A stretch of 64,000 nucleotides of DNA from Actinomycetota bacterium (GTDB lineage Bacteria > Actinomycetota > Acidimicrobiia > Acidimicrobiales > Ilumatobacteraceae). The DNA is taken from positions 1 to 64,000 of the forward strand of contig VFZC01000011.1 of assembly GCA_016871355.1 (NCBI GenBank), read 5' to 3'. The notes under the pieces were generated by a model. It was not told the DNA's origin, did not search any database, and was given only the letters and a program-made list of their open reading frames with translations. Each line of letters opens with the position of its first letter. Positions within the stretch are counted from its first letter, which is position 1. Shown here piece after piece: positions 1 through 64,000 of this stretch. Both the position numbers and the translations under genes were made by a program.

Positions 1-529
1 CGACGTCTCGCTCAACATCTCGGTTCTCGATCTCGACGACGACGAACTGCCCCGTCGTGCGCAGCGAATTCTCGCGGGCACCTCACCGGCCGAGTCGTGG
101 ACCTTCGAAGTCACCGAGACCACGCCGATTCCCGACCTCACTCCGACGGTTGCGGTTCTCACCCGTTTGCGATTGGCCGGATTCAAGTTGGCCGTCGACG
201 ACTTCGGCACCGGAACCAGCAACTACGAGCGACTTCTGGTGGCGCCGTTCACCGAGTTGAAGATCGATCGCGCCATGGTGAGTCGCCTGGATGCCTCGGC
301 AGCCGAACCCGACGCGATGGTCCGTTCCGGTGTCGACGTGGGCCATTCGCTCGGACTGCAAGTGGTGGCCGAAGGTGTCGAGACCGTCGAACAGTTCACG
401 CTCATTCGCAGCCTCGGCTGCGACGCAGTTCAGGGTTACTTCGTGTCGGCACCGGTGAAGCCCGTCCAGATCGACGCGGCCCTCGATCGGTGGGCCGAGA
501 ATTTCGAAGTCCTCGGCCTCGACCGCTGA
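1..529 (+). CDS. EAL-domain protein, C-terminal part (c-di-GMP phosphodiesterase family), cut by window start
   Basis: The frame is open from base 2, so only the last 175 residues are present. They read as the C-terminal two thirds of an EAL domain, the family that hydrolyses cyclic di-GMP to pGpG. Visible family motifs, in order, are LNIS (substrate-binding Asn), FEVTET, DDFGTG, LKIDRAMV, VVAEGVET and GCDAVQGY. The metal and general-base positions in this part look intact, so the enzyme could be active. The EAL signature itself and any sensor or GGDEF domain lie upstream, outside the window. The gene ends 24 bases before the stop of a convergent gene. Confidence 0.88.
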   Translation, partial: DVSLNISVLDLDDDELPRRAQRILAGTSPAESWTFEVTETTPIPDLTPTVAVLTRLRLAGFKLAVDDFGTGTSNYERLLVAPFTELKIDRAMVSRLDASAAEPDAMVRSGVDVGHSLGLQVVAEGVETVEQFTLIRSLGCDAVQGYFVSAPVKPVQIDAALDRWAENFEVLGLDR

Positions 530-553
530 GATCGAGCACGCGAACTGACCGAG

Positions 554-1729
554 TCAGCCGCGGCGGGCGATGGCGTCGACGGCGGCCAGCAGACGGTCGA
601 CGTCGGAGTGTTCGATGTAGCGAACGATGCCGGCTCGCACCACGCCACCCGATTCGGCCAGACCGAGGTGGTGCACCACCTCGACGGCGTAGGCGTGTCC
701 GTCCCACACGGCGATCTTCTGCTCGGCGAGGCGCGTCGCCACGATCGACGGTGCCACACCGTCGACAACGAACGCGGCCGTGGGTGCTCGCAGCACCGGG
801 TTGGTCGGCCCGATGCGACGAACGCCTGCGATCGCGCCGAGGCCATCCCACAGGTGAGCGAACACGTCGGCCTCGAAGCGAGCCAGTGATTCCATGCCTT
901 CTTCGAGGAGGAACCGAGCTGCGGCGTCGACGCCGGCGATCGCTTCGAAGTTGGGCATGCCGGTCTCGGGCTTGCGCGGACCCGCATCGGGTGCTGGCCG
1001 CACACGCCACCAACCGAGTTCGGCCATGAGTTCGGGCTTGCACCACAGCACTCCCGAGTGCGGTGCGTACCACTTGTAAGGAGACGTCACGAGGGCATCG
1101 CAGTCGAGTGCGGTGATGTCGATGCGGTGGTGGGGTGCGGCCGCCACGGCGTCGACGTACACACGAGCCCCCACGGCGTGGGCGGCCTCGATGATGGGCG
1201 GCAGATCGGGCATCGTGCCGAGAAGATTCGACGCCATGGGTACGGTGACCCAACGAGTGCGATCGTCGATGAGCGCAATGACCGATTCGGGGGAGAGGAC
1301 TCCGGTGGCCGGATCGAAATCAGCGAGTACGTGTTCGGCCCCCGCCCGCGCGCAGGCGCGGCGCCAGGGCATGACGTTGGAGTCGTGGTCGAGTCGCGTG
1401 CCGACGATGCGGTCACCTGGACGCAACGTCTCAGTCACGGCATTGGCGAACGCCATGTTGAACGTCGTGGTGTTCGTGCCGAAACTGAACCCGGCCGGGT
1501 CGGCGCCGAACAACTGCCCGAGTGTCACTCGAGTGCGATCGAGTAGTGACTGACATTCCTGAGCCGCGGCGAACGGTCCTCCGGCGGCCGCGGTGCTCCC
1601 GGAGGTCATCCAGTCGGTCATGGCGGTGATGGCCACGTCGACCACTTGAGTTCCCGACGGTCCGTCGAATCGTGCCCACTCGCCAGCCGAACCGGCCAGG
1701 GCAGGGAACCGGTGGCGTAACGACGACAC
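554..1729 (-). CDS. cysteine desulfurase-like class V aminotransferase
   Basis: A 391-residue PLP-dependent class V aminotransferase, in the branch annotated as cysteine desulfurase-like (VC1184 type) rather than classical SufS or IscS. Visible elements are a PLP-contact LDHDSN at about 113-118, the Asp of VYVDAV at 193, and the Schiff-base Lys 219 in SPYKWYAPHSG. The GTG start at 1729 gives the N-terminus VSSLRHRFPALAG, which fits the family and begins just after the stop of the upstream gene. The longer open frame upstream has no family similarity. No suf or isc genes are nearby, so the true substrate is not shown by context. Confidence 0.85.
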   Translation of the reverse strand: MSSLRHRFPALAGSAGEWARFDGPSGTQVVDVAITAMTDWMTSGSTAAAGGPFAAAQECQSLLDRTRVTLGQLFGADPAGFSFGTNTTTFNMAFANAVTETLRPGDRIVGTRLDHDSNVMPWRRACARAGAEHVLADFDPATGVLSPESVIALIDDRTRWVTVPMASNLLGTMPDLPPIIEAAHAVGARVYVDAVAAAPHHRIDITALDCDALVTSPYKWYAPHSGVLWCKPELMAELGWWRVRPAPDAGPRKPETGMPNFEAIAGVDAAARFLLEEGMESLARFEADVFAHLWDGLGAIAGVRRIGPTNPVLRAPTAAFVVDGVAPSIVATRLAEQKIAVWDGHAYAVEVVHHLGLAESGGVVRAGIVRYIEHSDVDRLLAAVDAIARRG

Positions 1730-1731
1730 GT

Positions 1732-1992
1732 TCAGCGCTTGGCTTTGCGCAGACGCTTGGCGGCGCGACCGATCGGTGCGATGTGCCGACCGTCGAGGTC
1801 GCCCAACTCCACACCGTTCACGAACTGCACGCGGTAGCGCTGCCAGTTGAAGCCATTGGCGAGGAGAATGCGCCCCTCGGTGCCCGCCGGAACGTCGGCC
1901 AGATCGACCGAGGCCACGACCTTGTCGCGCAGACGGAGATCGAGCTGATTCGGGTGGGGCTTGGCGAGGGCATGGGGCTTCCACGTCGTCAT
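1732..1992 (-). CDS. small basic conserved hypothetical protein
   Basis: An 86-residue soluble protein starting MTTWKPHALAKPHP and ending in a very basic tail (GRAAKRLRKAKR). I do not recognise the family. Two ATG codons three codons apart (1992 and 2001) are both possible, and neither has a clear Shine-Dalgarno. The gene lies immediately upstream of the desulfurase-like gene on the same strand with 2 bases between, so the two are probably co-transcribed. It is divergent from tig. The composition, with hydrophobic and charged residues alternating in the middle and a lysine/arginine-rich end, could suit nucleic-acid binding, but that is only a guess. Confidence 0.6.
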   Translation of the reverse strand: MTTWKPHALAKPHPNQLDLRLRDKVVASVDLADVPAGTEGRILLANGFNWQRYRVQFVNGVELGDLDGRHIAPIGRAAKRLRKAKR

Positions 1993-2043
1993 GGTGTCCA
2001 TCTTGGCGCATGGCGGGGCGGGGCGCACGTTTCGGGCCGCCGG

Positions 2044-2049
2044 TACACT
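2044..2049 (+). promoter_or_regulatory. possible -10 element for tig (TACACT)
   Basis: TACACT starts 15 bases before the GTG start of tig, so a transcript would begin almost at the start codon. No matching -35 is visible. Judged mainly by similarity to the other start-proximal hexamers in this window. Confidence 0.35.
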
Positions 2050-2058
2050 TCGCTCCCT

Positions 2059-3486
2059 GTGAAAACGACATGTGAAGCCCACGAGGGCAACAAGGTCGTG
2101 CTCTCCGTCGAGATCGACGAGGCCGACTTCTCCCGCGACATCGACGCTGCGCTTTCCAAGATCGGCCGCGACCTGCGTCTCCCCGGATTCCGTCAGGGCA
2201 AGGCTCCGCGCAAGGTGCTCGAAGCCCGCATCGGTCTCGAAGCGGCGCGCGGTCAGGCGCTCCAAGATTCCATCCCGCAGTACCTCGCTCGCGCAGTCCG
2301 CGAGAACGACGTCGACATTATCGCCACCCCTGAGATCGAGGTCACAGGTGGCCACCTCAACGGTCCGGTCACGTTCACGGCCACGTGCGAGGTTCGTCCG
2401 GTCGTCACCGTGCCTGGTTACGCCGGCTTGCGCGTCGAGATCGATGCGCCCACGGTGTCCGACACCGACATCGACGACGTGGTCACCGCCGAACTCCGTC
2501 GCCAGGGAACACTCACCGATGTGTCACGCCCGGCTGGTGTGGGCGACTTCGTGGTGGTCGACCTCGTCGGCTCGCGTGGTGGCGAGCCGGTCGCGGGTCT
2601 CGCGGTCGACGACTGGTCGTACGAGATCGGCAAGAAGTGGGTGTCACCCGAGTTCGACGACAAGTTGACCGGCGCATCGGCCGGCGCCGAACTGACCTTC
2701 ACCGACACTCCCAACGGCACCGAAGAACCAGCTGACTTCGTGGTCAAGGTGACGTCGGTTCAAGAGCTCGTGGTTCCCGATCTCACCGACGAGTGGGTCG
2801 CCGCCAACGTCGAAGGTTTCGACACCATCGCCGCCTGGAAGGAGTCGGTTGCCGAGCGCATGACCGACGCGCGTTGGAATCAGGTCCGCAACTCACTGGT
2901 CGAGAAGGTCACCGACGCATTGGTCGAACTCGTTTCCGTCGATGCTCCCGAGTCGATGGTGTCGGCCGATCTGCAGCGCCGCGTCCAGAACGTGGTTCGC
3001 CAGTTCGCGTCGCAGGGCATGGATCTCGAACAGTGGTTGCAGGCGACCGGCCAGGAGCCGGCCACGCTCATCGAGTCGTTCCGTCCGGCCTCGTTGAAGG
3101 CGGCCAAGGTCGATCTGGCCTTGCGCGCCGTCGTGGAGGCCGAAGGACTTCACGCCGATGACAACGACGTCGAGCGCGAACTGGCCGGAATCGCCGACCG
3201 CTCGAACGATGACGCCATCCGTCAGCAAATGATGTCGGGCTCGAAGAAGAAGCCGAAGTTGATCACCGTCGACCAGGTGCGCGCCGCGTACCAGGCCAAC
3301 GATGCTCTGGTCGATCTGGCCGCCGAGATCTCCAAGAGCAAGGCCCTCGACTGGCTCGTGCACAACGTCACGTTTGTCGACCCGTCCGGTGCCACACTGG
3401 ACAGCGACACTGTTGTCGGCCTCTCGGCCGCCGACCAAGACCTTCAGCACGATAACGATCACGACCCCGACGAGGCCGACTCATGA
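2059..3486 (+). CDS. tig: trigger factor (ribosome-associated chaperone)
   Basis: A 475-residue trigger factor, which binds at the ribosome exit tunnel and shields nascent chains. The N-terminal ribosome-binding domain carries the signature GFRQGK at 43-48. A FKBP-like domain follows at roughly 150-250 ([10 protein letters not shown] onward), then the helical chaperone arms and an acidic tail ([11 protein letters not shown]). The GTG at 2059 is chosen because the family N-terminus [10 protein letters not shown] starts there. The stop overlaps the clpP start by four bases (ATGA), so tig-clpP are translationally coupled. The pairing with clpP and clpX is a common bacterial order. Confidence 0.96.
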
Positions 3487-4115
3487 ATCTTGACGCTTTC
3501 AACTATTACGTCCCCACGGTCGTCGAGCAGACGAACCGCGGTGAGCGGGCCTACGATCTCTACAGCCGTTTGTTGAAGGAGAACATCCTCTTCCTCGGCA
3601 CTCCGATCGACGACACGATCGCCAACCTCGTGTGTGCTCAGCTCATCCACCTCGAGAGCGAGAACCCCGACAAGGACATCAACATCTACATCAACAGCCC
3701 CGGTGGCGACATCACCGCGCTGTTCGCGATCTACGACACGATGCAGTTCATCAAGAACGACATCGCCACGATCTGTCTCGGCCAGGCGGCCAGCGCCGCA
3801 GCCGTTCTGCTCGCCGCGGGGACCAAGGGCAAGCGTCTCGCCCTGCCACACAGTCGCGTGCTCCTGCACCAGCCCTATGGCCAGGTCGGGTACGGCCAGG
3901 TGACCGATCTCGAGATCGCCGCCAAGGAGATCCTCCGCATGCGCGATCTGCTCGAGGAAATCTTGGCTCGCCACACCGGCCAGCCGATCGAGCGCATCCA
4001 CGCCGACACCGATCGTGACTTCGTGATGGAAGCGCCCGAGGCGCTCCGGTACGGAATCATCGATGAGGTCATCTCCAGCCGCGCGGTCGTCGACCGGGGC
4101 GGACCTATCCGCTGA
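3483..4115 (+). CDS. clpP: ATP-dependent Clp protease proteolytic subunit
   Basis: A 210-residue ClpP serine protease subunit. The catalytic triad is visible: Ser104 in GQAASAAA, His129 in LLHQP and Asp175 in HADTDRD. The order tig-clpP-clpX places it with its own unfoldase. Most actinobacteria carry two adjacent paralogues, clpP1 and clpP2. Here only one is present, and its central sequence ([17 protein letters not shown], then [10 protein letters not shown]) resembles the ClpP2 type. A partner ClpP1, if any, must lie elsewhere. The N-terminus [16 protein letters not shown] suggests a short propeptide-like segment. Confidence 0.96.
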
Positions 4116-4210
4116 CCAGCGTCTTTCGGGGTTCTGCTCAAGGTCTTGACGCAAATCGCCGACAACAGGGTCGGCCATCCGTCAGACTGTGAACCCGAAG
4201 GAGGGTAGAC

Positions 4211-5494
4211 GTGGCGAAATTCGGCGACACCGGCGAAATCTTGAAATGCTCGTTCTGCGGCAAGTCGCAAAAGCAGGTCAAGAAGCTCATCGCCGGCCCT
4301 GGCGTCTACATCTGCGACGAGTGCATCGATCTCTGCAACGAGATCATCGAGGAAGAGGTCAGTGAAGCCTCCGACTTGAAGATGGACGATCTCCCGAATC
4401 CGCGCGAGATCTGCACCTTCCTCGACGAGTACGTGGTGGGCCAGACCCAGGCCAAGAAGGTTCTGGCCGTGGCCGTCTACAACCACTATCGACGCATCCA
4501 GTACCAGAAGGACAACGTTCTCGCGAAGCGTGACGAAGTCGAATTGGCCAAGAGCAACATCCTTCTCCTCGGACCCACCGGTTGCGGCAAGACGCACCTG
4601 GCCCAGACCCTGGCGCGCATGCTCAACGTGCCGTTCGCCATCGCCGACGCCACCGCGCTCACCGAGGCCGGCTACGTGGGCGAAGACGTCGAGAACATTC
4701 TCTTGAAGCTCATTCAGGCCGCCGACTTCGACGTGAAGAAGGCCGAGACGGGCATCATCTACATCGACGAGATCGACAAGATCGCCCGCAAGAGCGAGAA
4801 CCCGTCCATCACGCGCGACGTGTCGGGTGAAGGTGTGCAGCAGGCTCTGCTCAAGATCCTCGAAGGCACCGTGGCTTCGGTTCCTCCGCAGGGCGGTCGC
4901 AAGCATCCGCACCAGGAATTCATCCAGATCGACACGACCAACGTTCTCTTCATCTGCGGCGGTGCGTTCGCTGGTCTCGACAAGATCATCGAGCAGCGCA
5001 TCGGCCACAAGGGAGTCGGCTTCCACGCGACCGTGCGCAGCAAGGCCGAAAAAGATCCCGGTGAATTGTTCTCGCAGGTTCTCCCCGAAGACCTCTTGGC
5101 GTTCGGACTCATCCCCGAGTTCGTGGGCCGTCTGCCCATGGTCGGCGCCGTGCAGAACCTCGACATGGATGCTCTGGTGAAGATCCTCGTCGAGCCCAAG
5201 AACGCGCTCGTGAAGCAGTACCAGAAGTTCTTCGACTTCGAAGACGTCGAGCTCGAACTCACCGAGTCGGCGCTCAACGCGGTGGCCGATCTCGCGCTCA
5301 AGCGAGGCACCGGCGCGCGTGGTCTGCGCGCGATCCTCGAAGACGCTCTGCTCAACACGATGTACGAGTTGCCGGGGCGCAACGACGTGGCTCGTGTGGT
5401 GGTCGACGCCGACACCGTGAACGCGAAGATTCCGCCCACACTGGTGCCGCGCGCAGCCGTACGTTCGCAGCGGCCGCGCCGCGCTGCGAGTTGA
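4211..5494 (+). CDS. clpX: Clp protease ATP-binding subunit ClpX
   Basis: A 427-residue AAA+ unfoldase that feeds substrates to ClpP. The N-terminal zinc-binding domain has Cys13, Cys16, Cys35 and Cys38. Walker A is GPTGCGKT at 121-128 and Walker B is IIYIDEID at about 182-189. The start is a GTG at 4211 behind a strong Shine-Dalgarno, AAGGAGGG at 4198-4205. The gene is separated from clpP by 95 bases. A TTGACG at 4146-4151 lies in that gap, but no good -10 is spaced correctly from it. The stop overlaps the folC ATG by one base. Confidence 0.97.
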
Positions 5495-6783
5495 TGGACT
5501 ACCAGCAAGCGCTCGCCTACCTCGACGAACACGCCACCTACGAGAAGACCGGCCGGATCGAGTCGCCTTCTCTGGCCACGATCGAGCGTCTCTGCGCCGC
5601 GATGGGCGATCCGCAGCACTGCGCTCCGGTCATCCACATCACCGGCACCAACGGCAAGGGCTCGACCGCCCAGATGATGACCCGTCTACTCGTGGCCAGT
5701 GGCCTGCGGGTGGGCACGTACACCAGTCCGCACCTCGAGCGGGTCAACGAACGCATGATGATCGACGGCGTTCCGATCTCCGATGCCGACTTCGGCGAGC
5801 AGGTGGGCGCGATCGCCGATCTGGAGATCATCGCCGGCGTTCGGCCCGGCTATTTCGACACCTGTACAGCGGCGGCGTTTCGCTGGTTCGCCGATCAGGC
5901 CGTCGATGCCATGGTGATCGAAGTCGGTTTGCTCGGTCGTTGGGACGCCACCAACGTCGTCGACGCTCAGGTTGCCGTCATCACCAACATCGGTCTCGAT
6001 CACATGGAGTTCGCCGGGCCGACCCGCGCCCACATCGCGCGCGAGAAGTCGGGCATCATCAAGTCGGCCTCGGCTGTCGTCACCGGTGAAACCGATCCGG
6101 AGATGATCGAGATCTTTCGCGCCGCGGGCGGTTCGTCGTTACTCGTGCGCGACACCGACTTCGCGGTGGATGCCAACGAACTCGCTCTCGGCGGTCGTCT
6201 CGTCGTGGTGCGCACACCCACCACGATCTATCCCGACGTGTTCGTGCCACTGCACGGCCGACACCAGGCCGACAACGCAGCGGTGGCCATCACGGCGGTG
6301 GAGACTTTCTTCGCCCGACCACTCGACGACGACGTGATCGCCGAAGCCATGGCCGCGGTGAACATGCCGGGCCGTTTCGAGTTGCTCGATCATCAGCCCT
6401 TGGTGATCGTCGACGGTGCTCACAACCCAGCCGGCGGTGACGTGTGCGCGAGCGTCTTCTTCGAGGACTTCGATCCGGCCGGTCGACGCATCCTCGTGGT
6501 CGGGTGCCTGCGCGGTCGTGAACCCGTCGAGATGCTCGAGGCGCTTCGCGCCGACGAATTCGACGTCGTGGTCTGCTGCACCGCTCCGTCTCCGCGCGGT
6601 CGACCGGCCTCCGAACTGGCCGAAGCCGCGCGCAGCATCGGATGCGACGACGTGCGCGTGGTCGCCACGGTGGAAGCCGCACTCGACGAGGCCCGCCACG
6701 AGGCCGGGGCCGACGACGCGATTCTGGTCACGGGCTCGCTCTACGTGGTGGGGGCAGCCCGGCCACACGTGCTCGACCGATAG
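5494..6783 (+). CDS. folC: dihydrofolate synthase / folylpolyglutamate synthase
   Basis: A 429-residue Mur-ligase-like enzyme that adds glutamate to dihydropteroate and folates. The P-loop GTNGKGST is at 51-58. The segments [13 protein letters not shown] and [10 protein letters not shown] and the C-terminal VDGAHNPAG are typical of FolC. The ATG at 5494 overlaps the clpX stop; a TTG one codon earlier is possible but less likely. Between clpX and ndk it forms part of a long same-strand block. Length and motifs are normal for the family. Confidence 0.93.
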
Positions 6784-6794
6784 CGTCGTCTCTC

Positions 6795-7205
6795 ATGTCC
6801 GATCGCACCCTCGTCTTGTTGAAGCCCGACGCCGTCGAACGCGGCCTGGTGGGAACCATCCTCAGCCGTTTCGAGTCGAAGAACCTGAAGTTGGTGGCCC
6901 TCGACCTGCGCACTCTCGACGCGGCCACCTTGGCCCGTCACTACGAAGAGCACGTGGGCAAGGGCTTCTACAACGACCTCGTCGAGTTCATGTCGCGCGG
7001 TCCGGTCGTGGCCCTGGTCGTCGAAGGCCCCGAGAACACCTGGGAGGTCGTGCGCACCGTGATGGGTGCCACCAACCCGCGTACCGCGGCTCCCGGGACC
7101 ATCCGTGGCGACCTGGGGATTCTCTTCACCGAGAACCTGGTCCACGGTTCCGACTCCCTGGCCTCGGCCGAGCGGGAGATCGGGATTTTCTTCCCGAATC
7201 TGTAA
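6795..7205 (+). CDS. ndk: nucleoside diphosphate kinase
   Basis: A 136-residue Ndk, which equilibrates nucleoside di- and triphosphates through a phosphohistidine. The active His117 lies in NLVHGSDS. The N-terminus MSDRTLVLLKPDAV and the NPRTAAPGTIRGD segment are diagnostic, and the length is standard. It follows folC by 11 bases with no clear Shine-Dalgarno. A TAGCGT hexamer that starts on the folC stop codon lies 14 bases before the ATG, so a separate leaderless transcript is possible. Confidence 0.97.
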   Translation: MSDRTLVLLKPDAVERGLVGTILSRFESKNLKLVALDLRTLDAATLARHYEEHVGKGFYNDLVEFMSRGPVVALVVEGPENTWEVVRTVMGATNPRTAAPGTIRGDLGILFTENLVHGSDSLASAEREIGIFFPNL

Positions 7206-7208
7206 CAT
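7203..7208 (+). promoter_or_regulatory. possible -10 element for mreB (TAACAT)
   Basis: TAACAT overlaps the ndk stop. It would give a short leader of about 24 bases containing a GAGGAGG Shine-Dalgarno (7226-7232) before the mreB ATG. No -35 was found. The leader also contains a weak CCCC/GGGG hairpin at about 7211-7223. Confidence 0.3.
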
Positions 7209-7238
7209 TTCCCCTTCACGGGGCGAGGAGGTGCGGTC

Positions 7239-8270
7239 ATGGCCCGGAGCAACCCGCTGGCCCTCGGCCGCGACATCGCAATCGATCTCGGTACCGCCAA
7301 CACCCTGATTTACGTCCGGGGACATGGGGTGGTCCTCAACGAACCCTCGGTCGTCGCCCTCGACGTGGCCGATGGTCGCCCGGTGGCCGTGGGCCTGGAA
7401 GCCAAGCGCATGATGGGCCGGACCCCTGGACACATTCGCGCCGTGCGTCCGCTCAAAGACGGAGTCATCGCCGATTTCGAAGTCTGCGAGAAGATGTTGC
7501 GCTACTTCATCCAGAAGGTGCACAGCAGCCGCTGGAGCAAGCCGCGCATGGTCATCTGCGTTCCCTCTGGCATCACCGGGGTCGAACAGCGCGCGGTTCA
7601 GGACGCCGCCGAGTACGCCGGGGCACGCAAGCCCGTGCACATCATCGAAGAGCCCATGGCGGCCGCCATCGGTGCCGACCTGCCGGTACACGAACCGAGC
7701 GGCAACATGATCGTCGACATCGGCGGTGGCACCACCGAAGTGGCCGTGATCTCGTTGGGCGGCATCGTGACGGCGCAATCGCTCCGAGTCGCGGGCGACG
7801 AACTCGATGAAGCCGTGATGCAATACCTCAAGAAGGAGTTCTCGCTCGCCGTCGGTGAGCGGACCGCCGAAGACATCAAGATCCAAATGGGTTCGGCCTG
7901 GCCGATGGAGGAGGAGATGACCGCCGACGTACGCGGTCGCGACCTCATCAGCGGTTTGCCCCGAACCATCTCTTTGTCCACCGAGCAGGTGCGCGAAGCG
8001 CTCGCCGAACCAGTGTCGGCGATCGTCGACACCGTGCGCACCACCCTCGACAAGACCCCGCCCGAATTGGCCGCCGACATCATGCACGTCGGCATCACCC
8101 TCACCGGGGGCGGAGCACTCCTCGCCGGCATCGATCGTCGTCTCGCTCACGAGACCGGCATGCCGATCAACATCGCACCCGACCCGCTGTACTCGGTGGT
8201 TCTGGGTTCGGGTCGGGCACTCGAGAACATCGAGGCCATGCGCGGCATGCTCTCGCAGACCGACGAGTGA
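7239..8270 (+). CDS. mreB: rod shape-determining protein MreB
   Basis: A 343-residue bacterial actin that organises lateral wall synthesis under the inner membrane. The ATP-site motifs are visible: phosphate-1 DIAIDLGTANTLIY at 12-25, phosphate-2 DIGGGTTEVAV from 160, and the adenosine motif TGGGALLAG near 288. A GAGGAGG Shine-Dalgarno sits 6 bases before the ATG. It heads the block mreB-mreC-mreD-mrdA-rodA, which points to rod-like growth by MreB-guided insertion. Polar-growing actinobacteria often lack this block, so its presence says something about cell shape. Confidence 0.97.
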   Translation: MARSNPLALGRDIAIDLGTANTLIYVRGHGVVLNEPSVVALDVADGRPVAVGLEAKRMMGRTPGHIRAVRPLKDGVIADFEVCEKMLRYFIQKVHSSRWSKPRMVICVPSGITGVEQRAVQDAAEYAGARKPVHIIEEPMAAAIGADLPVHEPSGNMIVDIGGGTTEVAVISLGGIVTAQSLRVAGDELDEAVMQYLKKEFSLAVGERTAEDIKIQMGSAWPMEEEMTADVRGRDLISGLPRTISLSTEQVREALAEPVSAIVDTVRTTLDKTPPELAADIMHVGITLTGGGALLAGIDRRLAHETGMPINIAPDPLYSVVLGSGRALENIEAMRGMLSQTDE

Positions 8271-8274
8271 CCCC

Positions 8275-9354
8275 ATGTTCTCGATGAGCCGACGACGAGC
8301 CGTCGTCCTGCTGGCTCTCTCGTCCATTCTGCTGATCACGCTCGACCTGCAGGGCAACGCCGTGGTCGACGGCGTGCGGCGGGCTTTCGGCACGGTGTTC
8401 CAGCCGCTGCAGGATGCCGGCCGCGTCATCACGCGACCCATCGGCAACGCCTGGCGCGGCATCACGCAATACGACGATCTCGAAGCCGAGAACGAACGGC
8501 TGCAAGACCGCATCGATCAACAAGAAGGTGCGTTCATCGCAGCCTTGGCGACTGCTCGTGACGCCCAGGAACTCCTGGCACTCAACGGCATCGACGACCT
8601 CACCGACATCTCGTCGATCACGGCGCAGGTGGTGGGAGAGAGCCCCACCAATTTTTCGCAGACGGTGGAGATCAACCAGGGGAGCAGTGACGGTCTACGC
8701 GTCGGCATGCCTGTGGTGAATGCGGCTGGTCTGGTGGGCAAGGTCACCGAAGTGTTCGCCAACCGATCGATCGTGATGTTGGCCACCGACGTGTCGTACG
8801 CGATCCCGATTCAGGTCTTGAACCTGCCCGAACCCGAGCCGGTCGTGACCACGACGACGACGACCGTGCCGACGACGACCACGACAACCACCACGACGAC
8901 GACACCGACGTCAACGTCGACGACCACGACGACACCGTTGTCTCCGTTGTCTCCGTCTCCGTCGACGAGTATCGCTCCGGTGGTCACGTCCATCGCCCCC
9001 GTCCTCACGGTGGCTCCGCCCACCACCCAGCCAACTCCCTCGTCGGTGGTCGACATCAACGCTTTGCCGGCAGCCGAGACCGGAGCCTTCCGCGGACGCG
9101 GTTCCGATCGCGCCCCGATCGTCGAGTTCGTCGATCAGAGTTCGCGCTTCGTTAAAATCAAAGTCGGTGCCGTCGTCATCACCGCGGGTGGATCGAAGAG
9201 TCTCGCGCCCCGCGGCATCGTGATCGGCCGCGTCGTCAAGATCGTCGAGCGAAGCGGAACCTCGGGTGCCGTGCTCGAAGTTCGCTTGACGGCTCGTCTC
9301 TCCACGCTCAACTTCGTTCGCGTGCTGCTGTATCAGCCGGCGGTGAGTCCATGA
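8275..9354 (+). CDS. mreC: rod shape-determining protein MreC with Thr-rich insertion
   Basis: A 359-residue bitopic MreC. It has an N-terminal membrane anchor at about 9-25 and a coiled coil at about 66-100. The periplasmic beta domain (QTVEINQGSSDGLRVGMPVV onward) resumes as AFRGRGSDRAPIV and ends at VRVLLYQP. Between these halves, residues 190-258 are a low-complexity Thr/Ser/Pro stretch. An ordinary MreC has a short loop there. The reading frame is continuous on both sides, so this is an insertion and not a frameshift. The gene starts 4 bases after mreB and overlaps mreD by ATGA. MreC links MreB to PBP2. Confidence 0.92.
   Translation: MFSMSRRRAVVLLALSSILLITLDLQGNAVVDGVRRAFGTVFQPLQDAGRVITRPIGNAWRGITQYDDLEAENERLQDRIDQQEGAFIAALATARDAQELLALNGIDDLTDISSITAQVVGESPTNFSQTVEINQGSSDGLRVGMPVVNAAGLVGKVTEVFANRSIVMLATDVSYAIPIQVLNLPEPEPVVTTTTTTVPTTTTTTTTTTTPTSTSTTTTTPLSPLSPSPSTSIAPVVTSIAPVLTVAPPTTQPTPSSVVDINALPAAETGAFRGRGSDRAPIVEFVDQSSRFVKIKVGAVVITAGGSKSLAPRGIVIGRVVKIVERSGTSGAVLEVRLTARLSTLNFVRVLLYQPAVSP
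8842..9048 (+). repeat. ACG/ACC-rich low-complexity tract inside mreC
   Basis: This encodes MreC residues 190-258. The first half is mostly Thr codons of the ACN family (runs of ACG and ACC), and the second half is Ser/Pro/Thr/Val-rich. It is the longest low-complexity stretch in the window. Its simple triplet structure makes it prone to length change by slippage. Confidence 0.9.
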
Positions 9355-9887
9355 TCGAATTCATCAACCGTCCCGTGGTTCGCCTGACTCTCATCGGTCT
9401 CATCGCACTCGTCGTGCAGACGACCTTGCTCGCCGACCTCAAATTCGACGGCATCGCCTTGCAGATCATGCTCGCAATGTCGATCGGCGCCGGCATCTCT
9501 GGCGGTTCCGAGCGCGGAGCCTTGGCCGGCTTCATGTTCGGATTGATGTTCGACCTCGTTCTCTCCAGCCCCCTCGGACTCACGGCGTTGGTGTACGGAC
9601 TCGTCGGGTTCCTCGCCGGCTACGCCAACTTACTCGCGGTTGCCAATCCGTGGTGGCTCAATGCTCTGATCGGCGCCGGAGGTTCGGCCGCCGCCACCTT
9701 CGCGTATCCGGTCGTGGCCACGTGGGTCGGGGTCGACGGCTGGCTCACCACCCGAGTGATCGAGGTCGCCATCGTCGTGGCGCTGGCCAACGCGCTCATC
9801 GTTCCACTCGCTGCGCCAGTGATGCGCTGGGGACTCGTGATCAAGCGTCGTGCACGCTTGGCGCCTCCGCCGGAGATCTTCGCGTGA
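9351..9887 (+). CDS. mreD: rod shape-determining protein MreD
   Basis: A 178-residue polytopic membrane protein with about five to six hydrophobic segments. The motif GFMFGLMFDLVLSSPLGLTAL matches the conserved MreD core. It overlaps mreC upstream (ATGA) and mrdA downstream (GTGA). Position between mreC and mrdA supports the assignment more than sequence alone, because MreD is poorly conserved. Confidence 0.9.
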   Translation: MIEFINRPVVRLTLIGLIALVVQTTLLADLKFDGIALQIMLAMSIGAGISGGSERGALAGFMFGLMFDLVLSSPLGLTALVYGLVGFLAGYANLLAVANPWWLNALIGAGGSAAATFAYPVVATWVGVDGWLTTRVIEVAIVVALANALIVPLAAPVMRWGLVIKRRARLAPPPEIFA

Positions 9888-12058
9888 GCCGCGATCGCCG
9901 TACCAGTCGTCTGGCCGCCATCGGCACGATCGGCGCGCTGATGTTCTCGGTGCTCGGTTTGCGCATGTGGTTCCTCCAGGTCGTCGACGCACCAGCGCTC
10001 GAACAGCGTGTTCAAGCCAACAAGACCCGCTCGGTCAAATTGCTTCCCGAACGCGGCCGCATCTTCGATCGCGAGGGCCGAGTTCTCGCCGACAACGAGC
10101 GCATCCTCACCATCACCGTGGCCTGGGAGGCGATGCGCGACGACGATGCGCGGCGCGAACTCTTCACGCGCCTTTCGCCGGTCCTCGATCTCCCGATCTC
10201 CGACATGGAAGGTCGGTACCAGAGCAACCGGTACAGCCCGCTGCTTCCCATGCCGTTGAAAGAGGGTGTCGGCGAAGACATCGCTCTGTACCTCATCGAG
10301 CGTGTCGAAGACTTTCCCGGTGTCGACGTGACGAATCAATGGCGACGCGACTACCCGTACGCTCCGTTGGCGGCTCATGTCGTCGGATATCTCGGAGCCA
10401 TCACCGAATCGGACGCCGATCAGTACCGCGATCTCGGGTACGACCTCAACGAACGAGTCGGCCAGTTCGGGGTGGAGAAGATCTTCGAGCCGTATCTACG
10501 CGGTACGCCCGGTTTCGTGAAGTACGAGGTCGATTCGCGGGGTGCGATCCTGAGCGAAGTCGATCGTGTCGAGCCCGTGGCCGGCATGGATCTTCAATTG
10601 GCGATCGATCTCGACCTGCAGCAGTACGCCGAACTCGCCCTAGAGACGCAATTGCGGTTGCGTCGATTCGTCGAAACGTGTCAGGCCCGTGACGAGAACG
10701 ACCTTCCGGTCAAACCGCAGTTCCCCGAGTGCCAGAACCTCAAGGCTCCAGCCGGGTCGGTGGTGTTGTCGAGTTACGAGACGGGCGAGATTCTGGCCTT
10801 GGCGAGCTACCCGACGTTCGACAACCGTTGGTTCACCTCCTCGTTGTCGGGCGACAAATTCGCGCAGATCTTCCCCCGCACCGATGATCCCGACCGGTCG
10901 ATTCTCGTGAATCGCGCGATCCAGGGTCAGTACAACCTGGGCTCGAGTTTCAAACCTTTCGTCGTGTACGCCGCTCTCGATTCCGGGCAGTTGCCGGGCG
11001 GCCCCACCTACACCTACCTTGACCGCGGCACGTACACGCTCACGAGTATCGACGAGCAGACGTGCCAGGTGGTCAAGTGCATCTACCGAAATGCTCTCTG
11101 TGGCGGTAGCCGTTACCCGTGTCGTTACGGACGGGTCGGAGTCGAAGAAGCACTGGCGGTGTCGTCCGACACTTTCTTCTACAAGATCGGTGAGGAGATC
11201 TTCTCCGAGCGTGGTGGTCAGCCGATCCTGCAGGAGGAGGTTCGCAAGTTTGGCTTCGGATCAAAGACGGGTATCGATCTGCCGTTCGAATCGGTCGGTC
11301 GGGTTCCCGACAAGGAGTCCAAGCGCAAACTCGTCGAGACCGGCGTGCTGTTGGAAGGGGAGAGCCCCAACTACCTCGTCGGTGACAACGTGCAGTTGGC
11401 CATCGGTCAGGGACTCCTCTCCGCGTCACCCGTTCAACTCGCGCAGGCCTATGGCGCGCTCGGCAACGGCGGGAGAGTCAACCGTCCACTCATCGCGGTG
11501 GCGCTGCTCGAGCCCGGAACCCCCGACAGTGCGATCGTGGGGGTGGCCGACCTGTCGAAATCGCGAGTCGCTCTGCAGCTCAACGAGCCCAACGTGATTC
11601 GAGACCTCGAAATCGCCCCCGAATTCCTCGTACCCATCAAACGTGGACTGCAGCGTGTGATCTCCGGCCCGGGTGTCGTCAACGAGCGATATCACGCCAC
11701 CACTGGTGAACGCCTCTTCTCGAGTTATCCCTACGAGGTGCTCCCCATCGCCGGCAAGACCGGCACGGCTCAAGGCGCCGCCGGTCTGCCCTGGAACGAC
11801 TCGTCGGCCTTCGCGGCGTTCAGCCTCGACGGCAACCAGCCCTATGTAGCGTCGGCGTACCTCGAGAAGTCGGGCTACGGATCACGCGCGGCCGCACCGG
11901 TCGTGAAGTGCATGTTCATGGCACTGGCCGGTGCTGTGAAGACACCGGCGGTCACGCCGTCCAATCCGCTCGACATAACCACATCGTTCGCCGCACCCGA
12001 TCGTAAGTTGCCCGACAACCGTTGCCTCGGCGGCGGAACCACCGGAGGTCGCGACTGA
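9884..12058 (+). CDS. mrdA: penicillin-binding protein 2 (elongasome transpeptidase)
   Basis: A 724-residue class B PBP that cross-links lateral-wall peptidoglycan with RodA. It has a short cytoplasmic start, one membrane helix at about 9-28, a dimerisation domain (LLPERGRIFDREGRVLADN) and a transpeptidase domain. The active-site motifs are S354-S-F-K357, S427-S-D (the SxD variant common in PBP2) and K625-T-G. The GTG at 9884 overlaps the mreD stop. A Cys-containing insertion (about 383-412, with ICQ-type cysteines around TCQVVKCIYRNALCGG) lies between the first two motifs and could form disulfides. Confidence 0.95.
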   Translation: MSRDRRTSRLAAIGTIGALMFSVLGLRMWFLQVVDAPALEQRVQANKTRSVKLLPERGRIFDREGRVLADNERILTITVAWEAMRDDDARRELFTRLSPVLDLPISDMEGRYQSNRYSPLLPMPLKEGVGEDIALYLIERVEDFPGVDVTNQWRRDYPYAPLAAHVVGYLGAITESDADQYRDLGYDLNERVGQFGVEKIFEPYLRGTPGFVKYEVDSRGAILSEVDRVEPVAGMDLQLAIDLDLQQYAELALETQLRLRRFVETCQARDENDLPVKPQFPECQNLKAPAGSVVLSSYETGEILALASYPTFDNRWFTSSLSGDKFAQIFPRTDDPDRSILVNRAIQGQYNLGSSFKPFVVYAALDSGQLPGGPTYTYLDRGTYTLTSIDEQTCQVVKCIYRNALCGGSRYPCRYGRVGVEEALAVSSDTFFYKIGEEIFSERGGQPILQEEVRKFGFGSKTGIDLPFESVGRVPDKESKRKLVETGVLLEGESPNYLVGDNVQLAIGQGLLSASPVQLAQAYGALGNGGRVNRPLIAVALLEPGTPDSAIVGVADLSKSRVALQLNEPNVIRDLEIAPEFLVPIKRGLQRVISGPGVVNERYHATTGERLFSSYPYEVLPIAGKTGTAQGAAGLPWNDSSAFAAFSLDGNQPYVASAYLEKSGYGSRAAAPVVKCMFMALAGAVKTPAVTPSNPLDITTSFAAPDRKLPDNRCLGGGTTGGRD

Positions 12059-13221
12059 TGGCTCTGCCCATTCTTCAGCGCAAACCCGACGGTGGACTCG
12101 GCAACATCCGTTCGAGTCCGGGTCAACCGAGTCGCAACATCGACTGGCTCATCCTCGCACCGGTCGCTTTGCTCGGGATCATCGGCACCTTCGCCATCTA
12201 CAGCGCCACGTTCTGGAAAGTCGACGACGATCCGTACTGGTTCACGCTGCGGCAGGTCTTGTACCTCATCGTCGCCGCGGTGGTGATGATCGCAGTCATG
12301 TCGTTCGACTACACGTTGCTTCGAGAACGAGCCTTCTTCCTGTACGGGTGCGCGATCGTGGCGCTCATGCTCGTGTTGGCTGCGGGTGCCTTGCGGGGTG
12401 GCGCTCGTCTGTCGTTCGATTTCGGGCCGGTGTCGTTCCAGCCGGCCGAGTTCGCCAAACCGGCCGTCGTTCTCGCTCTGGCTTCGTATTTGTCGGAAGT
12501 TCGCGAAGAATCTCTGAGTTATTCCCGGTTCATCGGCGGTCTGGTGGTCGTCGGTATTCCGACCATCTTGATCATCGTTCAGCCCGACCTCGGTTCGGCC
12601 TTCGTGATGATCGTGGGTGCTCTCACGATCCTGCTCATGGCTGGTGCGAAACTTCGCTATCTCGCACTGATCGCCTTTCTCACCGTCATCACGGTGGCGG
12701 CGGCCGTGGTCGCGGGCATCGTCGACCGTTATCAGTTGCGCCGTATCGAAGCGTTCCTCAACCAGAACTCCACCGAGGACGGTTTGAAGGATCTGGTCTT
12801 CCAGGTTCGTTTCGCCAAACGCGCGGTCGCCACCGGTGGCTGGTGGGGTAAGGGCTATCTCGATGCGCCGCTCACCAATGGCAAGTTCATCCCGGTGCAG
12901 CAGAGCGACTTCATCTTCTCGGCCATCGCCGAACAGTTCGGCATGATCGGTGGCGGCATCGTCCTCGCCTTGTTCGGACTTCTCCTCTTCCGAATCTGGC
13001 GTGTCGCCCACTTGAGCAAGGACGCGTTCGGCAGTTACATCTGCGCCGGCGTGTTCGGGATCGTGATGTGGCACGTGTTCCAGAGCATCGGCATGACCAT
13101 GGGAATCATGCCGGTCACCGGAGTTCCTCTTCCGTTTCTCTCGTACGGCGGTTCGTCCTTGGTTGCGTTCGCGATCCTCGTCGGCCTGGTCGAGAGCGTC
13201 CATATGCGTCGAATGCGCTGA
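12058..13221 (+). CDS. rodA: SEDS glycosyltransferase RodA
   Basis: A 387-residue SEDS-family protein that polymerises lipid II in the elongasome, working with PBP2. It has about ten membrane helices. Conserved features are FQPAEFAK at 127-134, QPDLGS at 175-180, the QQSDFIFS loop, and the C-terminal MPVTGVPLPFLSYGGSSL. The ATG overlaps the mrdA stop by one base and has a GGAGG Shine-Dalgarno 9 bases upstream. A second SEDS gene, ftsW, lies in the division cluster. Confidence 0.96.
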   Translation: MALPILQRKPDGGLGNIRSSPGQPSRNIDWLILAPVALLGIIGTFAIYSATFWKVDDDPYWFTLRQVLYLIVAAVVMIAVMSFDYTLLRERAFFLYGCAIVALMLVLAAGALRGGARLSFDFGPVSFQPAEFAKPAVVLALASYLSEVREESLSYSRFIGGLVVVGIPTILIIVQPDLGSAFVMIVGALTILLMAGAKLRYLALIAFLTVITVAAAVVAGIVDRYQLRRIEAFLNQNSTEDGLKDLVFQVRFAKRAVATGGWWGKGYLDAPLTNGKFIPVQQSDFIFSAIAEQFGMIGGGIVLALFGLLLFRIWRVAHLSKDAFGSYICAGVFGIVMWHVFQSIGMTMGIMPVTGVPLPFLSYGGSSLVAFAILVGLVESVHMRRMR

Positions 13222-13231
13222 GACCCCCGGG

Positions 13232-13237
13232 TAGGAT
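13232..13237 (+). promoter_or_regulatory. -10-like TAGGAT before the radical-SAM gene
   Basis: TAGGAT starts 13 bases before the ATG at 13245, right after the rodA stop. It would give a leaderless transcript for the radical-SAM/RNase block. No convincing -35. Confidence 0.45.
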
Positions 13238-13244
13238 CGCAGAA

Positions 13245-15167
13245 ATGACTTCCCTCTGGTCACGGGTCGAACCGTTGCTGGCGAGGGTGCGCAAACCAGC
13301 CCGCTACATCGGGTGCGAGGACGGGGCCATCGAGCCGCGTCACGGTCAGGGCAAAGTCGCCTGGCTGCTCGCGTATCCCGATGTGTACGAGGTCGGCCTG
13401 CCCAATCAAGGGCTGCAGATCCTGTACGAGATCCTGAATGAGCGCCCCGACGCCGTCGCCGAGCGTACGTACGCGCCGTGGGTCGACCTCGAAGCCTTGA
13501 TGCGCGAGCGTGGCATTCCGCTCTTCTCGGTCGACGCCCATCGGGCCGCCGGTGACTTCGACGTGATCGCGTTCAATCTCTCGGCCGAGCTCGTCTACAC
13601 GAACGTGCTCAACATGCTCGACCTCGGGGGAATCCCCGTGCACACCGCGCGTCGTGAACCATCCGACCCGGTGGTCGTCGTTGGTGGTCACGCGGCCTTC
13701 AACCCCGAACCGTTGGCCGACTTCATCGACGTCGCCGTACTCGGCGAAGGCGAAGAAGTCGTCGGCGAGATCAACGACGTGGTGCGGGCCTGGAAGGCGT
13801 CGGGTCGCACGTCGCGGGAAGGTCTGTGGCGCGAACTCGCTCGCATCCCGGGCGTCTACGTACCGAGTCTGTACGACGTGGTGTACGAGGGGGAGCGCAC
13901 GGTCTCTTGCACACCCCGGTTCGCCGACGTGCCGGCCACCGTCACCAAGCGCACCATTTCCGACCTGGCGCAGTGGGACTATCCGCGGCGACCGTTGGCT
14001 CCGCTCACCGAAGTGGTGCACGATCGTCTGGCGGTCGAAGTCTTCCGCGGTTGCACGCGCGGCTGTCGTTTCTGCCAGGCCGGCATGATCACGCGCCCCG
14101 TTCGCGAACGGCCCGCCGAACAAGTGCGCACCATGATCACGCGCGGACTCGAGCGCACGGGATACAACGAGGTGTCGCTCACGTCGCTGTCCACCGCCGA
14201 CTTCAGCGGAATCGAAGACGTCGTATCGTCGATCGTGCCCGACCCGACCGCGTGCGGCGCACCCACGGTGTCGTTGCCCTCGTTGCGTGTCGATGCGTTC
14301 ACCGTGGGTCTGGCCGCCAAGGTGGCGAGTGGTCGTCGCAGCGGACTCACGTTCGCGCCCGAAGCCGGAACCTGGCGTCTACGCAAGGTAATTAACAAAC
14401 TCATCACCGAAGCCGATCTGTACGGAGCGGTCGAATCGGCCTTCGCCAACGGCTGGACGCGCACCAAGCTGTACTTCCTCACGGGTCTGCCCACCGAAAC
14501 TGACGACGACACCCGGGGTATCGCCGAGTTGGCGGCCGGATGCGTGGCCATCGGCAAGAAGTACACCTCGCGCGCGAGTGTCACGGTGAGCCTCGGCGGT
14601 TTCGTGCCCAAGGCCCACACGCCGTTCCAATGGTTCGGCCAGAATGGAGTCGACGAACTTCAGCGCAAGATCAACCTCGTTCGTGGTGCGGCCTCGCGCG
14701 GTGTGCAGGTGAAGTGGCATGACCCGCGGGCGTCGCTCGCCGAAGGTCTGGCCAGTCGTGGCGATCGCCGAGTGGGTCGGGTCATCGAACGCGTGTGGCG
14801 CGACGGCGGCACCTTCCAGGAGTGGAGCGAGTTCTTCGTGCTCGATCGCTGGCTCGACGCGGCGGCGGCCGAAGGACTCCCGGTCGAGTGGTTCACCACA
14901 CGTCACCGCACCGAGGTCGAAATCCTGCCCTGGCAGCACCTGAGCGCCGGGTTGCACCGCGACTTCTTGTGGGACGACTGGCGCGCTTCGCTCGACGAAC
15001 ACGGTCTGCCCGACTGTCGGTGGACGCCGTGTTACGACTGCGGCGTCTGTACCGGTGACGGACTCGAGCACGTCGTGGCCTCACCGATTCCGCCGGCCGG
15101 CGGAAGTCAGGGCACCGGACAGGATCTCGCGCGCGGCGGCGACGTTCCGGTGGTGGTGCGCCTGTGA
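13245..15167 (+). CDS. B12-binding-domain radical SAM protein (TIGR03960 family)
   Basis: A 640-residue radical SAM enzyme. The N-terminal half is a cobalamin-binding-like domain (VAWLLAYPDVYEVGLPNQG, later VVVGGHAAFNPEPLADFID). The radical SAM domain has the cluster motif C270-x3-C274-x2-C277 in RGCTRGCRFCQAG. A C-terminal group of four cysteines, C591, C596, C599 and C602, could hold a metal or auxiliary cluster. Members of this family have no firmly established substrate. The next gene, which overlaps by GTGA, is the DUF2344 partner that is fused to this protein in some bacteria. RNase E/G, L21 and L27 follow, which hints at an RNA or ribosome target. Confidence 0.9.
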   Translation: MTSLWSRVEPLLARVRKPARYIGCEDGAIEPRHGQGKVAWLLAYPDVYEVGLPNQGLQILYEILNERPDAVAERTYAPWVDLEALMRERGIPLFSVDAHRAAGDFDVIAFNLSAELVYTNVLNMLDLGGIPVHTARREPSDPVVVVGGHAAFNPEPLADFIDVAVLGEGEEVVGEINDVVRAWKASGRTSREGLWRELARIPGVYVPSLYDVVYEGERTVSCTPRFADVPATVTKRTISDLAQWDYPRRPLAPLTEVVHDRLAVEVFRGCTRGCRFCQAGMITRPVRERPAEQVRTMITRGLERTGYNEVSLTSLSTADFSGIEDVVSSIVPDPTACGAPTVSLPSLRVDAFTVGLAAKVASGRRSGLTFAPEAGTWRLRKVINKLITEADLYGAVESAFANGWTRTKLYFLTGLPTETDDDTRGIAELAAGCVAIGKKYTSRASVTVSLGGFVPKAHTPFQWFGQNGVDELQRKINLVRGAASRGVQVKWHDPRASLAEGLASRGDRRVGRVIERVWRDGGTFQEWSEFFVLDRWLDAAAAEGLPVEWFTTRHRTEVEILPWQHLSAGLHRDFLWDDWRASLDEHGLPDCRWTPCYDCGVCTGDGLEHVVASPIPPAGGSQGTGQDLARGGDVPVVVRL

Positions 15168-15922
15168 AAGTCCGTCTCGCGTATTCGAAGGTCGGCAAGA
15201 TCCGGTTCCTCGGTCATCTCGACATGGCCCATCTCTGGGAGCGCGCCTTTCGCAAGGCGAAGCTCGGAGTGGCCGTGTCGGCGGGATTCACGCCCCGCCC
15301 CAAGTTGTCGTTCGGTCTCGCACTGCCCACGGCTGGTGAGTCGCTCGTCGAAGTTCTCGACGTCGTGCTCGACCCCGCTCCGTCGGCCGAGCGTGATCTC
15401 GACGATCTGGCCCCGCGTCTCTCGGCCGTGATGCCGGCGGGTGTCGAGGTCACCGGCGCTTGGGTCGCCGGACCGCAGTCGATCCAAGAAGACGTCCTGG
15501 CCACCACGTGGGTGTTGGCCATCGATCGTGCTGCCCACGACACCGCGGCGCGAGTCGCGGCACTCGTGGCGGCACCCGAGTTCTGGATCGAACGCGAACG
15601 CAAGGGCGAACGTCGCCGTGACGACATTCGCCCGGGCATCTTCGAATTGCGGACGGACTTCGATCCCTCCGTGCTTCCGGCCGACTGGCGCTCAGAAGTG
15701 AGCGCTTCGGCACTCGTCGAAGCGGTCGTCACCACGTCCGGACGTGGTGTGCGACCCACCGAATTGGTCGACGCACTGTTCCCGGGCGACGAGCCCTGGA
15801 ACGTCATGTCACGGGTCATCCGGACCCATCAATGGATCGAGCGCACTGACGCTCCCTGCGCGCCCTTCTCGGTGCGCGCACGAAAGGAACTTCCTCATGA
15901 GCAACGAATCGCCGTCGGATAA
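15164..15922 (+). CDS. DUF2344 radical-SAM-associated protein (TIGR03936 family)
   Basis: A 252-residue soluble protein. The N-terminus KVRLAYSKVGKIRFLGHLDM and the segment GFTPRPKLSFGLALPTAGES are characteristic of DUF2344, a partner of the preceding radical SAM protein. The function is unknown; a role in RNA or ribosome modification has been suggested only by association. The GTG start overlaps the upstream stop. The C-terminal 26 bases overlap the start of the RNase E/G gene in another frame, an unusually long overlap for this window. Confidence 0.85.
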   Translation: MKVRLAYSKVGKIRFLGHLDMAHLWERAFRKAKLGVAVSAGFTPRPKLSFGLALPTAGESLVEVLDVVLDPAPSAERDLDDLAPRLSAVMPAGVEVTGAWVAGPQSIQEDVLATTWVLAIDRAAHDTAARVAALVAAPEFWIERERKGERRRDDIRPGIFELRTDFDPSVLPADWRSEVSASALVEAVVTTSGRGVRPTELVDALFPGDEPWNVMSRVIRTHQWIERTDAPCAPFSVRARKELPHEQRIAVG

Positions 15923-17636
15923 CCCGTCGACACCCCCGAAGAAGAAGCGCCGGCGCGGATCGCGTGGAGGCCGTGGCCGTTCACGGTCGCAGTCGCAGCC
16001 GGGGCAGTCACGGCCGGACCGGGCGCAGCCGGTGAATCCCGACGAACTTCCCGAGCGAATCTCCGAGGGCCGCCCGAGTCAGGAAGCCGGTGCGGCCGCG
16101 GTCGTGCCGCGTCCGAAGATCGGTGACACCCGTCCGGCTCCGAAACCGTCGGTCACCATGCCGGGTGGCCAGCGTGCCGGCAAGACACCCGACGGGGCGC
16201 GCGCCGACTCGAGCGGTGCATCGACCAATGCTGGCCAGGGGGCCAAGAAGAAGCGGCGCCGCGGAAGTGGTGGCGGTCGGGGTGGCGAACGCTCACGAGG
16301 CGAAGGTCGTGGTCAGGCATCCGACGTCGACGTTCAAGAGCGTCGTCGTGGGCGTGAGCGCAACGGTCGCCCGGTCGGGCGCTACTTCATGTGTGTTCAG
16401 GTGCGCCCGCACCTCACCCAGGTGGCAGTCCTCGAAGGTCGCAGCCTCATTGAGCACTACGTGAGTCGGCCGGCCGACGACATCTCGCAGATCCACGGCA
16501 ACATCTACGTGGGCAAGGTCCAGAACGTGCTGCCCGGTATGGAAGCGGCCTTCGTCGACATCGCCACACCCAAGAACGCGGTGCTCTACCGCGGTGACGT
16601 GCAGTACGACGCCGAAGACATCGTCGACAGCCAGCCGCGTATCGAGCAGATCCTGCGGGCCAAGCAGCTCATCGTCTGCCAGGTCACCAAGAACCCGATC
16701 GGCGTGAAGGGTGCTCGCCTCACTCAGGAAGTGTCGCTGCCGGGACGTTTCGTGGTCCTCATTCCCAACTCCAAGACGTACGGCATCTCCAAGCGTCTGC
16801 CCGACGACGAACGCAAGCGCCTGCGCAACATCCTCGACCGGGTGAAGCCGGCCGAACACGGTCTGATCGTGCGTACCGCGGCCGAATCGGCCACCGAACA
16901 CGAGTTGCGTGCCGACATGACTCGCTTGCTCGATCAGTGGAACAAGATCGAGGAAGCGGCCCGCAAAGCGACCGGACCCGCGTTGTTGTATCGCGAGCCG
17001 CCGCTCGCCGTCCGCGTGATCCGCGAGGAGTTCAACGCCGAGTACCGCGGAGTCGCCATCGACGATCGCCAGTTGTACGAAGACCTGCGCTCGTACGTCG
17101 AAGCGTTCAATCCCGAGCTCGCCGATCGCATCGAGTACTACGACCCCAACGAAGCGGGTCTTCCGATCTTCGAACGCCACCACGTGCACGAGCAGGTGCA
17201 CAAAGCGCTCGATCGCAAGGTGTGGTTGCCGTCGGGCGGATCGCTCATCATCGAACACACCGAAGCGCTCACCGTGATCGACGTGAACACCGGCCGCAAC
17301 GTCGGTACCTCCAACCTCGAAGCGACCGTCTTCCAGAACAACTTGGAAGCCGCCGAGGAGATCGCCCACCAGCTGCGTCTGCGCGACATCGGCGGAATCA
17401 TCGTGATCGACTTCATCGACATGGAGATCAAGGAGAACCGCAAGAAGGTGGTCGACGCCTTCCGCTCGGCTCTTTCACGCGACAAGACCCGAACCCAGGT
17501 CTTCGAGATCTCCGAGCTCGGATTGGTGGAGATGACCCGCAAGCGCATCGGAGAAGGCCTGCTCACGGCCTTCGCCGACCCGTGCGAGATCTGCGCCGGG
17601 CGGGGTGTCGTAGTCGACCACGATCTGCTGGTCTGA
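15897..17636 (+). CDS. rng: ribonuclease E/G
   Basis: A 579-residue endoribonuclease of the RNase E/G family, for mRNA decay and rRNA processing. The first 150 or so residues are a basic, disordered region with two copies of the block KKKRRRGS (from residues 15 and 117). An S1 domain (HGNIYVGKVQNVLPGMEAAF) and the catalytic core follow. The metal-binding Asp462 in IDVNTGRN and Asp505 in VIDFIDM are 43 residues apart, exactly as in E. coli RNase E. A CEIC zinc-link-like motif lies near the end. There is no C-terminal scaffold. AAAGGAAC at 15883-15890 is the Shine-Dalgarno. Confidence 0.94.
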   Translation: MSNESPSDNPSTPPKKKRRRGSRGGRGRSRSQSQPGQSRPDRAQPVNPDELPERISEGRPSQEAGAAAVVPRPKIGDTRPAPKPSVTMPGGQRAGKTPDGARADSSGASTNAGQGAKKKRRRGSGGGRGGERSRGEGRGQASDVDVQERRRGRERNGRPVGRYFMCVQVRPHLTQVAVLEGRSLIEHYVSRPADDISQIHGNIYVGKVQNVLPGMEAAFVDIATPKNAVLYRGDVQYDAEDIVDSQPRIEQILRAKQLIVCQVTKNPIGVKGARLTQEVSLPGRFVVLIPNSKTYGISKRLPDDERKRLRNILDRVKPAEHGLIVRTAAESATEHELRADMTRLLDQWNKIEEAARKATGPALLYREPPLAVRVIREEFNAEYRGVAIDDRQLYEDLRSYVEAFNPELADRIEYYDPNEAGLPIFERHHVHEQVHKALDRKVWLPSGGSLIIEHTEALTVIDVNTGRNVGTSNLEATVFQNNLEAAEEIAHQLRLRDIGGIIVIDFIDMEIKENRKKVVDAFRSALSRDKTRTQVFEISELGLVEMTRKRIGEGLLTAFADPCEICAGRGVVVDHDLLV

Positions 17637-17640
17637 CTTG

Positions 17641-17669
17641 TTGTGACCCCCTATTGGCCCAGGTAGAAT
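17641..17669 (+). promoter_or_regulatory. rplU-rpmA promoter, TTGTGA-N17-TAGAAT
   Basis: The clearest sigma-70-type promoter in the window. The -35 TTGTGA is at 17641-17646, the spacer is 17 bases, and the -10 TAGAAT is at 17664-17669. Transcription would begin near 17676, about 5 bases before the rplU ATG. No Shine-Dalgarno is seen, so the message is probably leaderless or nearly so. Confidence 0.7.
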
Positions 17670-17680
17670 CGAAAATCTCT

Positions 17681-17992
17681 ATGTACGCAGTCATCGCAAC
17701 CGGAGGCAAGCAGGTCCGTGTGGCCCAAGGCCAGCAGGTGCATGTCGAACTGCTGGGCGTCGAACAAGGCGCCGCAGTCGACTTCACCCCTGTGCTCGTG
17801 GTCGACGGCGACAAGGTCCTCGCCACGCCCGATCAACTCGCCGGCGCCAAGGTGTCGGGCCGTGTGGTCGGCACCGCCCAGGGTCCCAAGATCGACGGCT
17901 TCACGTACAAGCGTCGCACCAACCAGCGTCGTCGGTACGGACACCGTCAGCGCTATCAGGTCGTCGAGATCACGGCGATCGCGAAAGGCTGA
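17681..17992 (+). CDS. rplU: 50S ribosomal protein L21
   Basis: A 103-residue L21. The start MYAVIATGGKQ and the end RRRYGHRQRYQVVEIT are diagnostic, and the length is normal. It has its own strong promoter and lies 3 bases before rpmA. L21 and L27 are normally paired, often followed by obgE; here an inverted dgt gene comes between them and obgE. Confidence 0.97.
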   Translation: MYAVIATGGKQVRVAQGQQVHVELLGVEQGAAVDFTPVLVVDGDKVLATPDQLAGAKVSGRVVGTAQGPKIDGFTYKRRTNQRRRYGHRQRYQVVEITAIAKG

Positions 17993-17995
17993 GCC

Positions 17996-18250
17996 ATGTC
18001 GAAGACAAAAGGTGGCGGTTCAACACGCAACGGGCGCGATTCGAACGCGCAGCGTCTCGGCATCAAGGTGTTCGCGGGAACTCAGGTGACGGCCGGAACC
18101 ATCGTGGTTCGCCAGCGTGGCACCAAGTTCCACCCGGGCAAGAACGTGGGTCGCGGTGGCGACGACACGTTGTTCGCACTCGTCGATGGTGCGGTGAAGT
18201 TCGGCGAACGGCGTGGACGCCGTGTCGTCGACGTCGTTCCGGCCGAGTAA
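17996..18250 (+). CDS. rpmA: 50S ribosomal protein L27
   Basis: An 84-residue L27, which reaches into the peptidyl-transferase centre. It begins [16 protein letters not shown], without the cleavable N-terminal extension found in Firmicutes. The conserved [23 protein letters not shown] core is present. It is co-transcribed with rplU. Its stop lies 13 bases from the stop of the convergent dgt gene, with no clear terminator between. Confidence 0.97.
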
Positions 18251-18263
18251 TCGCCGAACGACG

Positions 18264-19397
18264 CTAGACGTCGATGCCGCGCGGCAATTTGTGCAGCGGC
18301 CAGTCGAGCAACGCGACTCCTTGACGGCACGCGTACCGATCGGTCATGCCGGCCACGTAGGCCACGGCCGCTGACAACGCTTCATCCGATCCGGAGGGCG
18401 CCGGTCGATGATCGGGCAGGAGCCCGGGGTGCGCGGCGTAGTGCTCGACCAACGCGCGGAGCAGATCGATCACCGACTGGGCCTGGGCTCGGCTGGCCGG
18501 ACGCAAGTAGATGTTCTCGTAGTTGAACTTTCGGAACTGGGCGAGCGCTTCGGCCACCTCGGGTTCCATGCCCACCCGACCGGTTTGGGCGGCGGCGGCG
18601 ATCATGGAATGGATGAACGCGCTGAGTTGCTTCTGGCGTGTGTCACCGCACCGTGCCCGCACCAAGGGTGGGAGATTCTCGGCGGAGACGATGCCAGCGG
18701 CGACCGCATCTTCGAAGTCGTGGCAGACGTAGGCGATGCGATCGGCCCAACTGACCACCTCGCCTTCGGGCGTGGACGGGGCCGGGCGACTCCAGGAGTG
18801 ATTTCGGATGCCGTCGAGCGTTTGCGCGCACAGATTGAGTGGAACGAGCGTGACGTCGGCTCCCCATTGCGCGTGATCGAATCCGCCGGGAACGAACGGC
18901 GACAACGCGTCTTCGCTCGCGTGACCGCCCGGACCGTGACCGCAGTCGTGGCCGAGGGCGATGGCTTCGGTGAGTGCGACGTTGAGGCCGAGCGGCCGGG
19001 CCACCGACACGGCCACCTGGGCCACCTCGAGCGCGTGGGTGAGCCGCGTGCGCTGATGGTCGTCGGGGAACACGAACACTTGGGTCTTGCCGGCCAGACG
19101 ACGAAACGACGTGGCGTGGAGAATGCGATCGCGGTCGCGTTCGAAACAGGTGCGGAACGGGTCGGGGTCTTCGTCGACGGCACGTTGGCCGGCACCGACC
19201 GACCGCGTGGCCAAACGAGCCATGGTCCGGTCGAGTTGGTTTTCGCGCGCGGCGCGTTCGACGAGACCGACCTCACCGGTTCCGGCCCACGAATCGGCGT
19301 GAGCAAGTGTGATGGCGTCGTCACGAGTGCCGGCCATGGTGCTGGCCCAGCGTTCGGCCCGTTCGGCGATGTCGGGATCGACCGGCGACTCGTTCAC
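18264..19397 (-). CDS. dgt: deoxyguanosinetriphosphate triphosphohydrolase-like protein
   Basis: A 377-residue HD-domain dNTP triphosphohydrolase, which cuts dNTPs to nucleoside and triphosphate. Metal ligands are visible: His121 in [12 protein letters not shown] and His150-Asp151 in [13 protein letters not shown]. The block [21 protein letters not shown] before them is a family hallmark. The GTG at 19397 follows a TAGCCT hexamer by 13 bases; the ATG at residue 21 is an alternative start. The gene is inverted between rpmA and obgE, which are usually adjacent. It may balance dNTP pools, but nothing next to it confirms this. Confidence 0.9.
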
Positions 19398-19404
19398 GAT
19401 CGTC

Positions 19405-19433
19405 AGGCTACGACGGGGGTGTGGCAGTAGGTT
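19405..19433. promoter_or_regulatory. divergent -10-like pair between dgt and obgE
   Basis: TAGCCT on the minus strand (19410 to 19405) precedes the dgt GTG by 13 bases. TAGGTT on the plus strand (19428-19433) precedes the obgE ATG by 15 bases. Both would give leaderless transcripts running apart. No -35 motifs are clear. Confidence 0.4.
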
Positions 19434-19442
19434 GATCGCATC

Positions 19443-20693
19443 ATGAGCCAGTTCGTCGACGAGTGCCAGCTGAACGTGCGCGCCGGCGACGGGGGAGCCG
19501 GCTGCGTGTCGTTCCGCCGTGAAGGCCCGGTTGCCATGGGCGGACCCAATGGCGGTGACGGTGGCAAAGGTGGCGACGTCTGGTTGGTGGCCGACCGCAA
19601 CGCGGCGTCGTTGTTCGCCTTTCGCGATCACCCCCACCGCATCGCCGGTAACGGTGTGCACGGCAAGGGCAAAGACCTGCACGGTCGCCGTGGAGAAAGT
19701 CTCGACGTGAAAGTTCCGGAGGGAACCGTGATTCGAGACATGTATTCGGGTGAAATTCTGGCCGATCTGCAGAATCACGGCGATCGCTGGCTGGCCGCTC
19801 ATGGCGGGCGTGGTGGTCGCGGTAACGCTCGCTTCCTCACCAACCGCCGACGGGCGCCGAGTTTCGCCGAGCAGGGCGAACATGGCGAGGAACGCTGGCT
19901 CAAACTCGAACTCAAACTGATGGCCGACGTGGCGTTGGTCGGATTTCCGAACGCCGGCAAGAGCACGCTCATCTCGGTGGTGTCGGCGGCTCGTCCGAAG
20001 ATCGCGGCCTATCCGTTCACCACGCTCGAACCGCATCTCGGTGTCGTGCGCATCGACGACGACACCGACTTTGTGGTGGCCGACATTCCCGGACTCATCG
20101 AAGGGGCCGCCGAGGGCAAGGGCCTCGGTCACCGCTTCTTGCGCCACGTCGAGCGGGCCCGCGTGCTGTGCGTCTTGGTCGACCTGGCGCCGGTCGACGA
20201 CACGTCACCCGAGGCTCAACTCGAGACGTTGCTCCACGAACTCGAGAAGTACGACCCCGATCTGCTCGAACGTCCTCGCGTCGTCGTGGGCACCAAGACC
20301 GATTCGGCCGATCCCGATCTGGTGTCGGCCTGGAACCACCCGACCATCTCGGCCGTCACCAACCAGGGTGTACGCGAACTGGTGGGGCGACTCGCTTCGC
20401 TGGTGCACGAGGCGCGTCACGACGAACCACTGGCCGAATCGCGGGTGATCCTGCGGCCCGACTCCGACGGGGCCTGGATCGAGCGGGTGGCCGAGCGCGA
20501 GTACCGCGTGCACGGACGCAAGGTCGAGCGGGCGGTGCATCTGAACGACGTCACCACCCCCGAGGCCCTCGACTACATCGAAGAGCGTCTGAAGAAGTTG
20601 GGTGTACCGCGGTTGTTGACTCGAGCCGGGGCTCGTGACGGCGACGTGGTCTGGATCGGCGCTTTTTCGTTCGACTACCGACCCGACCGCTGA
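19443..20693 (+). CDS. obgE: GTPase ObgE/CgtA
   Basis: A 416-residue Obg GTPase involved in 50S maturation and the stringent response. The Gly-rich Obg domain covers about 1-158 (GDGGAGCVSFRRE, GGRGGRGNARF). The G domain has P-loop GFPNAGKS at 167-174, the G3 motif DIPGLIEGA, and G4-like GTKTD. A C-terminal OCT domain occupies about 345-416. It lies 15 bases before proB in a standard obgE-proB pair. Confidence 0.96.
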   Translation: MSQFVDECQLNVRAGDGGAGCVSFRREGPVAMGGPNGGDGGKGGDVWLVADRNAASLFAFRDHPHRIAGNGVHGKGKDLHGRRGESLDVKVPEGTVIRDMYSGEILADLQNHGDRWLAAHGGRGGRGNARFLTNRRRAPSFAEQGEHGEERWLKLELKLMADVALVGFPNAGKSTLISVVSAARPKIAAYPFTTLEPHLGVVRIDDDTDFVVADIPGLIEGAAEGKGLGHRFLRHVERARVLCVLVDLAPVDDTSPEAQLETLLHELEKYDPDLLERPRVVVGTKTDSADPDLVSAWNHPTISAVTNQGVRELVGRLASLVHEARHDEPLAESRVILRPDSDGAWIERVAEREYRVHGRKVERAVHLNDVTTPEALDYIEERLKKLGVPRLLTRAGARDGDVVWIGAFSFDYRPDR

Positions 20694-20708
20694 CGAGACT
20701 GATATCGC

Positions 20709-21791
20709 ATGCGCATCATCGCCAAGATCGGAACGTCCTCGCTCACCGATTCTCTCGGTGTGATCGACCGCGCCGTCATCGCCAACATCTGTCGGCAGAT
20801 CGCGCAGTTGCGTCAGGCGGGCCACGACGTGGTGCTGGTGTCGTCGGGTGCGGTGTCGGCAGGTGTGTCGGCCTTGGGTCTGTCGGCCCGTCCGACCGAC
20901 GTGCGCACGCTGCAGGCGCTGTCGGCTGCTGGTCAGAGTCGACTCATGGAGGTGTACAACGCCGAATTCGCCCAGCACTCGTTGGTGGCTGCGCAGGTGT
21001 TGTTGGTGCCGCACGACTTCATGGACCGCCAGCAGTATCTGCACGCGCGTGAAACACTCGAGTGTCTGCTCGAACTCGGCTGTGTTCCGGTGGTCAACGA
21101 GAACGACGCCATCGCCAACGACGAGATCCGGTTCGGCGACAACGACCACATCGCGGCGCTCTTGTCGCATCTCTTGAAGGCCGACGTCCTCGTTCTGCTC
21201 ACCGACATCGAGGGTCTGTACACCGCCGATCCCCGTCACGACTCTGCGGCCACCCTCGTGTCCGATGTCTCGGCCGGTGATCCGCTCATGGCGGTGTCGG
21301 CTGGTGCCACTGGTTCGAATCGCGGCAGCGGCGGAATGGCCAGCAAGTTGTCGGCGGCTCGTATCGCGTCGTGGTCGGGCATTCGCGCCGTGATCGCGCG
21401 AGCCACCATCCCCGACGTTCTGCTCGGAGTCATCGGTGGTCAGTCGATCGGCACCACCTTCCACGGAGCCGATCGCCACCTGTCGTCACGTCAGTTGTGG
21501 TTGGCCTTCGCGAGCGAGATCGCCGGTCGCGTCACGGTCGACGAAGGCGCGGCCCGGGCTCTGGCCGGCGGCACCAGTTCGCTCTTGCCCGCGGGTGTTC
21601 GATTGGTCGACGGCGACTTCGAAGTGGGCGACACGATCGACGTGGTCACGCTCGACGGTCGAGTGGTCGCGCGCGGAAGTGCGGTCATGAATTCGGCCCA
21701 GGCTCGGGTGGCCGCGGGTCGCCGTACCAGCGAACTCGACGACGGCTCACCGAGCGTCGTCGTGCATCGCGACGCTCTCGTGGTTCTCTAA
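20709..21791 (+). CDS. proB: glutamate 5-kinase
   Basis: A 360-residue ProB, the first step of proline synthesis (glutamate to glutamyl phosphate). The amino-acid kinase domain starts RIIAKIGTSSLTD and includes VSSGAVSAG and NENDAIANDEIRFGDND. A PUA domain forms the C-terminal 85 or so residues. The partner proA is not next door. Its stop overlaps the stop of the convergent murJ by four bases. Confidence 0.95.
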   Translation: MRIIAKIGTSSLTDSLGVIDRAVIANICRQIAQLRQAGHDVVLVSSGAVSAGVSALGLSARPTDVRTLQALSAAGQSRLMEVYNAEFAQHSLVAAQVLLVPHDFMDRQQYLHARETLECLLELGCVPVVNENDAIANDEIRFGDNDHIAALLSHLLKADVLVLLTDIEGLYTADPRHDSAATLVSDVSAGDPLMAVSAGATGSNRGSGGMASKLSAARIASWSGIRAVIARATIPDVLLGVIGGQSIGTTFHGADRHLSSRQLWLAFASEIAGRVTVDEGAARALAGGTSSLLPAGVRLVDGDFEVGDTIDVVTLDGRVVARGSAVMNSAQARVAAGRRTSELDDGSPSVVVHRDALVVL

Positions 21792-23446
21792 TTGCGGCGG
21801 CGGGCCACGATGGCGCGTAAGTTCGCCATCTCGGGCACGCGCAACACGGTGAGTGCGCCGGTGTAGACCACCGCACCGATCAGCAAACCCACGATCACTC
21901 GGGCGAGCGCGCCGAGACCGTCGTTGTCGCCCACCGCTCCGGCCGACAGCCACACCACGATGCCCATGCCGGCACCGGCCGCCATCATGCGTCCGATGCT
22001 CAACACGGTGTGCCAGGCGGGGAACTCGGGAACCTTGACTTGTAGCACGAAGATCGCGATCACGGCGGCGATGAGGTACGACAGAGCGAACGCGATGCCG
22101 AGGCCGAGCACGTCGTAGAACCCGACGAGCACGAAGGCCAGAACGATGTTGATGGCGTTCTGGACGCAGTTGATGATGAAGGGCGTTCGCGTGTCCTGGT
22201 GGGCGTAGAACCCACGCAGTGTGAACAAGTACACCGAGTAGCCCACGAGCCCGAGGGCCAAGCCGGCGAGCACGCGCGCGGTGTTGATGGAGGCCGGGAG
22301 ATCGAACTGTCCGTGCTGCAGCAGCGCGCCGATGATCGGTCGCGACAGGGCCAAGAAACCGAACGCGGCCGGAATGGTGAGAAGTGCAACCAGCCGGATG
22401 CCGAGTTCGGTGCGTTCGACGAATGCTTCGCGATCACGTCGCGAGACCGCGCGAGCCATCTCCGGAATGAACGTGGTGGCGATGCTCATGGCCAGGAGAC
22501 CGTGCGGGAAGTAGAAGAACGTGGTGGCCTTGGCGTACGCGTCCTGTCCTCCCGACCCGGGTTGGGCCAGGTTCTTCACGATGACCACCGTGAGTTGGTT
22601 GGCCAGCACGTAGCCGAACGTCCAGCCCGACAGCGTCAACAGCTTCTTGACGGCCGGGTGGCGCAGATCGAAGCGGAACCGAAGGTTGAGACCGGCACGA
22701 TGGATGGCAGGCAGCAGGATCAGGGCCTGGAGCGCGATGCCGCCGGTGGCGCCGAGGCCGAGTAGCCAACGGAACGACGGACTGTCGAGGACGTCGGTGA
22801 GAACCGGTGAATCCTTGTCGAGCAGCGTCGGCACGTAGAGCAGAGACACGATGATCACGATGTTGGCGAGCACCGGCGACCACGCGGCGGCGAAGAACCG
22901 CCGCTGTGCGTTGAGGACCGCTCCGAACAATGCGGCGATTCCGTAGAAGAAGATCTGCAGAAGAAAGATGCGCGTGAGCGCGGTGCCGACGGTACGAAAG
23001 TCGTTCGGGTCGACACTGGGATCGGGACTCAACGAGAAGATGCGGAAGATCCACGGTGCGCTGAACACCGCGATGGCTGTGATCGCCGTGAGGAAGACGA
23101 TGCTCACGCTCACGACCGCTTCGACCGACTCCTCGTCCTCGTTCTCGAAGAGACGTGTGAACATGGGAACCAGTGCCGCGGACAGCACACCACCCAACAG
23201 CAACTCGTACACCGAGTTGGGTGAGTTGTTGGCCCCGTCGTACGCGTCGGCCAGCGCGGTTTGTCCGATGACGAAACCGAACACGATGATCTTCAGCATT
23301 CCGGTGAGTCGTGAGAGGCCGGTACCGAGTGCCACCACCGCGTTCGAACGCAGCAGACTGTGACCCGGGTCGCCCGACGGCGGGACGGGTACCGGGTCAT
23401 CGCCGTGAGCTTCGTCGTCACGCTCGTTCGGGGTGTGGTCGGTCAC
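21788..23446 (-). CDS. murJ: lipid II flippase MurJ (MviN family)
   Basis: A 552-residue polytopic protein with about 13-14 membrane helices. It belongs to the MATE-like MurJ family that moves lipid II across the membrane. Family marks are SNAVVALGTGLSRLTGMLK, YDGANNSPNSVYELLLGGVLSA and the conserved FFYGIAALFGAVLNA. The GTG at 23446 is preferred because upstream sequence overlaps the next gene and lacks similarity. A TACCCT hexamer lies 14 bases upstream. A 40-residue acidic N-terminal tail is cytoplasmic. It serves both the elongation and division systems encoded elsewhere in the window. Confidence 0.92.
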   Translation of the reverse strand: MTDHTPNERDDEAHGDDPVPVPPSGDPGHSLLRSNAVVALGTGLSRLTGMLKIIVFGFVIGQTALADAYDGANNSPNSVYELLLGGVLSAALVPMFTRLFENEDEESVEAVVSVSIVFLTAITAIAVFSAPWIFRIFSLSPDPSVDPNDFRTVGTALTRIFLLQIFFYGIAALFGAVLNAQRRFFAAAWSPVLANIVIIVSLLYVPTLLDKDSPVLTDVLDSPSFRWLLGLGATGGIALQALILLPAIHRAGLNLRFRFDLRHPAVKKLLTLSGWTFGYVLANQLTVVIVKNLAQPGSGGQDAYAKATTFFYFPHGLLAMSIATTFIPEMARAVSRRDREAFVERTELGIRLVALLTIPAAFGFLALSRPIIGALLQHGQFDLPASINTARVLAGLALGLVGYSVYLFTLRGFYAHQDTRTPFIINCVQNAINIVLAFVLVGFYDVLGLGIAFALSYLIAAVIAIFVLQVKVPEFPAWHTVLSIGRMMAAGAGMGIVVWLSAGAVGDNDGLGALARVIVGLLIGAVVYTGALTVLRVPEMANLRAIVARRRN

Positions 23447-23454
23447 TGCCGACA

Positions 23455-23504
23455 AGGGTAGGTCGGTCCGGGTAGGGGAGCCGGGAGGGGGCAACTTGTA
23501 GGGT
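23455..23504. promoter_or_regulatory. divergent -10-like pair between murJ and the MoxR-type ATPase gene
   Basis: TACCCT on the minus strand (23460 to 23455) faces murJ, 14 bases before its GTG. TAGGGT on the plus strand (23499-23504) starts exactly 12 bases before the ATG at 23511, which would put the transcription start on the start codon. The spacer is G-rich with no clear -35 elements. Confidence 0.4.
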
Positions 23505-23510
23505 GAAAAC

Positions 23511-24380
23511 ATGCCCCATCGTTTCGATTCCGTCCAGCAGGTCCGAGATGGTCTGCGCAACGTCAACTATCTCGCCGACGACGGCATCGCGGGTGTTGCC
23601 TACCTCGCCGATCGGCTGGCCAAGCCGGTGCTGGTCGAGGGTCCGGCCGGAACGGGCAAGACCCAGTTGGCCAAGAGCATCGCCGATCTCACCGGTGCCC
23701 GGTTGATCCGCCTGCAGTGCTACGAGGGCCTCGACGAGTCGAAAGCCTTGTACGAGTGGAACTACAAGAAGCAATTGCTCCGTATCCAGGCCGATCGCAA
23801 CAGCGATTCGTGGTCGGAGATCCACGACGACATCTTCAGCCGTGAGTTCCTTCTCACTCGTCCGCTCCTCGAGGCCATCAGCGCTCCCGATCCGGTCGTG
23901 CTCCTGATCGACGAAGTCGACCGCGTCGAAGTCGAGACCGAGGCTCTGCTGCTCGAGATCTTGTCGGAGTACCAGGTGTCGATTCCCGAACTGGGCACCA
24001 TCACGGCGACGCAGATCCCGATGGTGTTCCTCACGTCCAACAACACGCGCGAGTTGTCCGAGGCGCTCAAGCGTCGTTGTCTGTACTTGCACGTCGACTA
24101 CCCCACGTTGGAGCGCGAAAAGGAAATCGTGCTGGCCAAGGTGTCGGGAATCACCGAGCATCTGGCCGATCAGGTCGCACGCATCGTGCGCAGCATCCGC
24201 CAGCTCGATCTGAAGAAGGCGCCGAGCGTGTCCGAGACACTCGACTGGGCGCGCACGCTCATGCTCCTCAACGCCGACACGATCGACGCCCAGACGGCCA
24301 AGGAAACGTTGCACGTACTCCTCAAGTACCAGACCGACATCGCCAAGGCCGCCAAGGAACTGTCGGTCGACCTGGTCTGA
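23511..24380 (+). CDS. MoxR-type AAA+ ATPase (CoxD-like)
   Basis: A 289-residue AAA+ ATPase of the MoxR group. Walker A GPAGTGKT is at 44-51. Walker B VVLLIDEVD has Asp134-Glu135. A sensor-1 region (MVFLTSNNTRELSEALKRR) follows. MoxR ATPases usually act as chaperones that activate a partner enzyme together with a VWA protein. Exactly such a partner follows 7 bases downstream. The client of this pair is not evident; no CO dehydrogenase or methanol dehydrogenase genes are nearby. Confidence 0.9.
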   Translation: MPHRFDSVQQVRDGLRNVNYLADDGIAGVAYLADRLAKPVLVEGPAGTGKTQLAKSIADLTGARLIRLQCYEGLDESKALYEWNYKKQLLRIQADRNSDSWSEIHDDIFSREFLLTRPLLEAISAPDPVVLLIDEVDRVEVETEALLLEILSEYQVSIPELGTITATQIPMVFLTSNNTRELSEALKRRCLYLHVDYPTLEREKEIVLAKVSGITEHLADQVARIVRSIRQLDLKKAPSVSETLDWARTLMLLNADTIDAQTAKETLHVLLKYQTDIAKAAKELSVDLV

Positions 24381-24387
24381 GACACCC

Positions 24388-25827
24388 GTGCTCGAGCTGC
24401 TCTCCGGTTTCGTTCAGGAACTCCGCAACGCGGGGCTTCCCGTGTCGCTCACCGAGAACCTCGACGCCATGGAGGCGGTCCAACACATTCCGCTCGAAGA
24501 TCGCGACGCCTTCAAGTACGCACTCGGCGCCACGTTGGTGAAGAACAGCGCTCACTGGCGTTCGTTCGAAACGGTCTTCGAGGTCTACTTCTCGCTCCGC
24601 GGTCCGCAGTACAAGATCAACGAAGAGTCGCAGGACGCCATCGACGAGATGTGGCGCGAGATGCAGGAGCAACTCCAGCAACAGGGCGATGGCCGCGGCT
24701 CGTCGGGTGGCATGGATTCGCTCACCCCCGAAGAGATCGCTCAGATCCTCATGCAGGCTCTCCTCAACGGCGATCAGGCACTCATGCGTGCGCTGGCCAA
24801 GCAGGCCGTGCAGCGTTTCGCCGGGATGGAGCCGGGCCGCCCCGTGGGTGGCACGTATTACCTCTACCGCACTCTGCGCAACCTCGATCTCGACGGAATG
24901 CTCGACAAGCTGATGGAAGCCTCGAAGCAGGAAGTGGGTGGCGAACTCACCCAACTCGAAGAACGTCTCGAGCGAGACGAGTACCAGTCGCGCATCGAGC
25001 AGTTCAAGAAGGAGATCGAGGCCGAGATCCGTCGTCGTCTGGTCGCCGATCGTGGTGCCGAGGCCATGGCCAAGACGCTGCGCAAGCCGCTTCCCGAAGA
25101 CGTCGAGTTCATGCACGCCAGTCGTGATGAGATGCAGTTGCTCAAGAAGTCGCTGTATCCGCTCACGCGCAAGTTGGCCGCTCGCCTCGCCCGCAAGCGC
25201 AAGCACGGTCGCCGCGGGCCTCTCGACTTCCGCAACACGGTGCGGCACTCCCTGTCGTACGGCGGTGTCCCCGCCGATCCGCGTTTCAAGTATCCCCGGC
25301 CGGCCAAGCCCGAGCTCATGGTGGTGGCCGACATCTCCGGCAGCGTCGCCGCCTTCGCACGTTTCACGCTCATGCTCGTGTACGCGATCCAGAACCAGTT
25401 CTCGAAGGTTCGTTCGTTCGTGTTCATCGATGGCATCGACGAAGTCACCCAGTTCTTCAAGGGAACCGAAGACATCACCGAAGCCATTCATCGCGTCAAC
25501 ACCGAAGCCGATGTGGTGTGGGTCGACGGACACTCCGACTACGGCCACGCCTTCGAAGTGTTCTGGGAGCGCTACGGCAAAGACGTGGGCCCGAAGACCA
25601 CCGTGCTTCTGCTCGGTGACGCGCGCAACAACTACCACGCGTCGCAAGCCTGGGTCGTCAAGGAGATCCGGGCCAAGGCGCGCCACGTGTACTGGCTCAA
25701 CCCCGAACCACGCTCGTACTGGAATACCGGTGACTCGATCGTGGGCGAATACGGCAACTTCACCGACGGCACGTACGAGTGCCGCAACTTGCGGCAACTC
25801 GAATCGTTCGTCGAGAAGCTCGCCTGA
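24388..25827 (+). CDS. VWA-domain protein, CoxE-like partner of MoxR ATPase
   Basis: A 479-residue soluble protein. The N-terminal two thirds are helical and charged, with a coiled-coil-like stretch at about 185-225 and a Lys/Arg-rich block near 262-277. The C-terminal von Willebrand A domain has an intact MIDAS start, D315-I-S-G-S319. The GTG at 24388 lies 7 bases after the ATPase gene. CoxE-like VWA proteins work with MoxR ATPases in metal-centre or complex assembly. The substrate here is unknown. Confidence 0.87.
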   Translation: MLELLSGFVQELRNAGLPVSLTENLDAMEAVQHIPLEDRDAFKYALGATLVKNSAHWRSFETVFEVYFSLRGPQYKINEESQDAIDEMWREMQEQLQQQGDGRGSSGGMDSLTPEEIAQILMQALLNGDQALMRALAKQAVQRFAGMEPGRPVGGTYYLYRTLRNLDLDGMLDKLMEASKQEVGGELTQLEERLERDEYQSRIEQFKKEIEAEIRRRLVADRGAEAMAKTLRKPLPEDVEFMHASRDEMQLLKKSLYPLTRKLAARLARKRKHGRRGPLDFRNTVRHSLSYGGVPADPRFKYPRPAKPELMVVADISGSVAAFARFTLMLVYAIQNQFSKVRSFVFIDGIDEVTQFFKGTEDITEAIHRVNTEADVVWVDGHSDYGHAFEVFWERYGKDVGPKTTVLLLGDARNNYHASQAWVVKEIRAKARHVYWLNPEPRSYWNTGDSIVGEYGNFTDGTYECRNLRQLESFVEKLA

Positions 25828-25830
25828 CCG

Positions 25831-26463
25831 ATGACCCGGCTCGTTCTCGTCCGTCACGGCGAATCACAGGTGACCGTCGATCGAGTGGTGGGCGGCCCAC
25901 GCTCGTGCAAGGGTTTGTCCTCGTTCGGCCGGCGCCAAGCCGAGCGGCTGCACGATAGGTGGCTCGATCAGCCTGAATTCGAACCCGACTTCGTGTACTC
26001 GAGCGCCTATCCGCGCGCTCGTGAAACGGCCGAGATCGTCCTGCCCGCGTTCGCCGGCCGCGACATTCTTGTCGATCCCGATCTGGGTGAGCACGACCCG
26101 GGTCCCGACTGCGATGGACTCGCCTACGTCGAGTTCGAGCAGAAGTTCGGCAATCCCGACTGGGAGAACGATCCGTACGGAATCACGTTTCCCGGCGGCG
26201 AGACCATCGCGCAGTTCCAGTTGCGCATCGGCACGGCGGTTCGCCGCCTGATCGACGATCACGAAAGCGCCACTGTCGTCGTGTTCTGCCACGGTGGTGT
26301 GATCGACACGGTGTTGCGGCAGGCGCTGCGAACCTTCGGTACCGGATCGTTCGAAATCCACACCAAGAACACGTCGATCACCGAGGTCGAACTGGTGCGC
26401 TCGGGACGTTGGCGACTGATTCGTTACAACGACGTCGCCCACTTGGTGGGTCTCGAGGCCTGA
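25831..26463 (+). CDS. histidine phosphatase family protein
   Basis: A 210-residue phosphoglycerate-mutase-like phosphatase. The catalytic RHGE is at residues 8-11 (phospho-His9), and the second catalytic His is in VVVFCHGGVID. The conserved Arg and Glu of SSAYPRARETAEIV are present. The family is broad, covering sugar phosphatases, alpha-ribazole phosphatase and others, so the substrate cannot be named. It starts 3 bases after the VWA gene, and its stop overlaps the next start (TGATG). Confidence 0.87.
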   Translation: MTRLVLVRHGESQVTVDRVVGGPRSCKGLSSFGRRQAERLHDRWLDQPEFEPDFVYSSAYPRARETAEIVLPAFAGRDILVDPDLGEHDPGPDCDGLAYVEFEQKFGNPDWENDPYGITFPGGETIAQFQLRIGTAVRRLIDDHESATVVVFCHGGVIDTVLRQALRTFGTGSFEIHTKNTSITEVELVRSGRWRLIRYNDVAHLVGLEA

Positions 26464-27815
26464 TGGCCGCCGACCGACCCGTCGTCGTGATCGGTGCCGG
26501 CTCGGCTGGATGTGTCATCGCACGACGAGTCGCCGATTCCGGTCGCTCGGTGGTGTTGCTCGAAGCCGGATCTCTCGACGCCCCCGAGTCCATTCACTCG
26601 CCCTCGTTCTTCGACGCCTTGGCCACCCCGGGCTGGACGTGGGACGGGCTCGATGCGCAACGCGTGGCCGGACAAGAGGTGCGCCCGTACGCGCGCGGTC
26701 GGGGCGCTGGTGGGTCGTCGGCCGTGAACGCGATGCTCGCCGTGGTGGGTGAGCCCGACGACTACGACCGCTGGGAGCGCGATCATGGATGCGACGGCTG
26801 GTCGTGGCGAGACGTCGCTCACATCTTCGCTGCGCTTCCCATTCCGTTGCGCGACGTGGCGCCGTCTCGGTTGGCCGGTGCCGTCGGTCGAGCCTGGACC
26901 GATTCGGGTCGTCCCGGAGCCGTCGAGGCGGCCCGACTCACTCAACATCCGAACGGGAGGCGGGCATCGGCGTTCGACGTGTACGTCACCCCGGCGCGCG
27001 ATCGCGTGGCGGTGCGTGGCGATCTCACGGTCGATCATGTGGTGATCGACGCCGGTCGGGTGCACGGTGTGGTGACGTCCGATGGTGAGTCGATCGAATC
27101 CGACACCGTGGTGATGGCGGCCGGTGCCATTCACACGCCGATCATCCTGCAGAGATCGAAGCTGGCCAATCCCTTGGTGGGTCAGGGTCTGCACGATCAT
27201 CCGTCGGCACCGTTCACGATCGCGTGGCGTGATCCGGCCGATCCGGCCCGCGAAGCCGTCACCGGAATCGTGCGTACGTCGTCGGGTGCCGCACCGAACG
27301 ATCTCCAGATCCTGCCGATCGAACATCTCGGTCGCGAGGCGGCCGGATTCGCGACGTTGAACGCGGCCCTCATGAACGTGTGGTCACGCGGGTCGATCGT
27401 CGACGGACACATCCACTTCGGGATGTTGTCCGACGAGCGTGACGTCGCTGGCCTCACCGCGGGCGTGCGTATCGTTCGCGAGCTGCTGGCCAGCGAACAC
27501 CTCCAGTCGTTGGTGGCGGGGGTGTTCATCGACGACGTCGGCACACCGATGGATCACTTGGGCGACGACGACGACGCCATCGTCGCCTGGCTCGCTCAGC
27601 GGACCGGTGATTACGTGCACGCGGCTGGGACGTGTGCGATGGGCCGCCGTGGCGAGTCGGTGGTCGATCCGCAGGGTCGTTCGTGGGACGTGGCCGGACT
27701 CTGGGTCGCCGATGCCTCGGTGATGCCACGGGTTCCACGGGCCAACACGCATCTGCCCACCTTGATGGTGGCCGAGAAGATCGCCGGCCCCCTGGTGGCA
27801 TCACTCGCCGGCTGA
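26463..27815 (+). CDS. GMC-family FAD oxidoreductase
   Basis: A 450-residue glucose-methanol-choline oxidoreductase. The FAD-binding Rossmann motif VVVIGAGSAGC is at 7-17, with the ribose-binding acid in VVLLEAG. The GMC signature GRGAGGSSAVNAML follows. The C-terminal active-site region has HAAGTCAMG and PRANTHLPTLM, giving a His/His-type pair. It is shorter than most choline or alcohol oxidases (about 530 residues), so a substrate-domain segment is reduced. The substrate is unknown. The ATG at 26463 overlaps the phosphatase stop. Confidence 0.88.
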   Translation: MAADRPVVVIGAGSAGCVIARRVADSGRSVVLLEAGSLDAPESIHSPSFFDALATPGWTWDGLDAQRVAGQEVRPYARGRGAGGSSAVNAMLAVVGEPDDYDRWERDHGCDGWSWRDVAHIFAALPIPLRDVAPSRLAGAVGRAWTDSGRPGAVEAARLTQHPNGRRASAFDVYVTPARDRVAVRGDLTVDHVVIDAGRVHGVVTSDGESIESDTVVMAAGAIHTPIILQRSKLANPLVGQGLHDHPSAPFTIAWRDPADPAREAVTGIVRTSSGAAPNDLQILPIEHLGREAAGFATLNAALMNVWSRGSIVDGHIHFGMLSDERDVAGLTAGVRIVRELLASEHLQSLVAGVFIDDVGTPMDHLGDDDDAIVAWLAQRTGDYVHAAGTCAMGRRGESVVDPQGRSWDVAGLWVADASVMPRVPRANTHLPTLMVAEKIAGPLVASLAG

Positions 27816-27846
27816 CCGTGCCACACCCCTGTGGTCGGCTGAGGTC

Positions 27847-28065
27847 ATGAATCGAGAACCTCTCCTCGTCATCGACTGCGACACCTGCGTCATGCGCGAT
27901 ACCGACGCCTGCCACGACTGCGTCATGTCGTTTCTCTGCCGCGACGACCCGCACGAGGCCGTGGTGTTCGACTTGGCCGAGATTCGGGCCATGCGTGTCC
28001 TCGCCGAGGCCGGATTGGTGCCTAACCTTCGGCATCGTGCGCCCGGCCACGCCTCCGCCTCCTGA
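27847..28065 (+). CDS. small cysteine-rich conserved protein
   Basis: A 72-residue protein with cysteines spaced as C-x2-C, then C-x2-C and a further C, in IDCDTCVMRDTDACHDCVM and SFLC. The pattern suggests a zinc or Fe-S site. Similar mini-proteins occur in other actinobacteria, to my recollection, with no known function. It has no clear promoter or Shine-Dalgarno and overlaps the likely queG start by 29 bases in another frame. This location next to an Fe-S enzyme is suggestive but proves nothing. Confidence 0.72.
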   Translation: MNREPLLVIDCDTCVMRDTDACHDCVMSFLCRDDPHEAVVFDLAEIRAMRVLAEAGLVPNLRHRAPGHASAS

Positions 28066-29200
28066 CGCATCGTCCGCCCACTACACCGAGGCGATCCTCG
28101 AGTACGCACGATCGCTCGGACTCGATCGGGTCGGCGTGACCCACGCCGGAATTCTCGAACGGGCCCGCGTCGCCCTCGTCGATCGTCGCGAACGTGGACT
28201 GTCCGACACCATGGGCTTCACGTTTCGCGATCCGATTCGCTCGACCGATCCCGACCGGGCGGTGACCGGCGCACAATCGATCGTCGTGGCCGCGCTCAGT
28301 TATTCGAGCGACGACACGAACGATGCGAATGATCGTGGCGATATCGGCGAACCGCCACCGCTGTCGGCGCGCGTGGCGCGTTACGCCCGCCACGACTTCT
28401 ACACACCGCTGCGACAGTCGCTGCAACAGGTCGCCCTGCGGTTACGACGCGACGGATTCCGTGCGGTGGTCTTCGCCGACGAGAACGATTTGGTCGATCG
28501 TGAGGTGGCCTGGCGGGCTGGACTCGGCTGGTGGGGCAAGAACGCCAATCTGCTCGTGCCCGGTGCCGGAAGTTGGTTCGTGCTCGGTTCGCTCGTCACC
28601 ACGGCACCACTGCGGGCCACCGCGCAACCGGCGCCCGACGGTTGCGGATCGTGCCGACGCTGTTTCGACGACTGCCCCACCGGAGCGATCGTCGACACGG
28701 GTGTGATCGACGCACGACGATGTCTCGCTTGGCTCGTGCAGAAACCCGGGATCTTTCCGCGTGAGTTCCGCAGCGCACTCGGCGATCGTCTCTATGGCTG
28801 CGACGACTGCCAGGAGTCGTGTCCACCCACGGTGCGGCTGGGCCGGCGGGTCCCGGCGCGCACGGGATCGGGCGGTCCGGGTGCCCACGTCGACGTGATG
28901 GAAGTGCTCACGGCCGATGACGCGCATCTGCTCGATCGCTTCGGCCGTTGGTATCTGGCCGAACGCGATCCGCGATGGTTGCGTCGCAACGCTCTGGTGA
29001 TCCTCGGCAACATCGCACCAACTCCTGTCGATGAACCGGTGCTCGGAGTTCTGCGCCACTACCTTTCTCATCGTGATCCGATGCTGCGCGCCCATGCCGT
29101 GTGGGCGGCCGGCCAACTCGGACGCGCCGATCTGGTGAGCGGTCTCGTCGACGATCCCGACCCGGACGTGCGAGCCGAACTCGCCGAGGTCGGTTCGTGA
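28037..29200 (+). CDS. queG: epoxyqueuosine reductase
   Basis: A 387-residue QueG-like enzyme, which performs the last reduction of the tRNA base queuosine using cobalamin and two [4Fe-4S] clusters. Visible are the catalytic Asp in DLVDREVAWRAGLGWWGKN, the first cluster cysteines 203, 206, 209 and 213, Cys229, and 255, 258 and 262 in CDDCQESC. The C-terminus carries HEAT-like repeats (about 310-387). The GTG at 28037 is chosen as the last good start; a GTG at 27995 is possible. No other queuosine genes are nearby. Confidence 0.88.
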   Translation: MRPATPPPPDASSAHYTEAILEYARSLGLDRVGVTHAGILERARVALVDRRERGLSDTMGFTFRDPIRSTDPDRAVTGAQSIVVAALSYSSDDTNDANDRGDIGEPPPLSARVARYARHDFYTPLRQSLQQVALRLRRDGFRAVVFADENDLVDREVAWRAGLGWWGKNANLLVPGAGSWFVLGSLVTTAPLRATAQPAPDGCGSCRRCFDDCPTGAIVDTGVIDARRCLAWLVQKPGIFPREFRSALGDRLYGCDDCQESCPPTVRLGRRVPARTGSGGPGAHVDVMEVLTADDAHLLDRFGRWYLAERDPRWLRRNALVILGNIAPTPVDEPVLGVLRHYLSHRDPMLRAHAVWAAGQLGRADLVSGLVDDPDPDVRAELAEVGS

Positions 29201-30318
29201 AGCACCTCCTCGTCACGAACGACTTCCCGCCGAAGATCGGTGGTATCCAGTCATTGCTGTGGGAGTGGTGGCGCAGACTCCCACCCGATTCGTTCGCGGT
29301 TCTCACGAGTCCGTACCAAGGGGCCGACGAGTTCGACGCCGCTCAGCCCTTTCACATCGAACGCGTGCGCGAACCCGTTCTTCTCCCGCACCCGTGGATG
29401 GTGAATCGAATCAATGACATGGCGCGTCGCGTGAAGGCCGACCTCGTCGTTCTCGATCCGGCGGTTCCCCTCGGCATCGTCGGCCCGTCTCTGGCCCTGC
29501 CGTACGACGTGGTGCTTCACGGTGCCGAAGTCACGGTGCCGGGTCGACTCCCGGTGTCGCGCCAGGTGCTGGGCCGAGTTCTGCGCAAGGCCCGACACGT
29601 GATCGCCGCGGGTGGTTACCCAGCCGCCGAAGCCGAACGCGCCGCTGGTCGATCGCTCGACGTGACCATCGTGCCCCCCGGAGTCGACACGTCACGATTC
29701 GCTCCGCTCGGCGTCGACGAGCGGCGAGCCGCCCGTGAGCACTTCGGTGTGTCGCCCGACGCCGAGGTGGTGGTGGGCCTCAGCCGTCTCGTGCCGCGCA
29801 AGGGTTTCGACACCGCCATTCGAGCCGTGGCCCGGCTCAAGGACGAACGACCCGGCCTGGTTCTCCTCATCGGAGGTGGCGGGCGTGATGCCGAACGTTT
29901 GGCCGGCTTGGCCAAGGAGTTGTCGGCACCGGTTCGATTCCTCGGGCGTGTGCCCGATGACGACCTGGCTCGCCTCTACGCGTGTGCCGATGTGTCGATG
30001 ATGCTGTGTCGCAATCGTTGGCTCGGCCTCGAGCAGGAAGGATTCGGCATCGTGTTCGTGGAAGCGGCGTCGTGTGGAGTTCCGCAGATCGCCGGACGCA
30101 GCGGCGGCGCGGCCGAAGCGGTGGCCGACGGCGAGACCGGATTCGTGATCGACCCGCCCACCGACGTCGACGCCGTCGTCGCGCGTCTACGTCAACTTCT
30201 CGACGATGCCGATCTCCGTGAACGTATGAGTGTCGCGTCGCGCCAGCGCGCCGAACACGAATTCTCGTACGACGTGTTGACTCGTCGTCTCGGCGAATCC
30301 CTCGGAGTGTGGTCGTGA
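29197..30318 (+). CDS. GT4 glycosyltransferase, PimB-like mannosyltransferase
   Basis: A 373-residue GT-B fold enzyme of family GT4. The start VTNDFPPKIGGIQ, the LHGAEVTVPG loop, and the donor-site segment EGFGIVFVEAASCGVPQIAGRSGG closely follow mycobacterial PimB', which adds a second mannose to phosphatidylinositol mannoside using GDP-mannose. Membrane mannolipid synthesis would also fit the Ppm1-type gene at 40719. The GTG start overlaps the queG stop. The exact acceptor is not proven; other GT4 mannosyltransferases share these motifs. Confidence 0.82.
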   Translation: MKHLLVTNDFPPKIGGIQSLLWEWWRRLPPDSFAVLTSPYQGADEFDAAQPFHIERVREPVLLPHPWMVNRINDMARRVKADLVVLDPAVPLGIVGPSLALPYDVVLHGAEVTVPGRLPVSRQVLGRVLRKARHVIAAGGYPAAEAERAAGRSLDVTIVPPGVDTSRFAPLGVDERRAAREHFGVSPDAEVVVGLSRLVPRKGFDTAIRAVARLKDERPGLVLLIGGGGRDAERLAGLAKELSAPVRFLGRVPDDDLARLYACADVSMMLCRNRWLGLEQEGFGIVFVEAASCGVPQIAGRSGGAAEAVADGETGFVIDPPTDVDAVVARLRQLLDDADLRERMSVASRQRAEHEFSYDVLTRRLGESLGVWS

Positions 30319-30782
30319 AACCCGGCGACTGGATCCTGCGCACCAACGTCGCCACCACCGCGTTCTTCGTCGTGTCGAGCGCGGCCGCCGCGATCGTGTT
30401 CGACGGTTGGGTGAAGACACAGGGCGTCGTCGTGGCGCTGGCCTTGTTCGCCGGGGGAGTGGTTGCTTTCCTCTGGGGATACTGGAATGCCGTGCAGCGC
30501 AGTCGCAACGACGAGATGGCGGTGGCCGAGCTCTACTTCTTGATGGGCCCGGCCATTCCCAAACGTGCGAAGACGATCATGCTGTCGTGCCTCACGGTGC
30601 AGACGGTGGTCTCGGTCGCCACCGCCATCGCCCGGCCGAGTACTCCGGCGGCCGATGGTGGGTCGACCGCCGGGTCGACACTGGCTTTCGGCGTTCTGGT
30701 GCCGGTGCTCGGACTCGGTTTGAACGGATTGTGGGCCGCGGCCCACGGGGGTTTTCAGCCCCGTCGCACGTCGATCGGCTAG
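30315..30782 (+). CDS. conserved membrane protein, four helices
   Basis: A 155-residue protein with four hydrophobic segments, at about 14-31, 37-56, 83-100 and 118-138. A charged stretch (NAVQRSRNDE) lies between helices two and three, and the tail is basic. I recognise no domain. The GTG overlaps the upstream glycosyltransferase stop (GTGA), which argues for a shared transcript. It could support mannolipid synthesis, but the sequence does not show it. Confidence 0.68.
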   Translation: MKPGDWILRTNVATTAFFVVSSAAAAIVFDGWVKTQGVVVALALFAGGVVAFLWGYWNAVQRSRNDEMAVAELYFLMGPAIPKRAKTIMLSCLTVQTVVSVATAIARPSTPAADGGSTAGSTLAFGVLVPVLGLGLNGLWAAAHGGFQPRRTSIG

Positions 30783-30791
30783 AACAGAGAC

Positions 30792-31226
30792 ATGGCTGAC
30801 ACGGCGTCCCTCACCATTTCGATCGCCGCCCCGCTCGAACGTTGTTGGCAGATCGCCACCGATTTCGAGCGCTATCCCCAATGGGCCACCGACGTGAAGT
30901 CGGCGGTGGTGCAGAGTCGTGACGATCAGGGGCGCGTGACCGAGGTCGAGTTCCGCACCTCCGCACTCGGACGCAGCACGCGTTACACCTTGGCCTACGA
31001 CTACTCGGCCGCACCGCACCGTCTGGCATGGCGCATGGCCAAAGGCGACATCATGCGCGCGGTCGACGGCGCGTACATGTTCGCTCCCAGCGAATCGGGT
31101 GGAGTCGTCCTCACGTACAACCTCTCGATCGACCTCATCGTCCCGCTGCCCGGCTTCGTGAAGCGTCGGGCCGAGGTGCGCATCCTCAACACGGTCAAGG
31201 AACTCAAGGTTCGCGCCGAGTCGTGA
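30792..31226 (+). CDS. SRPBCC-family (polyketide cyclase/START-like) protein
   Basis: A 144-residue protein with the SRPBCC fold pattern. The opening strand SLTISIAAPLERCWQIATDFERYPQWATDVKS is typical of the cyclase/dehydrase group. The cavity-forming strands and long C-terminal helix follow. Members bind hydrophobic ligands such as lipids or polyketides. The ligand is unknown. A TAGAAC hexamer starts 12 bases before the ATG on the upstream stop codon, and its stop overlaps the next gene (GTGA). Confidence 0.82.
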   Translation: MADTASLTISIAAPLERCWQIATDFERYPQWATDVKSAVVQSRDDQGRVTEVEFRTSALGRSTRYTLAYDYSAAPHRLAWRMAKGDIMRAVDGAYMFAPSESGGVVLTYNLSIDLIVPLPGFVKRRAEVRILNTVKELKVRAES

Positions 31227-32149
31227 GCGGCCGCCGCGCCGGCATCGATGTCGGCGGAACCAAATGCGTGGCGGTGGTGATCGATGACGATTTGCGGGTG
31301 GTGGCCGAACACCGCATCGCGACCCCGCACGGCACCGATGCACTCATCGACGGGCTCGCCGATCTCGTCGAACGGGTGGGCCGGTGCGATTCGATCGGAC
31401 TCGGTGTTCCGGGCCTCATCACCCGCGACGGTGTGATTCGCGCCTCGCCGAACCTCTCGTCGGCGATCGATTTTCCGGTGGGCCGCCGTCTGTCCGACCG
31501 AATCGGTCGATTCGTTCACGTGGAGAACGATGCGACGTGTGCGGCCATCGCCGAGTGGCGGGCCGGAGCGGCTACGGGCGCTCGCCACGCGGTGGTCGTC
31601 ACCCTCGGAACCGGTATCGGCGGCGGTCTCGTGAGCGAGGGGCGTGTCGTGCGCGGGGCCAACGGATTCGCGGGCGAGATCGGCCACATGATCGTCGATC
31701 CGACCGGACCACGGTGTCCGTGCGGTCAACACGGCTGTTGGGAACGTTTCGCGTCCGGAACCGGTCTCGTCTTCCTCGCGCAGCGAGCCGGACTCTTTGC
31801 GGATCGCTCCGATCTGCGCGGTGAAGACGTCACAACGGCGGCCATCGGGGGAGACGACGCGGCACGTGTCGTGCTGGACGAATTCGGGAAGTGGGTCGCG
31901 TTGGGCTTGGCCAATCTGACCAACGCGCTCGATCCGGAAGTGATCGTGATCGGCGGCGGCTTGGCGGCGTCGGGTGATGCGGTGATCGAATCGGTTCGTC
32001 GATGGTTCGCGGAACTTCTCTACTCCCCGGGGCTTCGTCCGCATCCGCGTATCGACATCGCCCGTCACGGCCCGTTGGCCGGGGCGATCGGAGCGGCTCT
32101 CCTGTCCGAGGTGGCAAACGAACCGCTGTCCGACGGCACCGGCCACTAG
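31223..32149 (+). CDS. ROK-family sugar kinase (glucokinase-like)
   Basis: A 308-residue ROK kinase. The ATP-site motif AGIDVGGTKC is N-terminal, the catalytic Asp is in VENDATCAA, and the zinc motif CPCGQHGCWE is present. The TLGTGIGGGLV loop is typical. This pattern fits bacterial glucokinases of actinobacteria, but N-acetylmannosamine or fructose kinases look similar. The GTG overlaps the SRPBCC stop. A second ROK kinase lies at 43085. Confidence 0.85.
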   Translation: MSGRRAGIDVGGTKCVAVVIDDDLRVVAEHRIATPHGTDALIDGLADLVERVGRCDSIGLGVPGLITRDGVIRASPNLSSAIDFPVGRRLSDRIGRFVHVENDATCAAIAEWRAGAATGARHAVVVTLGTGIGGGLVSEGRVVRGANGFAGEIGHMIVDPTGPRCPCGQHGCWERFASGTGLVFLAQRAGLFADRSDLRGEDVTTAAIGGDDAARVVLDEFGKWVALGLANLTNALDPEVIVIGGGLAASGDAVIESVRRWFAELLYSPGLRPHPRIDIARHGPLAGAIGAALLSEVANEPLSDGTGH

Positions 32150-32152
32150 GGT
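32147..32152 (+). promoter_or_regulatory. -10-like TAGGGT before the aminotransferase gene
   Basis: TAGGGT begins on the TAG stop of the ROK gene and starts exactly 12 bases before the ATG at 32159, so transcription would start on the start codon. No -35 is evident. Confidence 0.45.
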
Positions 32153-32158
32153 CGAGTC

Positions 32159-33364
32159 ATGGAGTTCCGCCGCATCAGCAATCTGCCTCCGTACGTCTTC
32201 ACGATCATCAACTCGTTGAAGATCGAGGCACGACGCAACGGTGTCGACGTCGTCGACCTCGGATTCGGCAATCCCGACATTCCGTCCCCGTCGATCGCCG
32301 TCGAGAAACTGGCCGAGGCGGCCAAGATCGCCCGTAATCATCGGTACTCGATGTCGCGCGGACTTCCGAAGCTCCGTGAGGCCATCGCCGATCTGTACAA
32401 GCGCAAGTGGAACGTCGATCTCGACGTCGAGACCGAGATCACCAACACGATCGGATCGAAGGAAGGCTTCAGCCACCTCATGTGGGTGCTGCTCGATCGT
32501 GGTGACGCCGCCATCGTTCCGAGCCCCAGCTACCCGATCCACATCTACGGTCCGCTGTTCGCCGGCGCCGACCTGCGCCAGGTACCGATGCGCAGCCTGT
32601 CCGACCCGCGTGTGCAGACCGACTTCGAAGGCGACTTCTTCGACAGCCTCACCACCGCGTACGACGTGGGTTGGCCCAAGCCTCGTGTGCTCGTCATTTC
32701 GTTCCCGCACAACCCCACCGGTTCGTGTGTCGACTTGCCCTTCATGCAGCGCGTCGTCGACTTCTGCCGCGAGCGCAACATGATCGTGGTGCACGACTTC
32801 GCCTATGCCGATGTCGGATTCAACGGTTACCAGCCGCCGTCGATCCTGCAAGCCGAAGGGGCCAAGGAGTGCGCGGTCGAGCTGTATTCCATGACCAAGA
32901 GTTTCTCGATGGCCGGTTGGCGCGTGGCCTTCCTGCTCGGCAACCGCGACGTCGTTCAGGCGTTGGTGAAGTTGAAGAGCTACCTCGACTACGGAACCTT
33001 CCAGCCCATTCAGATCGCCGCCACCGTCACCATGAACGAGGCCGGCGACTATCCCGAAGAGGTCTGTTCCATCTATCAGAGCCGTCGTGATGCCCTGATC
33101 GATGGTCTCGGTCGTATCGGCTGGGACATTCCGGCGCCCAAGGGATCGATGTTCGTGTGGGCTCCGATTCCCGAGCCCTACGCCGACTTGACCTCGGTCG
33201 AGTTCTGCTCGTTGATGGTTCGCGAATGCGAAGTGGCTCTGTCGCCCGGTGTCGGCTTCGGGCCCGGTGGCGAAGGATTCGTGCGCTTCGCACTCATCGA
33301 GAACGAACAGCGCATCGCACAAGGTCTCCGCAACCTCAAACGCGGGCTCACGAAACTCGGCTGA
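32159..33364 (+). CDS. class I/II aminotransferase (AlaC-like)
   Basis: A 401-residue PLP aminotransferase of fold type I. HNPTG is at 184-188, the Schiff-base Lys247 is in YSMTKSFSMAGWR, and VVHDFAYAD holds the cofactor-contact Asp. The sequence is closest by eye to AlaC/YfdZ-type alanine aminotransferases (MEFRRISNLPPYVF start, FVWAPIPEP). Other actinobacterial relatives are called aspartate or DAP aminotransferases, so the substrate is only likely alanine/glutamate. One base separates it from the ACT protein gene. Confidence 0.86.
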   Translation: MEFRRISNLPPYVFTIINSLKIEARRNGVDVVDLGFGNPDIPSPSIAVEKLAEAAKIARNHRYSMSRGLPKLREAIADLYKRKWNVDLDVETEITNTIGSKEGFSHLMWVLLDRGDAAIVPSPSYPIHIYGPLFAGADLRQVPMRSLSDPRVQTDFEGDFFDSLTTAYDVGWPKPRVLVISFPHNPTGSCVDLPFMQRVVDFCRERNMIVVHDFAYADVGFNGYQPPSILQAEGAKECAVELYSMTKSFSMAGWRVAFLLGNRDVVQALVKLKSYLDYGTFQPIQIAATVTMNEAGDYPEEVCSIYQSRRDALIDGLGRIGWDIPAPKGSMFVWAPIPEPYADLTSVEFCSLMVRECEVALSPGVGFGPGGEGFVRFALIENEQRIAQGLRNLKRGLTKLG

Positions 33365-33365
33365 C

Positions 33366-33995
33366 GTGTCGGCCCACGTGATCCGCGTGTGGTTGCCCGA
33401 TCGCCCGGGAACCCTGGGGCGGGTCGCGGCGGCCATCGGTTCGGTGGGGGCCGACGTCACCGGAATCGACATTCTCGAACGTGGTGCCGGGATGGCCATC
33501 GACGAGGTCACCATCGACGTCCCCGACGACACCACATCGGTCGACGACGTGGTGCTCGCACTCGCGCGGGTGGAGGGTGTGGCGGTCGAAGATGTCCACC
33601 GTCTCGACGACGAACGTCTCGACCACGGCGTCATGGGCCTGTTCGTATTGGCCGACTTCATCGAGTCGTCGGGCGACGTCGACGTTCTGGTGTCGGGATT
33701 GCGACGACTCCTCGAAGCCGATTGGGTCGCGGTCGTCGATCGTGGTCGCTCGGCCGTCCTCGTCGCGTCGGGTGAAGTGCCCGATCCGAGTTGGCTCGTC
33801 GCATTTCTGGCCGGAACCATCCACCTCGACGACGCCGGGTCCGAACACACACCGTCCGACGTGATCTGGGCGCACCTGGCCGGCACCGACTTGTCGTTCG
33901 CCGCCGAACGACGTGGCCGCGCGTTTCGCGCTCGCGAACGCGAGCAGGTGTCGGCGATCGGTCGAGTGGCCGGTGCGTCGATGCGACGACGCTGA
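33366..33995 (+). CDS. ACT-domain protein with GAF-like C-terminal half
   Basis: A 209-residue protein. Residues 1-75 form an ACT domain (VIRVWLPDRPGTLGRVAAAIG, then DITGIDI-like VTGIDILE), which usually binds an amino acid. The second half ends RRGRAFRAREREQVSAIGRVAG, which resembles the last helix of a GAF domain. The GTG at 33366 lies one base after the aminotransferase stop. An amino-acid sensor tied to the aminotransferase is a reasonable inference. It has no DNA-binding domain. Confidence 0.7.
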   Translation: MSAHVIRVWLPDRPGTLGRVAAAIGSVGADVTGIDILERGAGMAIDEVTIDVPDDTTSVDDVVLALARVEGVAVEDVHRLDDERLDHGVMGLFVLADFIESSGDVDVLVSGLRRLLEADWVAVVDRGRSAVLVASGEVPDPSWLVAFLAGTIHLDDAGSEHTPSDVIWAHLAGTDLSFAAERRGRAFRAREREQVSAIGRVAGASMRRR

Positions 33996-34001
33996 CCCGA
34001 A

Positions 34002-35480
34002 TTAGTCCGTTGTGGCCCAGTGGCGCGAACGCTCGACGGCGCGCAACCACGTGGTGTGCAACTCGTCGGCGGCGGTTCGATCGGACGAGGGTGAGACGAC
34101 GACGTCGGTCTGCCAGCGCTCGGTGATGGCCGCCAGGTCGGGCCACACCCCTTCGGCCAAACCAGCCAGGAAGGCGGCCCCCAAAGCGGTGGTCTCTTGA
34201 TCGACCGGGCGACGTACCGCGATTCCGAGTTGGTCGGCCTGGATCCGAAGAAGGAGATCCATGACCGAGGCGCCACCATCGACGCGTAGCTCGGAGATGG
34301 TGACACCGCTCGCCGATTGCATGGCGGCGATCGCATCGCGCGTCTGCAACGCCATCGCATCCACCACGGCCCGTGCGAGGTGCGCGCGGGTCGAACCACG
34401 AGTGATGCCGACGATGGTCCCGCGTGCGTACGGATCCCACCACGGACTTCCGAGTCCGGTGAAGGCTGGAACGACGAACAGCCCGCCGCTGTCGGGCACG
34501 CTGGCCGCCAACGGGCCGATCTCGTCGGCGCGCGAGATGATGCCGAGGCCGTCGCGTAACCATTGGATGGCCGCACCCGTCACGAAGATCGCGCCTTCGA
34601 ACGCGTAGGTGGTGGTGAGACGTCCATCGCTGTCGGGAAGAGTCCAGGCCACGGTCGTGAGCAGTCCCTCACACGGCGCCGGACAGGTCGTACCGATGTT
34701 CATGAGGACGAAACTGCCGGTGCCGTAGGTGTTCTTGGCCATTCCGGGGGTGAAGCAGGCTTGGCCGAACAGTGCACTTTGTTGATCGCCGGCCATTCCC
34801 GAGATCGGTATTCCGGTGGGGAGTTCGGCGCAGGCCGTGGTGCCGATGCGTCCGCTCGATGGCACCACAGCGGGGAGGGCCCGACGTGGCACTCCGATCA
34901 GTTCGCAGAGTTCGTCGCTCCACGACAACTCGGCGATGTCGAAGAGCATCGTACGACTCGCGTTGGACGAATCGGTTGCGTGAACGGCGCCGGCGGTGAG
35001 ACGGTAGACGATCCAGGCATCGATGGTGCCGAGACGAAGATCGTCGTCGGCGGGCACTCCGTGCTCGACGAGCCAGGCCATTTTGGTGCCCGAGAAGTAC
35101 GGATCGAGGACGAGGCCGGTACGGCGACGAACGAGGTCGAGGTGCGGTGCGAGTTGGTCGCAACGTCGAGCGGTTCGCCGGTCCTGCCACACGATCGCCC
35201 GAGCGAGGGGGAGCGATGTTCGCGCGCTCCAGGCCACGACCGTCTCGCGTTGATTCGTGATGCCGACCGCGGCCGGTAGGCCGGCCCGTTCGACGACCTC
35301 GCGAAACGTGGCCACGACCGCGGCCCAGATCTCGAGCGCATCGTGTTCGACCCAACCGGGTTCGGGGAAGTGTTGGGTGAACTCGCGGTACGCGGCGATG
35401 CTCGGACGGCCATCGGAGAAGACGGCTCGTGAGCGCACGCCAGTGGTGCCGGCGTCGATCGCCAGCACGAAGTCGGTCAC
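34002..35480 (-). CDS. glpK: glycerol kinase
   Basis: A 492-residue FGGY kinase that makes glycerol 3-phosphate. It begins MTDFVLAIDAGTTGVRSRAV and contains TNQRETVVAW, IVWQDRRT, GMAGDQQSALFGQ and YGTGSFVLMN, all typical of GlpK. The start is a GTG at 35480 overlapping the upstream stop (GTGA). It converges with the ACT gene, with 6 bases between stops. No glpF or glpD is next to it. Confidence 0.93.
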   Translation of the reverse strand: MTDFVLAIDAGTTGVRSRAVFSDGRPSIAAYREFTQHFPEPGWVEHDALEIWAAVVATFREVVERAGLPAAVGITNQRETVVAWSARTSLPLARAIVWQDRRTARRCDQLAPHLDLVRRRTGLVLDPYFSGTKMAWLVEHGVPADDDLRLGTIDAWIVYRLTAGAVHATDSSNASRTMLFDIAELSWSDELCELIGVPRRALPAVVPSSGRIGTTACAELPTGIPISGMAGDQQSALFGQACFTPGMAKNTYGTGSFVLMNIGTTCPAPCEGLLTTVAWTLPDSDGRLTTTYAFEGAIFVTGAAIQWLRDGLGIISRADEIGPLAASVPDSGGLFVVPAFTGLGSPWWDPYARGTIVGITRGSTRAHLARAVVDAMALQTRDAIAAMQSASGVTISELRVDGGASVMDLLLRIQADQLGIAVRRPVDQETTALGAAFLAGLAEGVWPDLAAITERWQTDVVVSPSSDRTAADELHTTWLRAVERSRHWATTD

Positions 35481-35836
35481 CGCTTCTTGCCCTTCTTGCG
35501 ATGTTGCGACGGGCCCGTACTCGTGCGTCGAGTCGGGGCCGGACGTGAGCGCGTGCCCGACGTCGTGCCGGTTGTCGTGGACGTCGTGCTCGTCGACTGA
35601 CGGACGCGTGTCTCGTTGCGCAGGTCACGGAACGTCTTGCGCTGGTAGCCGAACTTGGCGAGGATCGCACCGAAACCGAGGTACAGCGGATACGACGCGG
35701 CCAGTCCGAGTACTGATGCCCCGTTCACGGTGTCGCGAAGGAAGATCAGGAACGCCACGATCATGACGACCGCGTACACGAGCCATTCGCGCGACAAGCG
35801 TTGCCACGGAACCGGCCGAGAGGAATCCCACGCCAT
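35477..35836 (-). CDS. small membrane protein with Thr/Ser-rich basic tail
   Basis: A 119-residue protein with two hydrophobic helices (about 20-36 and 44-62) and a C-terminal tail of about 45 residues rich in Thr, Ser, Arg and Lys, ending RKKGKKR. I recognise no family. The ATG at 35836 is selected because it directly precedes the hydrophobic part and lies 12 bases after an AACAAT hexamer. It is coupled to glpK by GTGA and divergent from the phosphofructokinase gene. Confidence 0.65.
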   Translation of the reverse strand: MAWDSSRPVPWQRLSREWLVYAVVMIVAFLIFLRDTVNGASVLGLAASYPLYLGFGAILAKFGYQRKTFRDLRNETRVRQSTSTTSTTTGTTSGTRSRPAPTRRTSTGPSQHRKKGKKR

Positions 35837-35842
35837 GTCGAC

Positions 35843-35861
35843 ATTGTTCCACCCGTAGGCT
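35843..35861. promoter_or_regulatory. divergent -10-like pair before pfkA and the small membrane gene
   Basis: TAGGCT on the plus strand (35856-35861) starts 12 bases before the pfkA ATG. AACAAT on the minus strand (35848 to 35843) starts 12 bases before the opposite ATG at 35836. The equal spacing suggests two leaderless transcripts leaving a 31-base gap. Confidence 0.45.
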
Positions 35862-35867
35862 GACCTC

Positions 35868-36902
35868 ATGCGCATCGGAGTTCTCACCGGCGGGGGAGAC
35901 TGTCCGGGCCTCAACGCGGTCATTCGAGCGATCGTGCGCAAAGGCGAGTCGGTCCACGGAGACGAGATCCTGGGGTTCATCGACTCGTGGGACGGGGTGC
36001 TGGCGCAGACGTTCATTCGTCTCGACATCTCGTCGATGCGCGGAATGTTGCCCAAGGGCGGCACCATCATCGGAACCAAGCGCGGCAGCCCCTTCGATCA
36101 CGATGACGGAATCGATCGAGTGCGACGCTGCTTCGACGAACAGCGACTCGACGGATTGGTCGTGATCGGCGGGAACGGCTCGCTGACCGTCGCGTCGATG
36201 ATCCACGAGCAGACCGGCCTTCCGATCGTGGGTGTACCTAAGACGATCGACAACGACATCATCGGTACCGACGTCACGTTCGGCTTCCACACCTCGGTTC
36301 AGATCGCCACCGATGCGATTGACCGGCTCCACACCACGGCCGAGAGCCACAACCGCGTGATCGTCGTCGAAGTGATGGGACGTGACGCCGGCTGGATCGC
36401 CGCCTACGCCGGCATCGCCGGTGGAGCCACCGTCATCCTCGTACCCGAGATCCCTTTCGACATCGCCGACGTGTGCGAGGTGATCGAGCGTCGACATCAA
36501 CGTGGTCGGTACGCATCGATCGCCGTGGTGGCCGAAGGGTCGGTGCCGGTCGAAGGAACCATGGCCCGTCGCGAATATGCGCTCGATGCCATCGGTCGCC
36601 CGCGACTGGGTGGAATCGGCGTCGACATCGCCGCCGAGATCGAACGGCGGACTGGTATCGAGGCCCGCATCGTCCAGATCGGACACGTGCAGCGTGGTGG
36701 TACGCCCACTGCGTACGACCGCGTGTTGTCGACACGTTTCGGGTTGGCCGCGATCGACGCCGTGCACGACGGTGCGTGGGGTCAGATGGTCGCACTGAAC
36801 GGAACCGAGATCGAGCGCGTTCCGCTCGAGGAAACGGTCGGGCGCATCAAGACGGTCGATCTCGAATTGCTGCGCGACGTCGCGCAAGTGTTCTACGGCT
36901 GA
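35868..36902 (+). CDS. pfkA: 6-phosphofructokinase
   Basis: A 344-residue phosphofructokinase. The active-site motifs are GGDCPGLN at 9-16, GGNGS at 101-105 and PKTIDND at 124-130. Gly104 is the residue linked to ATP use (PPi-dependent enzymes have Asp), while the Lys in PKTIDND is shared with PPi and mixed actinobacterial forms. The combination matches the ATP-dependent Streptomyces type. Its last 10 bases overlap the end of the convergent GerMN lipoprotein gene. Confidence 0.93.
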   Translation: MRIGVLTGGGDCPGLNAVIRAIVRKGESVHGDEILGFIDSWDGVLAQTFIRLDISSMRGMLPKGGTIIGTKRGSPFDHDDGIDRVRRCFDEQRLDGLVVIGGNGSLTVASMIHEQTGLPIVGVPKTIDNDIIGTDVTFGFHTSVQIATDAIDRLHTTAESHNRVIVVEVMGRDAGWIAAYAGIAGGATVILVPEIPFDIADVCEVIERRHQRGRYASIAVVAEGSVPVEGTMARREYALDAIGRPRLGGIGVDIAAEIERRTGIEARIVQIGHVQRGGTPTAYDRVLSTRFGLAAIDAVHDGAWGQMVALNGTEIERVPLEETVGRIKTVDLELLRDVAQVFYG

Positions 36903-37504
36903 GCGCCCGCCACCACGATCGCCGGGTAGTCGGGCTGACTCGACACGGCTCGGCCGGGATAGTCGTAGATCGTCAACGGCTCGGACGTGAGGCTGCCGTC
37001 ACCACGCGGCCAGTCCACCGATGCACCGTCGACGGCGAGCGACACCCGTTCGACGCCGTCGATCTCGGCCAAGGTGAGAACGATCTGCGCGACTGCCGCG
37101 ACGAGGTCGTCGCCGGTGGCTTGGAAGATCTCCGACGACACGTCGACCTTCACGAGATCGGTCGCCACGTAGCGGGCGCTCAGCAACGTCGTATCCCTTG
37201 GTACCGCGGTGCGCAGACCCTCCTGCTGCTCGGCCTCGGTGGGGCCGGTGAGAAGAGCCGTCATGACGGTTTGCGGATCGAGTGACAATTCGCGGCGAAC
37301 CGAGGTCAGGAACGAGCGACCGGTCTCGTCGGTCCGCTCGAGGTAGATCCGGCCCGAACCGGTTGTACCCACGTCGGCGAACTCGATGTCGACGAGCGCG
37401 CGCTGCTCGACATCGGGAATCGGACGCGGAGCGGAGTCGGGGTTGAGGCCGCAACCGATCAACACGAGCGAGCCGATGGCGAGCGTGAGCGGGGCCGATC
37501 TCAT
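36893..37504 (-). CDS. GerMN-domain lipoprotein, short LpqB-like
   Basis: A 203-residue secreted lipoprotein. The signal peptide ends in the lipobox LIGC with Cys18. The rest is one GerMN domain (VDIEFADVGTTGSGRIYLER, then VMTALLTGPTEAEQ). Position after mtrA and mtrB matches lpqB, whose product modulates MtrB in other actinobacteria. LpqB usually has a second GerMN-like part and a beta-propeller, with a length near 580. Here only the GerMN part exists. The ATG overlaps the mtrB stop by four bases. Confidence 0.83.
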   Translation of the reverse strand: MRSAPLTLAIGSLVLIGCGLNPDSAPRPIPDVEQRALVDIEFADVGTTGSGRIYLERTDETGRSFLTSVRRELSLDPQTVMTALLTGPTEAEQQEGLRTAVPRDTTLLSARYVATDLVKVDVSSEIFQATGDDLVAAVAQIVLTLAEIDGVERVSLAVDGASVDWPRGDGSLTSEPLTIYDYPGRAVSSQPDYPAIVVAGAQP

Positions 37505-38901
37505 CGCAGAACCTCGGCCGGCAGTTCGATCACGAAACACGAACCTTCGGAGCCGTCGTGACGGTTCTCGACCCACACCCGTCCGCGGTGCAACTTGACG
37601 TGCTCGTCCACCAGAGCCAAACCGAGGCCGGCTCCTTCCGAACCGCCACGTCGACCAGCGACCCCACCGCGCGCGAAACGTTCGAAGATCAACGTGCTCT
37701 CCTCGGTGGGCACGCCCGGACCATGGTCTTCGACCGTGATCCACACGAGGCCGGTCGAGGCGTCGTCGTCGGGGACGAAGACCGCGACTTCGACCTCGGC
37801 GCCGCCGTGGATCCGGCCGTTGTCGACGAGGTTGGCGATCACGCGGGCCAACCGGCGGCGGTCGCCCTTGATGATCATCTGGTCGGCGGCCGGCGACACC
37901 GCGACCGGTGTTCGCGGGAGGCTGCTGGCCGCCACGGCCTGGCGAACGAACTCGCCCACGAGCAGTTCTTCTTCGTTCAAGCGAATGGCACCGGCATCGA
38001 AACGTGAGATCTCCAGCAGGTCTTCCACGAGTCCTTGGAAGCGAGCCACGTCGGCCACCAGGAGGTCGAGTGCGGCTTGAGCGCGTTCGGGCATATCTTC
38101 TCGACGCGCCTTCATCACTTCGACACTGGCCGACAGAGTCATGAGTGGCGACCGCAATTCGTGGCTCACGTCCGATGTGAAGCGGGCGTCGCGTTCGACG
38201 CGCTCTTGAAGAGCCGTGGCCATGTCGTTGAACGAACGAGTGAGCGCTTCGAGATCGGGATCGTCGGTTGCTTCGAGTCGAGTGTCGAGCCGACCGCCGG
38301 CGAGGGCCTGAGCAGCCTGACTCGCCGCCGTGAGTGGTCGAACCGCGCGAGACGCCGAGATCGCACCAAGAACGATGCCAACCAGAGTGGTGATGCCGGT
38401 CGCGAAGATGAGGGCGAAGCCGACGCTGCGCAACGTGCTCTGCACGTCGTCGAACGACGCGAACTCGAAGTAGACGCCGCCGACCTCTTCGAGTGGGACG
38501 CCGACCGCCAATACCAGTTCGTCGTCGACCGAGAACCGCATCATGGTGGGTCGGCTCTCGTCGATCACCGCGGTGAGCAGCGCATCGGGCACTTGGCCCG
38601 ACGAGAAGCGAGCGTCACCGGCGGTCCAGGTGCCTCGGTAGAAGAGGAGGGGTCGGCTCGAACCGAGTCGATCGATCACCGATTGCACGTTGGCCGGGGC
38701 CGAACGCAGGTCGACCCCGACGCGCCGAGCGGAGTCGTAGGCCTGTTCGATGGCGTTGGACTCGCGCTCGTCGACGAGATTGCTGCGCGTGAAGCTGTAG
38801 GTGGCGAGGGCCAGGAACACCGACAGGCCCAGGCTGCCGAGACCGAAGGTCAGAAGGATGCGGCTGCGCAGTCCGAAGAAGACACGACGCCAGGACCGCA
38901 C
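37501..38901 (-). CDS. mtrB: sensor histidine kinase MtrB-like
   Basis: A 466-residue membrane histidine kinase. Two membrane helices (about 15-37 and 160-183) frame an extracytoplasmic sensor of about 120 residues. A HAMP domain follows. The phospho-acceptor His247 is in HELRSPL, the N-box is NLVDNGRIHG, and the G boxes are DHGPGVP and GAGLGLAL. Gene order mtrA-mtrB-GerMN lipoprotein supports MtrB, which in relatives controls wall hydrolase and division genes. It starts 9 bases after mtrA. Confidence 0.87.
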   Translation of the reverse strand: MRSWRRVFFGLRSRILLTFGLGSLGLSVFLALATYSFTRSNLVDERESNAIEQAYDSARRVGVDLRSAPANVQSVIDRLGSSRPLLFYRGTWTAGDARFSSGQVPDALLTAVIDESRPTMMRFSVDDELVLAVGVPLEEVGGVYFEFASFDDVQSTLRSVGFALIFATGITTLVGIVLGAISASRAVRPLTAASQAAQALAGGRLDTRLEATDDPDLEALTRSFNDMATALQERVERDARFTSDVSHELRSPLMTLSASVEVMKARREDMPERAQAALDLLVADVARFQGLVEDLLEISRFDAGAIRLNEEELLVGEFVRQAVAASSLPRTPVAVSPAADQMIIKGDRRRLARVIANLVDNGRIHGGAEVEVAVFVPDDDASTGLVWITVEDHGPGVPTEESTLIFERFARGGVAGRRGGSEGAGLGLALVDEHVKLHRGRVWVENRHDGSEGSCFVIELPAEVLR

Positions 38902-38910
38902 GGGTTTACA

Positions 38911-39591
38911 CTACGGCTGCAGTCGGTAGCCGAGACCTCGCACCGTCACGACGTGACGCGGATTGGCGGCGTCGGCTTCCACCTTGGTCCGAAGACGACG
39001 GATGTGCACGTCGACCAGACGGCCGTCACCGAAATATCCGTAACCCCACACGTGATCGAGAAGTTGTTCGCGACTGAACACCCGGCCCGGATTCTGCGCC
39101 AGTTCACACAACAAGCGGAACTCGGTCTTGGTGAGATGGAGTTCTTCGCCCGCGCGCAGCACCTTGCCTTCGTCGGGAATGATCTCGAGATCGCCGAACA
39201 CGAGTCGGGGGTGAGCAGGGTTGGCGGGACGGGCACGACGCAGAAGAGCACGAATGCGTGCCGAGAGTTCTTTGGGCGCAAAGGGTTTGGTGAGGTAGTC
39301 GTCGGCGCCGGCCTCGAGCCCGGCCACGACGTCATGGGTGTCGGCGCGCGCCGTGACCATCACGATCGGGACGTCGCTCGTTCGACGAATGCTCCGACAT
39401 AACTCGAATCCGTCGATACCGGGCAACATGATGTCGATCAGAACGACGTCGGCAGGCTGTCGAGCGAATTGGATCACGCCCTCTTCGCCACTCGCCGCTT
39501 CGTCGACCACCCAACCCTCGTCCTCGAGAGCGAGACGGACCGCCGTTCGGATCCGCTCGTCGTCTTCGACTGCCAGGATCCGGGTGGTCAC
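38911..39591 (-). CDS. mtrA: response regulator MtrA-like (OmpR/PhoB family)
   Basis: A 226-residue regulator. The receiver has the acidic pair at 10-11, phospho-acceptor Asp53 in LIDIMLPG, and Lys in YLTKPF. The winged-helix domain ends with VWGYGYFGDGRLVDVHIRRLR, nearly the mycobacterial MtrA recognition region. The GTG at 39591 lies 12 bases after a TAACAT hexamer. The partner kinase is immediately downstream. Confidence 0.9.
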   Translation of the reverse strand: MTTRILAVEDDERIRTAVRLALEDEGWVVDEAASGEEGVIQFARQPADVVLIDIMLPGIDGFELCRSIRRTSDVPIVMVTARADTHDVVAGLEAGADDYLTKPFAPKELSARIRALLRRARPANPAHPRLVFGDLEIIPDEGKVLRAGEELHLTKTEFRLLCELAQNPGRVFSREQLLDHVWGYGYFGDGRLVDVHIRRLRTKVEADAANPRHVVTVRGLGYRLQP

Positions 39592-39597
39592 GGCGTC

Positions 39598-39603
39598 ATG
39601 TTA
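39598..39603 (-). promoter_or_regulatory. -10-like TAACAT before mtrA
   Basis: On the minus strand TAACAT starts 12 bases before the mtrA GTG, giving a leaderless transcript for mtrA-mtrB-lipoprotein. No -35 was recognised. Confidence 0.45.
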
Positions 39604-39626
39604 GGTCGCGGCATCGCGACGAAACG

Positions 39627-40439
39627 TCACACCGGTCCGATGAGTTCGAGCAATCGGTCGTGAAGCCGAGGCGCCGACACGAGAACATTGCCCGACACGA
39701 GAACATTGCTCGGTACCGGTGAGCCTCCGGTGAAGTCGGACGCGTGGGCGCCGGCCTCGGTGGCGATGAGGAGTCCGGCAGCGAGATCCCACGCCTGGAG
39801 GCCCTCCTCGAAGTAGGCATCGAGTCGACCATCGGCCACGTAGCAGAGGTCGGGTGCGGCCGCGCCGGTGCGTCGAATGTCGCGAACATGGGGGAGAAGT
39901 CGCGCGACGCGTTGCCCCTGTTGCGCACGACGCTCGGACGAGTACGAGAAACCGGTGCCGACGAGTGCCGTCGCCGTGTCGTCGCTCGACGAACAGGTGA
40001 GGCGACGCCCGGCCAGCCAGGCGCCGTGTCCTCGCGCCGCGACGAACAACTCACGGGTGGCCGGAAGGTAGACCGCCCCGGCGAGAGTGCCGTCGGGCGT
40101 GCCGGTGTCGTCGACCGCGGCGATCGACACCGCCCAGCCGGCCAACCCGTAGAGGAAGTTGGTGGTGCCGTCGATCGGGTCGACCAACCACGAGACACCC
40201 GATCGCGACGCCTTGGCGGCACCTTCCTCGCCGATGATCCCATCGTCGGGTCGACGGCGTTCGATGTCGGCGACGATGAGTCGCTCACTGGCCGAGTCCC
40301 AACGCGTGACCATGTCGGTCGCGGTCGACTTGGTGTCGACGTCGTTCGCGCGATCGAGAGTCGCTCGACCAACGAACGCGAGATCACCGGCTCGCCGGGC
40401 CAAGGCCGCGGCGGTGTTCATGAGTTCGATCTCGATCAT
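39627..40439 (-). CDS. suhB: inositol monophosphatase family protein
   Basis: A 270-residue metal-dependent phosphatase. The ligands Glu71-Glu72 (IIGEEGA) and Asp87-x-x-Asp90-Gly (WLVDPIDGTTNF) are present, as is the distal Asp in AWDLAAGLLI. The family hydrolyses inositol phosphates, histidinol phosphate or fructose bisphosphate. Inositol use fits a phosphatidylinositol-mannoside-making cell, but this is inference. The ATG at 40439 overlaps the upstream stop (ATGA). A 15-base repeat encodes a doubled NVLVSGNVLVS near the C-terminus. Confidence 0.87.
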   Translation of the reverse strand: MIEIELMNTAAALARRAGDLAFVGRATLDRANDVDTKSTATDMVTRWDSASERLIVADIERRRPDDGIIGEEGAAKASRSGVSWLVDPIDGTTNFLYGLAGWAVSIAAVDDTGTPDGTLAGAVYLPATRELFVAARGHGAWLAGRRLTCSSSDDTATALVGTGFSYSSERRAQQGQRVARLLPHVRDIRRTGAAAPDLCYVADGRLDAYFEEGLQAWDLAAGLLIATEAGAHASDFTGGSPVPSNVLVSGNVLVSAPRLHDRLLELIGPV

Positions 40440-40696
40440 CGGCGGTCGTTGATGTCGCGCCACTCGCCGAGAGCACGCAGAACCAACACGGCCACGATGG
40501 CGGTGCCGCCAGCTGTGACGACCGAACCGATCACGATTCCGAGACCACGAGGCCAGGTCGCGTCACCGGAGTACTGGATGTCGACGAGTGCGTAGCCGAT
40601 CACTCCGCCAGCCAGTCCGCCGATCAGGATCGAGACGAAGGCCACCGCACGAGCGATCGGAGAGGGGAGAGCCGAGAGAGGGCGTTCGTCGGTCAC
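40436..40696 (-). CDS. small two-helix membrane protein
   Basis: An 86-residue protein with two hydrophobic helices (about 15-35 and 50-75) and polar ends. I recognise no family. The GTG at 40696 lies 12 bases after a TACGAT hexamer on the minus strand and shares that promoter site with the divergent ppm1-like gene. It is coupled to the phosphatase gene downstream by ATGA. Confidence 0.65.
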   Translation of the reverse strand: MTDERPLSALPSPIARAVAFVSILIGGLAGGVIGYALVDIQYSGDATWPRGLGIVIGSVVTAGGTAIVAVLVLRALGEWRDINDRR

Positions 40697-40702
40697 GGAC
40701 GC

Positions 40703-40712
40703 ATCGTAGGCT
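40703..40712. promoter_or_regulatory. shared bidirectional -10 element
   Basis: The ten bases ATCGTAGGCT contain TAGGCT on the plus strand (40707-40712) and TACGAT on the minus strand (40708 to 40703). Each starts exactly 12 bases before its start codon (GTG at 40719 and GTG at 40696). Both transcripts would be leaderless and start 24 bases apart. Confidence 0.5.
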
Positions 40713-40718
40713 CGGTCC

Positions 40719-41444
40719 GTGGCCACCACCTTCGTCGTCGTTCCGACTTTCAACGAAGTGGACAACGTCACGCGTTTGGTGACCGGAGTTCTCGCGGTCC
40801 TCCCGACGGCACAGGTCGTGGTGGTCGACGATGCGAGTCCGGACGGGACGGCCGATGCCGTCGAGCGCCTGGGCGATCCGCGGGCTTCGGTTCTGCGTCG
40901 TCCCGGCAAGAACGGCCTCGGTGCGGCGTATCAGGCCGGCTTCGCGGTCGCGCTCGAACGTGGGGCGTCGATCTGCGTGCAGATGGATGCCGACCTGTCG
41001 CACGACCCGCGTTACCTACCCGAGTTGGTGTCGGTGGTCGAGCGTGGAGCAGACGCCGCGATCGGGAGTCGTTACGTGCCGGGCGGCGCGTGCGTCGACT
41101 GGCCACGGCTCCGCCAATTCTTGTCGCGTTGGGGCAATCGCTACGCCGCTGGCATGTTGGGACTCGCGGTCAACGACGCGACGTCGGGGTTCCGCGCGTA
41201 CTCGGCGTCGGCTCTCACTCGCATGGACTACGGCTCGGTCGTCGCCGAGGGTTATGGATTCCAGGTGGAGATGACGCATCGCTTGGTGCGTTGCGGTGCG
41301 CGTGTGGTGGAGATTCCCATCGTCTTTCCCGACCGCACCGCCGGCGAGTCGAAACTCACCTACCGAATCATCGGCGAAGCGTTCCGTCTCGTCCTGAAAC
41401 TCGCGTGGAGCGATTGGCGCCGAGGACATCGCCGCCGTTTATGA
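40719..41444 (+). CDS. polyprenol monophosphomannose synthase-like GT2
   Basis: A 241-residue family-2 glycosyltransferase. It has VVPTFNEVDNV, VVVDDASPDGT, the metal-binding DADLSHDP and the acceptor region FPDRTAGESKLT, which together are typical of dolichol/polyprenol phosphate mannosyltransferases (Ppm1 catalytic domain). It would make polyprenyl-P-mannose for lipid and protein mannosylation. There is no membrane or acyltransferase domain, as in many free-standing Ppm1 forms. Its stop overlaps the dinB start (ATGA). Confidence 0.85.
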   Translation: MATTFVVVPTFNEVDNVTRLVTGVLAVLPTAQVVVVDDASPDGTADAVERLGDPRASVLRRPGKNGLGAAYQAGFAVALERGASICVQMDADLSHDPRYLPELVSVVERGADAAIGSRYVPGGACVDWPRLRQFLSRWGNRYAAGMLGLAVNDATSGFRAYSASALTRMDYGSVVAEGYGFQVEMTHRLVRCGARVVEIPIVFPDRTAGESKLTYRIIGEAFRLVLKLAWSDWRRGHRRRL

Positions 41445-42643
41445 CACGCACGATCCTGCACGTCGACATGGACGCGTTCTACGTGTCGGTGGAGATGCGT
41501 CGGCATCCCGAGTTGGCCGGCCAACCCGTGGTGGTCGGAGGTTCGGGTCGCCGAGGGGTGGTGGCGGCGGCCAACTACGAAGCTCGTCGCTTCGGTGTGT
41601 TCTCGGCCATGCCCGGAGCCACGGCGCGCCAACGTTGTCCGCAGGCCGTCTTTCTGCCCGGTGATCACGCCCACTATTCGGACGTGAGTGCACAGGTCCA
41701 CGCGATCTTCCACGACATCACTCCGCTCGTCGAACCCATCGCACTCGATGAAGCGTTTCTCGACGTGACCGGATCGCGTCGACTCTTCGGAGACGGCGCC
41801 ACCATCGGTGCATTGATTCGGCAACGCATCGCCGACGAACTCGATCTCCCGTCGTCGGTGGGCGTGGCGACCAACAAGTTCGTGGCCAAGCTGGCGTCGA
41901 AGGCCGCCAAACCCCGCCCCACGCCCAACGGTGTGTTACCCGGGCCCGGAGTTCTCGTCGTCGAACCCGGACGCGAAGTCGCATTCGTTCATCCGCTTCC
42001 GGTGTCGGCGTTGTGGGGAGTGGGTCCGGCCACCTTGACCAAGCTCGAACGTCTCGGAGTCCGCACCGTGGCCGACCTCGCTGCGCTCCCGATCGACGTC
42101 CTCGAACGGGCCGTGGGAACTGCTCACGGTCGACACCTCGCCGAGTTGGCATCGGCTCATGACACGCGTCCCGTCGAGCCGCATCGCGATGCGAAGTCGA
42201 TCGGTCAGGAAGAGACGTTCTCGACCGATCTCGTGACGCACGACGAGATCCTCGCCGAGATGGTTCGTCTGGCCGATCTGGTCGGTTCGCGTCTGCGTTC
42301 GCACGAGTTGGCGGCCCGTACGGTCACGCTGAAGATTCGGTTCACCACGTTCGAAACCATCACGCGGTCGGTGACGGTCGACACTCCGGTGTCGGCCGGT
42401 CCGGTGATCGTCGCCGCACTCGATGCGGCCATGCGATCGATCGATCTGAGTTCGGGCGTTCGCCTGGTCGGTGTGTCGGCGTCCAATCTCTGTGCGCCCG
42501 TCGAGCAATTGTCCCTTCTCGAGGATGATTCCTGGGGTCCGGCCAGTCGCGCTGTCGACGAGATCCGCGATCGGTTCGGGCACGATGCCATCAGCCCGGC
42601 TCGCAGCCTCGGCCGTCGTCGGGTGCGCCGACCCTGGGGCTGA
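41441..42643 (+). CDS. dinB: DNA polymerase IV
   Basis: A 400-residue Y-family translesion polymerase. The palm has ILHVDMDAFYVSVE with the first metal Asp, and ALDEAFLDVTG with the second acidic pair. Thumb helix-hairpin-helix (ALWGVGPATLTKLERLG) and little-finger domains follow. A clamp-binding motif EQLSLLEDD sits near the C-terminus. The stop lies inside a 14-base tandem repeat. Confidence 0.94.
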   Translation: MTRTILHVDMDAFYVSVEMRRHPELAGQPVVVGGSGRRGVVAAANYEARRFGVFSAMPGATARQRCPQAVFLPGDHAHYSDVSAQVHAIFHDITPLVEPIALDEAFLDVTGSRRLFGDGATIGALIRQRIADELDLPSSVGVATNKFVAKLASKAAKPRPTPNGVLPGPGVLVVEPGREVAFVHPLPVSALWGVGPATLTKLERLGVRTVADLAALPIDVLERAVGTAHGRHLAELASAHDTRPVEPHRDAKSIGQEETFSTDLVTHDEILAEMVRLADLVGSRLRSHELAARTVTLKIRFTTFETITRSVTVDTPVSAGPVIVAALDAAMRSIDLSSGVRLVGVSASNLCAPVEQLSLLEDDSWGPASRAVDEIRDRFGHDAISPARSLGRRRVRRPWG

Positions 42644-42678
42644 ACGACAGGGGCTGAACGACACGGGGTTGAACGAGA
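42636..42678 (+). repeat. 14-base tandem repeat over the dinB stop codon
   Basis: Two perfect copies of GGGGCTGAACGACA (42636-42649 and 42650-42663) are followed after one base by a third copy with two mismatches (42665-42678). The first copy contains the dinB TGA. The rest of the 80-base gap to the next gene holds only a possible -10 (GACAAT, 42711-42716). Confidence 0.9.
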
Positions 42679-42710
42679 CGGTCTGCGTTGCCGAACCGCT
42701 CGCCATCTGA

Positions 42711-42716
42711 GACAAT
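42711..42716 (+). promoter_or_regulatory. possible -10 GACAAT for the DUF3040 gene
   Basis: GACAAT starts 13 bases before the ATG at 42724. The spacing fits the leaderless pattern seen elsewhere, but the hexamer is weaker. Confidence 0.3.
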
Positions 42717-42723
42717 GAAAGCG

Positions 42724-43059
42724 ATGTCTTTGTCCGACGACGAACAGCGAATCCTGCGCCAGATCGAGCAGGAGCTCCAGAACGACGAGAAGTTCGCGCA
42801 GGCCGTGTCGCCCGCGGGCTTGTACCGCCATTCGGCCAAGTTGGTCCGCTGGGCGATCGTCGGCCTGGTGGTGTCGGTCGCAGCGCTCGTGTTCGCACTG
42901 CGTGTTCACTTCATCGCGGCCTTCGCCGTGTTCGTGGTGATGCTCGCTCTGCTCGCGATCATCGAGCGCAACGCGCGGGCGATCGGCAAGGCCGGTATCC
43001 AGGACGTCGCGGGAGCGATCCGCAAGGTTCGCGCCGACGTCACCCGCAAGTTCGACTGA
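42724..43059 (+). CDS. DUF3040 membrane protein
   Basis: A 111-residue protein with the actinobacterial DUF3040 signature: an N-terminal MSLSDDEQRILRQIEQEL helix followed by two membrane helices (about 42-60 and 64-80) and a charged tail. The function is unknown; the family is common in actinobacteria and often near mraZ or dinB. The ATG at 42724 matches the family start. Its stop sits in a perfect 12-base direct repeat. Confidence 0.85.
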   Translation: MSLSDDEQRILRQIEQELQNDEKFAQAVSPAGLYRHSAKLVRWAIVGLVVSVAALVFALRVHFIAAFAVFVVMLALLAIIERNARAIGKAGIQDVAGAIRKVRADVTRKFD

Positions 43060-43074
43060 ACATTCGACTGAACA
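43051..43074 (+). repeat. 12-base direct repeat over the DUF3040 stop codon
   Basis: TTCGACTGAACA occurs twice in tandem (43051-43062 and 43063-43074). The first copy encodes the last Phe-Asp and the TGA stop of the DUF3040 gene; the second copy is untranslated in that frame. Confidence 0.92.
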
Positions 43075-43084
43075 GAGGGCGGGC

Positions 43085-43936
43085 ATGACTCTCGATGGCG
43101 TACTGGCCGTCGACATCGGGGGCACCAAGACGGCGGTCGGAATCGTTCTTCCCGATGCGTCGGTGGTCGTGCGCGATCGCATCGCGACACCCGCGCGCGA
43201 TCCGTGGCCGTCGATCGCGCGAGTCATCTCGCGAGTGCTCGCGGCGGCTCCCGACGTTCGACTCACCGCGGTCGGTGTCGGATGCGGTGGACCCATGGAC
43301 GAGCGTGGTGTCTCGCCCCTCCACATCCCCACCTGGCGAAGATTTCCGCTTCGTGAGGCGATGGCCGAACTCACCGGACTGCCCGTGCTCGTCGACAACG
43401 ATGCCAAGACGTTCGCACTCGCCGAGGGTTGGCGTGGAGCCGCCAGCGGGCACCGCAACTTCCTCGGTGTGATCATCGGAACCGGAGTCGGTGCCGGGTT
43501 GGTGGTGAACGGACGACTCGCTCACGGCGACTCTCGCAACGCGGGCCACATCGGTCACGTCGTGGTCGAACCAGGGGGCAAGGAATGTCGGTGCGGTGCA
43601 TTCGGCTGTCTCGAGGCGTATCTCGCCGGTCGCAACGTGGCCGACGAAACAGGGAGCAGTCCGCGTTCGGCGGCCGGTGCGCTCATCGAACGCAACGGTC
43701 GATTGCTCGGTCGGGCTTTGGCGTCGGTGGTGGCGCTGACGAGCGTCGACATGGCGGTCATCGGCGGAGGCGTGGCACTCGGCTGGGGTGATCCGTTCAT
43801 CGATGCCGCACGACGCGAATACGCCGAACGGGCCCGCCTGGGCTTCGCCGCGGGCATGCCGATCGAGATATCGCGACTCGGTGAGCGCGCGGGTCTGATC
43901 GGTGCGGCAGCACTTGCACTAGGTTCGTCGTCGTGA
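43085..43936 (+). CDS. second ROK-family sugar kinase
   Basis: A 283-residue ROK kinase. It has LAVDIGGTKTAVG, catalytic Asp in VDNDAKTFA, the loop IIGTGVGAGLV, and zinc motif CRCGAFGCLE. It differs clearly from the ROK kinase at 31223, so the two probably use different sugars. The gene starts 25 bases after the DUF3040 stop, with a weak GAGGGCGG ribosome site. The stop overlaps the acyl-CoA dehydrogenase start. Confidence 0.85.
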   Translation: MTLDGVLAVDIGGTKTAVGIVLPDASVVVRDRIATPARDPWPSIARVISRVLAAAPDVRLTAVGVGCGGPMDERGVSPLHIPTWRRFPLREAMAELTGLPVLVDNDAKTFALAEGWRGAASGHRNFLGVIIGTGVGAGLVVNGRLAHGDSRNAGHIGHVVVEPGGKECRCGAFGCLEAYLAGRNVADETGSSPRSAAGALIERNGRLLGRALASVVALTSVDMAVIGGGVALGWGDPFIDAARREYAERARLGFAAGMPIEISRLGERAGLIGAAALALGSSS

Positions 43937-45147
43937 ATCCCACGTACTCTCCCGAAGCCGACACGTTCCGCGCCCGAGTGGTGTCGTTCCTCCGATCGGC
44001 CTTACCCGCCGACTTCCCCGGTCTGGGTCGTATGACTCACGACGAGATGCGCGACTTCACCGCCCAGTGGCGCAAGCAGTTGTACGCCGAGGGATTTCTC
44101 GCCCCGGGGTGGCCGGTCGCGTACGGCGGCGGCGGGCTTTCGGCGCTCGAGCAAGTGATCTTGGCCGAGGAGTTCGCCAAGGCCGGCGTTCCGACCGGTG
44201 GACCCAATGACGTGTTCGGCATCGTGATGCTCGGCAACACGATCCTGCAGTGGGGAACCGAAGAGCAGAAGAAGCACTACCTGCCGCGCATCTTGTCGGG
44301 TGACGACGTGTGGTGTCAGGGCTACAGCGAGCCGAACGCCGGTAGCGACTTGGGCGGTCTGGGTCTGAAGGCCACGCTCGACGGCGATCAATGGATCCTC
44401 AACGGCCAGAAGATCTGGACGTCGGCCGGCCATCTCGCCGATCACATCTTCACCCTGGCGCGCACCGATCCTGACGCCCCCAAGCACAAGGGCATCTCGT
44501 TTCTGTTGGTCGACATGCGCCAGTCGGGTATCGATGTGCGTCCGATCAAGATGATCAGCGGCGAGAGCGAGTTCAACGAGGTCTTCTACACCGATGCGGT
44601 GTGCCCGAAGGACAGTGTGGTGGGTGGGCTCAACAATGGTTGGGCCGTGGCCATGACTCTGCTCGGCTACGAACGCGGCGAAGGTGCGGCCACCACACCG
44701 GTCCGCTTCCAGGCCGAGGTCGACCGCTTGTTGATGCTGGCTCGCGAACACGGAGTCGCCGACGATCCGCGTATTCGCCAGCGCATCGCGCACGCCTACT
44801 CCAAGGTGCAGATCATGCGGTACCTCGGATTGCGCACTCTCACGCAGTTCCTGAACGGTCATCACCCCGGCCCGGAAGGCGGAATCTTCAAGCGTTACTG
44901 GAGCGAGTACCACCAGACCGTCACCGAACTCGGCGTCGACATCTTGGGTGCGTCCGGGATGCTGCTCGAGGGCCGGATGCCCGGTAACGCGTTCCAGCCC
45001 GACGATCGTTCGGCGCCGAATACATCGGCCAGTTGGGGAGGCACGTTCCTGAACGCTCGCGCCGGCACCATTTACGCGGGTTCGTCGCAGATCCAGTCGA
45101 ACATCATCGGCGAGATGGTGCTCGGCCTGCCCAAGGAACCGCGCTGA
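43933..45147 (+). CDS. acyl-CoA dehydrogenase
   Basis: A 404-residue flavoprotein dehydrogenase. Typical parts are YSEPNAGSDLGGL, the FAD-binding LNGQKIWTSAGHLAD, and the C-terminal YAGSSQIQSNIIGEMVLGLP. It belongs to the broad group that oxidises acyl-CoAs or, in actinobacteria, steroid side-chain CoA esters as heteromers. No second subunit is adjacent, so the substrate stays open. GTG start at 43933. Confidence 0.92.
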   Translation: MNPTYSPEADTFRARVVSFLRSALPADFPGLGRMTHDEMRDFTAQWRKQLYAEGFLAPGWPVAYGGGGLSALEQVILAEEFAKAGVPTGGPNDVFGIVMLGNTILQWGTEEQKKHYLPRILSGDDVWCQGYSEPNAGSDLGGLGLKATLDGDQWILNGQKIWTSAGHLADHIFTLARTDPDAPKHKGISFLLVDMRQSGIDVRPIKMISGESEFNEVFYTDAVCPKDSVVGGLNNGWAVAMTLLGYERGEGAATTPVRFQAEVDRLLMLAREHGVADDPRIRQRIAHAYSKVQIMRYLGLRTLTQFLNGHHPGPEGGIFKRYWSEYHQTVTELGVDILGASGMLLEGRMPGNAFQPDDRSAPNTSASWGGTFLNARAGTIYAGSSQIQSNIIGEMVLGLPKEPR

Positions 45148-45148
45148 C

Positions 45149-45388
45149 GTGCGTGATCGCCTGCGCATCATCGCGGCGATCCTGTCCAGTCCGTCGTTGT
45201 GGCCCACCGCAGTGCGGGTGGCCCGTCGTTTGATACCCGTTCGGTGGTGGCGCTCGCGGCCCTATCTGCCGGTGCCCTCGCGGGCGTACCTGCGGTTCCG
45301 TCTCGAGACTTACTACGGCAGTGAAACGGCTCACTTCGCCCCGGAAGATGTGCTGAAATATCTGCGATGGGTTCGCGAGTGGGGCTGA
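45149..45388 (+). CDS. small conserved hypothetical protein
   Basis: A 79-residue basic protein, rich in Arg, Trp and Tyr (VRWWRSRPYLPVPSRAYLRFR, then PEDVLKYLRWVREWG). The GTG lies one base after the acyl-CoA dehydrogenase stop, so it is probably translated with it. I recognise no domain. The amphipathic Arg/Trp pattern may allow membrane or nucleic-acid contact, which is only a guess. Confidence 0.62.
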   Translation: MRDRLRIIAAILSSPSLWPTAVRVARRLIPVRWWRSRPYLPVPSRAYLRFRLETYYGSETAHFAPEDVLKYLRWVREWG

Positions 45389-45418
45389 GGGTCGCCGTCA
45401 GGCGACGGCCGGAGTGAC

Positions 45419-45913
45419 ATGAGGAGCGCGCTCGTCCTCAATGCGACGTACGAGCCGCTCAGTGTCGTTCCCACCCGTCGGGCCGCTTGTTTGGTGCTGC
45501 TCGACAAAGCCGATGTCGTCGAAGACGACGGAACCGTTCTTCGGTCGGCGTCGATGGCCGTGCCCACTCCGCTCGTCATTCGGTTGCGCTACGTCGTGAA
45601 GGTTCCGTACCACCGTCGTACGTCGCTCTCACGACGTGCGGTTTTCGCGCGCGACGAACATCGTTGTCAATACTGCGGCGGTCTCGCCGATTCGATCGAC
45701 CACGTGATGCCGCGTTCGCGCGGTGGCCTGCACAATTGGGAGAACGTCGCGGCTGCGTGTCGGCGCTGCAACCTCGACAAACGTGATCGCACTCCCGACG
45801 AGGCCGGGATGAAGTTGGCTCGGTCACCGCACGCACCGCGCGAACTGGCCTGGGTGGCCGTGTCGGTGGGGCGCGTGCCCGAAGCCTGGAAGCCGTACCT
45901 CAACGTCGCATGA
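45419..45913 (+). CDS. HNH endonuclease family protein
   Basis: A 164-residue protein. The N-terminal half (ALVLNATYEPLSVVPTRRA) and C-terminal HNH motif (CQYCGG, IDHVMPRSRGG, NVAAACRRCNLDKRD) match a widespread actinobacterial and cyanobacterial HNH group. The two CxxC pairs probably bind zinc. This group is chromosomal and not clearly linked to defence. It overlaps the next gene by ATGA. Confidence 0.88.
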   Translation: MRSALVLNATYEPLSVVPTRRAACLVLLDKADVVEDDGTVLRSASMAVPTPLVIRLRYVVKVPYHRRTSLSRRAVFARDEHRCQYCGGLADSIDHVMPRSRGGLHNWENVAAACRRCNLDKRDRTPDEAGMKLARSPHAPRELAWVAVSVGRVPEAWKPYLNVA

Positions 45914-46590
45914 GCATCGTCGATCACGTGATCGGCGGTTCACCGGCCGATCATCACGCCCGCGAACTTCCTCGCGACGTCCAACCTCATCTGTGGTGGT
46001 TCACGTCGTCGCGCGGTGCGATCGTGCTCGGGTCGGCGCAGTCGGCCGACCTCGTCGACCGGGCCGAGTGCGAGCGGCTCGAACTCGACATCGTCACGCG
46101 GCGCAGCGGGGGAGGGCTCGTGCTCGTGGGTCACGACCGCGAGGTGTGGCTCGACGTTCTGCTGCCTTCGTCTCATCGGTTGTGGGTGAACGACATTTCT
46201 CTCGCCTCCGCGTGGTTGGGGCACGCGTGGCGCGACGCCTTGCTCGACCTCGGTGTGGGGGAGACCTCGGGTGAAGTGACCGTGCACGATGGTCCGATGG
46301 AGCGCAACGAATTGTCGTCGCTCGTCTGTTTCGCCGGCCGTGCTCCGGGCGAAGTGTTCATCGGTCGATCGAAGGCAGTGGGCATCAGCCAGCGGCGCAC
46401 GCGCGAATGGGTGCGCTTCCAGTGCGCATTGTCGTTGCGGTGGGAGGCCCACACCATGGCAGCGGTCGTCGCCGATTCGAGTGTGACGGCCGAGCAACTG
46501 TCTGGTCTGGGAACCGACCTCGATCTCGATGTGTCCGACGTGGTCGACGCCGTTCAGTGGCACATCACGGAGCGACTCGCAGCTCGGTGA
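45910..46590 (+). CDS. lipoate-protein ligase A family protein
   Basis: A 226-residue protein of the biotin/lipoate ligase fold. RRSGGG at about 59-64 is the lipoyl-AMP-binding loop, and the Lys of GRSKAVGISQRR is the expected catalytic lysine. It is shorter than E. coli LplA and lacks the C-terminal accessory domain, as do LipM/LipL-type octanoyl transferases. Whether it acts as a ligase or transferase cannot be told. Its last 26 bases overlap the end of the convergent M23 gene. Confidence 0.8.
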   Translation: MSIVDHVIGGSPADHHARELPRDVQPHLWWFTSSRGAIVLGSAQSADLVDRAECERLELDIVTRRSGGGLVLVGHDREVWLDVLLPSSHRLWVNDISLASAWLGHAWRDALLDLGVGETSGEVTVHDGPMERNELSSLVCFAGRAPGEVFIGRSKAVGISQRRTREWVRFQCALSLRWEAHTMAAVVADSSVTAEQLSGLGTDLDLDVSDVVDAVQWHITERLAAR

Positions 46591-48133
46591 CCCGGCACGC
46601 GTCGATGGCCTTGACGACCGCGTAAGGATTCACCGCACCGGTGCCGTGCGGGTGGTATTCGAAGTGCAGATGCGGAGTGGAGCTGCTGCCCGTGCTCCCG
46701 ACGTACCCGATCACTTGTCCGGCCTTCACCACCGACCCCACCGCGATGCCGTCGGCGAACGACGAGAAGTGCGCGTAGTGGAAGTAGGTGCCATCGGCCG
46801 CCGTCAGGCGAAGCGCGTTGCCGCCGAGTGAGCCGGGACGATCGAGGAACTGCCGTGTGATGGTTCCGTCGGTGACGGCGTACACCGCTTTGCCGGTCGG
46901 CGCGATGATGTCGACGCCGAGGTGACGTCGTCCGCCCGGACGGGGAGCCTTCCACGTATCGGCGAACCAACACGGACCTTGAACCGGGAACACCGACGGT
47001 GTGATGGCAGCTGGCTTCGGTGCCTCCTCGGGCGACGGTGTGGTGCTGTTGGTCGCGGTCGTCACCAGAACGAACGTGTGCAGATCGACGACGCCACTCG
47101 ATGCGAGTCCGCGTGACCTCTGGAATTCGGCGATGGCGCGTGACGTGGCCTTGCCGAACACGCCGTCGGCGCCGCCGGCGACGTGAATGCCGACGTCGAT
47201 GAGCCGCTGCTGCAGACGACGAACGCCGTCGCTCGATTCACCAACGGCAGGAAGAGCCGGTGCGGGAAGAATTCCGAGGAGACGGGCCGTGTTCTCGTCG
47301 AGAGTTCCGGTGGCCGGAACCGTCATCAATTCTTGGTAGCTGCGCAGTGCGGTCGTGGTCGCGGCACCGAAGATGCCGTCGGCGCCACCGCGAACGTTGA
47401 GTCCGGCCGCGATGAGTGCGCGTTGCAGAACCGCCACGGGTTCACCGCGTTGGCCGACGGCGGGTAGCGCCGATGACGGTGCGGGAGCCGTCGTGGATGT
47501 TGGCGGTGTCGTTGCGGGGGCTGGCGGTGTCGTGGATGTTGGCGGCGTCGTGGGGGCCGGTGGGGGATTCGTGACCGGGGCGACGCCAGGTGCGATACCG
47601 AGAGCGATGGCGGTGCGCACGTCGACGAGGCCAGTCGCCGGTGTCAGGCCCCGGGCCGCTTGGAAGGCCGACACCGCGGCCGCAGTGCCCGCTCCGAAAA
47701 TGCCGTCGACGCCGCCGCGTACCGGGATTCCCGCCGTGACCAGGGCGTTCTGAAGGGTTCGCACGGCATCACCCCGCTGACCACGAGCCGGGAGGGCTGG
47801 CGCGGGGGCCAGACCCAGGAGATGGGCCGCGGTCGGGTCGAGGACTCCGGTGGGGTTCAGCCCGGCCGACCGCTGGAACTGGGCCAGTGCCCCGGCGGTG
47901 CCGCGACCAAAGACCCCATCGGCCCCGCCCGGAACGGTGATACCCGCCCTGATCAGGGCTTTTTGCAGGTTCACCACGGCGCTCCCACGGTCTCCCTGGC
48001 GAGGCAGGGCCGTGGACGACACCTGGGTCTGGGCCGATGCGGGAGCGAGCGATACCGGGACGACGACGAGCCCGATCGACAGTCCGACGGCGATCACCGA
48101 CGGCGTCACGACCTGGGACAGACGACGAACCAC
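46565..48133 (-). CDS. secreted M23 peptidase with four peptidoglycan-binding repeats
   Basis: A 522-residue exported protein. The signal peptide (about 1-34) ends APASAQ. Four PG_binding_1 repeats follow, two before and two after a Pro/Thr linker (each with GGADGVFG or a close variant). The C-terminal M23/LytM domain has the zinc motifs GRRHLGVD and HLHFEYHPHG, so it should be active. The likely role is cutting peptide cross-links in the wall. The GTG start at 48133 is divergent from the mraZ operon. Confidence 0.9.
   Translation of the reverse strand: MVRRLSQVVTPSVIAVGLSIGLVVVPVSLAPASAQTQVSSTALPRQGDRGSAVVNLQKALIRAGITVPGGADGVFGRGTAGALAQFQRSAGLNPTGVLDPTAAHLLGLAPAPALPARGQRGDAVRTLQNALVTAGIPVRGGVDGIFGAGTAAAVSAFQAARGLTPATGLVDVRTAIALGIAPGVAPVTNPPPAPTTPPTSTTPPAPATTPPTSTTAPAPSSALPAVGQRGEPVAVLQRALIAAGLNVRGGADGIFGAATTTALRSYQELMTVPATGTLDENTARLLGILPAPALPAVGESSDGVRRLQQRLIDVGIHVAGGADGVFGKATSRAIAEFQRSRGLASSGVVDLHTFVLVTTATNSTTPSPEEAPKPAAITPSVFPVQGPCWFADTWKAPRPGGRRHLGVDIIAPTGKAVYAVTDGTITRQFLDRPGSLGGNALRLTAADGTYFHYAHFSSFADGIAVGSVVKAGQVIGYVGSTGSSSTPHLHFEYHPHGTGAVNPYAVVKAIDACRVTELRVAP
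47489..47570 (-). repeat. tandem repeat encoding the Pro/Thr linker of the M23 protein
   Basis: About two copies of a unit near 39 bases encode PPTSTTPPAPA and a near-identical following segment. It separates the second and third peptidoglycan-binding repeats. The copies differ at a few bases. Confidence 0.75.
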
Positions 48134-48196
48134 GCCCAGTCATCGGCGGGTCGACCCCAGAACTTGAACATCCGGGATTCGACGAACTCGAGCCCG

Positions 48197-48261
48197 GTGG
48201 GGACCGTGGGGGAAAAAGTGGCGATAAGAGGGGGTAAGTGGTTGACAGAGGGGACTAGAGG
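48197..48261 (+). promoter_or_regulatory. phased G(T/A)GG array, probable MraZ-binding site
   Basis: GTGG or GAGG begins at 48197, 48206, 48218, 48228, 48238, 48248 and 48258. The last five are exactly ten bases apart, on one face of the helix. MraZ is an octameric regulator known to bind short G-rich repeats with about ten-base spacing upstream of its own operon. The -35 of the mraZ promoter lies within the array, so binding should repress. Confidence 0.75.
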
Positions 48262-48271
48262 GGACCAGGAT
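48242..48271 (+). promoter_or_regulatory. mraZ operon promoter, TTGACA-N18-CAGGAT
   Basis: A perfect -35 TTGACA at 48242-48247 and a -10-like CAGGAT at 48266-48271 with an 18-base spacer. Transcription would begin near 48278, which excludes the ATG at 48270 and supports the GTG at 48309 as the mraZ start. Confidence 0.65.
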
Positions 48272-48308
48272 GAGACGACTCGAACAGGCAGGCAGCGAGG
48301 GGCAGGTC

Positions 48309-48731
48309 GTGCAGGTATTCGTCGGACGTCATGAGCGGCAGCTCGACCCCAAGGGTCGGCTCGCGCTTCCGGCGACCTTCCGCCACCGTCTCGAGCCGCG
48401 TTGCTATCTGCTGCTCGGCCAGGACAAGTGCATCGCGGTGGTCACCGCCGAGGAGTCAGAGAACATCGCCACCGACATCACCGCCGCGGTGAAGCGCGGT
48501 GAGAAGAGCGAGCAAGAACGTCGCGCACTCGCGTCGAGCATGGTGGACGTCACATTCGACGCGCAGGGACGCATCACTCTCGACGAATCATTGCGCGCGT
48601 ACGCCGGTCTCACCCCCAACAGCAAGGTCGTCGTCGCGGGTGCATTCGATCGAGTGGAGATCTGGGAAACGCAGCGTTACGAGCGCATGCTCGCGATGGG
48701 CACCGAGAAGATCGCGGGTGACGAACTGTGA
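48309..48731 (+). CDS. mraZ: transcriptional regulator MraZ
   Basis: A 140-residue SpoVT/AbrB-like regulator with two DxxxR-type repeats: HERQLDPKGRLALPATFRHRL and TFDAQGRITLDESLR. MraZ represses its own division and wall operon. The GTG at 48309 is preferred over an in-frame ATG at 48270. It has a GAGGGG Shine-Dalgarno (48297-48302), lies after the predicted transcription start, and gives the usual length. It overlaps rsmH by GTGA. Confidence 0.93.
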   Translation: MQVFVGRHERQLDPKGRLALPATFRHRLEPRCYLLLGQDKCIAVVTAEESENIATDITAAVKRGEKSEQERRALASSMVDVTFDAQGRITLDESLRAYAGLTPNSKVVVAGAFDRVEIWETQRYERMLAMGTEKIAGDEL

Positions 48732-49651
48732 ACGGCTTCACTCACGTTCCGGTGATGCGCGACGAAATCGTCGGGGTGTTCGCAACGGTTCCGAGCGGAG
48801 TCGTTCTCGACGCGACGCTCGGTGGTGCCGGTCACAGCGAGGCGCTTCTCGACTCGCGTAGCGACCTGTCAATTCTCGGAATCGATCAAGATGTCGACGC
48901 GTTGGCCGCCGCCAGCACACGTCTCGCGCGCTTCGGTTCGCGCGCTCACGTTCGCCACTGCCGATTCGATCGGCTTGTCGATGCCATGGGGGACACCGGG
49001 ATCGAACAGCTGTCGGGTGCGTTGTTCGATCTCGGTGTTTCTTCACATCAGTTCGATGCTCCCGAGCGCGGTTTCTCGTATCGCCACGACGCTCCGCTCG
49101 ACATGCGCATGGATGCTTCGCGCGGAGGTTCGGCCGCTGACATCGTCAACGAGTCGCCCGAAGACGAACTGGCCGACCTGATCCATCGTTTCAGTGACGA
49201 GCGTTTCGCTCGCCGGATCGCTCGGGCCATCTGCGCCAACCGCCCGATCACGACGACCGCCGAACTCGCGTCGATCGTGGCGTCGGCGATCCCGGCGCCG
49301 GCCCGTCGTCGTGGTGGTCATCCGGCCAAGCGCACGTTCCAAGCCTTGCGGATCGCGGTGAACGAGGAACTCGACGTGTTGCCGGTCGCTCTCGATGCGG
49401 CGATCGAGAAGACGGGCAAGGGTGGCCGCGTCGCGGTGCTCTCGTACCACTCGGGTGAGGATCGCATCGTCAAGGAACGTTTCGCCTTCCACCGCACCGG
49501 TGGCTGCCAGTGTCCGGCCACTCTCCCGTGCGTGTGTGGAGCGGTGGCACGGGTCGACGTGGTCCGCGTGGCGTCGAAGCCCTTGGCCGCAGAACTCGAG
49601 CGCAATCCGCGCAGTGCCTCGGCTCGTCTGCGTGTGGTGGAGATTCGCTGA
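48728..49651 (+). CDS. rsmH: 16S rRNA (cytosine1402-N4)-methyltransferase
   Basis: A 307-residue SAM-dependent methyltransferase. HVPVMRDEIV and the SAM motif DATLGGAGHSEALL open the protein. LDMRMD, KRTFQALRIAVNEEL and VLSYHSGEDRIVK are conserved downstream. It methylates C1402 of 16S rRNA and is the usual second gene of the dcw cluster. GTG start overlapping mraZ. Confidence 0.95.
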   Translation: MNGFTHVPVMRDEIVGVFATVPSGVVLDATLGGAGHSEALLDSRSDLSILGIDQDVDALAAASTRLARFGSRAHVRHCRFDRLVDAMGDTGIEQLSGALFDLGVSSHQFDAPERGFSYRHDAPLDMRMDASRGGSAADIVNESPEDELADLIHRFSDERFARRIARAICANRPITTTAELASIVASAIPAPARRRGGHPAKRTFQALRIAVNEELDVLPVALDAAIEKTGKGGRVAVLSYHSGEDRIVKERFAFHRTGGCQCPATLPCVCGAVARVDVVRVASKPLAAELERNPRSASARLRVVEIR

Positions 49652-50220
49652 TGGCCCGCACCGCCGCCGCCCGTTCGACGACAACCGCCAGGAAACCGGC
49701 TGCGAAGCCGGTCAAGAAGCCAGTGACGACTCGGACCTCGGCTGACCGCAAGGCTCGCCCGGCCACGCGTCAGCGTTCGAAGCCGGTCCGTTCGAAACTG
49801 GCTCTGGCGGTTTCCAACCGCAATCTCACTCGTCGCAGTCGGCGGCTGGTGTACGTGACATCGGGTGTGGTGATTCTGATCGTCGGCATCATGATGATGA
49901 TCGTCATCGCCCAGACCCGCATCGCCGAGAACCAGATGCAGATCGACAAGATCGAGAGCCAGATCTCGGCCGAGCGCGACCGTTACAACACGTTGCGGCT
50001 CGAGCGTTCGTCACTGCGTGAGCCGGCGCGTCTGGTGGCCAATGCGCGTGCCATCGGAATGCAGCCGGGCATCGGAACCGACTTCACATCGGTCGACCCG
50101 TACACGGTGGCCGCAGTTCTCGTGTCCACGGGCGGTGTCGATGCCGAACTGCTCGATGCGACCGAGGATCCGTTCGAGACCTACGGCGAGTTCAAGGCCA
50201 CGGTCGGAGGTCAGCCGTGA
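49651..50220 (+). CDS. ftsL: FtsL-like septum formation initiator
   Basis: A 189-residue bitopic protein. A basic cytoplasmic tail of about 68 residues precedes one membrane helix (about 70-91) and a leucine-zipper-like coiled coil (about 93-125, QIDKIESQISAERDRYNTL). Position between rsmH and ftsI, and the topology, identify FtsL, which with FtsB and FtsQ activates FtsW-FtsI. Sequence conservation of this family is low. The ATG overlaps the rsmH stop. Confidence 0.82.
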   Translation: MARTAAARSTTTARKPAAKPVKKPVTTRTSADRKARPATRQRSKPVRSKLALAVSNRNLTRRSRRLVYVTSGVVILIVGIMMMIVIAQTRIAENQMQIDKIESQISAERDRYNTLRLERSSLREPARLVANARAIGMQPGIGTDFTSVDPYTVAAVLVSTGGVDAELLDATEDPFETYGEFKATVGGQP

Positions 50221-52130
50221 CGACGCGCCGGAACAGTACGAGTCGGGCTCGTGCTACTCAGGCCCGTAGGAGCCGGGCTCGTACTGCTCAGGCCCGTGCG
50301 AGCCGGTCCGGTGCGACGCGCGCGAAGAGCGCGACGAAGAAGAGCACTCGGAGGCGGTCGACGCGAACGTCGTCGTCAGCGGCGGCCCGCTGGAGTCTCG
50401 GACCGTCGCGTGGACGAGCCCGTTTCACCTTCGGCGTGGGGATGCTGCTCTTCGTGGCGGCCATCGGCCGACTCGTATGGGTGCAGGTGTGGGACGGTTC
50501 GGCGCTTCGGGCCGAAGGTGTGCAGCAGCGCGAGTCGTATGTGAAGGTGGCGGCGCCCCGCGGCACGATTTTCGATCGCGATGGCAACGAGATGGCCATC
50601 ACCGTGCCCGCCACGTCCATTTACGCCAATCCGAAAGCCGTCGTGGATGCGCGGGCGACCGCGCACTTGCTCGGTCAGATGCTCGGATTCGATGTGCAAC
50701 GCGAAGCCGAACTGGCCACGAAGTTGAACGATCGTTCGCAGTCGTTCGTGTACGTGCAGCGCTTCGTCGACGATTCGGTGGCCGAGGCGATTCTCGCGCT
50801 CAATCTCGCCGGCGTGAACGGCGTGACCGAACCCAAGCGGGTGCAAGTGGCCGGTGGGCTCGCGCGCAACGTGATCGGTCGCACCGATCCGTTCGGTGAT
50901 GGTGCAGCCGGACTCGAACTGCAGTACGACAAGGTGCTCCGAGGTGTCGAGGGCACCGTCGTGCGCGAGGTGAACAACGCGGGCCGCACACTGCCCGGCG
51001 GCTCGAAGGTCGTCGAGTCGGCTCGCCCGGGAACCGATCTCGTACTCACGATCGACCGTTCGATGCAGTATCAGGTCGAGCAGGCGCTGCTGCAGCGAGT
51101 CTCCGAACTCGGCGCCAAGGGTGGCCACGCGATCGTGATGGACACCGCGACCGGCGAGATTCTCTCCATCGCCAGTGCCGAACGAACCGCTGCCGACCTG
51201 GTACAAATCTCGTCGGGCAACTTGGCCGCTGTCGAAGCCCACGAACCCGGTTCGGTCGCCAAGATCTTCAGCGTCGCGGCCACGCTCGACAAGGGTGTGG
51301 CCACTCCGTCATCGGTGTATCAGGTCCCCGGTGTGTTCGTGTTCGACGAGGGGACGAAGTTCGAATACAAGATCAAGGACGCGTATCCGCACGATCTCGA
51401 GCCGATGACACTGCACGACATTCTCGTCAGGTCGTCGAACATCGGAACCCTGATGGCGGCCACCGAAATCGGTGTGGAAGGCCTCCACGACTACCTGCAA
51501 GGTTTCGGCTTCGGCCGGAGCTCGGGTCTCGGGTACCCCGGTGAGAGCTCTGGTTCTCTCCGCGACGCCGACGCACTACGTGGTTCGGAAAAGTTCACGG
51601 TCACGTACGGCTACGGATTCGCGTCGACCTCTCTGCAGCTGGTGTCGGCCGTGAACGCGGTGGCCAACGACGGCGTGTTCGTCGCGCCGCGACTCGTGCG
51701 CGCCACCATCGACGACAAGGGTGTCTACTGGGAATCGCCGTTGGGTGAGACACGCCGTGTCATCGCCGAACAGACCGCCCGAACCATGACCGGAATCCTC
51801 ACCGATGTCGTGTGTCTCGGCACCGCGACACGCGCACAGGTGTCGGGGATTTCCGTCGCCGGCAAGACCGGCACCGGCTACAAGACACAGGACAACGGCA
51901 CCTACGTCACCGAGGACGGAACCCGCGCTTACTTCGCGACGTTCGTGGGCTACCTTCCCGCGAATAACCCTCGCGTCACCATTCTCGTCTCGATCGACGA
52001 ACCGAACCCGAGCAGTCGTGACCGCTTCGGTGGAACAGCCGCCGCGCCGGTGTTCGCCGCTCTCGCCAAGGTCGCCATCCAGGAACTCTCGATCGAGCCG
52101 GGTGACGGCGACCGTGGTTGCGGGAAGTGA
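50217..52130 (+). CDS. ftsI: division transpeptidase FtsI (PBP3)
   Basis: A 637-residue class B PBP for septal cross-linking. A long Arg/Ser/Ala-rich cytoplasmic tail (1-68) includes a duplicated ten-residue unit, followed by a membrane helix (about 70-88). The pedestal domain starts AAPRGTIFDRDGNEMA. Active-site motifs are SVAK in PGSVAKIF, SSN in VRSSNIGT and KTG in AGKTGTGYK. There is no PASTA domain. GTG start overlaps ftsL. Confidence 0.95.
   Translation: MTTRRNSTSRARATQARRSRARTAQARASRSGATRAKSATKKSTRRRSTRTSSSAAARWSLGPSRGRARFTFGVGMLLFVAAIGRLVWVQVWDGSALRAEGVQQRESYVKVAAPRGTIFDRDGNEMAITVPATSIYANPKAVVDARATAHLLGQMLGFDVQREAELATKLNDRSQSFVYVQRFVDDSVAEAILALNLAGVNGVTEPKRVQVAGGLARNVIGRTDPFGDGAAGLELQYDKVLRGVEGTVVREVNNAGRTLPGGSKVVESARPGTDLVLTIDRSMQYQVEQALLQRVSELGAKGGHAIVMDTATGEILSIASAERTAADLVQISSGNLAAVEAHEPGSVAKIFSVAATLDKGVATPSSVYQVPGVFVFDEGTKFEYKIKDAYPHDLEPMTLHDILVRSSNIGTLMAATEIGVEGLHDYLQGFGFGRSSGLGYPGESSGSLRDADALRGSEKFTVTYGYGFASTSLQLVSAVNAVANDGVFVAPRLVRATIDDKGVYWESPLGETRRVIAEQTARTMTGILTDVVCLGTATRAQVSGISVAGKTGTGYKTQDNGTYVTEDGTRAYFATFVGYLPANNPRVTILVSIDEPNPSSRDRFGGTAAAPVFAALAKVAIQELSIEPGDGDRGCGK
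50241..50300 (+). repeat. 30-base tandem duplication in the ftsI N-terminal region
   Basis: Units 50241-50270 and 50271-50300 agree at 25 of 30 bases and encode SRARATQARR and SRARTAQARA. A third, decayed unit follows (SRSGATRA). Confidence 0.88.
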
Positions 52131-52131
52131 C

Positions 52132-53562
52132 GTGTCGATCGTGACCGTGTCGCCGCACTCGCTCTCGGATCTGGCCCGAGTCCTCGGCCGTTCGCTCGAC
52201 CAGACGACGTTCGTGGCCCGCGTGACTCACGACTCGCGCGATGTGATTCCCGGGACGATCTTCTGCTGTGTTCGCGGACAGCGTTCCGATGGGCACGACT
52301 TCGCGGCCGATGCCGTGGCCCGTGGTGCGATCGCTCTCGTGGTCGAGCGTCCTGTCCCGGGTCTGTCGATTCCGCAAATCGAGGTGGCTGACTCGCGTAT
52401 CGCTCTCGCGCAGTTGTCGTGCGAGTTCTTCGGTCGCCCCTCGCAGCGATTGCGCGTGGTCGGTGTGACCGGAACCAACGGCAAGACGACCACCACTCAG
52501 TTGTTGGGTTCGATCATGCGCACCGCTGGTTGGACCAGCGAAGTGTTCGGAACCCTGTCGGGGCAGTACACGACCCCGGAGGCTCCCGTGCTCCAGGCGC
52601 GTCTGGCCGGGTTCCTCGCCGAGGGTGGACGCGCCGTGGCGATGGAAGTGTCGTCGCATTCACTCGCGTTGCATCGGGTCGACGGAACGCGGTTCACGGT
52701 GGGCGTGTTCACCAATCTCGGGCGCGACCATCTCGACTTCCACGGTGACATGGAGTCATACGGAGCCGCCAAGGCCCGACTCTTCACCCCCGAGTTCTGC
52801 GATCGGGTGGTCGTCAACGTCGACGATGCCTTCGGTGCGCAGTTGGCGCGCACGGTCGACGGAAGTGTCGACGTGATCGCGTACTCGCGGACCGACGTGA
52901 CCGACGTGTCGATCAGTCCGGTCTCTCACTCGTACACGTGGCGCGGCCGGCGGGTGACCGCCCCCCTCGGTGGATCGTTCAACGTGATGAATTCGCTCGC
53001 GGCTGCCACCGCGGCCGTCGCGGCCGGACTCGACTCCGACTCGGTGGTGGCCGGGTTGGCGAGCGCGCCGACCGTGCCCGGTCGATTCGAGAGCGTGGAG
53101 GCTGGTCAGGACTTCACGGTTCTCGTCGATTACGCCCACACGCCCGATGGTCTCGCCGAAGTTCTGCGCTCCGTGCGCGATGCGAGCGGCGATGGCGGAA
53201 AGGTCGTCGTCGTCTTCGGTTGCGGGGGCGATCGCGACAAGGCCAAGCGACCGATGATGGGTGAGATCGCCGTTTCCTTGGCCGACTCCGTGATCATCAC
53301 GTCCGACAATCCGCGCTCAGAGGATCCGCGTGCGATCATCGACTCGATCGCGGCGGGCATTCCCGATCACCTTCGTCATCGCTTGCACGGAATCTTCCCC
53401 GAGCGAGCCGAAGCGATCGGTCGAGCGCTTCGGCTGGCCTCCACGAACGACGTCGTCGTGATCGCCGGCAAGGGTCACGAAATCACCCAGACCATCGGAA
53501 GTACGGTGGTGCCCTTCGACGATCGGGTCGTGGCCCGCGAATTCCTGGAGGGCCTTTCATGA
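52132..53562 (+). CDS. murE: UDP-MurNAc-tripeptide ligase MurE (meso-DAP type)
   Basis: A 476-residue Mur ligase adding the third residue of the stem peptide. The ATP motif GTNGKTTTTQ, EVSSHSL, TNLGRDHLDFHG, DYAHTPDGL and GCGGDRDKAKRP are canonical. DNPRSEDP carries the Arg linked to meso-diaminopimelate use. A GTG at 52132 has GGAAG 5 bases upstream; a GTG at 52114 is possible. The next gene is mraY, with murF missing from its usual place. Confidence 0.94.
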   Translation: MSIVTVSPHSLSDLARVLGRSLDQTTFVARVTHDSRDVIPGTIFCCVRGQRSDGHDFAADAVARGAIALVVERPVPGLSIPQIEVADSRIALAQLSCEFFGRPSQRLRVVGVTGTNGKTTTTQLLGSIMRTAGWTSEVFGTLSGQYTTPEAPVLQARLAGFLAEGGRAVAMEVSSHSLALHRVDGTRFTVGVFTNLGRDHLDFHGDMESYGAAKARLFTPEFCDRVVVNVDDAFGAQLARTVDGSVDVIAYSRTDVTDVSISPVSHSYTWRGRRVTAPLGGSFNVMNSLAAATAAVAAGLDSDSVVAGLASAPTVPGRFESVEAGQDFTVLVDYAHTPDGLAEVLRSVRDASGDGGKVVVVFGCGGDRDKAKRPMMGEIAVSLADSVIITSDNPRSEDPRAIIDSIAAGIPDHLRHRLHGIFPERAEAIGRALRLASTNDVVVIAGKGHEITQTIGSTVVPFDDRVVAREFLEGLS

Positions 53563-54632
53563 TCGCGGTGATGATCGCCGGAGCCACGGCCATGTTCGTG
53601 TCGCTGTTCGCGACTCGCTTCCTCATCACCTTCTTCCGTGAACGTGGCAAGGGTCAACCGATCCTCGGCAAGGAAGACCACGGACCCGAACATCACAAGA
53701 AGAAGTCGGGAACTCCGACCATGGGTGGCTTGGCGATCGTCGGTGCCGCGTTCATCGGTTGGGTCGTCGCTCACATTCGCGATGGTCTGGCCTTCTCCAA
53801 CCAGGCGATGATCATGTGGGTCGGCATCATCGTGATGGCCGGCATGGGCCTGCTCGATGACGTGATCAAGGTCAACAAGGGTCACAACCGGGGCATCTTC
53901 TGGAAGAAGAAGGGCTACATCACCTTCGCCATGGCGTGCGGCATCACGTGGTGGCTGGTGGCGGCGACCAACATCTCGGAAACGATCTCGTTCACGCGTT
54001 TCGATTGGCCGGGTTGGGAGATCCCGTGGTGGTTGTGGGTCGTGTGGACCGCACTCATGATGTGGGCCACCACCAACGCGGTCAATGTCACCGACGGTCT
54101 CGACGGTCTCGCGGGTGGTTCGGCGCTTCTCGGGTTCCTGGCGTTCACGATCATCGGTTACTGGTCGTTTCGAAATCCCGAGGTGTACGGAGTGCTCGCC
54201 GGGGGAACCGTGAACCCACTTGACCTCGCGGTGCTCTCGGCTGGATTCGCCGGCGCCTGTGGTGGCTTCCTGTGGTGGAACGCCGCGCCAGCCCGGATCT
54301 TCATGGGTGACGTGGGGGCTCTCGGCATCGGTGCCGCTCTCGGTCTGCTCGCGGTCGGCACCAACACCCACTTCCTGTTGCCGCTGATCTGTGGTGTCAA
54401 CGTGATGGAAGCCGGGTCGGTCGCCATACAGATGACGATCTTCAAAGCCTCGGGCCGCAAGCGTCGTTTCTTCCGAATGACTCCGATCCATCATCACTTC
54501 GAACTGATCGGTTGGCCTGAGATCACCGTCATCATCCGCTTCTGGATCATCGGTGGCATCTGCGTCGCGGCCGCGTTGGCGATGTTCATCGGTGACTTCA
54601 CGCGCATCACCGACACGGGGTTCTTGCGGTGA
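53559..54632 (+). CDS. mraY: phospho-MurNAc-pentapeptide translocase MraY
   Basis: A 357-residue membrane enzyme with about ten helices. It transfers phospho-MurNAc-pentapeptide to undecaprenyl phosphate, giving lipid I. The catalytic and Mg-binding parts LLDDVIKV, NAVNVTDGLDGLAGG, MGDVGAL and MTPIHHHFELIG are intact. The ATG overlaps the murE stop. Confidence 0.96.
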   Translation: MIAVMIAGATAMFVSLFATRFLITFFRERGKGQPILGKEDHGPEHHKKKSGTPTMGGLAIVGAAFIGWVVAHIRDGLAFSNQAMIMWVGIIVMAGMGLLDDVIKVNKGHNRGIFWKKKGYITFAMACGITWWLVAATNISETISFTRFDWPGWEIPWWLWVVWTALMMWATTNAVNVTDGLDGLAGGSALLGFLAFTIIGYWSFRNPEVYGVLAGGTVNPLDLAVLSAGFAGACGGFLWWNAAPARIFMGDVGALGIGAALGLLAVGTNTHFLLPLICGVNVMEAGSVAIQMTIFKASGRKRRFFRMTPIHHHFELIGWPEITVIIRFWIIGGICVAAALAMFIGDFTRITDTGFLR

Positions 54633-55969
54633 GCGATCGCGCCTTGGTGTACGGAGTCGCGGTGGCCGGCCTGGCCACCGTTCGCGCTCTCGTCGATCGC
54701 GACATCGATGTGGTCGCCGTCGACGATCAGCCGACGCCCGCCAAGACGACGGCTCTCGCGGCCCTGGGGATCGATCTGCGCGCCACTCCCGACGACGTCG
54801 AACTCGACGCGATGATCGCCGCATCCACCGTGGTCGTACCGGCCCCCGGTGTTCCCGAGAGCCACCGTGTGGTGCGGGCCGCGCGGAAGGTCGGTCGTCG
54901 TGTCGCGACCGAACTCGATCTGGCCTACGACTGGGAGTCGACTCGGGTCGGAGGTCCGCGTCCGATCGTCGCGGTGACCGGAACCGACGGCAAGACCACC
55001 ACCACGTTGCTCGCCGCCGCGATGATTCAGGCCGCCGGTCGCGCGACCGTTGCCTGCGGCAACACCGAGGTTCCGATGGTCGAGGCGTTGGCCATGGACG
55101 TCGACTGCTTCGTGGTCGAAGCCACCAGCTTTCGGTTGGCGTTCACGACGACGTTCCGTGCCGATGCCGCCGCCTGGCTGAACCTGGCACCCGATCACCT
55201 CGATTGGCACGACTCGATGAAGACGTACGAGGAGGCCAAGGCCCGTCTGTGGGCTCACGTTCGTCCATCCGACACCGCCATCGGTTGGGTCGACGACCCG
55301 ATCGTGATGCGGCACCTGGCCCGCGCCGCGTGCAAGCGAGTCACGTTCGGACTCGAGCAAGCCGACTACAAGGTGGTCGACGGAGCGTTGACGGGGCCCT
55401 CCGGTGCGATCGGGAGCGTCGTGTCGATGCGACGCGCGCTGCCGCACGACGTCACCAACGCTTTGTGCGCTTCGGCACTCGTGATCGAGAGCGGACTCGC
55501 CGACACACGCTCGATCGGAGCCGCGCTCGGCGACTTCGAGGCTCCGCACCATCGCATCGAGTTCGTCGGCCAGCACGACGACATCTCGTGGTACGACGAC
55601 TCGAAGGCCACCACCCCGCACGCCGTGTGCACCGCTCTGCGTGGGTTCAGCAACGTGGTGCTGATCGCGGGCGGCCGCAACAAGGGTCTCGACTTGTCGC
55701 CCATCGCCGACGAGAGTGCGCGTGTTCGCGCGGTCGTCGCCATCGGCGATGCCGCCGACGAAGTGGCCGCGGTGTTCGCGGGACGTCGTCCGGTCGAACA
55801 CGCCTCGTCGATGACCGAGGCCGTCGAGACCGCGCGTCGTCTGGCCCGAGCCGGTGACACCGTTCTGCTGTCGCCAGGTTGCACGAGTTTCGATTGGTAC
55901 GACGGATACGCCCGGCGTGGTGAGGACTTCACCCGCTGTGTGCGCGACCTGATGGGAGTGAGCCGATGA
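54629..55969 (+). CDS. murD: UDP-MurNAc-alanine D-glutamate ligase MurD, divergent
   Basis: A 446-residue Mur ligase in the normal murD position. Domain order is intact: Rossmann-like start, ATPase GTDGKTTTT at 118-126, LAPDHLDWHDSM, DDSKATTPHA and LLSPGCTSFDWYDGYARRGEDF. Several signature residues differ from textbook MurD: GTDGK for GTNGK, CGNTEVP for GGNIG(L)P, and EATSFRLA for ELSSFQLE. Core catalytic Lys and acidic residues remain. GTG start overlaps mraY. Confidence 0.9.
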   Translation: MSDRALVYGVAVAGLATVRALVDRDIDVVAVDDQPTPAKTTALAALGIDLRATPDDVELDAMIAASTVVVPAPGVPESHRVVRAARKVGRRVATELDLAYDWESTRVGGPRPIVAVTGTDGKTTTTLLAAAMIQAAGRATVACGNTEVPMVEALAMDVDCFVVEATSFRLAFTTTFRADAAAWLNLAPDHLDWHDSMKTYEEAKARLWAHVRPSDTAIGWVDDPIVMRHLARAACKRVTFGLEQADYKVVDGALTGPSGAIGSVVSMRRALPHDVTNALCASALVIESGLADTRSIGAALGDFEAPHHRIEFVGQHDDISWYDDSKATTPHAVCTALRGFSNVVLIAGGRNKGLDLSPIADESARVRAVVAIGDAADEVAAVFAGRRPVEHASSMTEAVETARRLARAGDTVLLSPGCTSFDWYDGYARRGEDFTRCVRDLMGVSR

Positions 55970-57201
55970 CCGTTGCCATTCAGACCCGGCGTCGGGCCAC
56001 CAATCGCCGATCGCCCATCGCCGAACGTCGTCGCCAAGCACTCGAGCAGGCGCGTGGGTCGCGCAACAAGTCGACGCGCCGGTCGCGTTACGTCGAGCGC
56101 GTCAGCAAGGACCCCAAGCCTCTCGGCTTCTACGTGATCGCCGTGGTCACGCTCACCCTGGTTCTGTTCGGTCTCGTGATGGTTCTCTCGTCGTCGTCGA
56201 TCGTGTCGTTCCACCGCGGTCGTTCGCCCTGGTTCTTCTTCTCGAAGCAAGCGATCTACGCAGTCGTCGGCGCCGTCGCGCTCTTCATGGCGTACCGCAT
56301 GCCCCTCGACAAGCTGCGGTTGATCGCTCGTACCCTTCCCTTCTTCGGTCTGGGTTTCATGGCGATGTCGTTCTTGCCGGGTATCGGAACCTCGGTCAAC
56401 GGCGCGCGGGCGTGGGTCCACATCGGCGACTACAACATCCAGCCGGCCGAGTTCATGAAGTTGATCCTCATCGTCTACGGGGCCGATCTCCTGGCCCGTC
56501 GCGAGAAGAACATCCACGACTTCACCCAGGCCTTGCGTCCGTACCTCACGGTCGTCGCAATTGCGGCTGGTATCGCCATCGTTCAGAGTGACATCGGCTC
56601 GTGTGTCGTGCTGTCGCTCATCGGTGTGAGCATGTTGTTCCTCGCCGGCGCTCCGTTGAAGCCGATGTTCCTGGCCGCCATCGGGGCTGGCTGTCTCGGC
56701 GCTCTGTACGTCGCGCAGGACCCCGACAAGTTGTCGCGCATCACGTCGTTCCTCGACATCCACGGAACGCGCGAGACCGACGGGTACCAGGTGTACCAAG
56801 CGCTCATCAGTCTCTCGAACGGTGGCCTCACCGGAACGGGGATCGGCGCCGGCACGGGCAAGTGGGGTTACGTCCCGATCGCTCACAGCGACTTCATCTT
56901 CTCGATCGTCGGTGAGGAAATGGGTCTTCTCGGCGTGCTCGGCCTGATGACGCTGTTCGCGTTCCTCATCTACTTCGCGTTCCAGGTGGCACTCTCGTGT
57001 CGCCATCGCTTCGGATTCCTGGTCGCGGCCGGCATCGGTTGTTGGATGACGTTGCAGGTGTCCATCAACATCGGTGGTGTGATAGGAATCATGCCCGTGA
57101 CGGGACTCACGCTTCCGTTCATCTCTTTCGGTGGAAGTTCGCTCATCGCATCGATGGCTGGCGCCGGACTGCTGATGAACGTCGCCCGTCGCCCGCGATG
57201 A
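55966..57201 (+). CDS. ftsW: SEDS glycosyltransferase FtsW
   Basis: A 411-residue SEDS protein that polymerises septal glycan with FtsI. A basic cytoplasmic tail of about 52 residues precedes ten membrane helices. QPAEFMK is at 159-165. The usual QPD motif reads QSDIGS at 207-212. AHSDFIFSIVGEE and the end MPVTGLTLPFISFGGSSL are normal. The ATG overlaps the murD stop. Confidence 0.94.
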   Translation: MTVAIQTRRRATNRRSPIAERRRQALEQARGSRNKSTRRSRYVERVSKDPKPLGFYVIAVVTLTLVLFGLVMVLSSSSIVSFHRGRSPWFFFSKQAIYAVVGAVALFMAYRMPLDKLRLIARTLPFFGLGFMAMSFLPGIGTSVNGARAWVHIGDYNIQPAEFMKLILIVYGADLLARREKNIHDFTQALRPYLTVVAIAAGIAIVQSDIGSCVVLSLIGVSMLFLAGAPLKPMFLAAIGAGCLGALYVAQDPDKLSRITSFLDIHGTRETDGYQVYQALISLSNGGLTGTGIGAGTGKWGYVPIAHSDFIFSIVGEEMGLLGVLGLMTLFAFLIYFAFQVALSCRHRFGFLVAAGIGCWMTLQVSINIGGVIGIMPVTGLTLPFISFGGSSLIASMAGAGLLMNVARRPR

Positions 57202-58322
57202 CCATTCACGCCGTCGTCACTGGCGGCGGTACGTCCGGGCACGTTCTGCCCGCCCTGGCCGTGATCGAAGCCCTCGTCGATCGCGGTCACCCACTCGAGA
57301 GTCTGCGCTACTTCGGTGCGCAACGCGGCGTCGAGACGCGTCTCGTTCCACCCACCGGTGTACCGCACACGTTCTTCGACGTCGTCGGCTTGCAGCGTTC
57401 GCTCGATCGGATGTCCGACAACATCGGTTTCTTTCCGCGACTGCTGGCCGCGCGCCGTCGGGCCATCGCGATGTTCAAGGCTGATCGACCGCGGGTGGTG
57501 GTGAGTGTCGGTGGATACGCGAGCCTGCCCGCGGTTCTGGCCGCGCGTCGTTTGCGCATCCCGATCGTCGTCGTGAGTTACGACCGTCGTCCCGGCCGAT
57601 CGAGCGAGATCACGGCACGCTGGGCCGCGGCCTGTGCGGTGGCGTTTCCCGACTCGCCGTTGCCGCGCGCGCGGCACACCGGTGCACCGGTTCGTCGTGA
57701 GATCCGCCGTATCGACCGGACGATCGACCGCCGAGCGGCCCGGCAGCGCTTGGGTGTGGGACCCGATCGATTTCTCGTGGTTGCGGTGGGCGGATCGCTC
57801 GGTTCGGCCGGGTTGAACTCGGCGGTGGAGAAGTTGGTGCGAGAATCGGCGTCTGATTCGACTCTCGCCGTTCGTCATGTCGTCGGCGATCGTTTCCTCG
57901 CCGATGTGACCCAACGAATGAACGACATCATCACCACGAGCGGAGGCGTCCGTTACGACGTCATCGGATACGACGACGCCATCCGCGACGTGTACGCGGG
58001 CTGCGATCTCTTCGTGGGTCGCGGGGGAGCGGGAACCATTGCCGAAGTGGCGAGTGTGGGTGTGCCGTCGATCCTGGTGCCGTGGTCGGGTGCGGTCCCA
58101 GTCGATCATCAGACCGGAAACGTTCGCTGGTTGGCCGATCGGGGCGCGGCGGCGATGCTGTCCGACGACGACGTGGTCGACTCGTTGGTCGACGTGGTTC
58201 GTGCTTTGCGCATCGACGAGGCTCGGCGTGAGCAGTTGGCGACGCGGGCCCACGATCTCGGTGATCTCAATCGTCGGGGGGCGATCGCCGAGTTGATCGA
58301 CGAGGTCGCTCAGCGTGGCTGA
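57198..58322 (+). CDS. murG: MurG-type GlcNAc transferase, divergent
   Basis: A 374-residue GT28 enzyme in the usual murG place, forming lipid II from lipid I. The start VVTGGGTSGHVLPALA, SVGGYASLPAVLAA and the donor-site GRGGAGTIAEVASVGVPSILVP agree with MurG. The HEQN motif of the acceptor side reads SYDRRPG at 127-133, and the usual GNPVR reads GAPVR at 162-166. These are exactly the places that are nearly invariant elsewhere. Function as MurG is likely from context, but the acceptor site looks changed. Confidence 0.87.
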   Translation: MTIHAVVTGGGTSGHVLPALAVIEALVDRGHPLESLRYFGAQRGVETRLVPPTGVPHTFFDVVGLQRSLDRMSDNIGFFPRLLAARRRAIAMFKADRPRVVVSVGGYASLPAVLAARRLRIPIVVVSYDRRPGRSSEITARWAAACAVAFPDSPLPRARHTGAPVRREIRRIDRTIDRRAARQRLGVGPDRFLVVAVGGSLGSAGLNSAVEKLVRESASDSTLAVRHVVGDRFLADVTQRMNDIITTSGGVRYDVIGYDDAIRDVYAGCDLFVGRGGAGTIAEVASVGVPSILVPWSGAVPVDHQTGNVRWLADRGAAAMLSDDDVVDSLVDVVRALRIDEARREQLATRAHDLGDLNRRGAIAELIDEVAQRG

Positions 58323-59694
58323 TCTCGACCTGTCGACGACTCGTCGTCTTCACGTGATCGGAGTCGGCGGTCCCGGGATGAGCGCGCTGGCCATCGTGCT
58401 GGCACAGATGGGCCATCGGGTGTCGGGGAGCGACGTTCGAGAGACGGCCGTGCTCGCCAACGTCCGTGCCGCGGGCGTGTCGGTCACCCTCGGGCACGAT
58501 CCGGGTCTGGTGGCGGGTTGTGATGCGGTCACGTATTCGACCGCGGTGCCACTCGACAACGTGGAGGTGCGCGCGGCGAACGAGCTCGGCGTTCGCGTCA
58601 TGCATCGGTCGCAGATGCTCGCGGCGATCTGTTCGCGATCGGTGGCGCTCGGCGTGGCCGGCACTCACGGCAAGACCACCACGTCGTCGCTGTTACGAGC
58701 CGCCCTGTCGTCGCTCGAACCCAACTTCGTCATCGGCGGCGACATGATCGATCTCGGAACCGGCGCGGCGTGGACGGGCGGCCCGCATCTGGTCGTCGAG
58801 GCCGACGAGAGTGATGGCACCTATCGCACACTTCCGTTGCGTGGCGCGATCGTCACCAACGTCGACGTCGACCATCTCGATCATTTCGGCACGTTCGAAA
58901 ACCTGCAACGCGACTTCGCGGCCTTCATGGCCGGAGTCGAAGGCCCCGTGGTGGTGGGTTGGGACGACGACACCGCGCGCTCCGTGGCTCGCTCGGCTGG
59001 CCTACGACAACTCGTCACGTACGGCGCCGATGCGAGTTGTACCCTGAGATGGAGCGACGTGGTCGCCGAGAACGACGCCATGCGTTTCACGGTTCACGGA
59101 ACGTTCGGTCACCGAACCGTGCGGTTGCCGCTACGCGGTCGGCACAACGTGGCCAATGCGTGCGGTGCTCTGGCGTTGGCCACCACGATTGGTGTCGACA
59201 TCGACGAAGCGATCCGTGGTGTCGAAGCATTCGGCGGTGTGGGTCGACGATTCGATGTCGTCGGTCGTGCCGATGGCGCGACCTTCGTCGACGACTACGC
59301 GCACTTGCCGCGCGAGATCGCCGCGGTTCTGGCCGCCGCGCGAGCGGGTGGCGAGTGGAAACGCATCGTGGCGGTCTTCCAACCCAATCGCTACAACCGC
59401 ATGGCGACCATGGCCCCGGAGTACGCCGATGCATTCGTGGATGCCGACGTGGTCGTCCTGACCGACATCTATTCGTCGGGAACCACGCCCATCCCGGGGG
59501 TCACCGGACACTTGGTGGTCGACGCGGTGCGTGGTCGACATCCCGATGCTCGAGTCGAGTGGGTCGCCGGTCGAGCCGACCTGGCGCGGGTGGTCTCGGC
59601 CCTCGTCGAACCAGGTGACGTGTGCATCTCGATGGGATGCGGTGACATCGAATTCCTGCCGCACGAAATTCTCGAGGTGCGCGGTGCGCTCTGA
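58315..59694 (+). CDS. murC: UDP-MurNAc L-alanine ligase MurC
   Basis: A 459-residue Mur ligase adding the first L-Ala. It has GVGGPGMSALA, STAVP, GTHGKTTTSS, EADESDGTY and TNVDVDHLDHF. The signature DDYAHHP reads DDYAHLPRE, with Leu331 for the second His, and FQPHR reads FQPNRYNR. Length and order are normal. GTG start overlapping murG by 8 bases. Confidence 0.92.
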   Translation: MADLDLSTTRRLHVIGVGGPGMSALAIVLAQMGHRVSGSDVRETAVLANVRAAGVSVTLGHDPGLVAGCDAVTYSTAVPLDNVEVRAANELGVRVMHRSQMLAAICSRSVALGVAGTHGKTTTSSLLRAALSSLEPNFVIGGDMIDLGTGAAWTGGPHLVVEADESDGTYRTLPLRGAIVTNVDVDHLDHFGTFENLQRDFAAFMAGVEGPVVVGWDDDTARSVARSAGLRQLVTYGADASCTLRWSDVVAENDAMRFTVHGTFGHRTVRLPLRGRHNVANACGALALATTIGVDIDEAIRGVEAFGGVGRRFDVVGRADGATFVDDYAHLPREIAAVLAAARAGGEWKRIVAVFQPNRYNRMATMAPEYADAFVDADVVVLTDIYSSGTTPIPGVTGHLVVDAVRGRHPDARVEWVAGRADLARVVSALVEPGDVCISMGCGDIEFLPHEILEVRGAL

Positions 59695-60610
59695 GTCACG
59701 CGCCGACCTCGCGCGACAGCTCGGTGATCGGGTCCGTTTCGATGTCCCGATCGGTCCGCTCACCACGTATCGAGTGGGAGGGTCGGCAGCGGCCTTCGTG
59801 ACGGTCGAATCGCGCGCCGAACTCGATCGAGTCACGACGGTCTGCGGTGCTCTCGACGCGGCAACACTCGTGATCGGCCGCGGGAGCAACATGCTGGTGG
59901 CCGACGAAGGCTTCGACGGCGTGGCGTTGCAGTTGGGGGATTTCGCGACGTTCGTCGAGCTGCCCGATCGCCGTGACAGCGACCCGATCGTGCGCGTGGG
60001 CGCGGCGGCGAGTTTGCCGATCCTGGCTCGTCGCACGGCCGGAGCCGGCTGGCGTGGACTCGAGTGGGCCGTCGGTGTTCCCGGATCGGTGGGTGGCGCG
60101 GTGCGCATGAACGCCGGGGGCCACGGTTCCGACATGGCGGCCTCGCTCGTGGATGCCCTCGTGGTCGACCTCACCACCGGTGCGGCGCGTGTCTGGACAC
60201 GCGACGAACTCGGACTGCGCTTTCGCGGTTCCGATCTCGACGATCGCTGTCTCGTGGTGGAAGTGCGTCTGCGGGTCGTGCCGGGTGACGCGCACGAGGC
60301 TCAGCGAGTGATCGACGACATCGTCAAGTGGCGCCGGGAGAACCAGCCGGGCGGTCAGAATGCCGGTTCGGTGTTCGTGAATCCGATTCCGGGTGAGTTG
60401 TCGGCTGGTGAGCTCATCGATCGCGCTGGACTGCGGGGCTTTCGTATCGGTTCGGCCGAAGTGTCCACCAAACACGCCAACTTCATCCAGGCCGACGAGG
60501 GTGGGCGGGCTTCCGATGTGATGTCCGTGATGCGCCACGTGCACGACCGCGTGTTGACCGAGTCGGGGCACGATCTGCGCTCGGAAGTTCGATTGGTCGG
60601 ATTCGCATGA
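59684..60610 (+). CDS. murB: UDP-N-acetylenolpyruvylglucosamine reductase
   Basis: A 308-residue FAD enzyme giving UDP-MurNAc. TYRVGGSAA, GRGSNMLVADEGFDG and GVPGSVGGAVRMNAGG form the FAD domain. The catalytic Ser is in NAGSVFVNP, and the last catalytic Glu is in LRSEVRLVG. GTG at 59684, overlapping murC by 11 bases. Confidence 0.94.
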   Translation: MRSESRADLARQLGDRVRFDVPIGPLTTYRVGGSAAAFVTVESRAELDRVTTVCGALDAATLVIGRGSNMLVADEGFDGVALQLGDFATFVELPDRRDSDPIVRVGAAASLPILARRTAGAGWRGLEWAVGVPGSVGGAVRMNAGGHGSDMAASLVDALVVDLTTGAARVWTRDELGLRFRGSDLDDRCLVVEVRLRVVPGDAHEAQRVIDDIVKWRRENQPGGQNAGSVFVNPIPGELSAGELIDRAGLRGFRIGSAEVSTKHANFIQADEGGRASDVMSVMRHVHDRVLTESGHDLRSEVRLVGFA

Positions 60611-61695
60611 CGAGTTTCGACGACGTGGATCCCGATGTGGAGGCCGAACTTGCGTCGGCTTTCACTGAGCACGAGATCGATGATGATCACGGTGACGATG
60701 AGCACGACGTGTCGCGCACGAGCACACGTGAACCATGGCGTCGTTTGCCGCGCCCCGACCTGATCGGATGGGCCAAACGCTCGCGCACTTCCCCTGCCAA
60801 GCCGTCGAACAAGCCGTCGACAGCCAAGTCGTCGACCGCGAAGACATTGAACAAGCCGTCGGGGCCAGCGAAGAAGAGCGTGGGTGGCAAGACCCGCTTC
60901 GTGATCTCCGACGATGCGCCGCGGACCGAACGTGGCACTCAAGCCGCCCCCATCGGACGCTCGCGATTTCGCGAGCGCCGCATCGCGGTTCGTCGCGCGG
61001 CCGGACGTCGTCGTCTGCGTTGGGTCGTGGTGATCGGCGGTGTGGTCGCGGTGGCGCTCGTCGCGCTCGTGTTGCTGGCCAGCCCGATCCTGTCCGTCCG
61101 CCGGGTCGACGTGGAGGGTGTCGTCTACGCCGACCCCGAACGAGTCGGTGAAGTCGTGGCGTCGCTGAAAGGCGACCCGATCCTCACCGCCGACTTGTCG
61201 GGAGCCGAGTCCGATCTCGAAGCCATTGCCTGGATCAAGGCGGCGCGAGTGTCGATGCATCTTCCCTCGCGCGTGATGATCCAGATCGCCGAACGAACAC
61301 CGATGGCCTTCTTCCGAGCCGTCGACGGGTTCAACCGTGTGATCGACATCGACGGTCGGGTGCTCGACGTCATCGAAGGCGACCCGGTCGACTACCCGCC
61401 CATCCGGGGGACCGGCCCCAACGCGACCCCGGGCGACCTCGTGGGCCAACCGTTCCTCGGTGCGGTGCAGCTCCTGAATGCGCTGCCCCGCGACCTACGC
61501 CTGCGGGTCATCGCGGCCGTCGCCAGTCCGGAGGGCGAGTTGTCCCTCGAGTTGACCGATGGGGTCACGGTTCTGTTCGGCCGACCCGAAGGATTCCAGG
61601 ACAAATTGGTCGGGGTGGTCAACGAGATCAAGCGACAGGGCTCGCGCTCCTATTCGGTGATCGACGTCTCGACCGGCGAGCCGAGCGTCCGCTGA
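60607..61695 (+). CDS. ftsQ: cell division protein FtsQ
   Basis: A 362-residue bitopic protein. The cytoplasmic tail is long (about 137 residues), acidic first and then Lys/Ser/Pro-rich. One membrane helix spans about 139-160. A POTRA domain (VRRVDVEGVVYADPERV) and the FtsQ beta domain (RVIDIDGRVLDVI) follow. It links FtsL/FtsB to the division enzymes. The ATG overlaps the murB stop. Confidence 0.92.
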   Translation: MTSFDDVDPDVEAELASAFTEHEIDDDHGDDEHDVSRTSTREPWRRLPRPDLIGWAKRSRTSPAKPSNKPSTAKSSTAKTLNKPSGPAKKSVGGKTRFVISDDAPRTERGTQAAPIGRSRFRERRIAVRRAAGRRRLRWVVVIGGVVAVALVALVLLASPILSVRRVDVEGVVYADPERVGEVVASLKGDPILTADLSGAESDLEAIAWIKAARVSMHLPSRVMIQIAERTPMAFFRAVDGFNRVIDIDGRVLDVIEGDPVDYPPIRGTGPNATPGDLVGQPFLGAVQLLNALPRDLRLRVIAAVASPEGELSLELTDGVTVLFGRPEGFQDKLVGVVNEIKRQGSRSYSVIDVSTGEPSVR

Positions 61696-61765
61696 GGTCC
61701 GGGTATCCCACCACCCCTGCCCCTGAACTGCGAGAATGTGCCCCAACTCTGAATCGGAGGAGTCG

Positions 61766-62878
61766 ATGGCCGGGAGCCGCAACAACTACATCTGCCAGAT
61801 CAAGGTGGTCGGCGTGGGCGGAGGCGGAGTCAACGCCGTCAACCGCATGATCGAGCGCAACCTCCGCGGTGTCGAGTTCATCGCCATCAACACCGACATC
61901 CAGGCCCTCATGACCAGCGATGCTGAGTTGAAGCTCGACATCGGCCGCGAACTCACTCGCGGTCTCGGCGCCGGAAGCGACCCCGAAGTGGGTCGTCAGG
62001 CCGCCGAAGCGCATCGCGACGAGATCGAGGACGCCCTCAAGGGCTCCGACATGGTCTTCATCGCTGCCGGTGAAGGTGGCGGAACCGGTACCGGTGCCGC
62101 GCCCATCGTGGCCGAGATCGCCAAGAGCGTCGGCGCACTCACCATCGGCATCGTCACGCGTCCGTTCTCGTTCGAGGGCCGCCGTCGTGCGGTGCAGGCC
62201 GACTCCGGCATCGCCAAGCTCAAGGAGAAGGTCGACACGCTCATCGTCGTACCGAACGATCGTCTGTTGTCGGTCGTCGACTCGCGCGACACCGTCATCG
62301 AAGCCTTCAGCAAGGCCGATGAGGTCCTGCACAGCGGCGTGTCGGGTATCTCCGAACTCATCACCCATCCGGGACTCATCAACACCGACTTCGCCGACGT
62401 GAAGATGACTCTCCAGAACGCCGGTTCGGCGCTCATGGGCATCGGTACCGCGAGTGGCGACAGCCGTGCGCGCGATGCCGCTCTCAAGGCCTTGTCGAGC
62501 AATCTGCTCGAAGCATCCATCGAAGGTGCCCGGGGAGTTCTGCTCAACGTCACCGGTCCGTCCACCATGACGCTCATGGAGATGAACGAAGCCGCCGAGA
62601 TCATCCACGGCATCGCCCATCAGGACGCCAACATCATCTTCGGAACCGTCATCAACGACGAGATGGGCGACGAGGTCAAGGTGACCGTCATCGCGGCCGG
62701 CTTCGATCGCTGGGACGGTGCGCCGCAGGTCAAGCCCACCGCGCGTCCGTCCGGTCGTTCGGCGCCGAAGGACGCTCGTCCGTCGGCGCCGTCCAAGGAC
62801 ATCTTCGCGTCCGATCCGTTGTCGTTCGGCGACGGTGACGGTGACGACGATTTCGACGTTCCGTCGTTCTTGAAGTAA
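61766..62878 (+). CDS. ftsZ: cell division protein FtsZ
   Basis: A 370-residue tubulin homologue that forms the Z-ring. The GTP-binding signature GGGTGTG is at 104-110, the synergy loop is NTDFADVK, and the short C-terminal peptide ends [18 protein letters not shown] at about 61755-61762 is the Shine-Dalgarno for the ATG at 61766. The 70-base gap after ftsQ contains a weak -10-like GAGAAT (61732-61737), so ftsZ may have its own promoter. No ftsA is present, as in other actinobacteria. Confidence 0.97.
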
Positions 62879-62883
62879 CCGCC

Positions 62884-63564
62884 GTGGCCGCCCTGGTGGC
62901 CTGGCCCAGTCGACCCGAGGTCACGTTCGCCATCGGTACACGCCGTGACGGCGACGCTCGTCTCGACGGTCCCGAGTGGGGTCGGGTCACGTCGACCATC
63001 AATGCTTCGCGCTGGACATTGCTCACCGAAGAACACGGCAACGTCGTGCGGGTGGTCGACACGGCCGGAGAACACTGCGGTCGTGACGGAGACGCGATCA
63101 TGACGTCGGCCGTGTCGACTCCCATTGGCGTGTGGGTCGGAGATTGTGCGCCGATCGGATTGGTGGGGGACCGGTCGATCGCGGTCGTGCACGCCGGTTG
63201 GCGCGGACTCGAGAACGGTGTGGTGGAAGCCGCGGTCGACGCCATGGTGTCGACGGGCGACGTGTTGCGGGGCGCGATGATCGGGCCGCACATCCGAACG
63301 TGTTGCTACGAGTTCGGATCGGGTGATCTCGATCGACTGGCCCATCGTTTCGGCGCGGCGGTGCGCGGCGTCACGCGAGAATCACGACCGGCCTTCGACG
63401 TGAACGCCGCGATCCGCATCGTTCTCGGGCGGTCGCGTGTCGTGTCGATCGTCGACGTGGACCGTTGCACCGGGTGTCGCGCCGATGCGTTCTTCTCGCA
63501 CCGCGTCCGTCGCGAGAACGAGCGACACCTTTTCGGTGCCTGGATCACGGAGTCGCCGGCATGA
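62884..63564 (+). CDS. pgeF: PgeF/YfiH family multicopper-type purine nucleoside enzyme
   Basis: A 226-residue protein of the laccase-like family. GDCAPIGL, VVHAGWRG and IGPHIRTCCYEFG hold the zinc-site Cys and His residues. Members were called polyphenol oxidases. More recent work gives purine-nucleoside phosphorolysis or correction of a peptidoglycan-precursor error. The dcw position supports a wall role. GTG start 5 bases after ftsZ. Confidence 0.9.
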   Translation: MAALVAWPSRPEVTFAIGTRRDGDARLDGPEWGRVTSTINASRWTLLTEEHGNVVRVVDTAGEHCGRDGDAIMTSAVSTPIGVWVGDCAPIGLVGDRSIAVVHAGWRGLENGVVEAAVDAMVSTGDVLRGAMIGPHIRTCCYEFGSGDLDRLAHRFGAAVRGVTRESRPAFDVNAAIRIVLGRSRVVSIVDVDRCTGCRADAFFSHRVRRENERHLFGAWITESPA

Positions 63565-63584
63565 ACGAGCCAGCATGAACGATC
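63559..63584 (+). repeat. 14-base tandem duplication across the pgeF stop and yggS start
   Basis: GCATGAACGAGCCA (63559-63572) is followed at once by GCATGAACGATC (63573-63584). The first copy holds the pgeF stop and a spare ATG; the second holds the yggS ATG. Confidence 0.85.
63561..63578 (+). other. five-codon minicistron MNEPA between pgeF and yggS
   Basis: ATG at 63561 overlaps the pgeF stop (ATGA). After MNEPA, its own TGA overlaps the yggS ATG (ATGA again). It may pass ribosomes from pgeF to yggS, or may be a passive result of the tandem duplication. No evidence of a functional peptide. Confidence 0.4.
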
Positions 63585-64000
63585 TTGTTGCTCAGCGGCT
63601 GAACGCGATCGACGCCCGGATTCGTGAGCGAACCGATCGTCACGTCACGGTGATCGCCGTCACCAAGGCGTTTGGCGTCGACACCGTACGGGCCGCGGTG
63701 GCGGCCGGTTGTCGTGACATCGGCGAGAACTACGCCCAGGAACTGGTCGACAAGATGCGCGAATACGGCGAGCACGATCGACCCACTGTGCACTTCATCG
63801 GCCGACTGCAGTCGAACAAGGTCAAGATGTTGGCGCCCGTGGTCGACGTCTGGCAGTCGGTCGACCGAGTGTCTCTGGTGGACGAAATCGCTCGGCGAGC
63901 CCCGGGCGCGCGCATCTTCGTGCAGGTGAACGCCACGGGTGAAGCCGACAAGGGAGGCTGCGAACCGGGACTCGTTCCCGAACTCGTCGAGACCGCGCGG
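63575..64000 (+). CDS. yggS: YggS/PLPBP family PLP homeostasis protein, cut by window end
   Basis: The first 142 residues of a PLP-binding protein with an alanine-racemase N-domain-like barrel. The PLP-bearing Lys31 is in VIAVTKAFG, and IGENYAQELVDK and HFIGRLQSNK are family hallmarks. These proteins balance free PLP and are found after ftsZ in many Gram-positives. The frame stays open to the end of the window, so about 85 residues are missing. Confidence 0.92.
   Translation, partial: MNDLVAQRLNAIDARIRERTDRHVTVIAVTKAFGVDTVRAAVAAGCRDIGENYAQELVDKMREYGEHDRPTVHFIGRLQSNKVKMLAPVVDVWQSVDRVSLVDEIARRAPGARIFVQVNATGEADKGGCEPGLVPELVETAR

Follow-up and report, generated by a model that had tools for sequence, protein, structure and literature searches.

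The HEQN loop of A. baumannii MurG has been termed critical for accommodating the acceptor (PMC8256705). In E. coli the E125A variant complements a murG mutant despite an 860-fold drop in activity (PMC8993221, citing Crouvoisier 2007), so the loop Glu is important but not absolutely required, and the equivalent Glu of Agl24 is dispensable in vitro (PMC8993221). According to two reviews there was no lipid I-bound MurG structure as of 2015 and 2016 (PMC4790310; PMC5039524), and the view of how the acceptor is held therefore rested on mutants. The window studied here, i.e., the whole stretch of 64,000 nucleotides from a member of the Ilumatobacteraceae (contig VFZC01000011.1), encodes a MurG that reads differently at the HEQN loop and at GNPVR. 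An earlier note on this DNA had read these two changes as a sign of another acceptor, e.g., a modified lipid I, or of a compensating pocket. No activity data or lipid I-bound structure was found for a MurG of this kind, and in the literature on MurG HEQN or Acidimicrobiia MurG, of which few subscription papers were covered, no earlier description of an SYD-type loop was found.

Identity and Genomic Context of the Gene

In E. coli murG sits in the dcw cluster. The window gene is likewise placed in a division and cell-wall cluster, in the order ftsW-murG-murC (Table 1) and in one copy in a genome that is 85.8% complete; the cluster also holds ftsI, murE, mraY, murD, murB, ftsQ and ftsZ. The protein scores above the Pfam cut-offs for Glyco_transf_28 (93.7 bits; cut-off 26.2) and Glyco_tran_28_C (89.7 bits; cut-off 22), and its best NCBIfam model is TIGR01133 (murG), at 206.8 bits, below the curated cut-off of 250.25. 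Such scores are common: the TIGR01133 cut-off is not reached in 324 of 394 genomes of a class sample (15 without any match counted in) or in 32 of 119 genomes of a phylum sample (one without any match counted in), and for this reason we term the protein a variant MurG. Within the host family a search at E<=1e-10 detects MurG in 207 of 221 genomes, and 10 are above the cut-off. This has a bearing on annotation, as the curated cut-off, attained by only 70 of 394 genomes, misses most of the class sample.

The fold agrees with this assignment. An AlphaFold2 model of the window MurG (pLDDT 95.9, pTM 0.93) has a strand at 123–127 followed by the loop and a helix at 134–140, and a short strand at 158–160 that runs into GAPVR; an EQN-bearing relative (L058) modelled likewise has the same layout (pLDDT 94.7). 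The closest solved folds are 1nlm (Z 37.7, rmsd 3.4, 342 aligned), 1f0k (Z 36.7, rmsd 3.9, 343 aligned), 3s2u (Z 35.9, rmsd 2.8, 326 aligned) and 7d1i (Z 35.6, rmsd 4.3, 340 aligned), and the next fold after these four MurG entries, MGD1, is well below at Z 27.4. With the L058 control the identical four entries lead (Z 37.7–40.5). By place, copy number and fold the window protein is an orthologue of MurG, if a variant one.

TABLE 1. Positions of the genes and protein features discussed, in window coordinates.
Feature	Position	Strand	Basis or remark
murG	57198..58322	+	374 aa + stop on translation; sole match found in own genome (85.8% complete)
ftsW	55966..57201	+	directly upstream of murG; 359.5 vs cut-off 337.5 bits
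murC	58315..59694	+	directly downstream of murG; 393.3 vs cut-off 335.1 bits
mraY, lipid I synthase	53559..54632	+	above equivalog cut-off, 239.9 vs 192.05 bits
Acceptor loop V126-S127-Y128-D129-R130-R131-P132-G133, replacing HEQN-x-x-P-G	57573..57596	+	translation, alignment with E. coli MurG
D129, loop carboxylate in its relocated place (opposite E. coli N127)	57582..57584	+	acid at 127 or 129 in 222/222 rows
S136, replacing E. coli N134	57603..57605	+	S/T in 61/62 Ilumatobacteraceae rows; N in 94% of 110 E-keeping rows
GAPVR 162–166, replacing GNPVR	57681..57695	+	A163 covaries with 127–129
GGGTSGH 9–15, glycine loop 1, His15 kept	57222..57242	+	
GGY 105–107, glycine loop 2, Tyr107 kept	57510..57518	+	
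GGSLGS 198–203, donor-side loop 3	57789..57806	+	
Donor-site R275, E283, Q305, N308, all kept	58020..58121	+	
R359, Ilumatobacteraceae-specific	58272..58274	+	59/60 filled rows; Ala in 122/130 rows outside family

Motifs of the Window Protein

Translation bears out the letters and coordinates of the earlier note, with SYDRRPG at 127–133 and GAPVR at 162–166. In a pairwise alignment with E. coli MurG (1f0k chain), V126, S127, Y128 and D129 lie opposite H, E, Q and N, A163 lies opposite the Asn of GNPVR, and S136 opposite N134. The donor-site residues, which we take to be the Ser, Asn, Arg, Glu, Gln, Asn set of Crouvoisier 2007, were placed on the window MurG via alignment. All of them are kept (S200, N207, R275, E283, Q305, N308), as had been claimed when the donor side was called normal, and T12, H15 and Y107, from the other two motifs of the N-domain, are kept as well. 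E283 is replaced by D in 12 of 61 filled Ilumatobacteraceae rows, whereas the window retains E.

To call HEQN near-invariant was too strong for the class Acidimicrobiia, where A/V/T/S/Q/L-EQN is common; the window MurG departs from these common forms at E, Q and N, not at H alone. If MurG were recognized by a HEQN loop together with GNPVR, the window protein (VSYD, GAPVR) would be left out, along with all 62 rows of its family and rows elsewhere. As the two motifs are absent across the host family and in other families, they mark most MurGs but cannot serve as a practical definition of the enzyme in Acidimicrobiales.

The donor side of the protein has lineage features of its own. W296 (58083–58085) is a second Ilumatobacteraceae-specific residue beside R359; of the 130 rows from elsewhere, 82 have Leu and 28 have Tyr at this position. 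In the same region (58083–58115) the window MurG has one added residue before DHQ, reading GAVPVDHQ where L004 and L023 read GAADDHQ; relative to L023 this is a 3-base in-frame difference within a donor-side loop. V62 (57381–57383) of an N-domain loop covaries with W296 and V300 (58095–58097) of the donor-side VPW loop, the pairs 62–300 and 62–296 ranking 7th and 14th among 56,953.

Copy Number and Selection

A second, canonical murG, for which the earlier note proposed to search, was not seen in the host genome or in the relatives examined. In the host genome (85.8% complete) a protein search and TIGR01133, both at E<=1, gave no second gene. Two single-contig genomes, G101 and G110, have one match each at E<=0.01, and G108 has one MurG plus two short, weak matches to the donor domain (26.8 and 21.8 bits). 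Nine genomes of the family (G009, G014, G044, G054, G113, G186, G204, G206, G208) give multiple matches at E<=1e-10. In G009 and G014 the two matches are contig-end fragments, and the extra matches in G204, G206 and G208 are short, weak (27.6–43.9 bits) and confined to the donor domain. G113 carries three full or nearly full copies (L242, L244, L249), each with SYD and GAP and each adjoining a murC, two of them being 97% identical; it is probably a mixed bin, though its listed contamination is 3%. None of the own genome, G110, G101, G108, G113, G204, G206 and G208 contains a canonical second MurG.

The window murG is under purifying selection: dN/dS is 0.07 against a 92% identical congener. 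Against four congeners at 58–63% identity it is 0.25–0.33 in three, with dS >1 and hence near or over saturation, and not computable in the fourth.

These results bear on the idea that the window MurG has no activity, or only a scaffold role, and that another enzyme, e.g., an MglA-like homologue, makes lipid II. MglA is indeed able to replace MurG in Kitasatospora (PMC8092295). An MglA, however, would be expected as a distant homologue outside the dcw cluster and beside a canonical murG, whereas the window gene lies in the cluster and is the only match found. The single match in the host genome, the single MurG of G110, G101 and, apart from its weak matches, G108, the purifying selection, and the retention of H15, Y107 and the donor residues together make an inactive MurG very improbable.

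Distribution of the Changed Loop

The first alignment comprised 192 MurG rows, that of the window included, after 14 of 205 loci had been dropped: L001 and L009 (the window's own MurG), the duplicates L129 and L144, L174 with its MurG in two pieces, and the fragments L003, L004, L026–L030, L173 and L175. Among the dropped loci L003/L027 and L029 read SYD, L175 retains E, and L174 (from G230) reads LQVD, which fits the acid rule described below. As the loci were mostly the top-scoring matches of each search, the others being hand-picked, one or a few per family with low scorers included, the family counts do not amount to a random sample.

Aligning the protein with MurG from related genomes, as the earlier note had suggested, revealed the same residues fixed in Ilumatobacteraceae. 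The changed loop is present in every one of the 62 usable rows of the family, which cover 24 of 27 genera: it reads SYD in 59 and CYE, TYD and SFD in one each, and the GNPVR position reads GAP in 61 and GPP in one. The new loop is no accident of one sequence, since S127 is identical in 60 rows, Y128 and D129 in 61, and P132 and G133 in 62, each of these positions falling within the most conserved 17% or better. The 62 rows form a single clade (SH-aLRT 100), and five more copies from the family (L239, L242, L243, L244, L249) agree. G110, very likely the cultured relative Ilumatobacter coccineum, has a MurG (L134) with SYDRRPG and GAPVR, which is the sole match in that genome at E<=0.01.

Loss of the loop Glu extends well beyond the host family. 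Of the 34 other Acidimicrobiales families in the sample, 12 include MurG without an acid at 127 and the same 12 include D129, the usual form being N-x-D with GAPVR, GTPVR or GVPVR. The remaining families mostly have (A/V/T/S/M/L/H)EQN with GNPVR. Other loops in these families are HDQN and ADQN, again with GNPVR (f7, f8), and FEPN, HEPG and HESG, which go without the Asn (f27, f34, f35); f2 has mixed forms. Outside Ilumatobacteraceae E at 127 is retained in 110 of 130 rows. Since 12 other families share the loss of E, the 'lost signature' characterizes much of the order, and only SYD is particular to Ilumatobacteraceae.

Could this be lineage drift, i.e., neutral changes in a weakly constrained loop? 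Rows that keep E do vary at the loop His (the top residue reaches 47%), and HEAN, LEAN and YESN forms occur. Drift is nevertheless improbable, as the new loop is near-invariant in Ilumatobacteraceae, an acid is never absent (222 of 222 rows), and the loop changes in step with GNPVR.

Covariation of Loop and GNPVR

Every one of the 192 rows has an acid at 127 only (108), at 129 only (78) or at both (6). Thirty further low-scoring genomes were added, mostly from families already known to have the switch (16 from f4), giving 222 rows. The prediction, set beforehand, that new E-losers would carry an acid at 129 held in 14 of 14 cases, three of them from a family (f16) in which only EQN had previously been found, and the acid rule held in all 30 new rows. 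The Asn of GNPVR was absent from all 25 new rows with D129 and present in all five with EQN. Over the 222 rows, an acid at 127 only goes with the GNPVR Asn in 93 and without it in 20; an acid at both positions goes without the Asn in 12 and with it in five; and the 92 rows with an acid at 129 only all lack the Asn. No other combination was seen. The coupling is therefore not strict, as the Asn is missing from 20 rows whose sole acid is at 127, and five rows combine D129 with an intact GNPVR.

Corrected mutual information, sequence-weighted with an effective number of 128, ranks the pair 128–163 first, 129–163 fourth and 127–129 tenth among 56,953 column pairs. Likelihood ratios for correlated evolution are 63.3 (127/129), 55.7 (128/163) and 33.8 (129/163); the MurG tree was built without the tested columns, and the ratios depend on trees with several weak deep branches. 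Independent-pair tests on well-supported branches yielded only 3–5 pairs. With 222 rows a mean of 2.1–2.9 pairs agreed with expectation and 0.0 ran counter to it, four pairs per comparison being too few for significance, and on the 192-row tree 2.2 of four pairs for 128/163 went the same way and 0.1 the other. The loop His is not coupled to GNPVR by this measure (0.3 same, 0.9 other, of five; 192 rows). Covariation is thus strong, but independence across lineages is shown only in part. Of the two proposals in the earlier note it is the compensating pocket that these data support, with 128–163 as the top covarying pair and an acid at 127 or 129 throughout.

Ilumatobacteraceae carries changes that the swap does not explain, as the N134 equivalent is also lost there, whereas other E-losers mostly keep it (18 of 20). 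R359 shows covariation with 128 (rank 21) and 127 (rank 30), a signal confounded by family membership. Elsewhere, rows with D129 still have Ala or Gly at this position, which rules R359 out as a general compensating charge; it is possible that it serves as extra compensation within Ilumatobacteraceae.

Lipid I Pathway and Cell Wall Chemistry

If the acceptor itself differed in this lineage, through an altered sugar, stem peptide or lipid of lipid I, the loop would have been refitted to it. It fits such a view that the window MurG has other residues in place of all four of E. coli H124, E125, N127 and N134, as does Ilumatobacteraceae with few exceptions, and that in pseudomurein archaea the absence of the loop Glu has been proposed to suit another sugar (PMC8993221). 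H15, which is missing from the pseudomurein enzymes, is however kept in the window, and the pathway that leads to lipid I appears standard, with MurE, MraY, MurD, MurC and MurB of the window each above a family cut-off. FtsW and FtsZ are also above their cut-offs; FtsI, FtsQ and PgeF reach none among the models listed. The family scan of MurE used a start near 52150, as the open reading frame called at 51805–53562 starts within ftsI and the true start is probably there.

The gene murF usually sits between murE and mraY. Here it is not between them; it is elsewhere in the genome (G000:C15:55927-57153), and in G110 the best murF match is about 330 kb from murG. MurF is above its cut-off in 33 of 33 Ilumatobacteraceae genomes (the host's own and those at least 95% complete). 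The idea that an absent murF leads to a modified (tripeptide) lipid I was rejected, the gene being on another contig and above the cut-off in all 33. A weak match to the MurF model at window positions 5905–6738 (49.9 bits) is, we would guess, probably some other Mur-ligase-fold protein, e.g., FolC.

Taken together, the fixation of the loop in all 62 family rows, the loss of E in 12 of 34 other families of the order, the failure to find a canonical second murG in the genomes examined, the standard Mur enzymes and the presence of MurF in 33 of 33 genomes do not support the different acceptor or modified lipid I of the earlier note, and a modified acceptor is unlikely. That note also held that the novelty would be only lineage drift if relatives with ordinary peptidoglycan carried the same residues and used standard lipid I. 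The residues are indeed there in what is very likely I. coccineum, but in the literature covered nothing was found on the wall or lipid II chemistry of Ilumatobacteraceae. The covered text of PMC3910706 describes a route of DAP synthesis and lacks the terms 'peptidoglycan' and 'muramic', that of PMC12263773 gives meso-DAP for a different family, and that of PMC6113628 has no match on the wall chemistry of this family.

Discussion

We consider it most probable, at roughly 0.76, that the window MurG is an ordinary lipid II synthase with a coupled switch in its acceptor site and that it still uses standard lipid I. The predicted reaction is UDP-GlcNAc + lipid I to lipid II. The switch would lead from E-Q-N with GNPVR to (N/S)-x-D with G(A/T/V)PVR: the loop carboxylate would move by two residues, from the end of the strand (E. 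coli E125, in E-x-N) to the Asp of S-Y-D, and the Asn of GNPVR would give way to a small residue, adjusting to the altered loop. D129 may thereby take over the role of E125, loop and GNPVR are presumably in contact, and the acceptor would remain MurNAc-pentapeptide lipid I. An acid at both positions (VELD, HEQD, HEAD etc.), found in 17 of 222 rows, suggests that D129 was gained first and E lost after; VELD and similar forms occur in f4. Ilumatobacteraceae would later have added Tyr128, Ser/Thr136, Trp296 and Arg359. The change in the loop looks like a concerted exchange of residues and not a loss.

A natural and conserved replacement of this kind points to what the acceptor site apparently requires, i.e., an acid at 127 or 129 and a matching residue in GNPVR, and the swap yields an exact series of mutants for testing such requirements. 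It is tempting, if still rather doubtful, to speculate further that Acidimicrobiales have evolved a second way of holding lipid I, self-consistent in its chemistry, in which the acid at 129 and the small residue at 163 replace E125/Q126/N127 and the Asn of GNPVR, with Tyr128, S136, W296 and R359 added in the Ilumatobacter-type family. If true, such a site could bind the diphosphate-MurNAc part in another geometry, accept a form of lipid I particular to the lineage, or fail to respond to compounds aimed at the HEQN pocket.

Compared with the solved MurGs of E. coli, P. aeruginosa and A. baumannii (1f0k, 1nlm, 3s2u, 7d1i), the window protein shares the GT-B fold over its full length (Z 35.6–37.7, 326–343 aligned), glycine loops 1–3, the conserved His and the donor residues, but has VSYD for HEQN, GAPVR for GNPVR and S for N134, at 26–29% identity in structural alignments. 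The N-x-D and G(A/T/V)P MurGs of other Acidimicrobiales families (L091, L151, L154) have the same switch, with an acid at 129 and the GNPVR Asn lost; they differ from the window in having N at 127, mostly V/I/T at 128, N136 mostly kept, A instead of R at 359 and L instead of W at 296. In HEAN and G(M/I/V)P MurGs of the phylum (L188, L192, L202, L205) the loop Q and the GNPVR Asn are jointly lost, as in the window, whereas the loop E and N are kept. Finally, GT28 homologues of pseudomurein archaea resemble the window in that the loop Glu is replaced, but they also lack the histidine of GGxGGH, which the window MurG keeps (PMC8993221).
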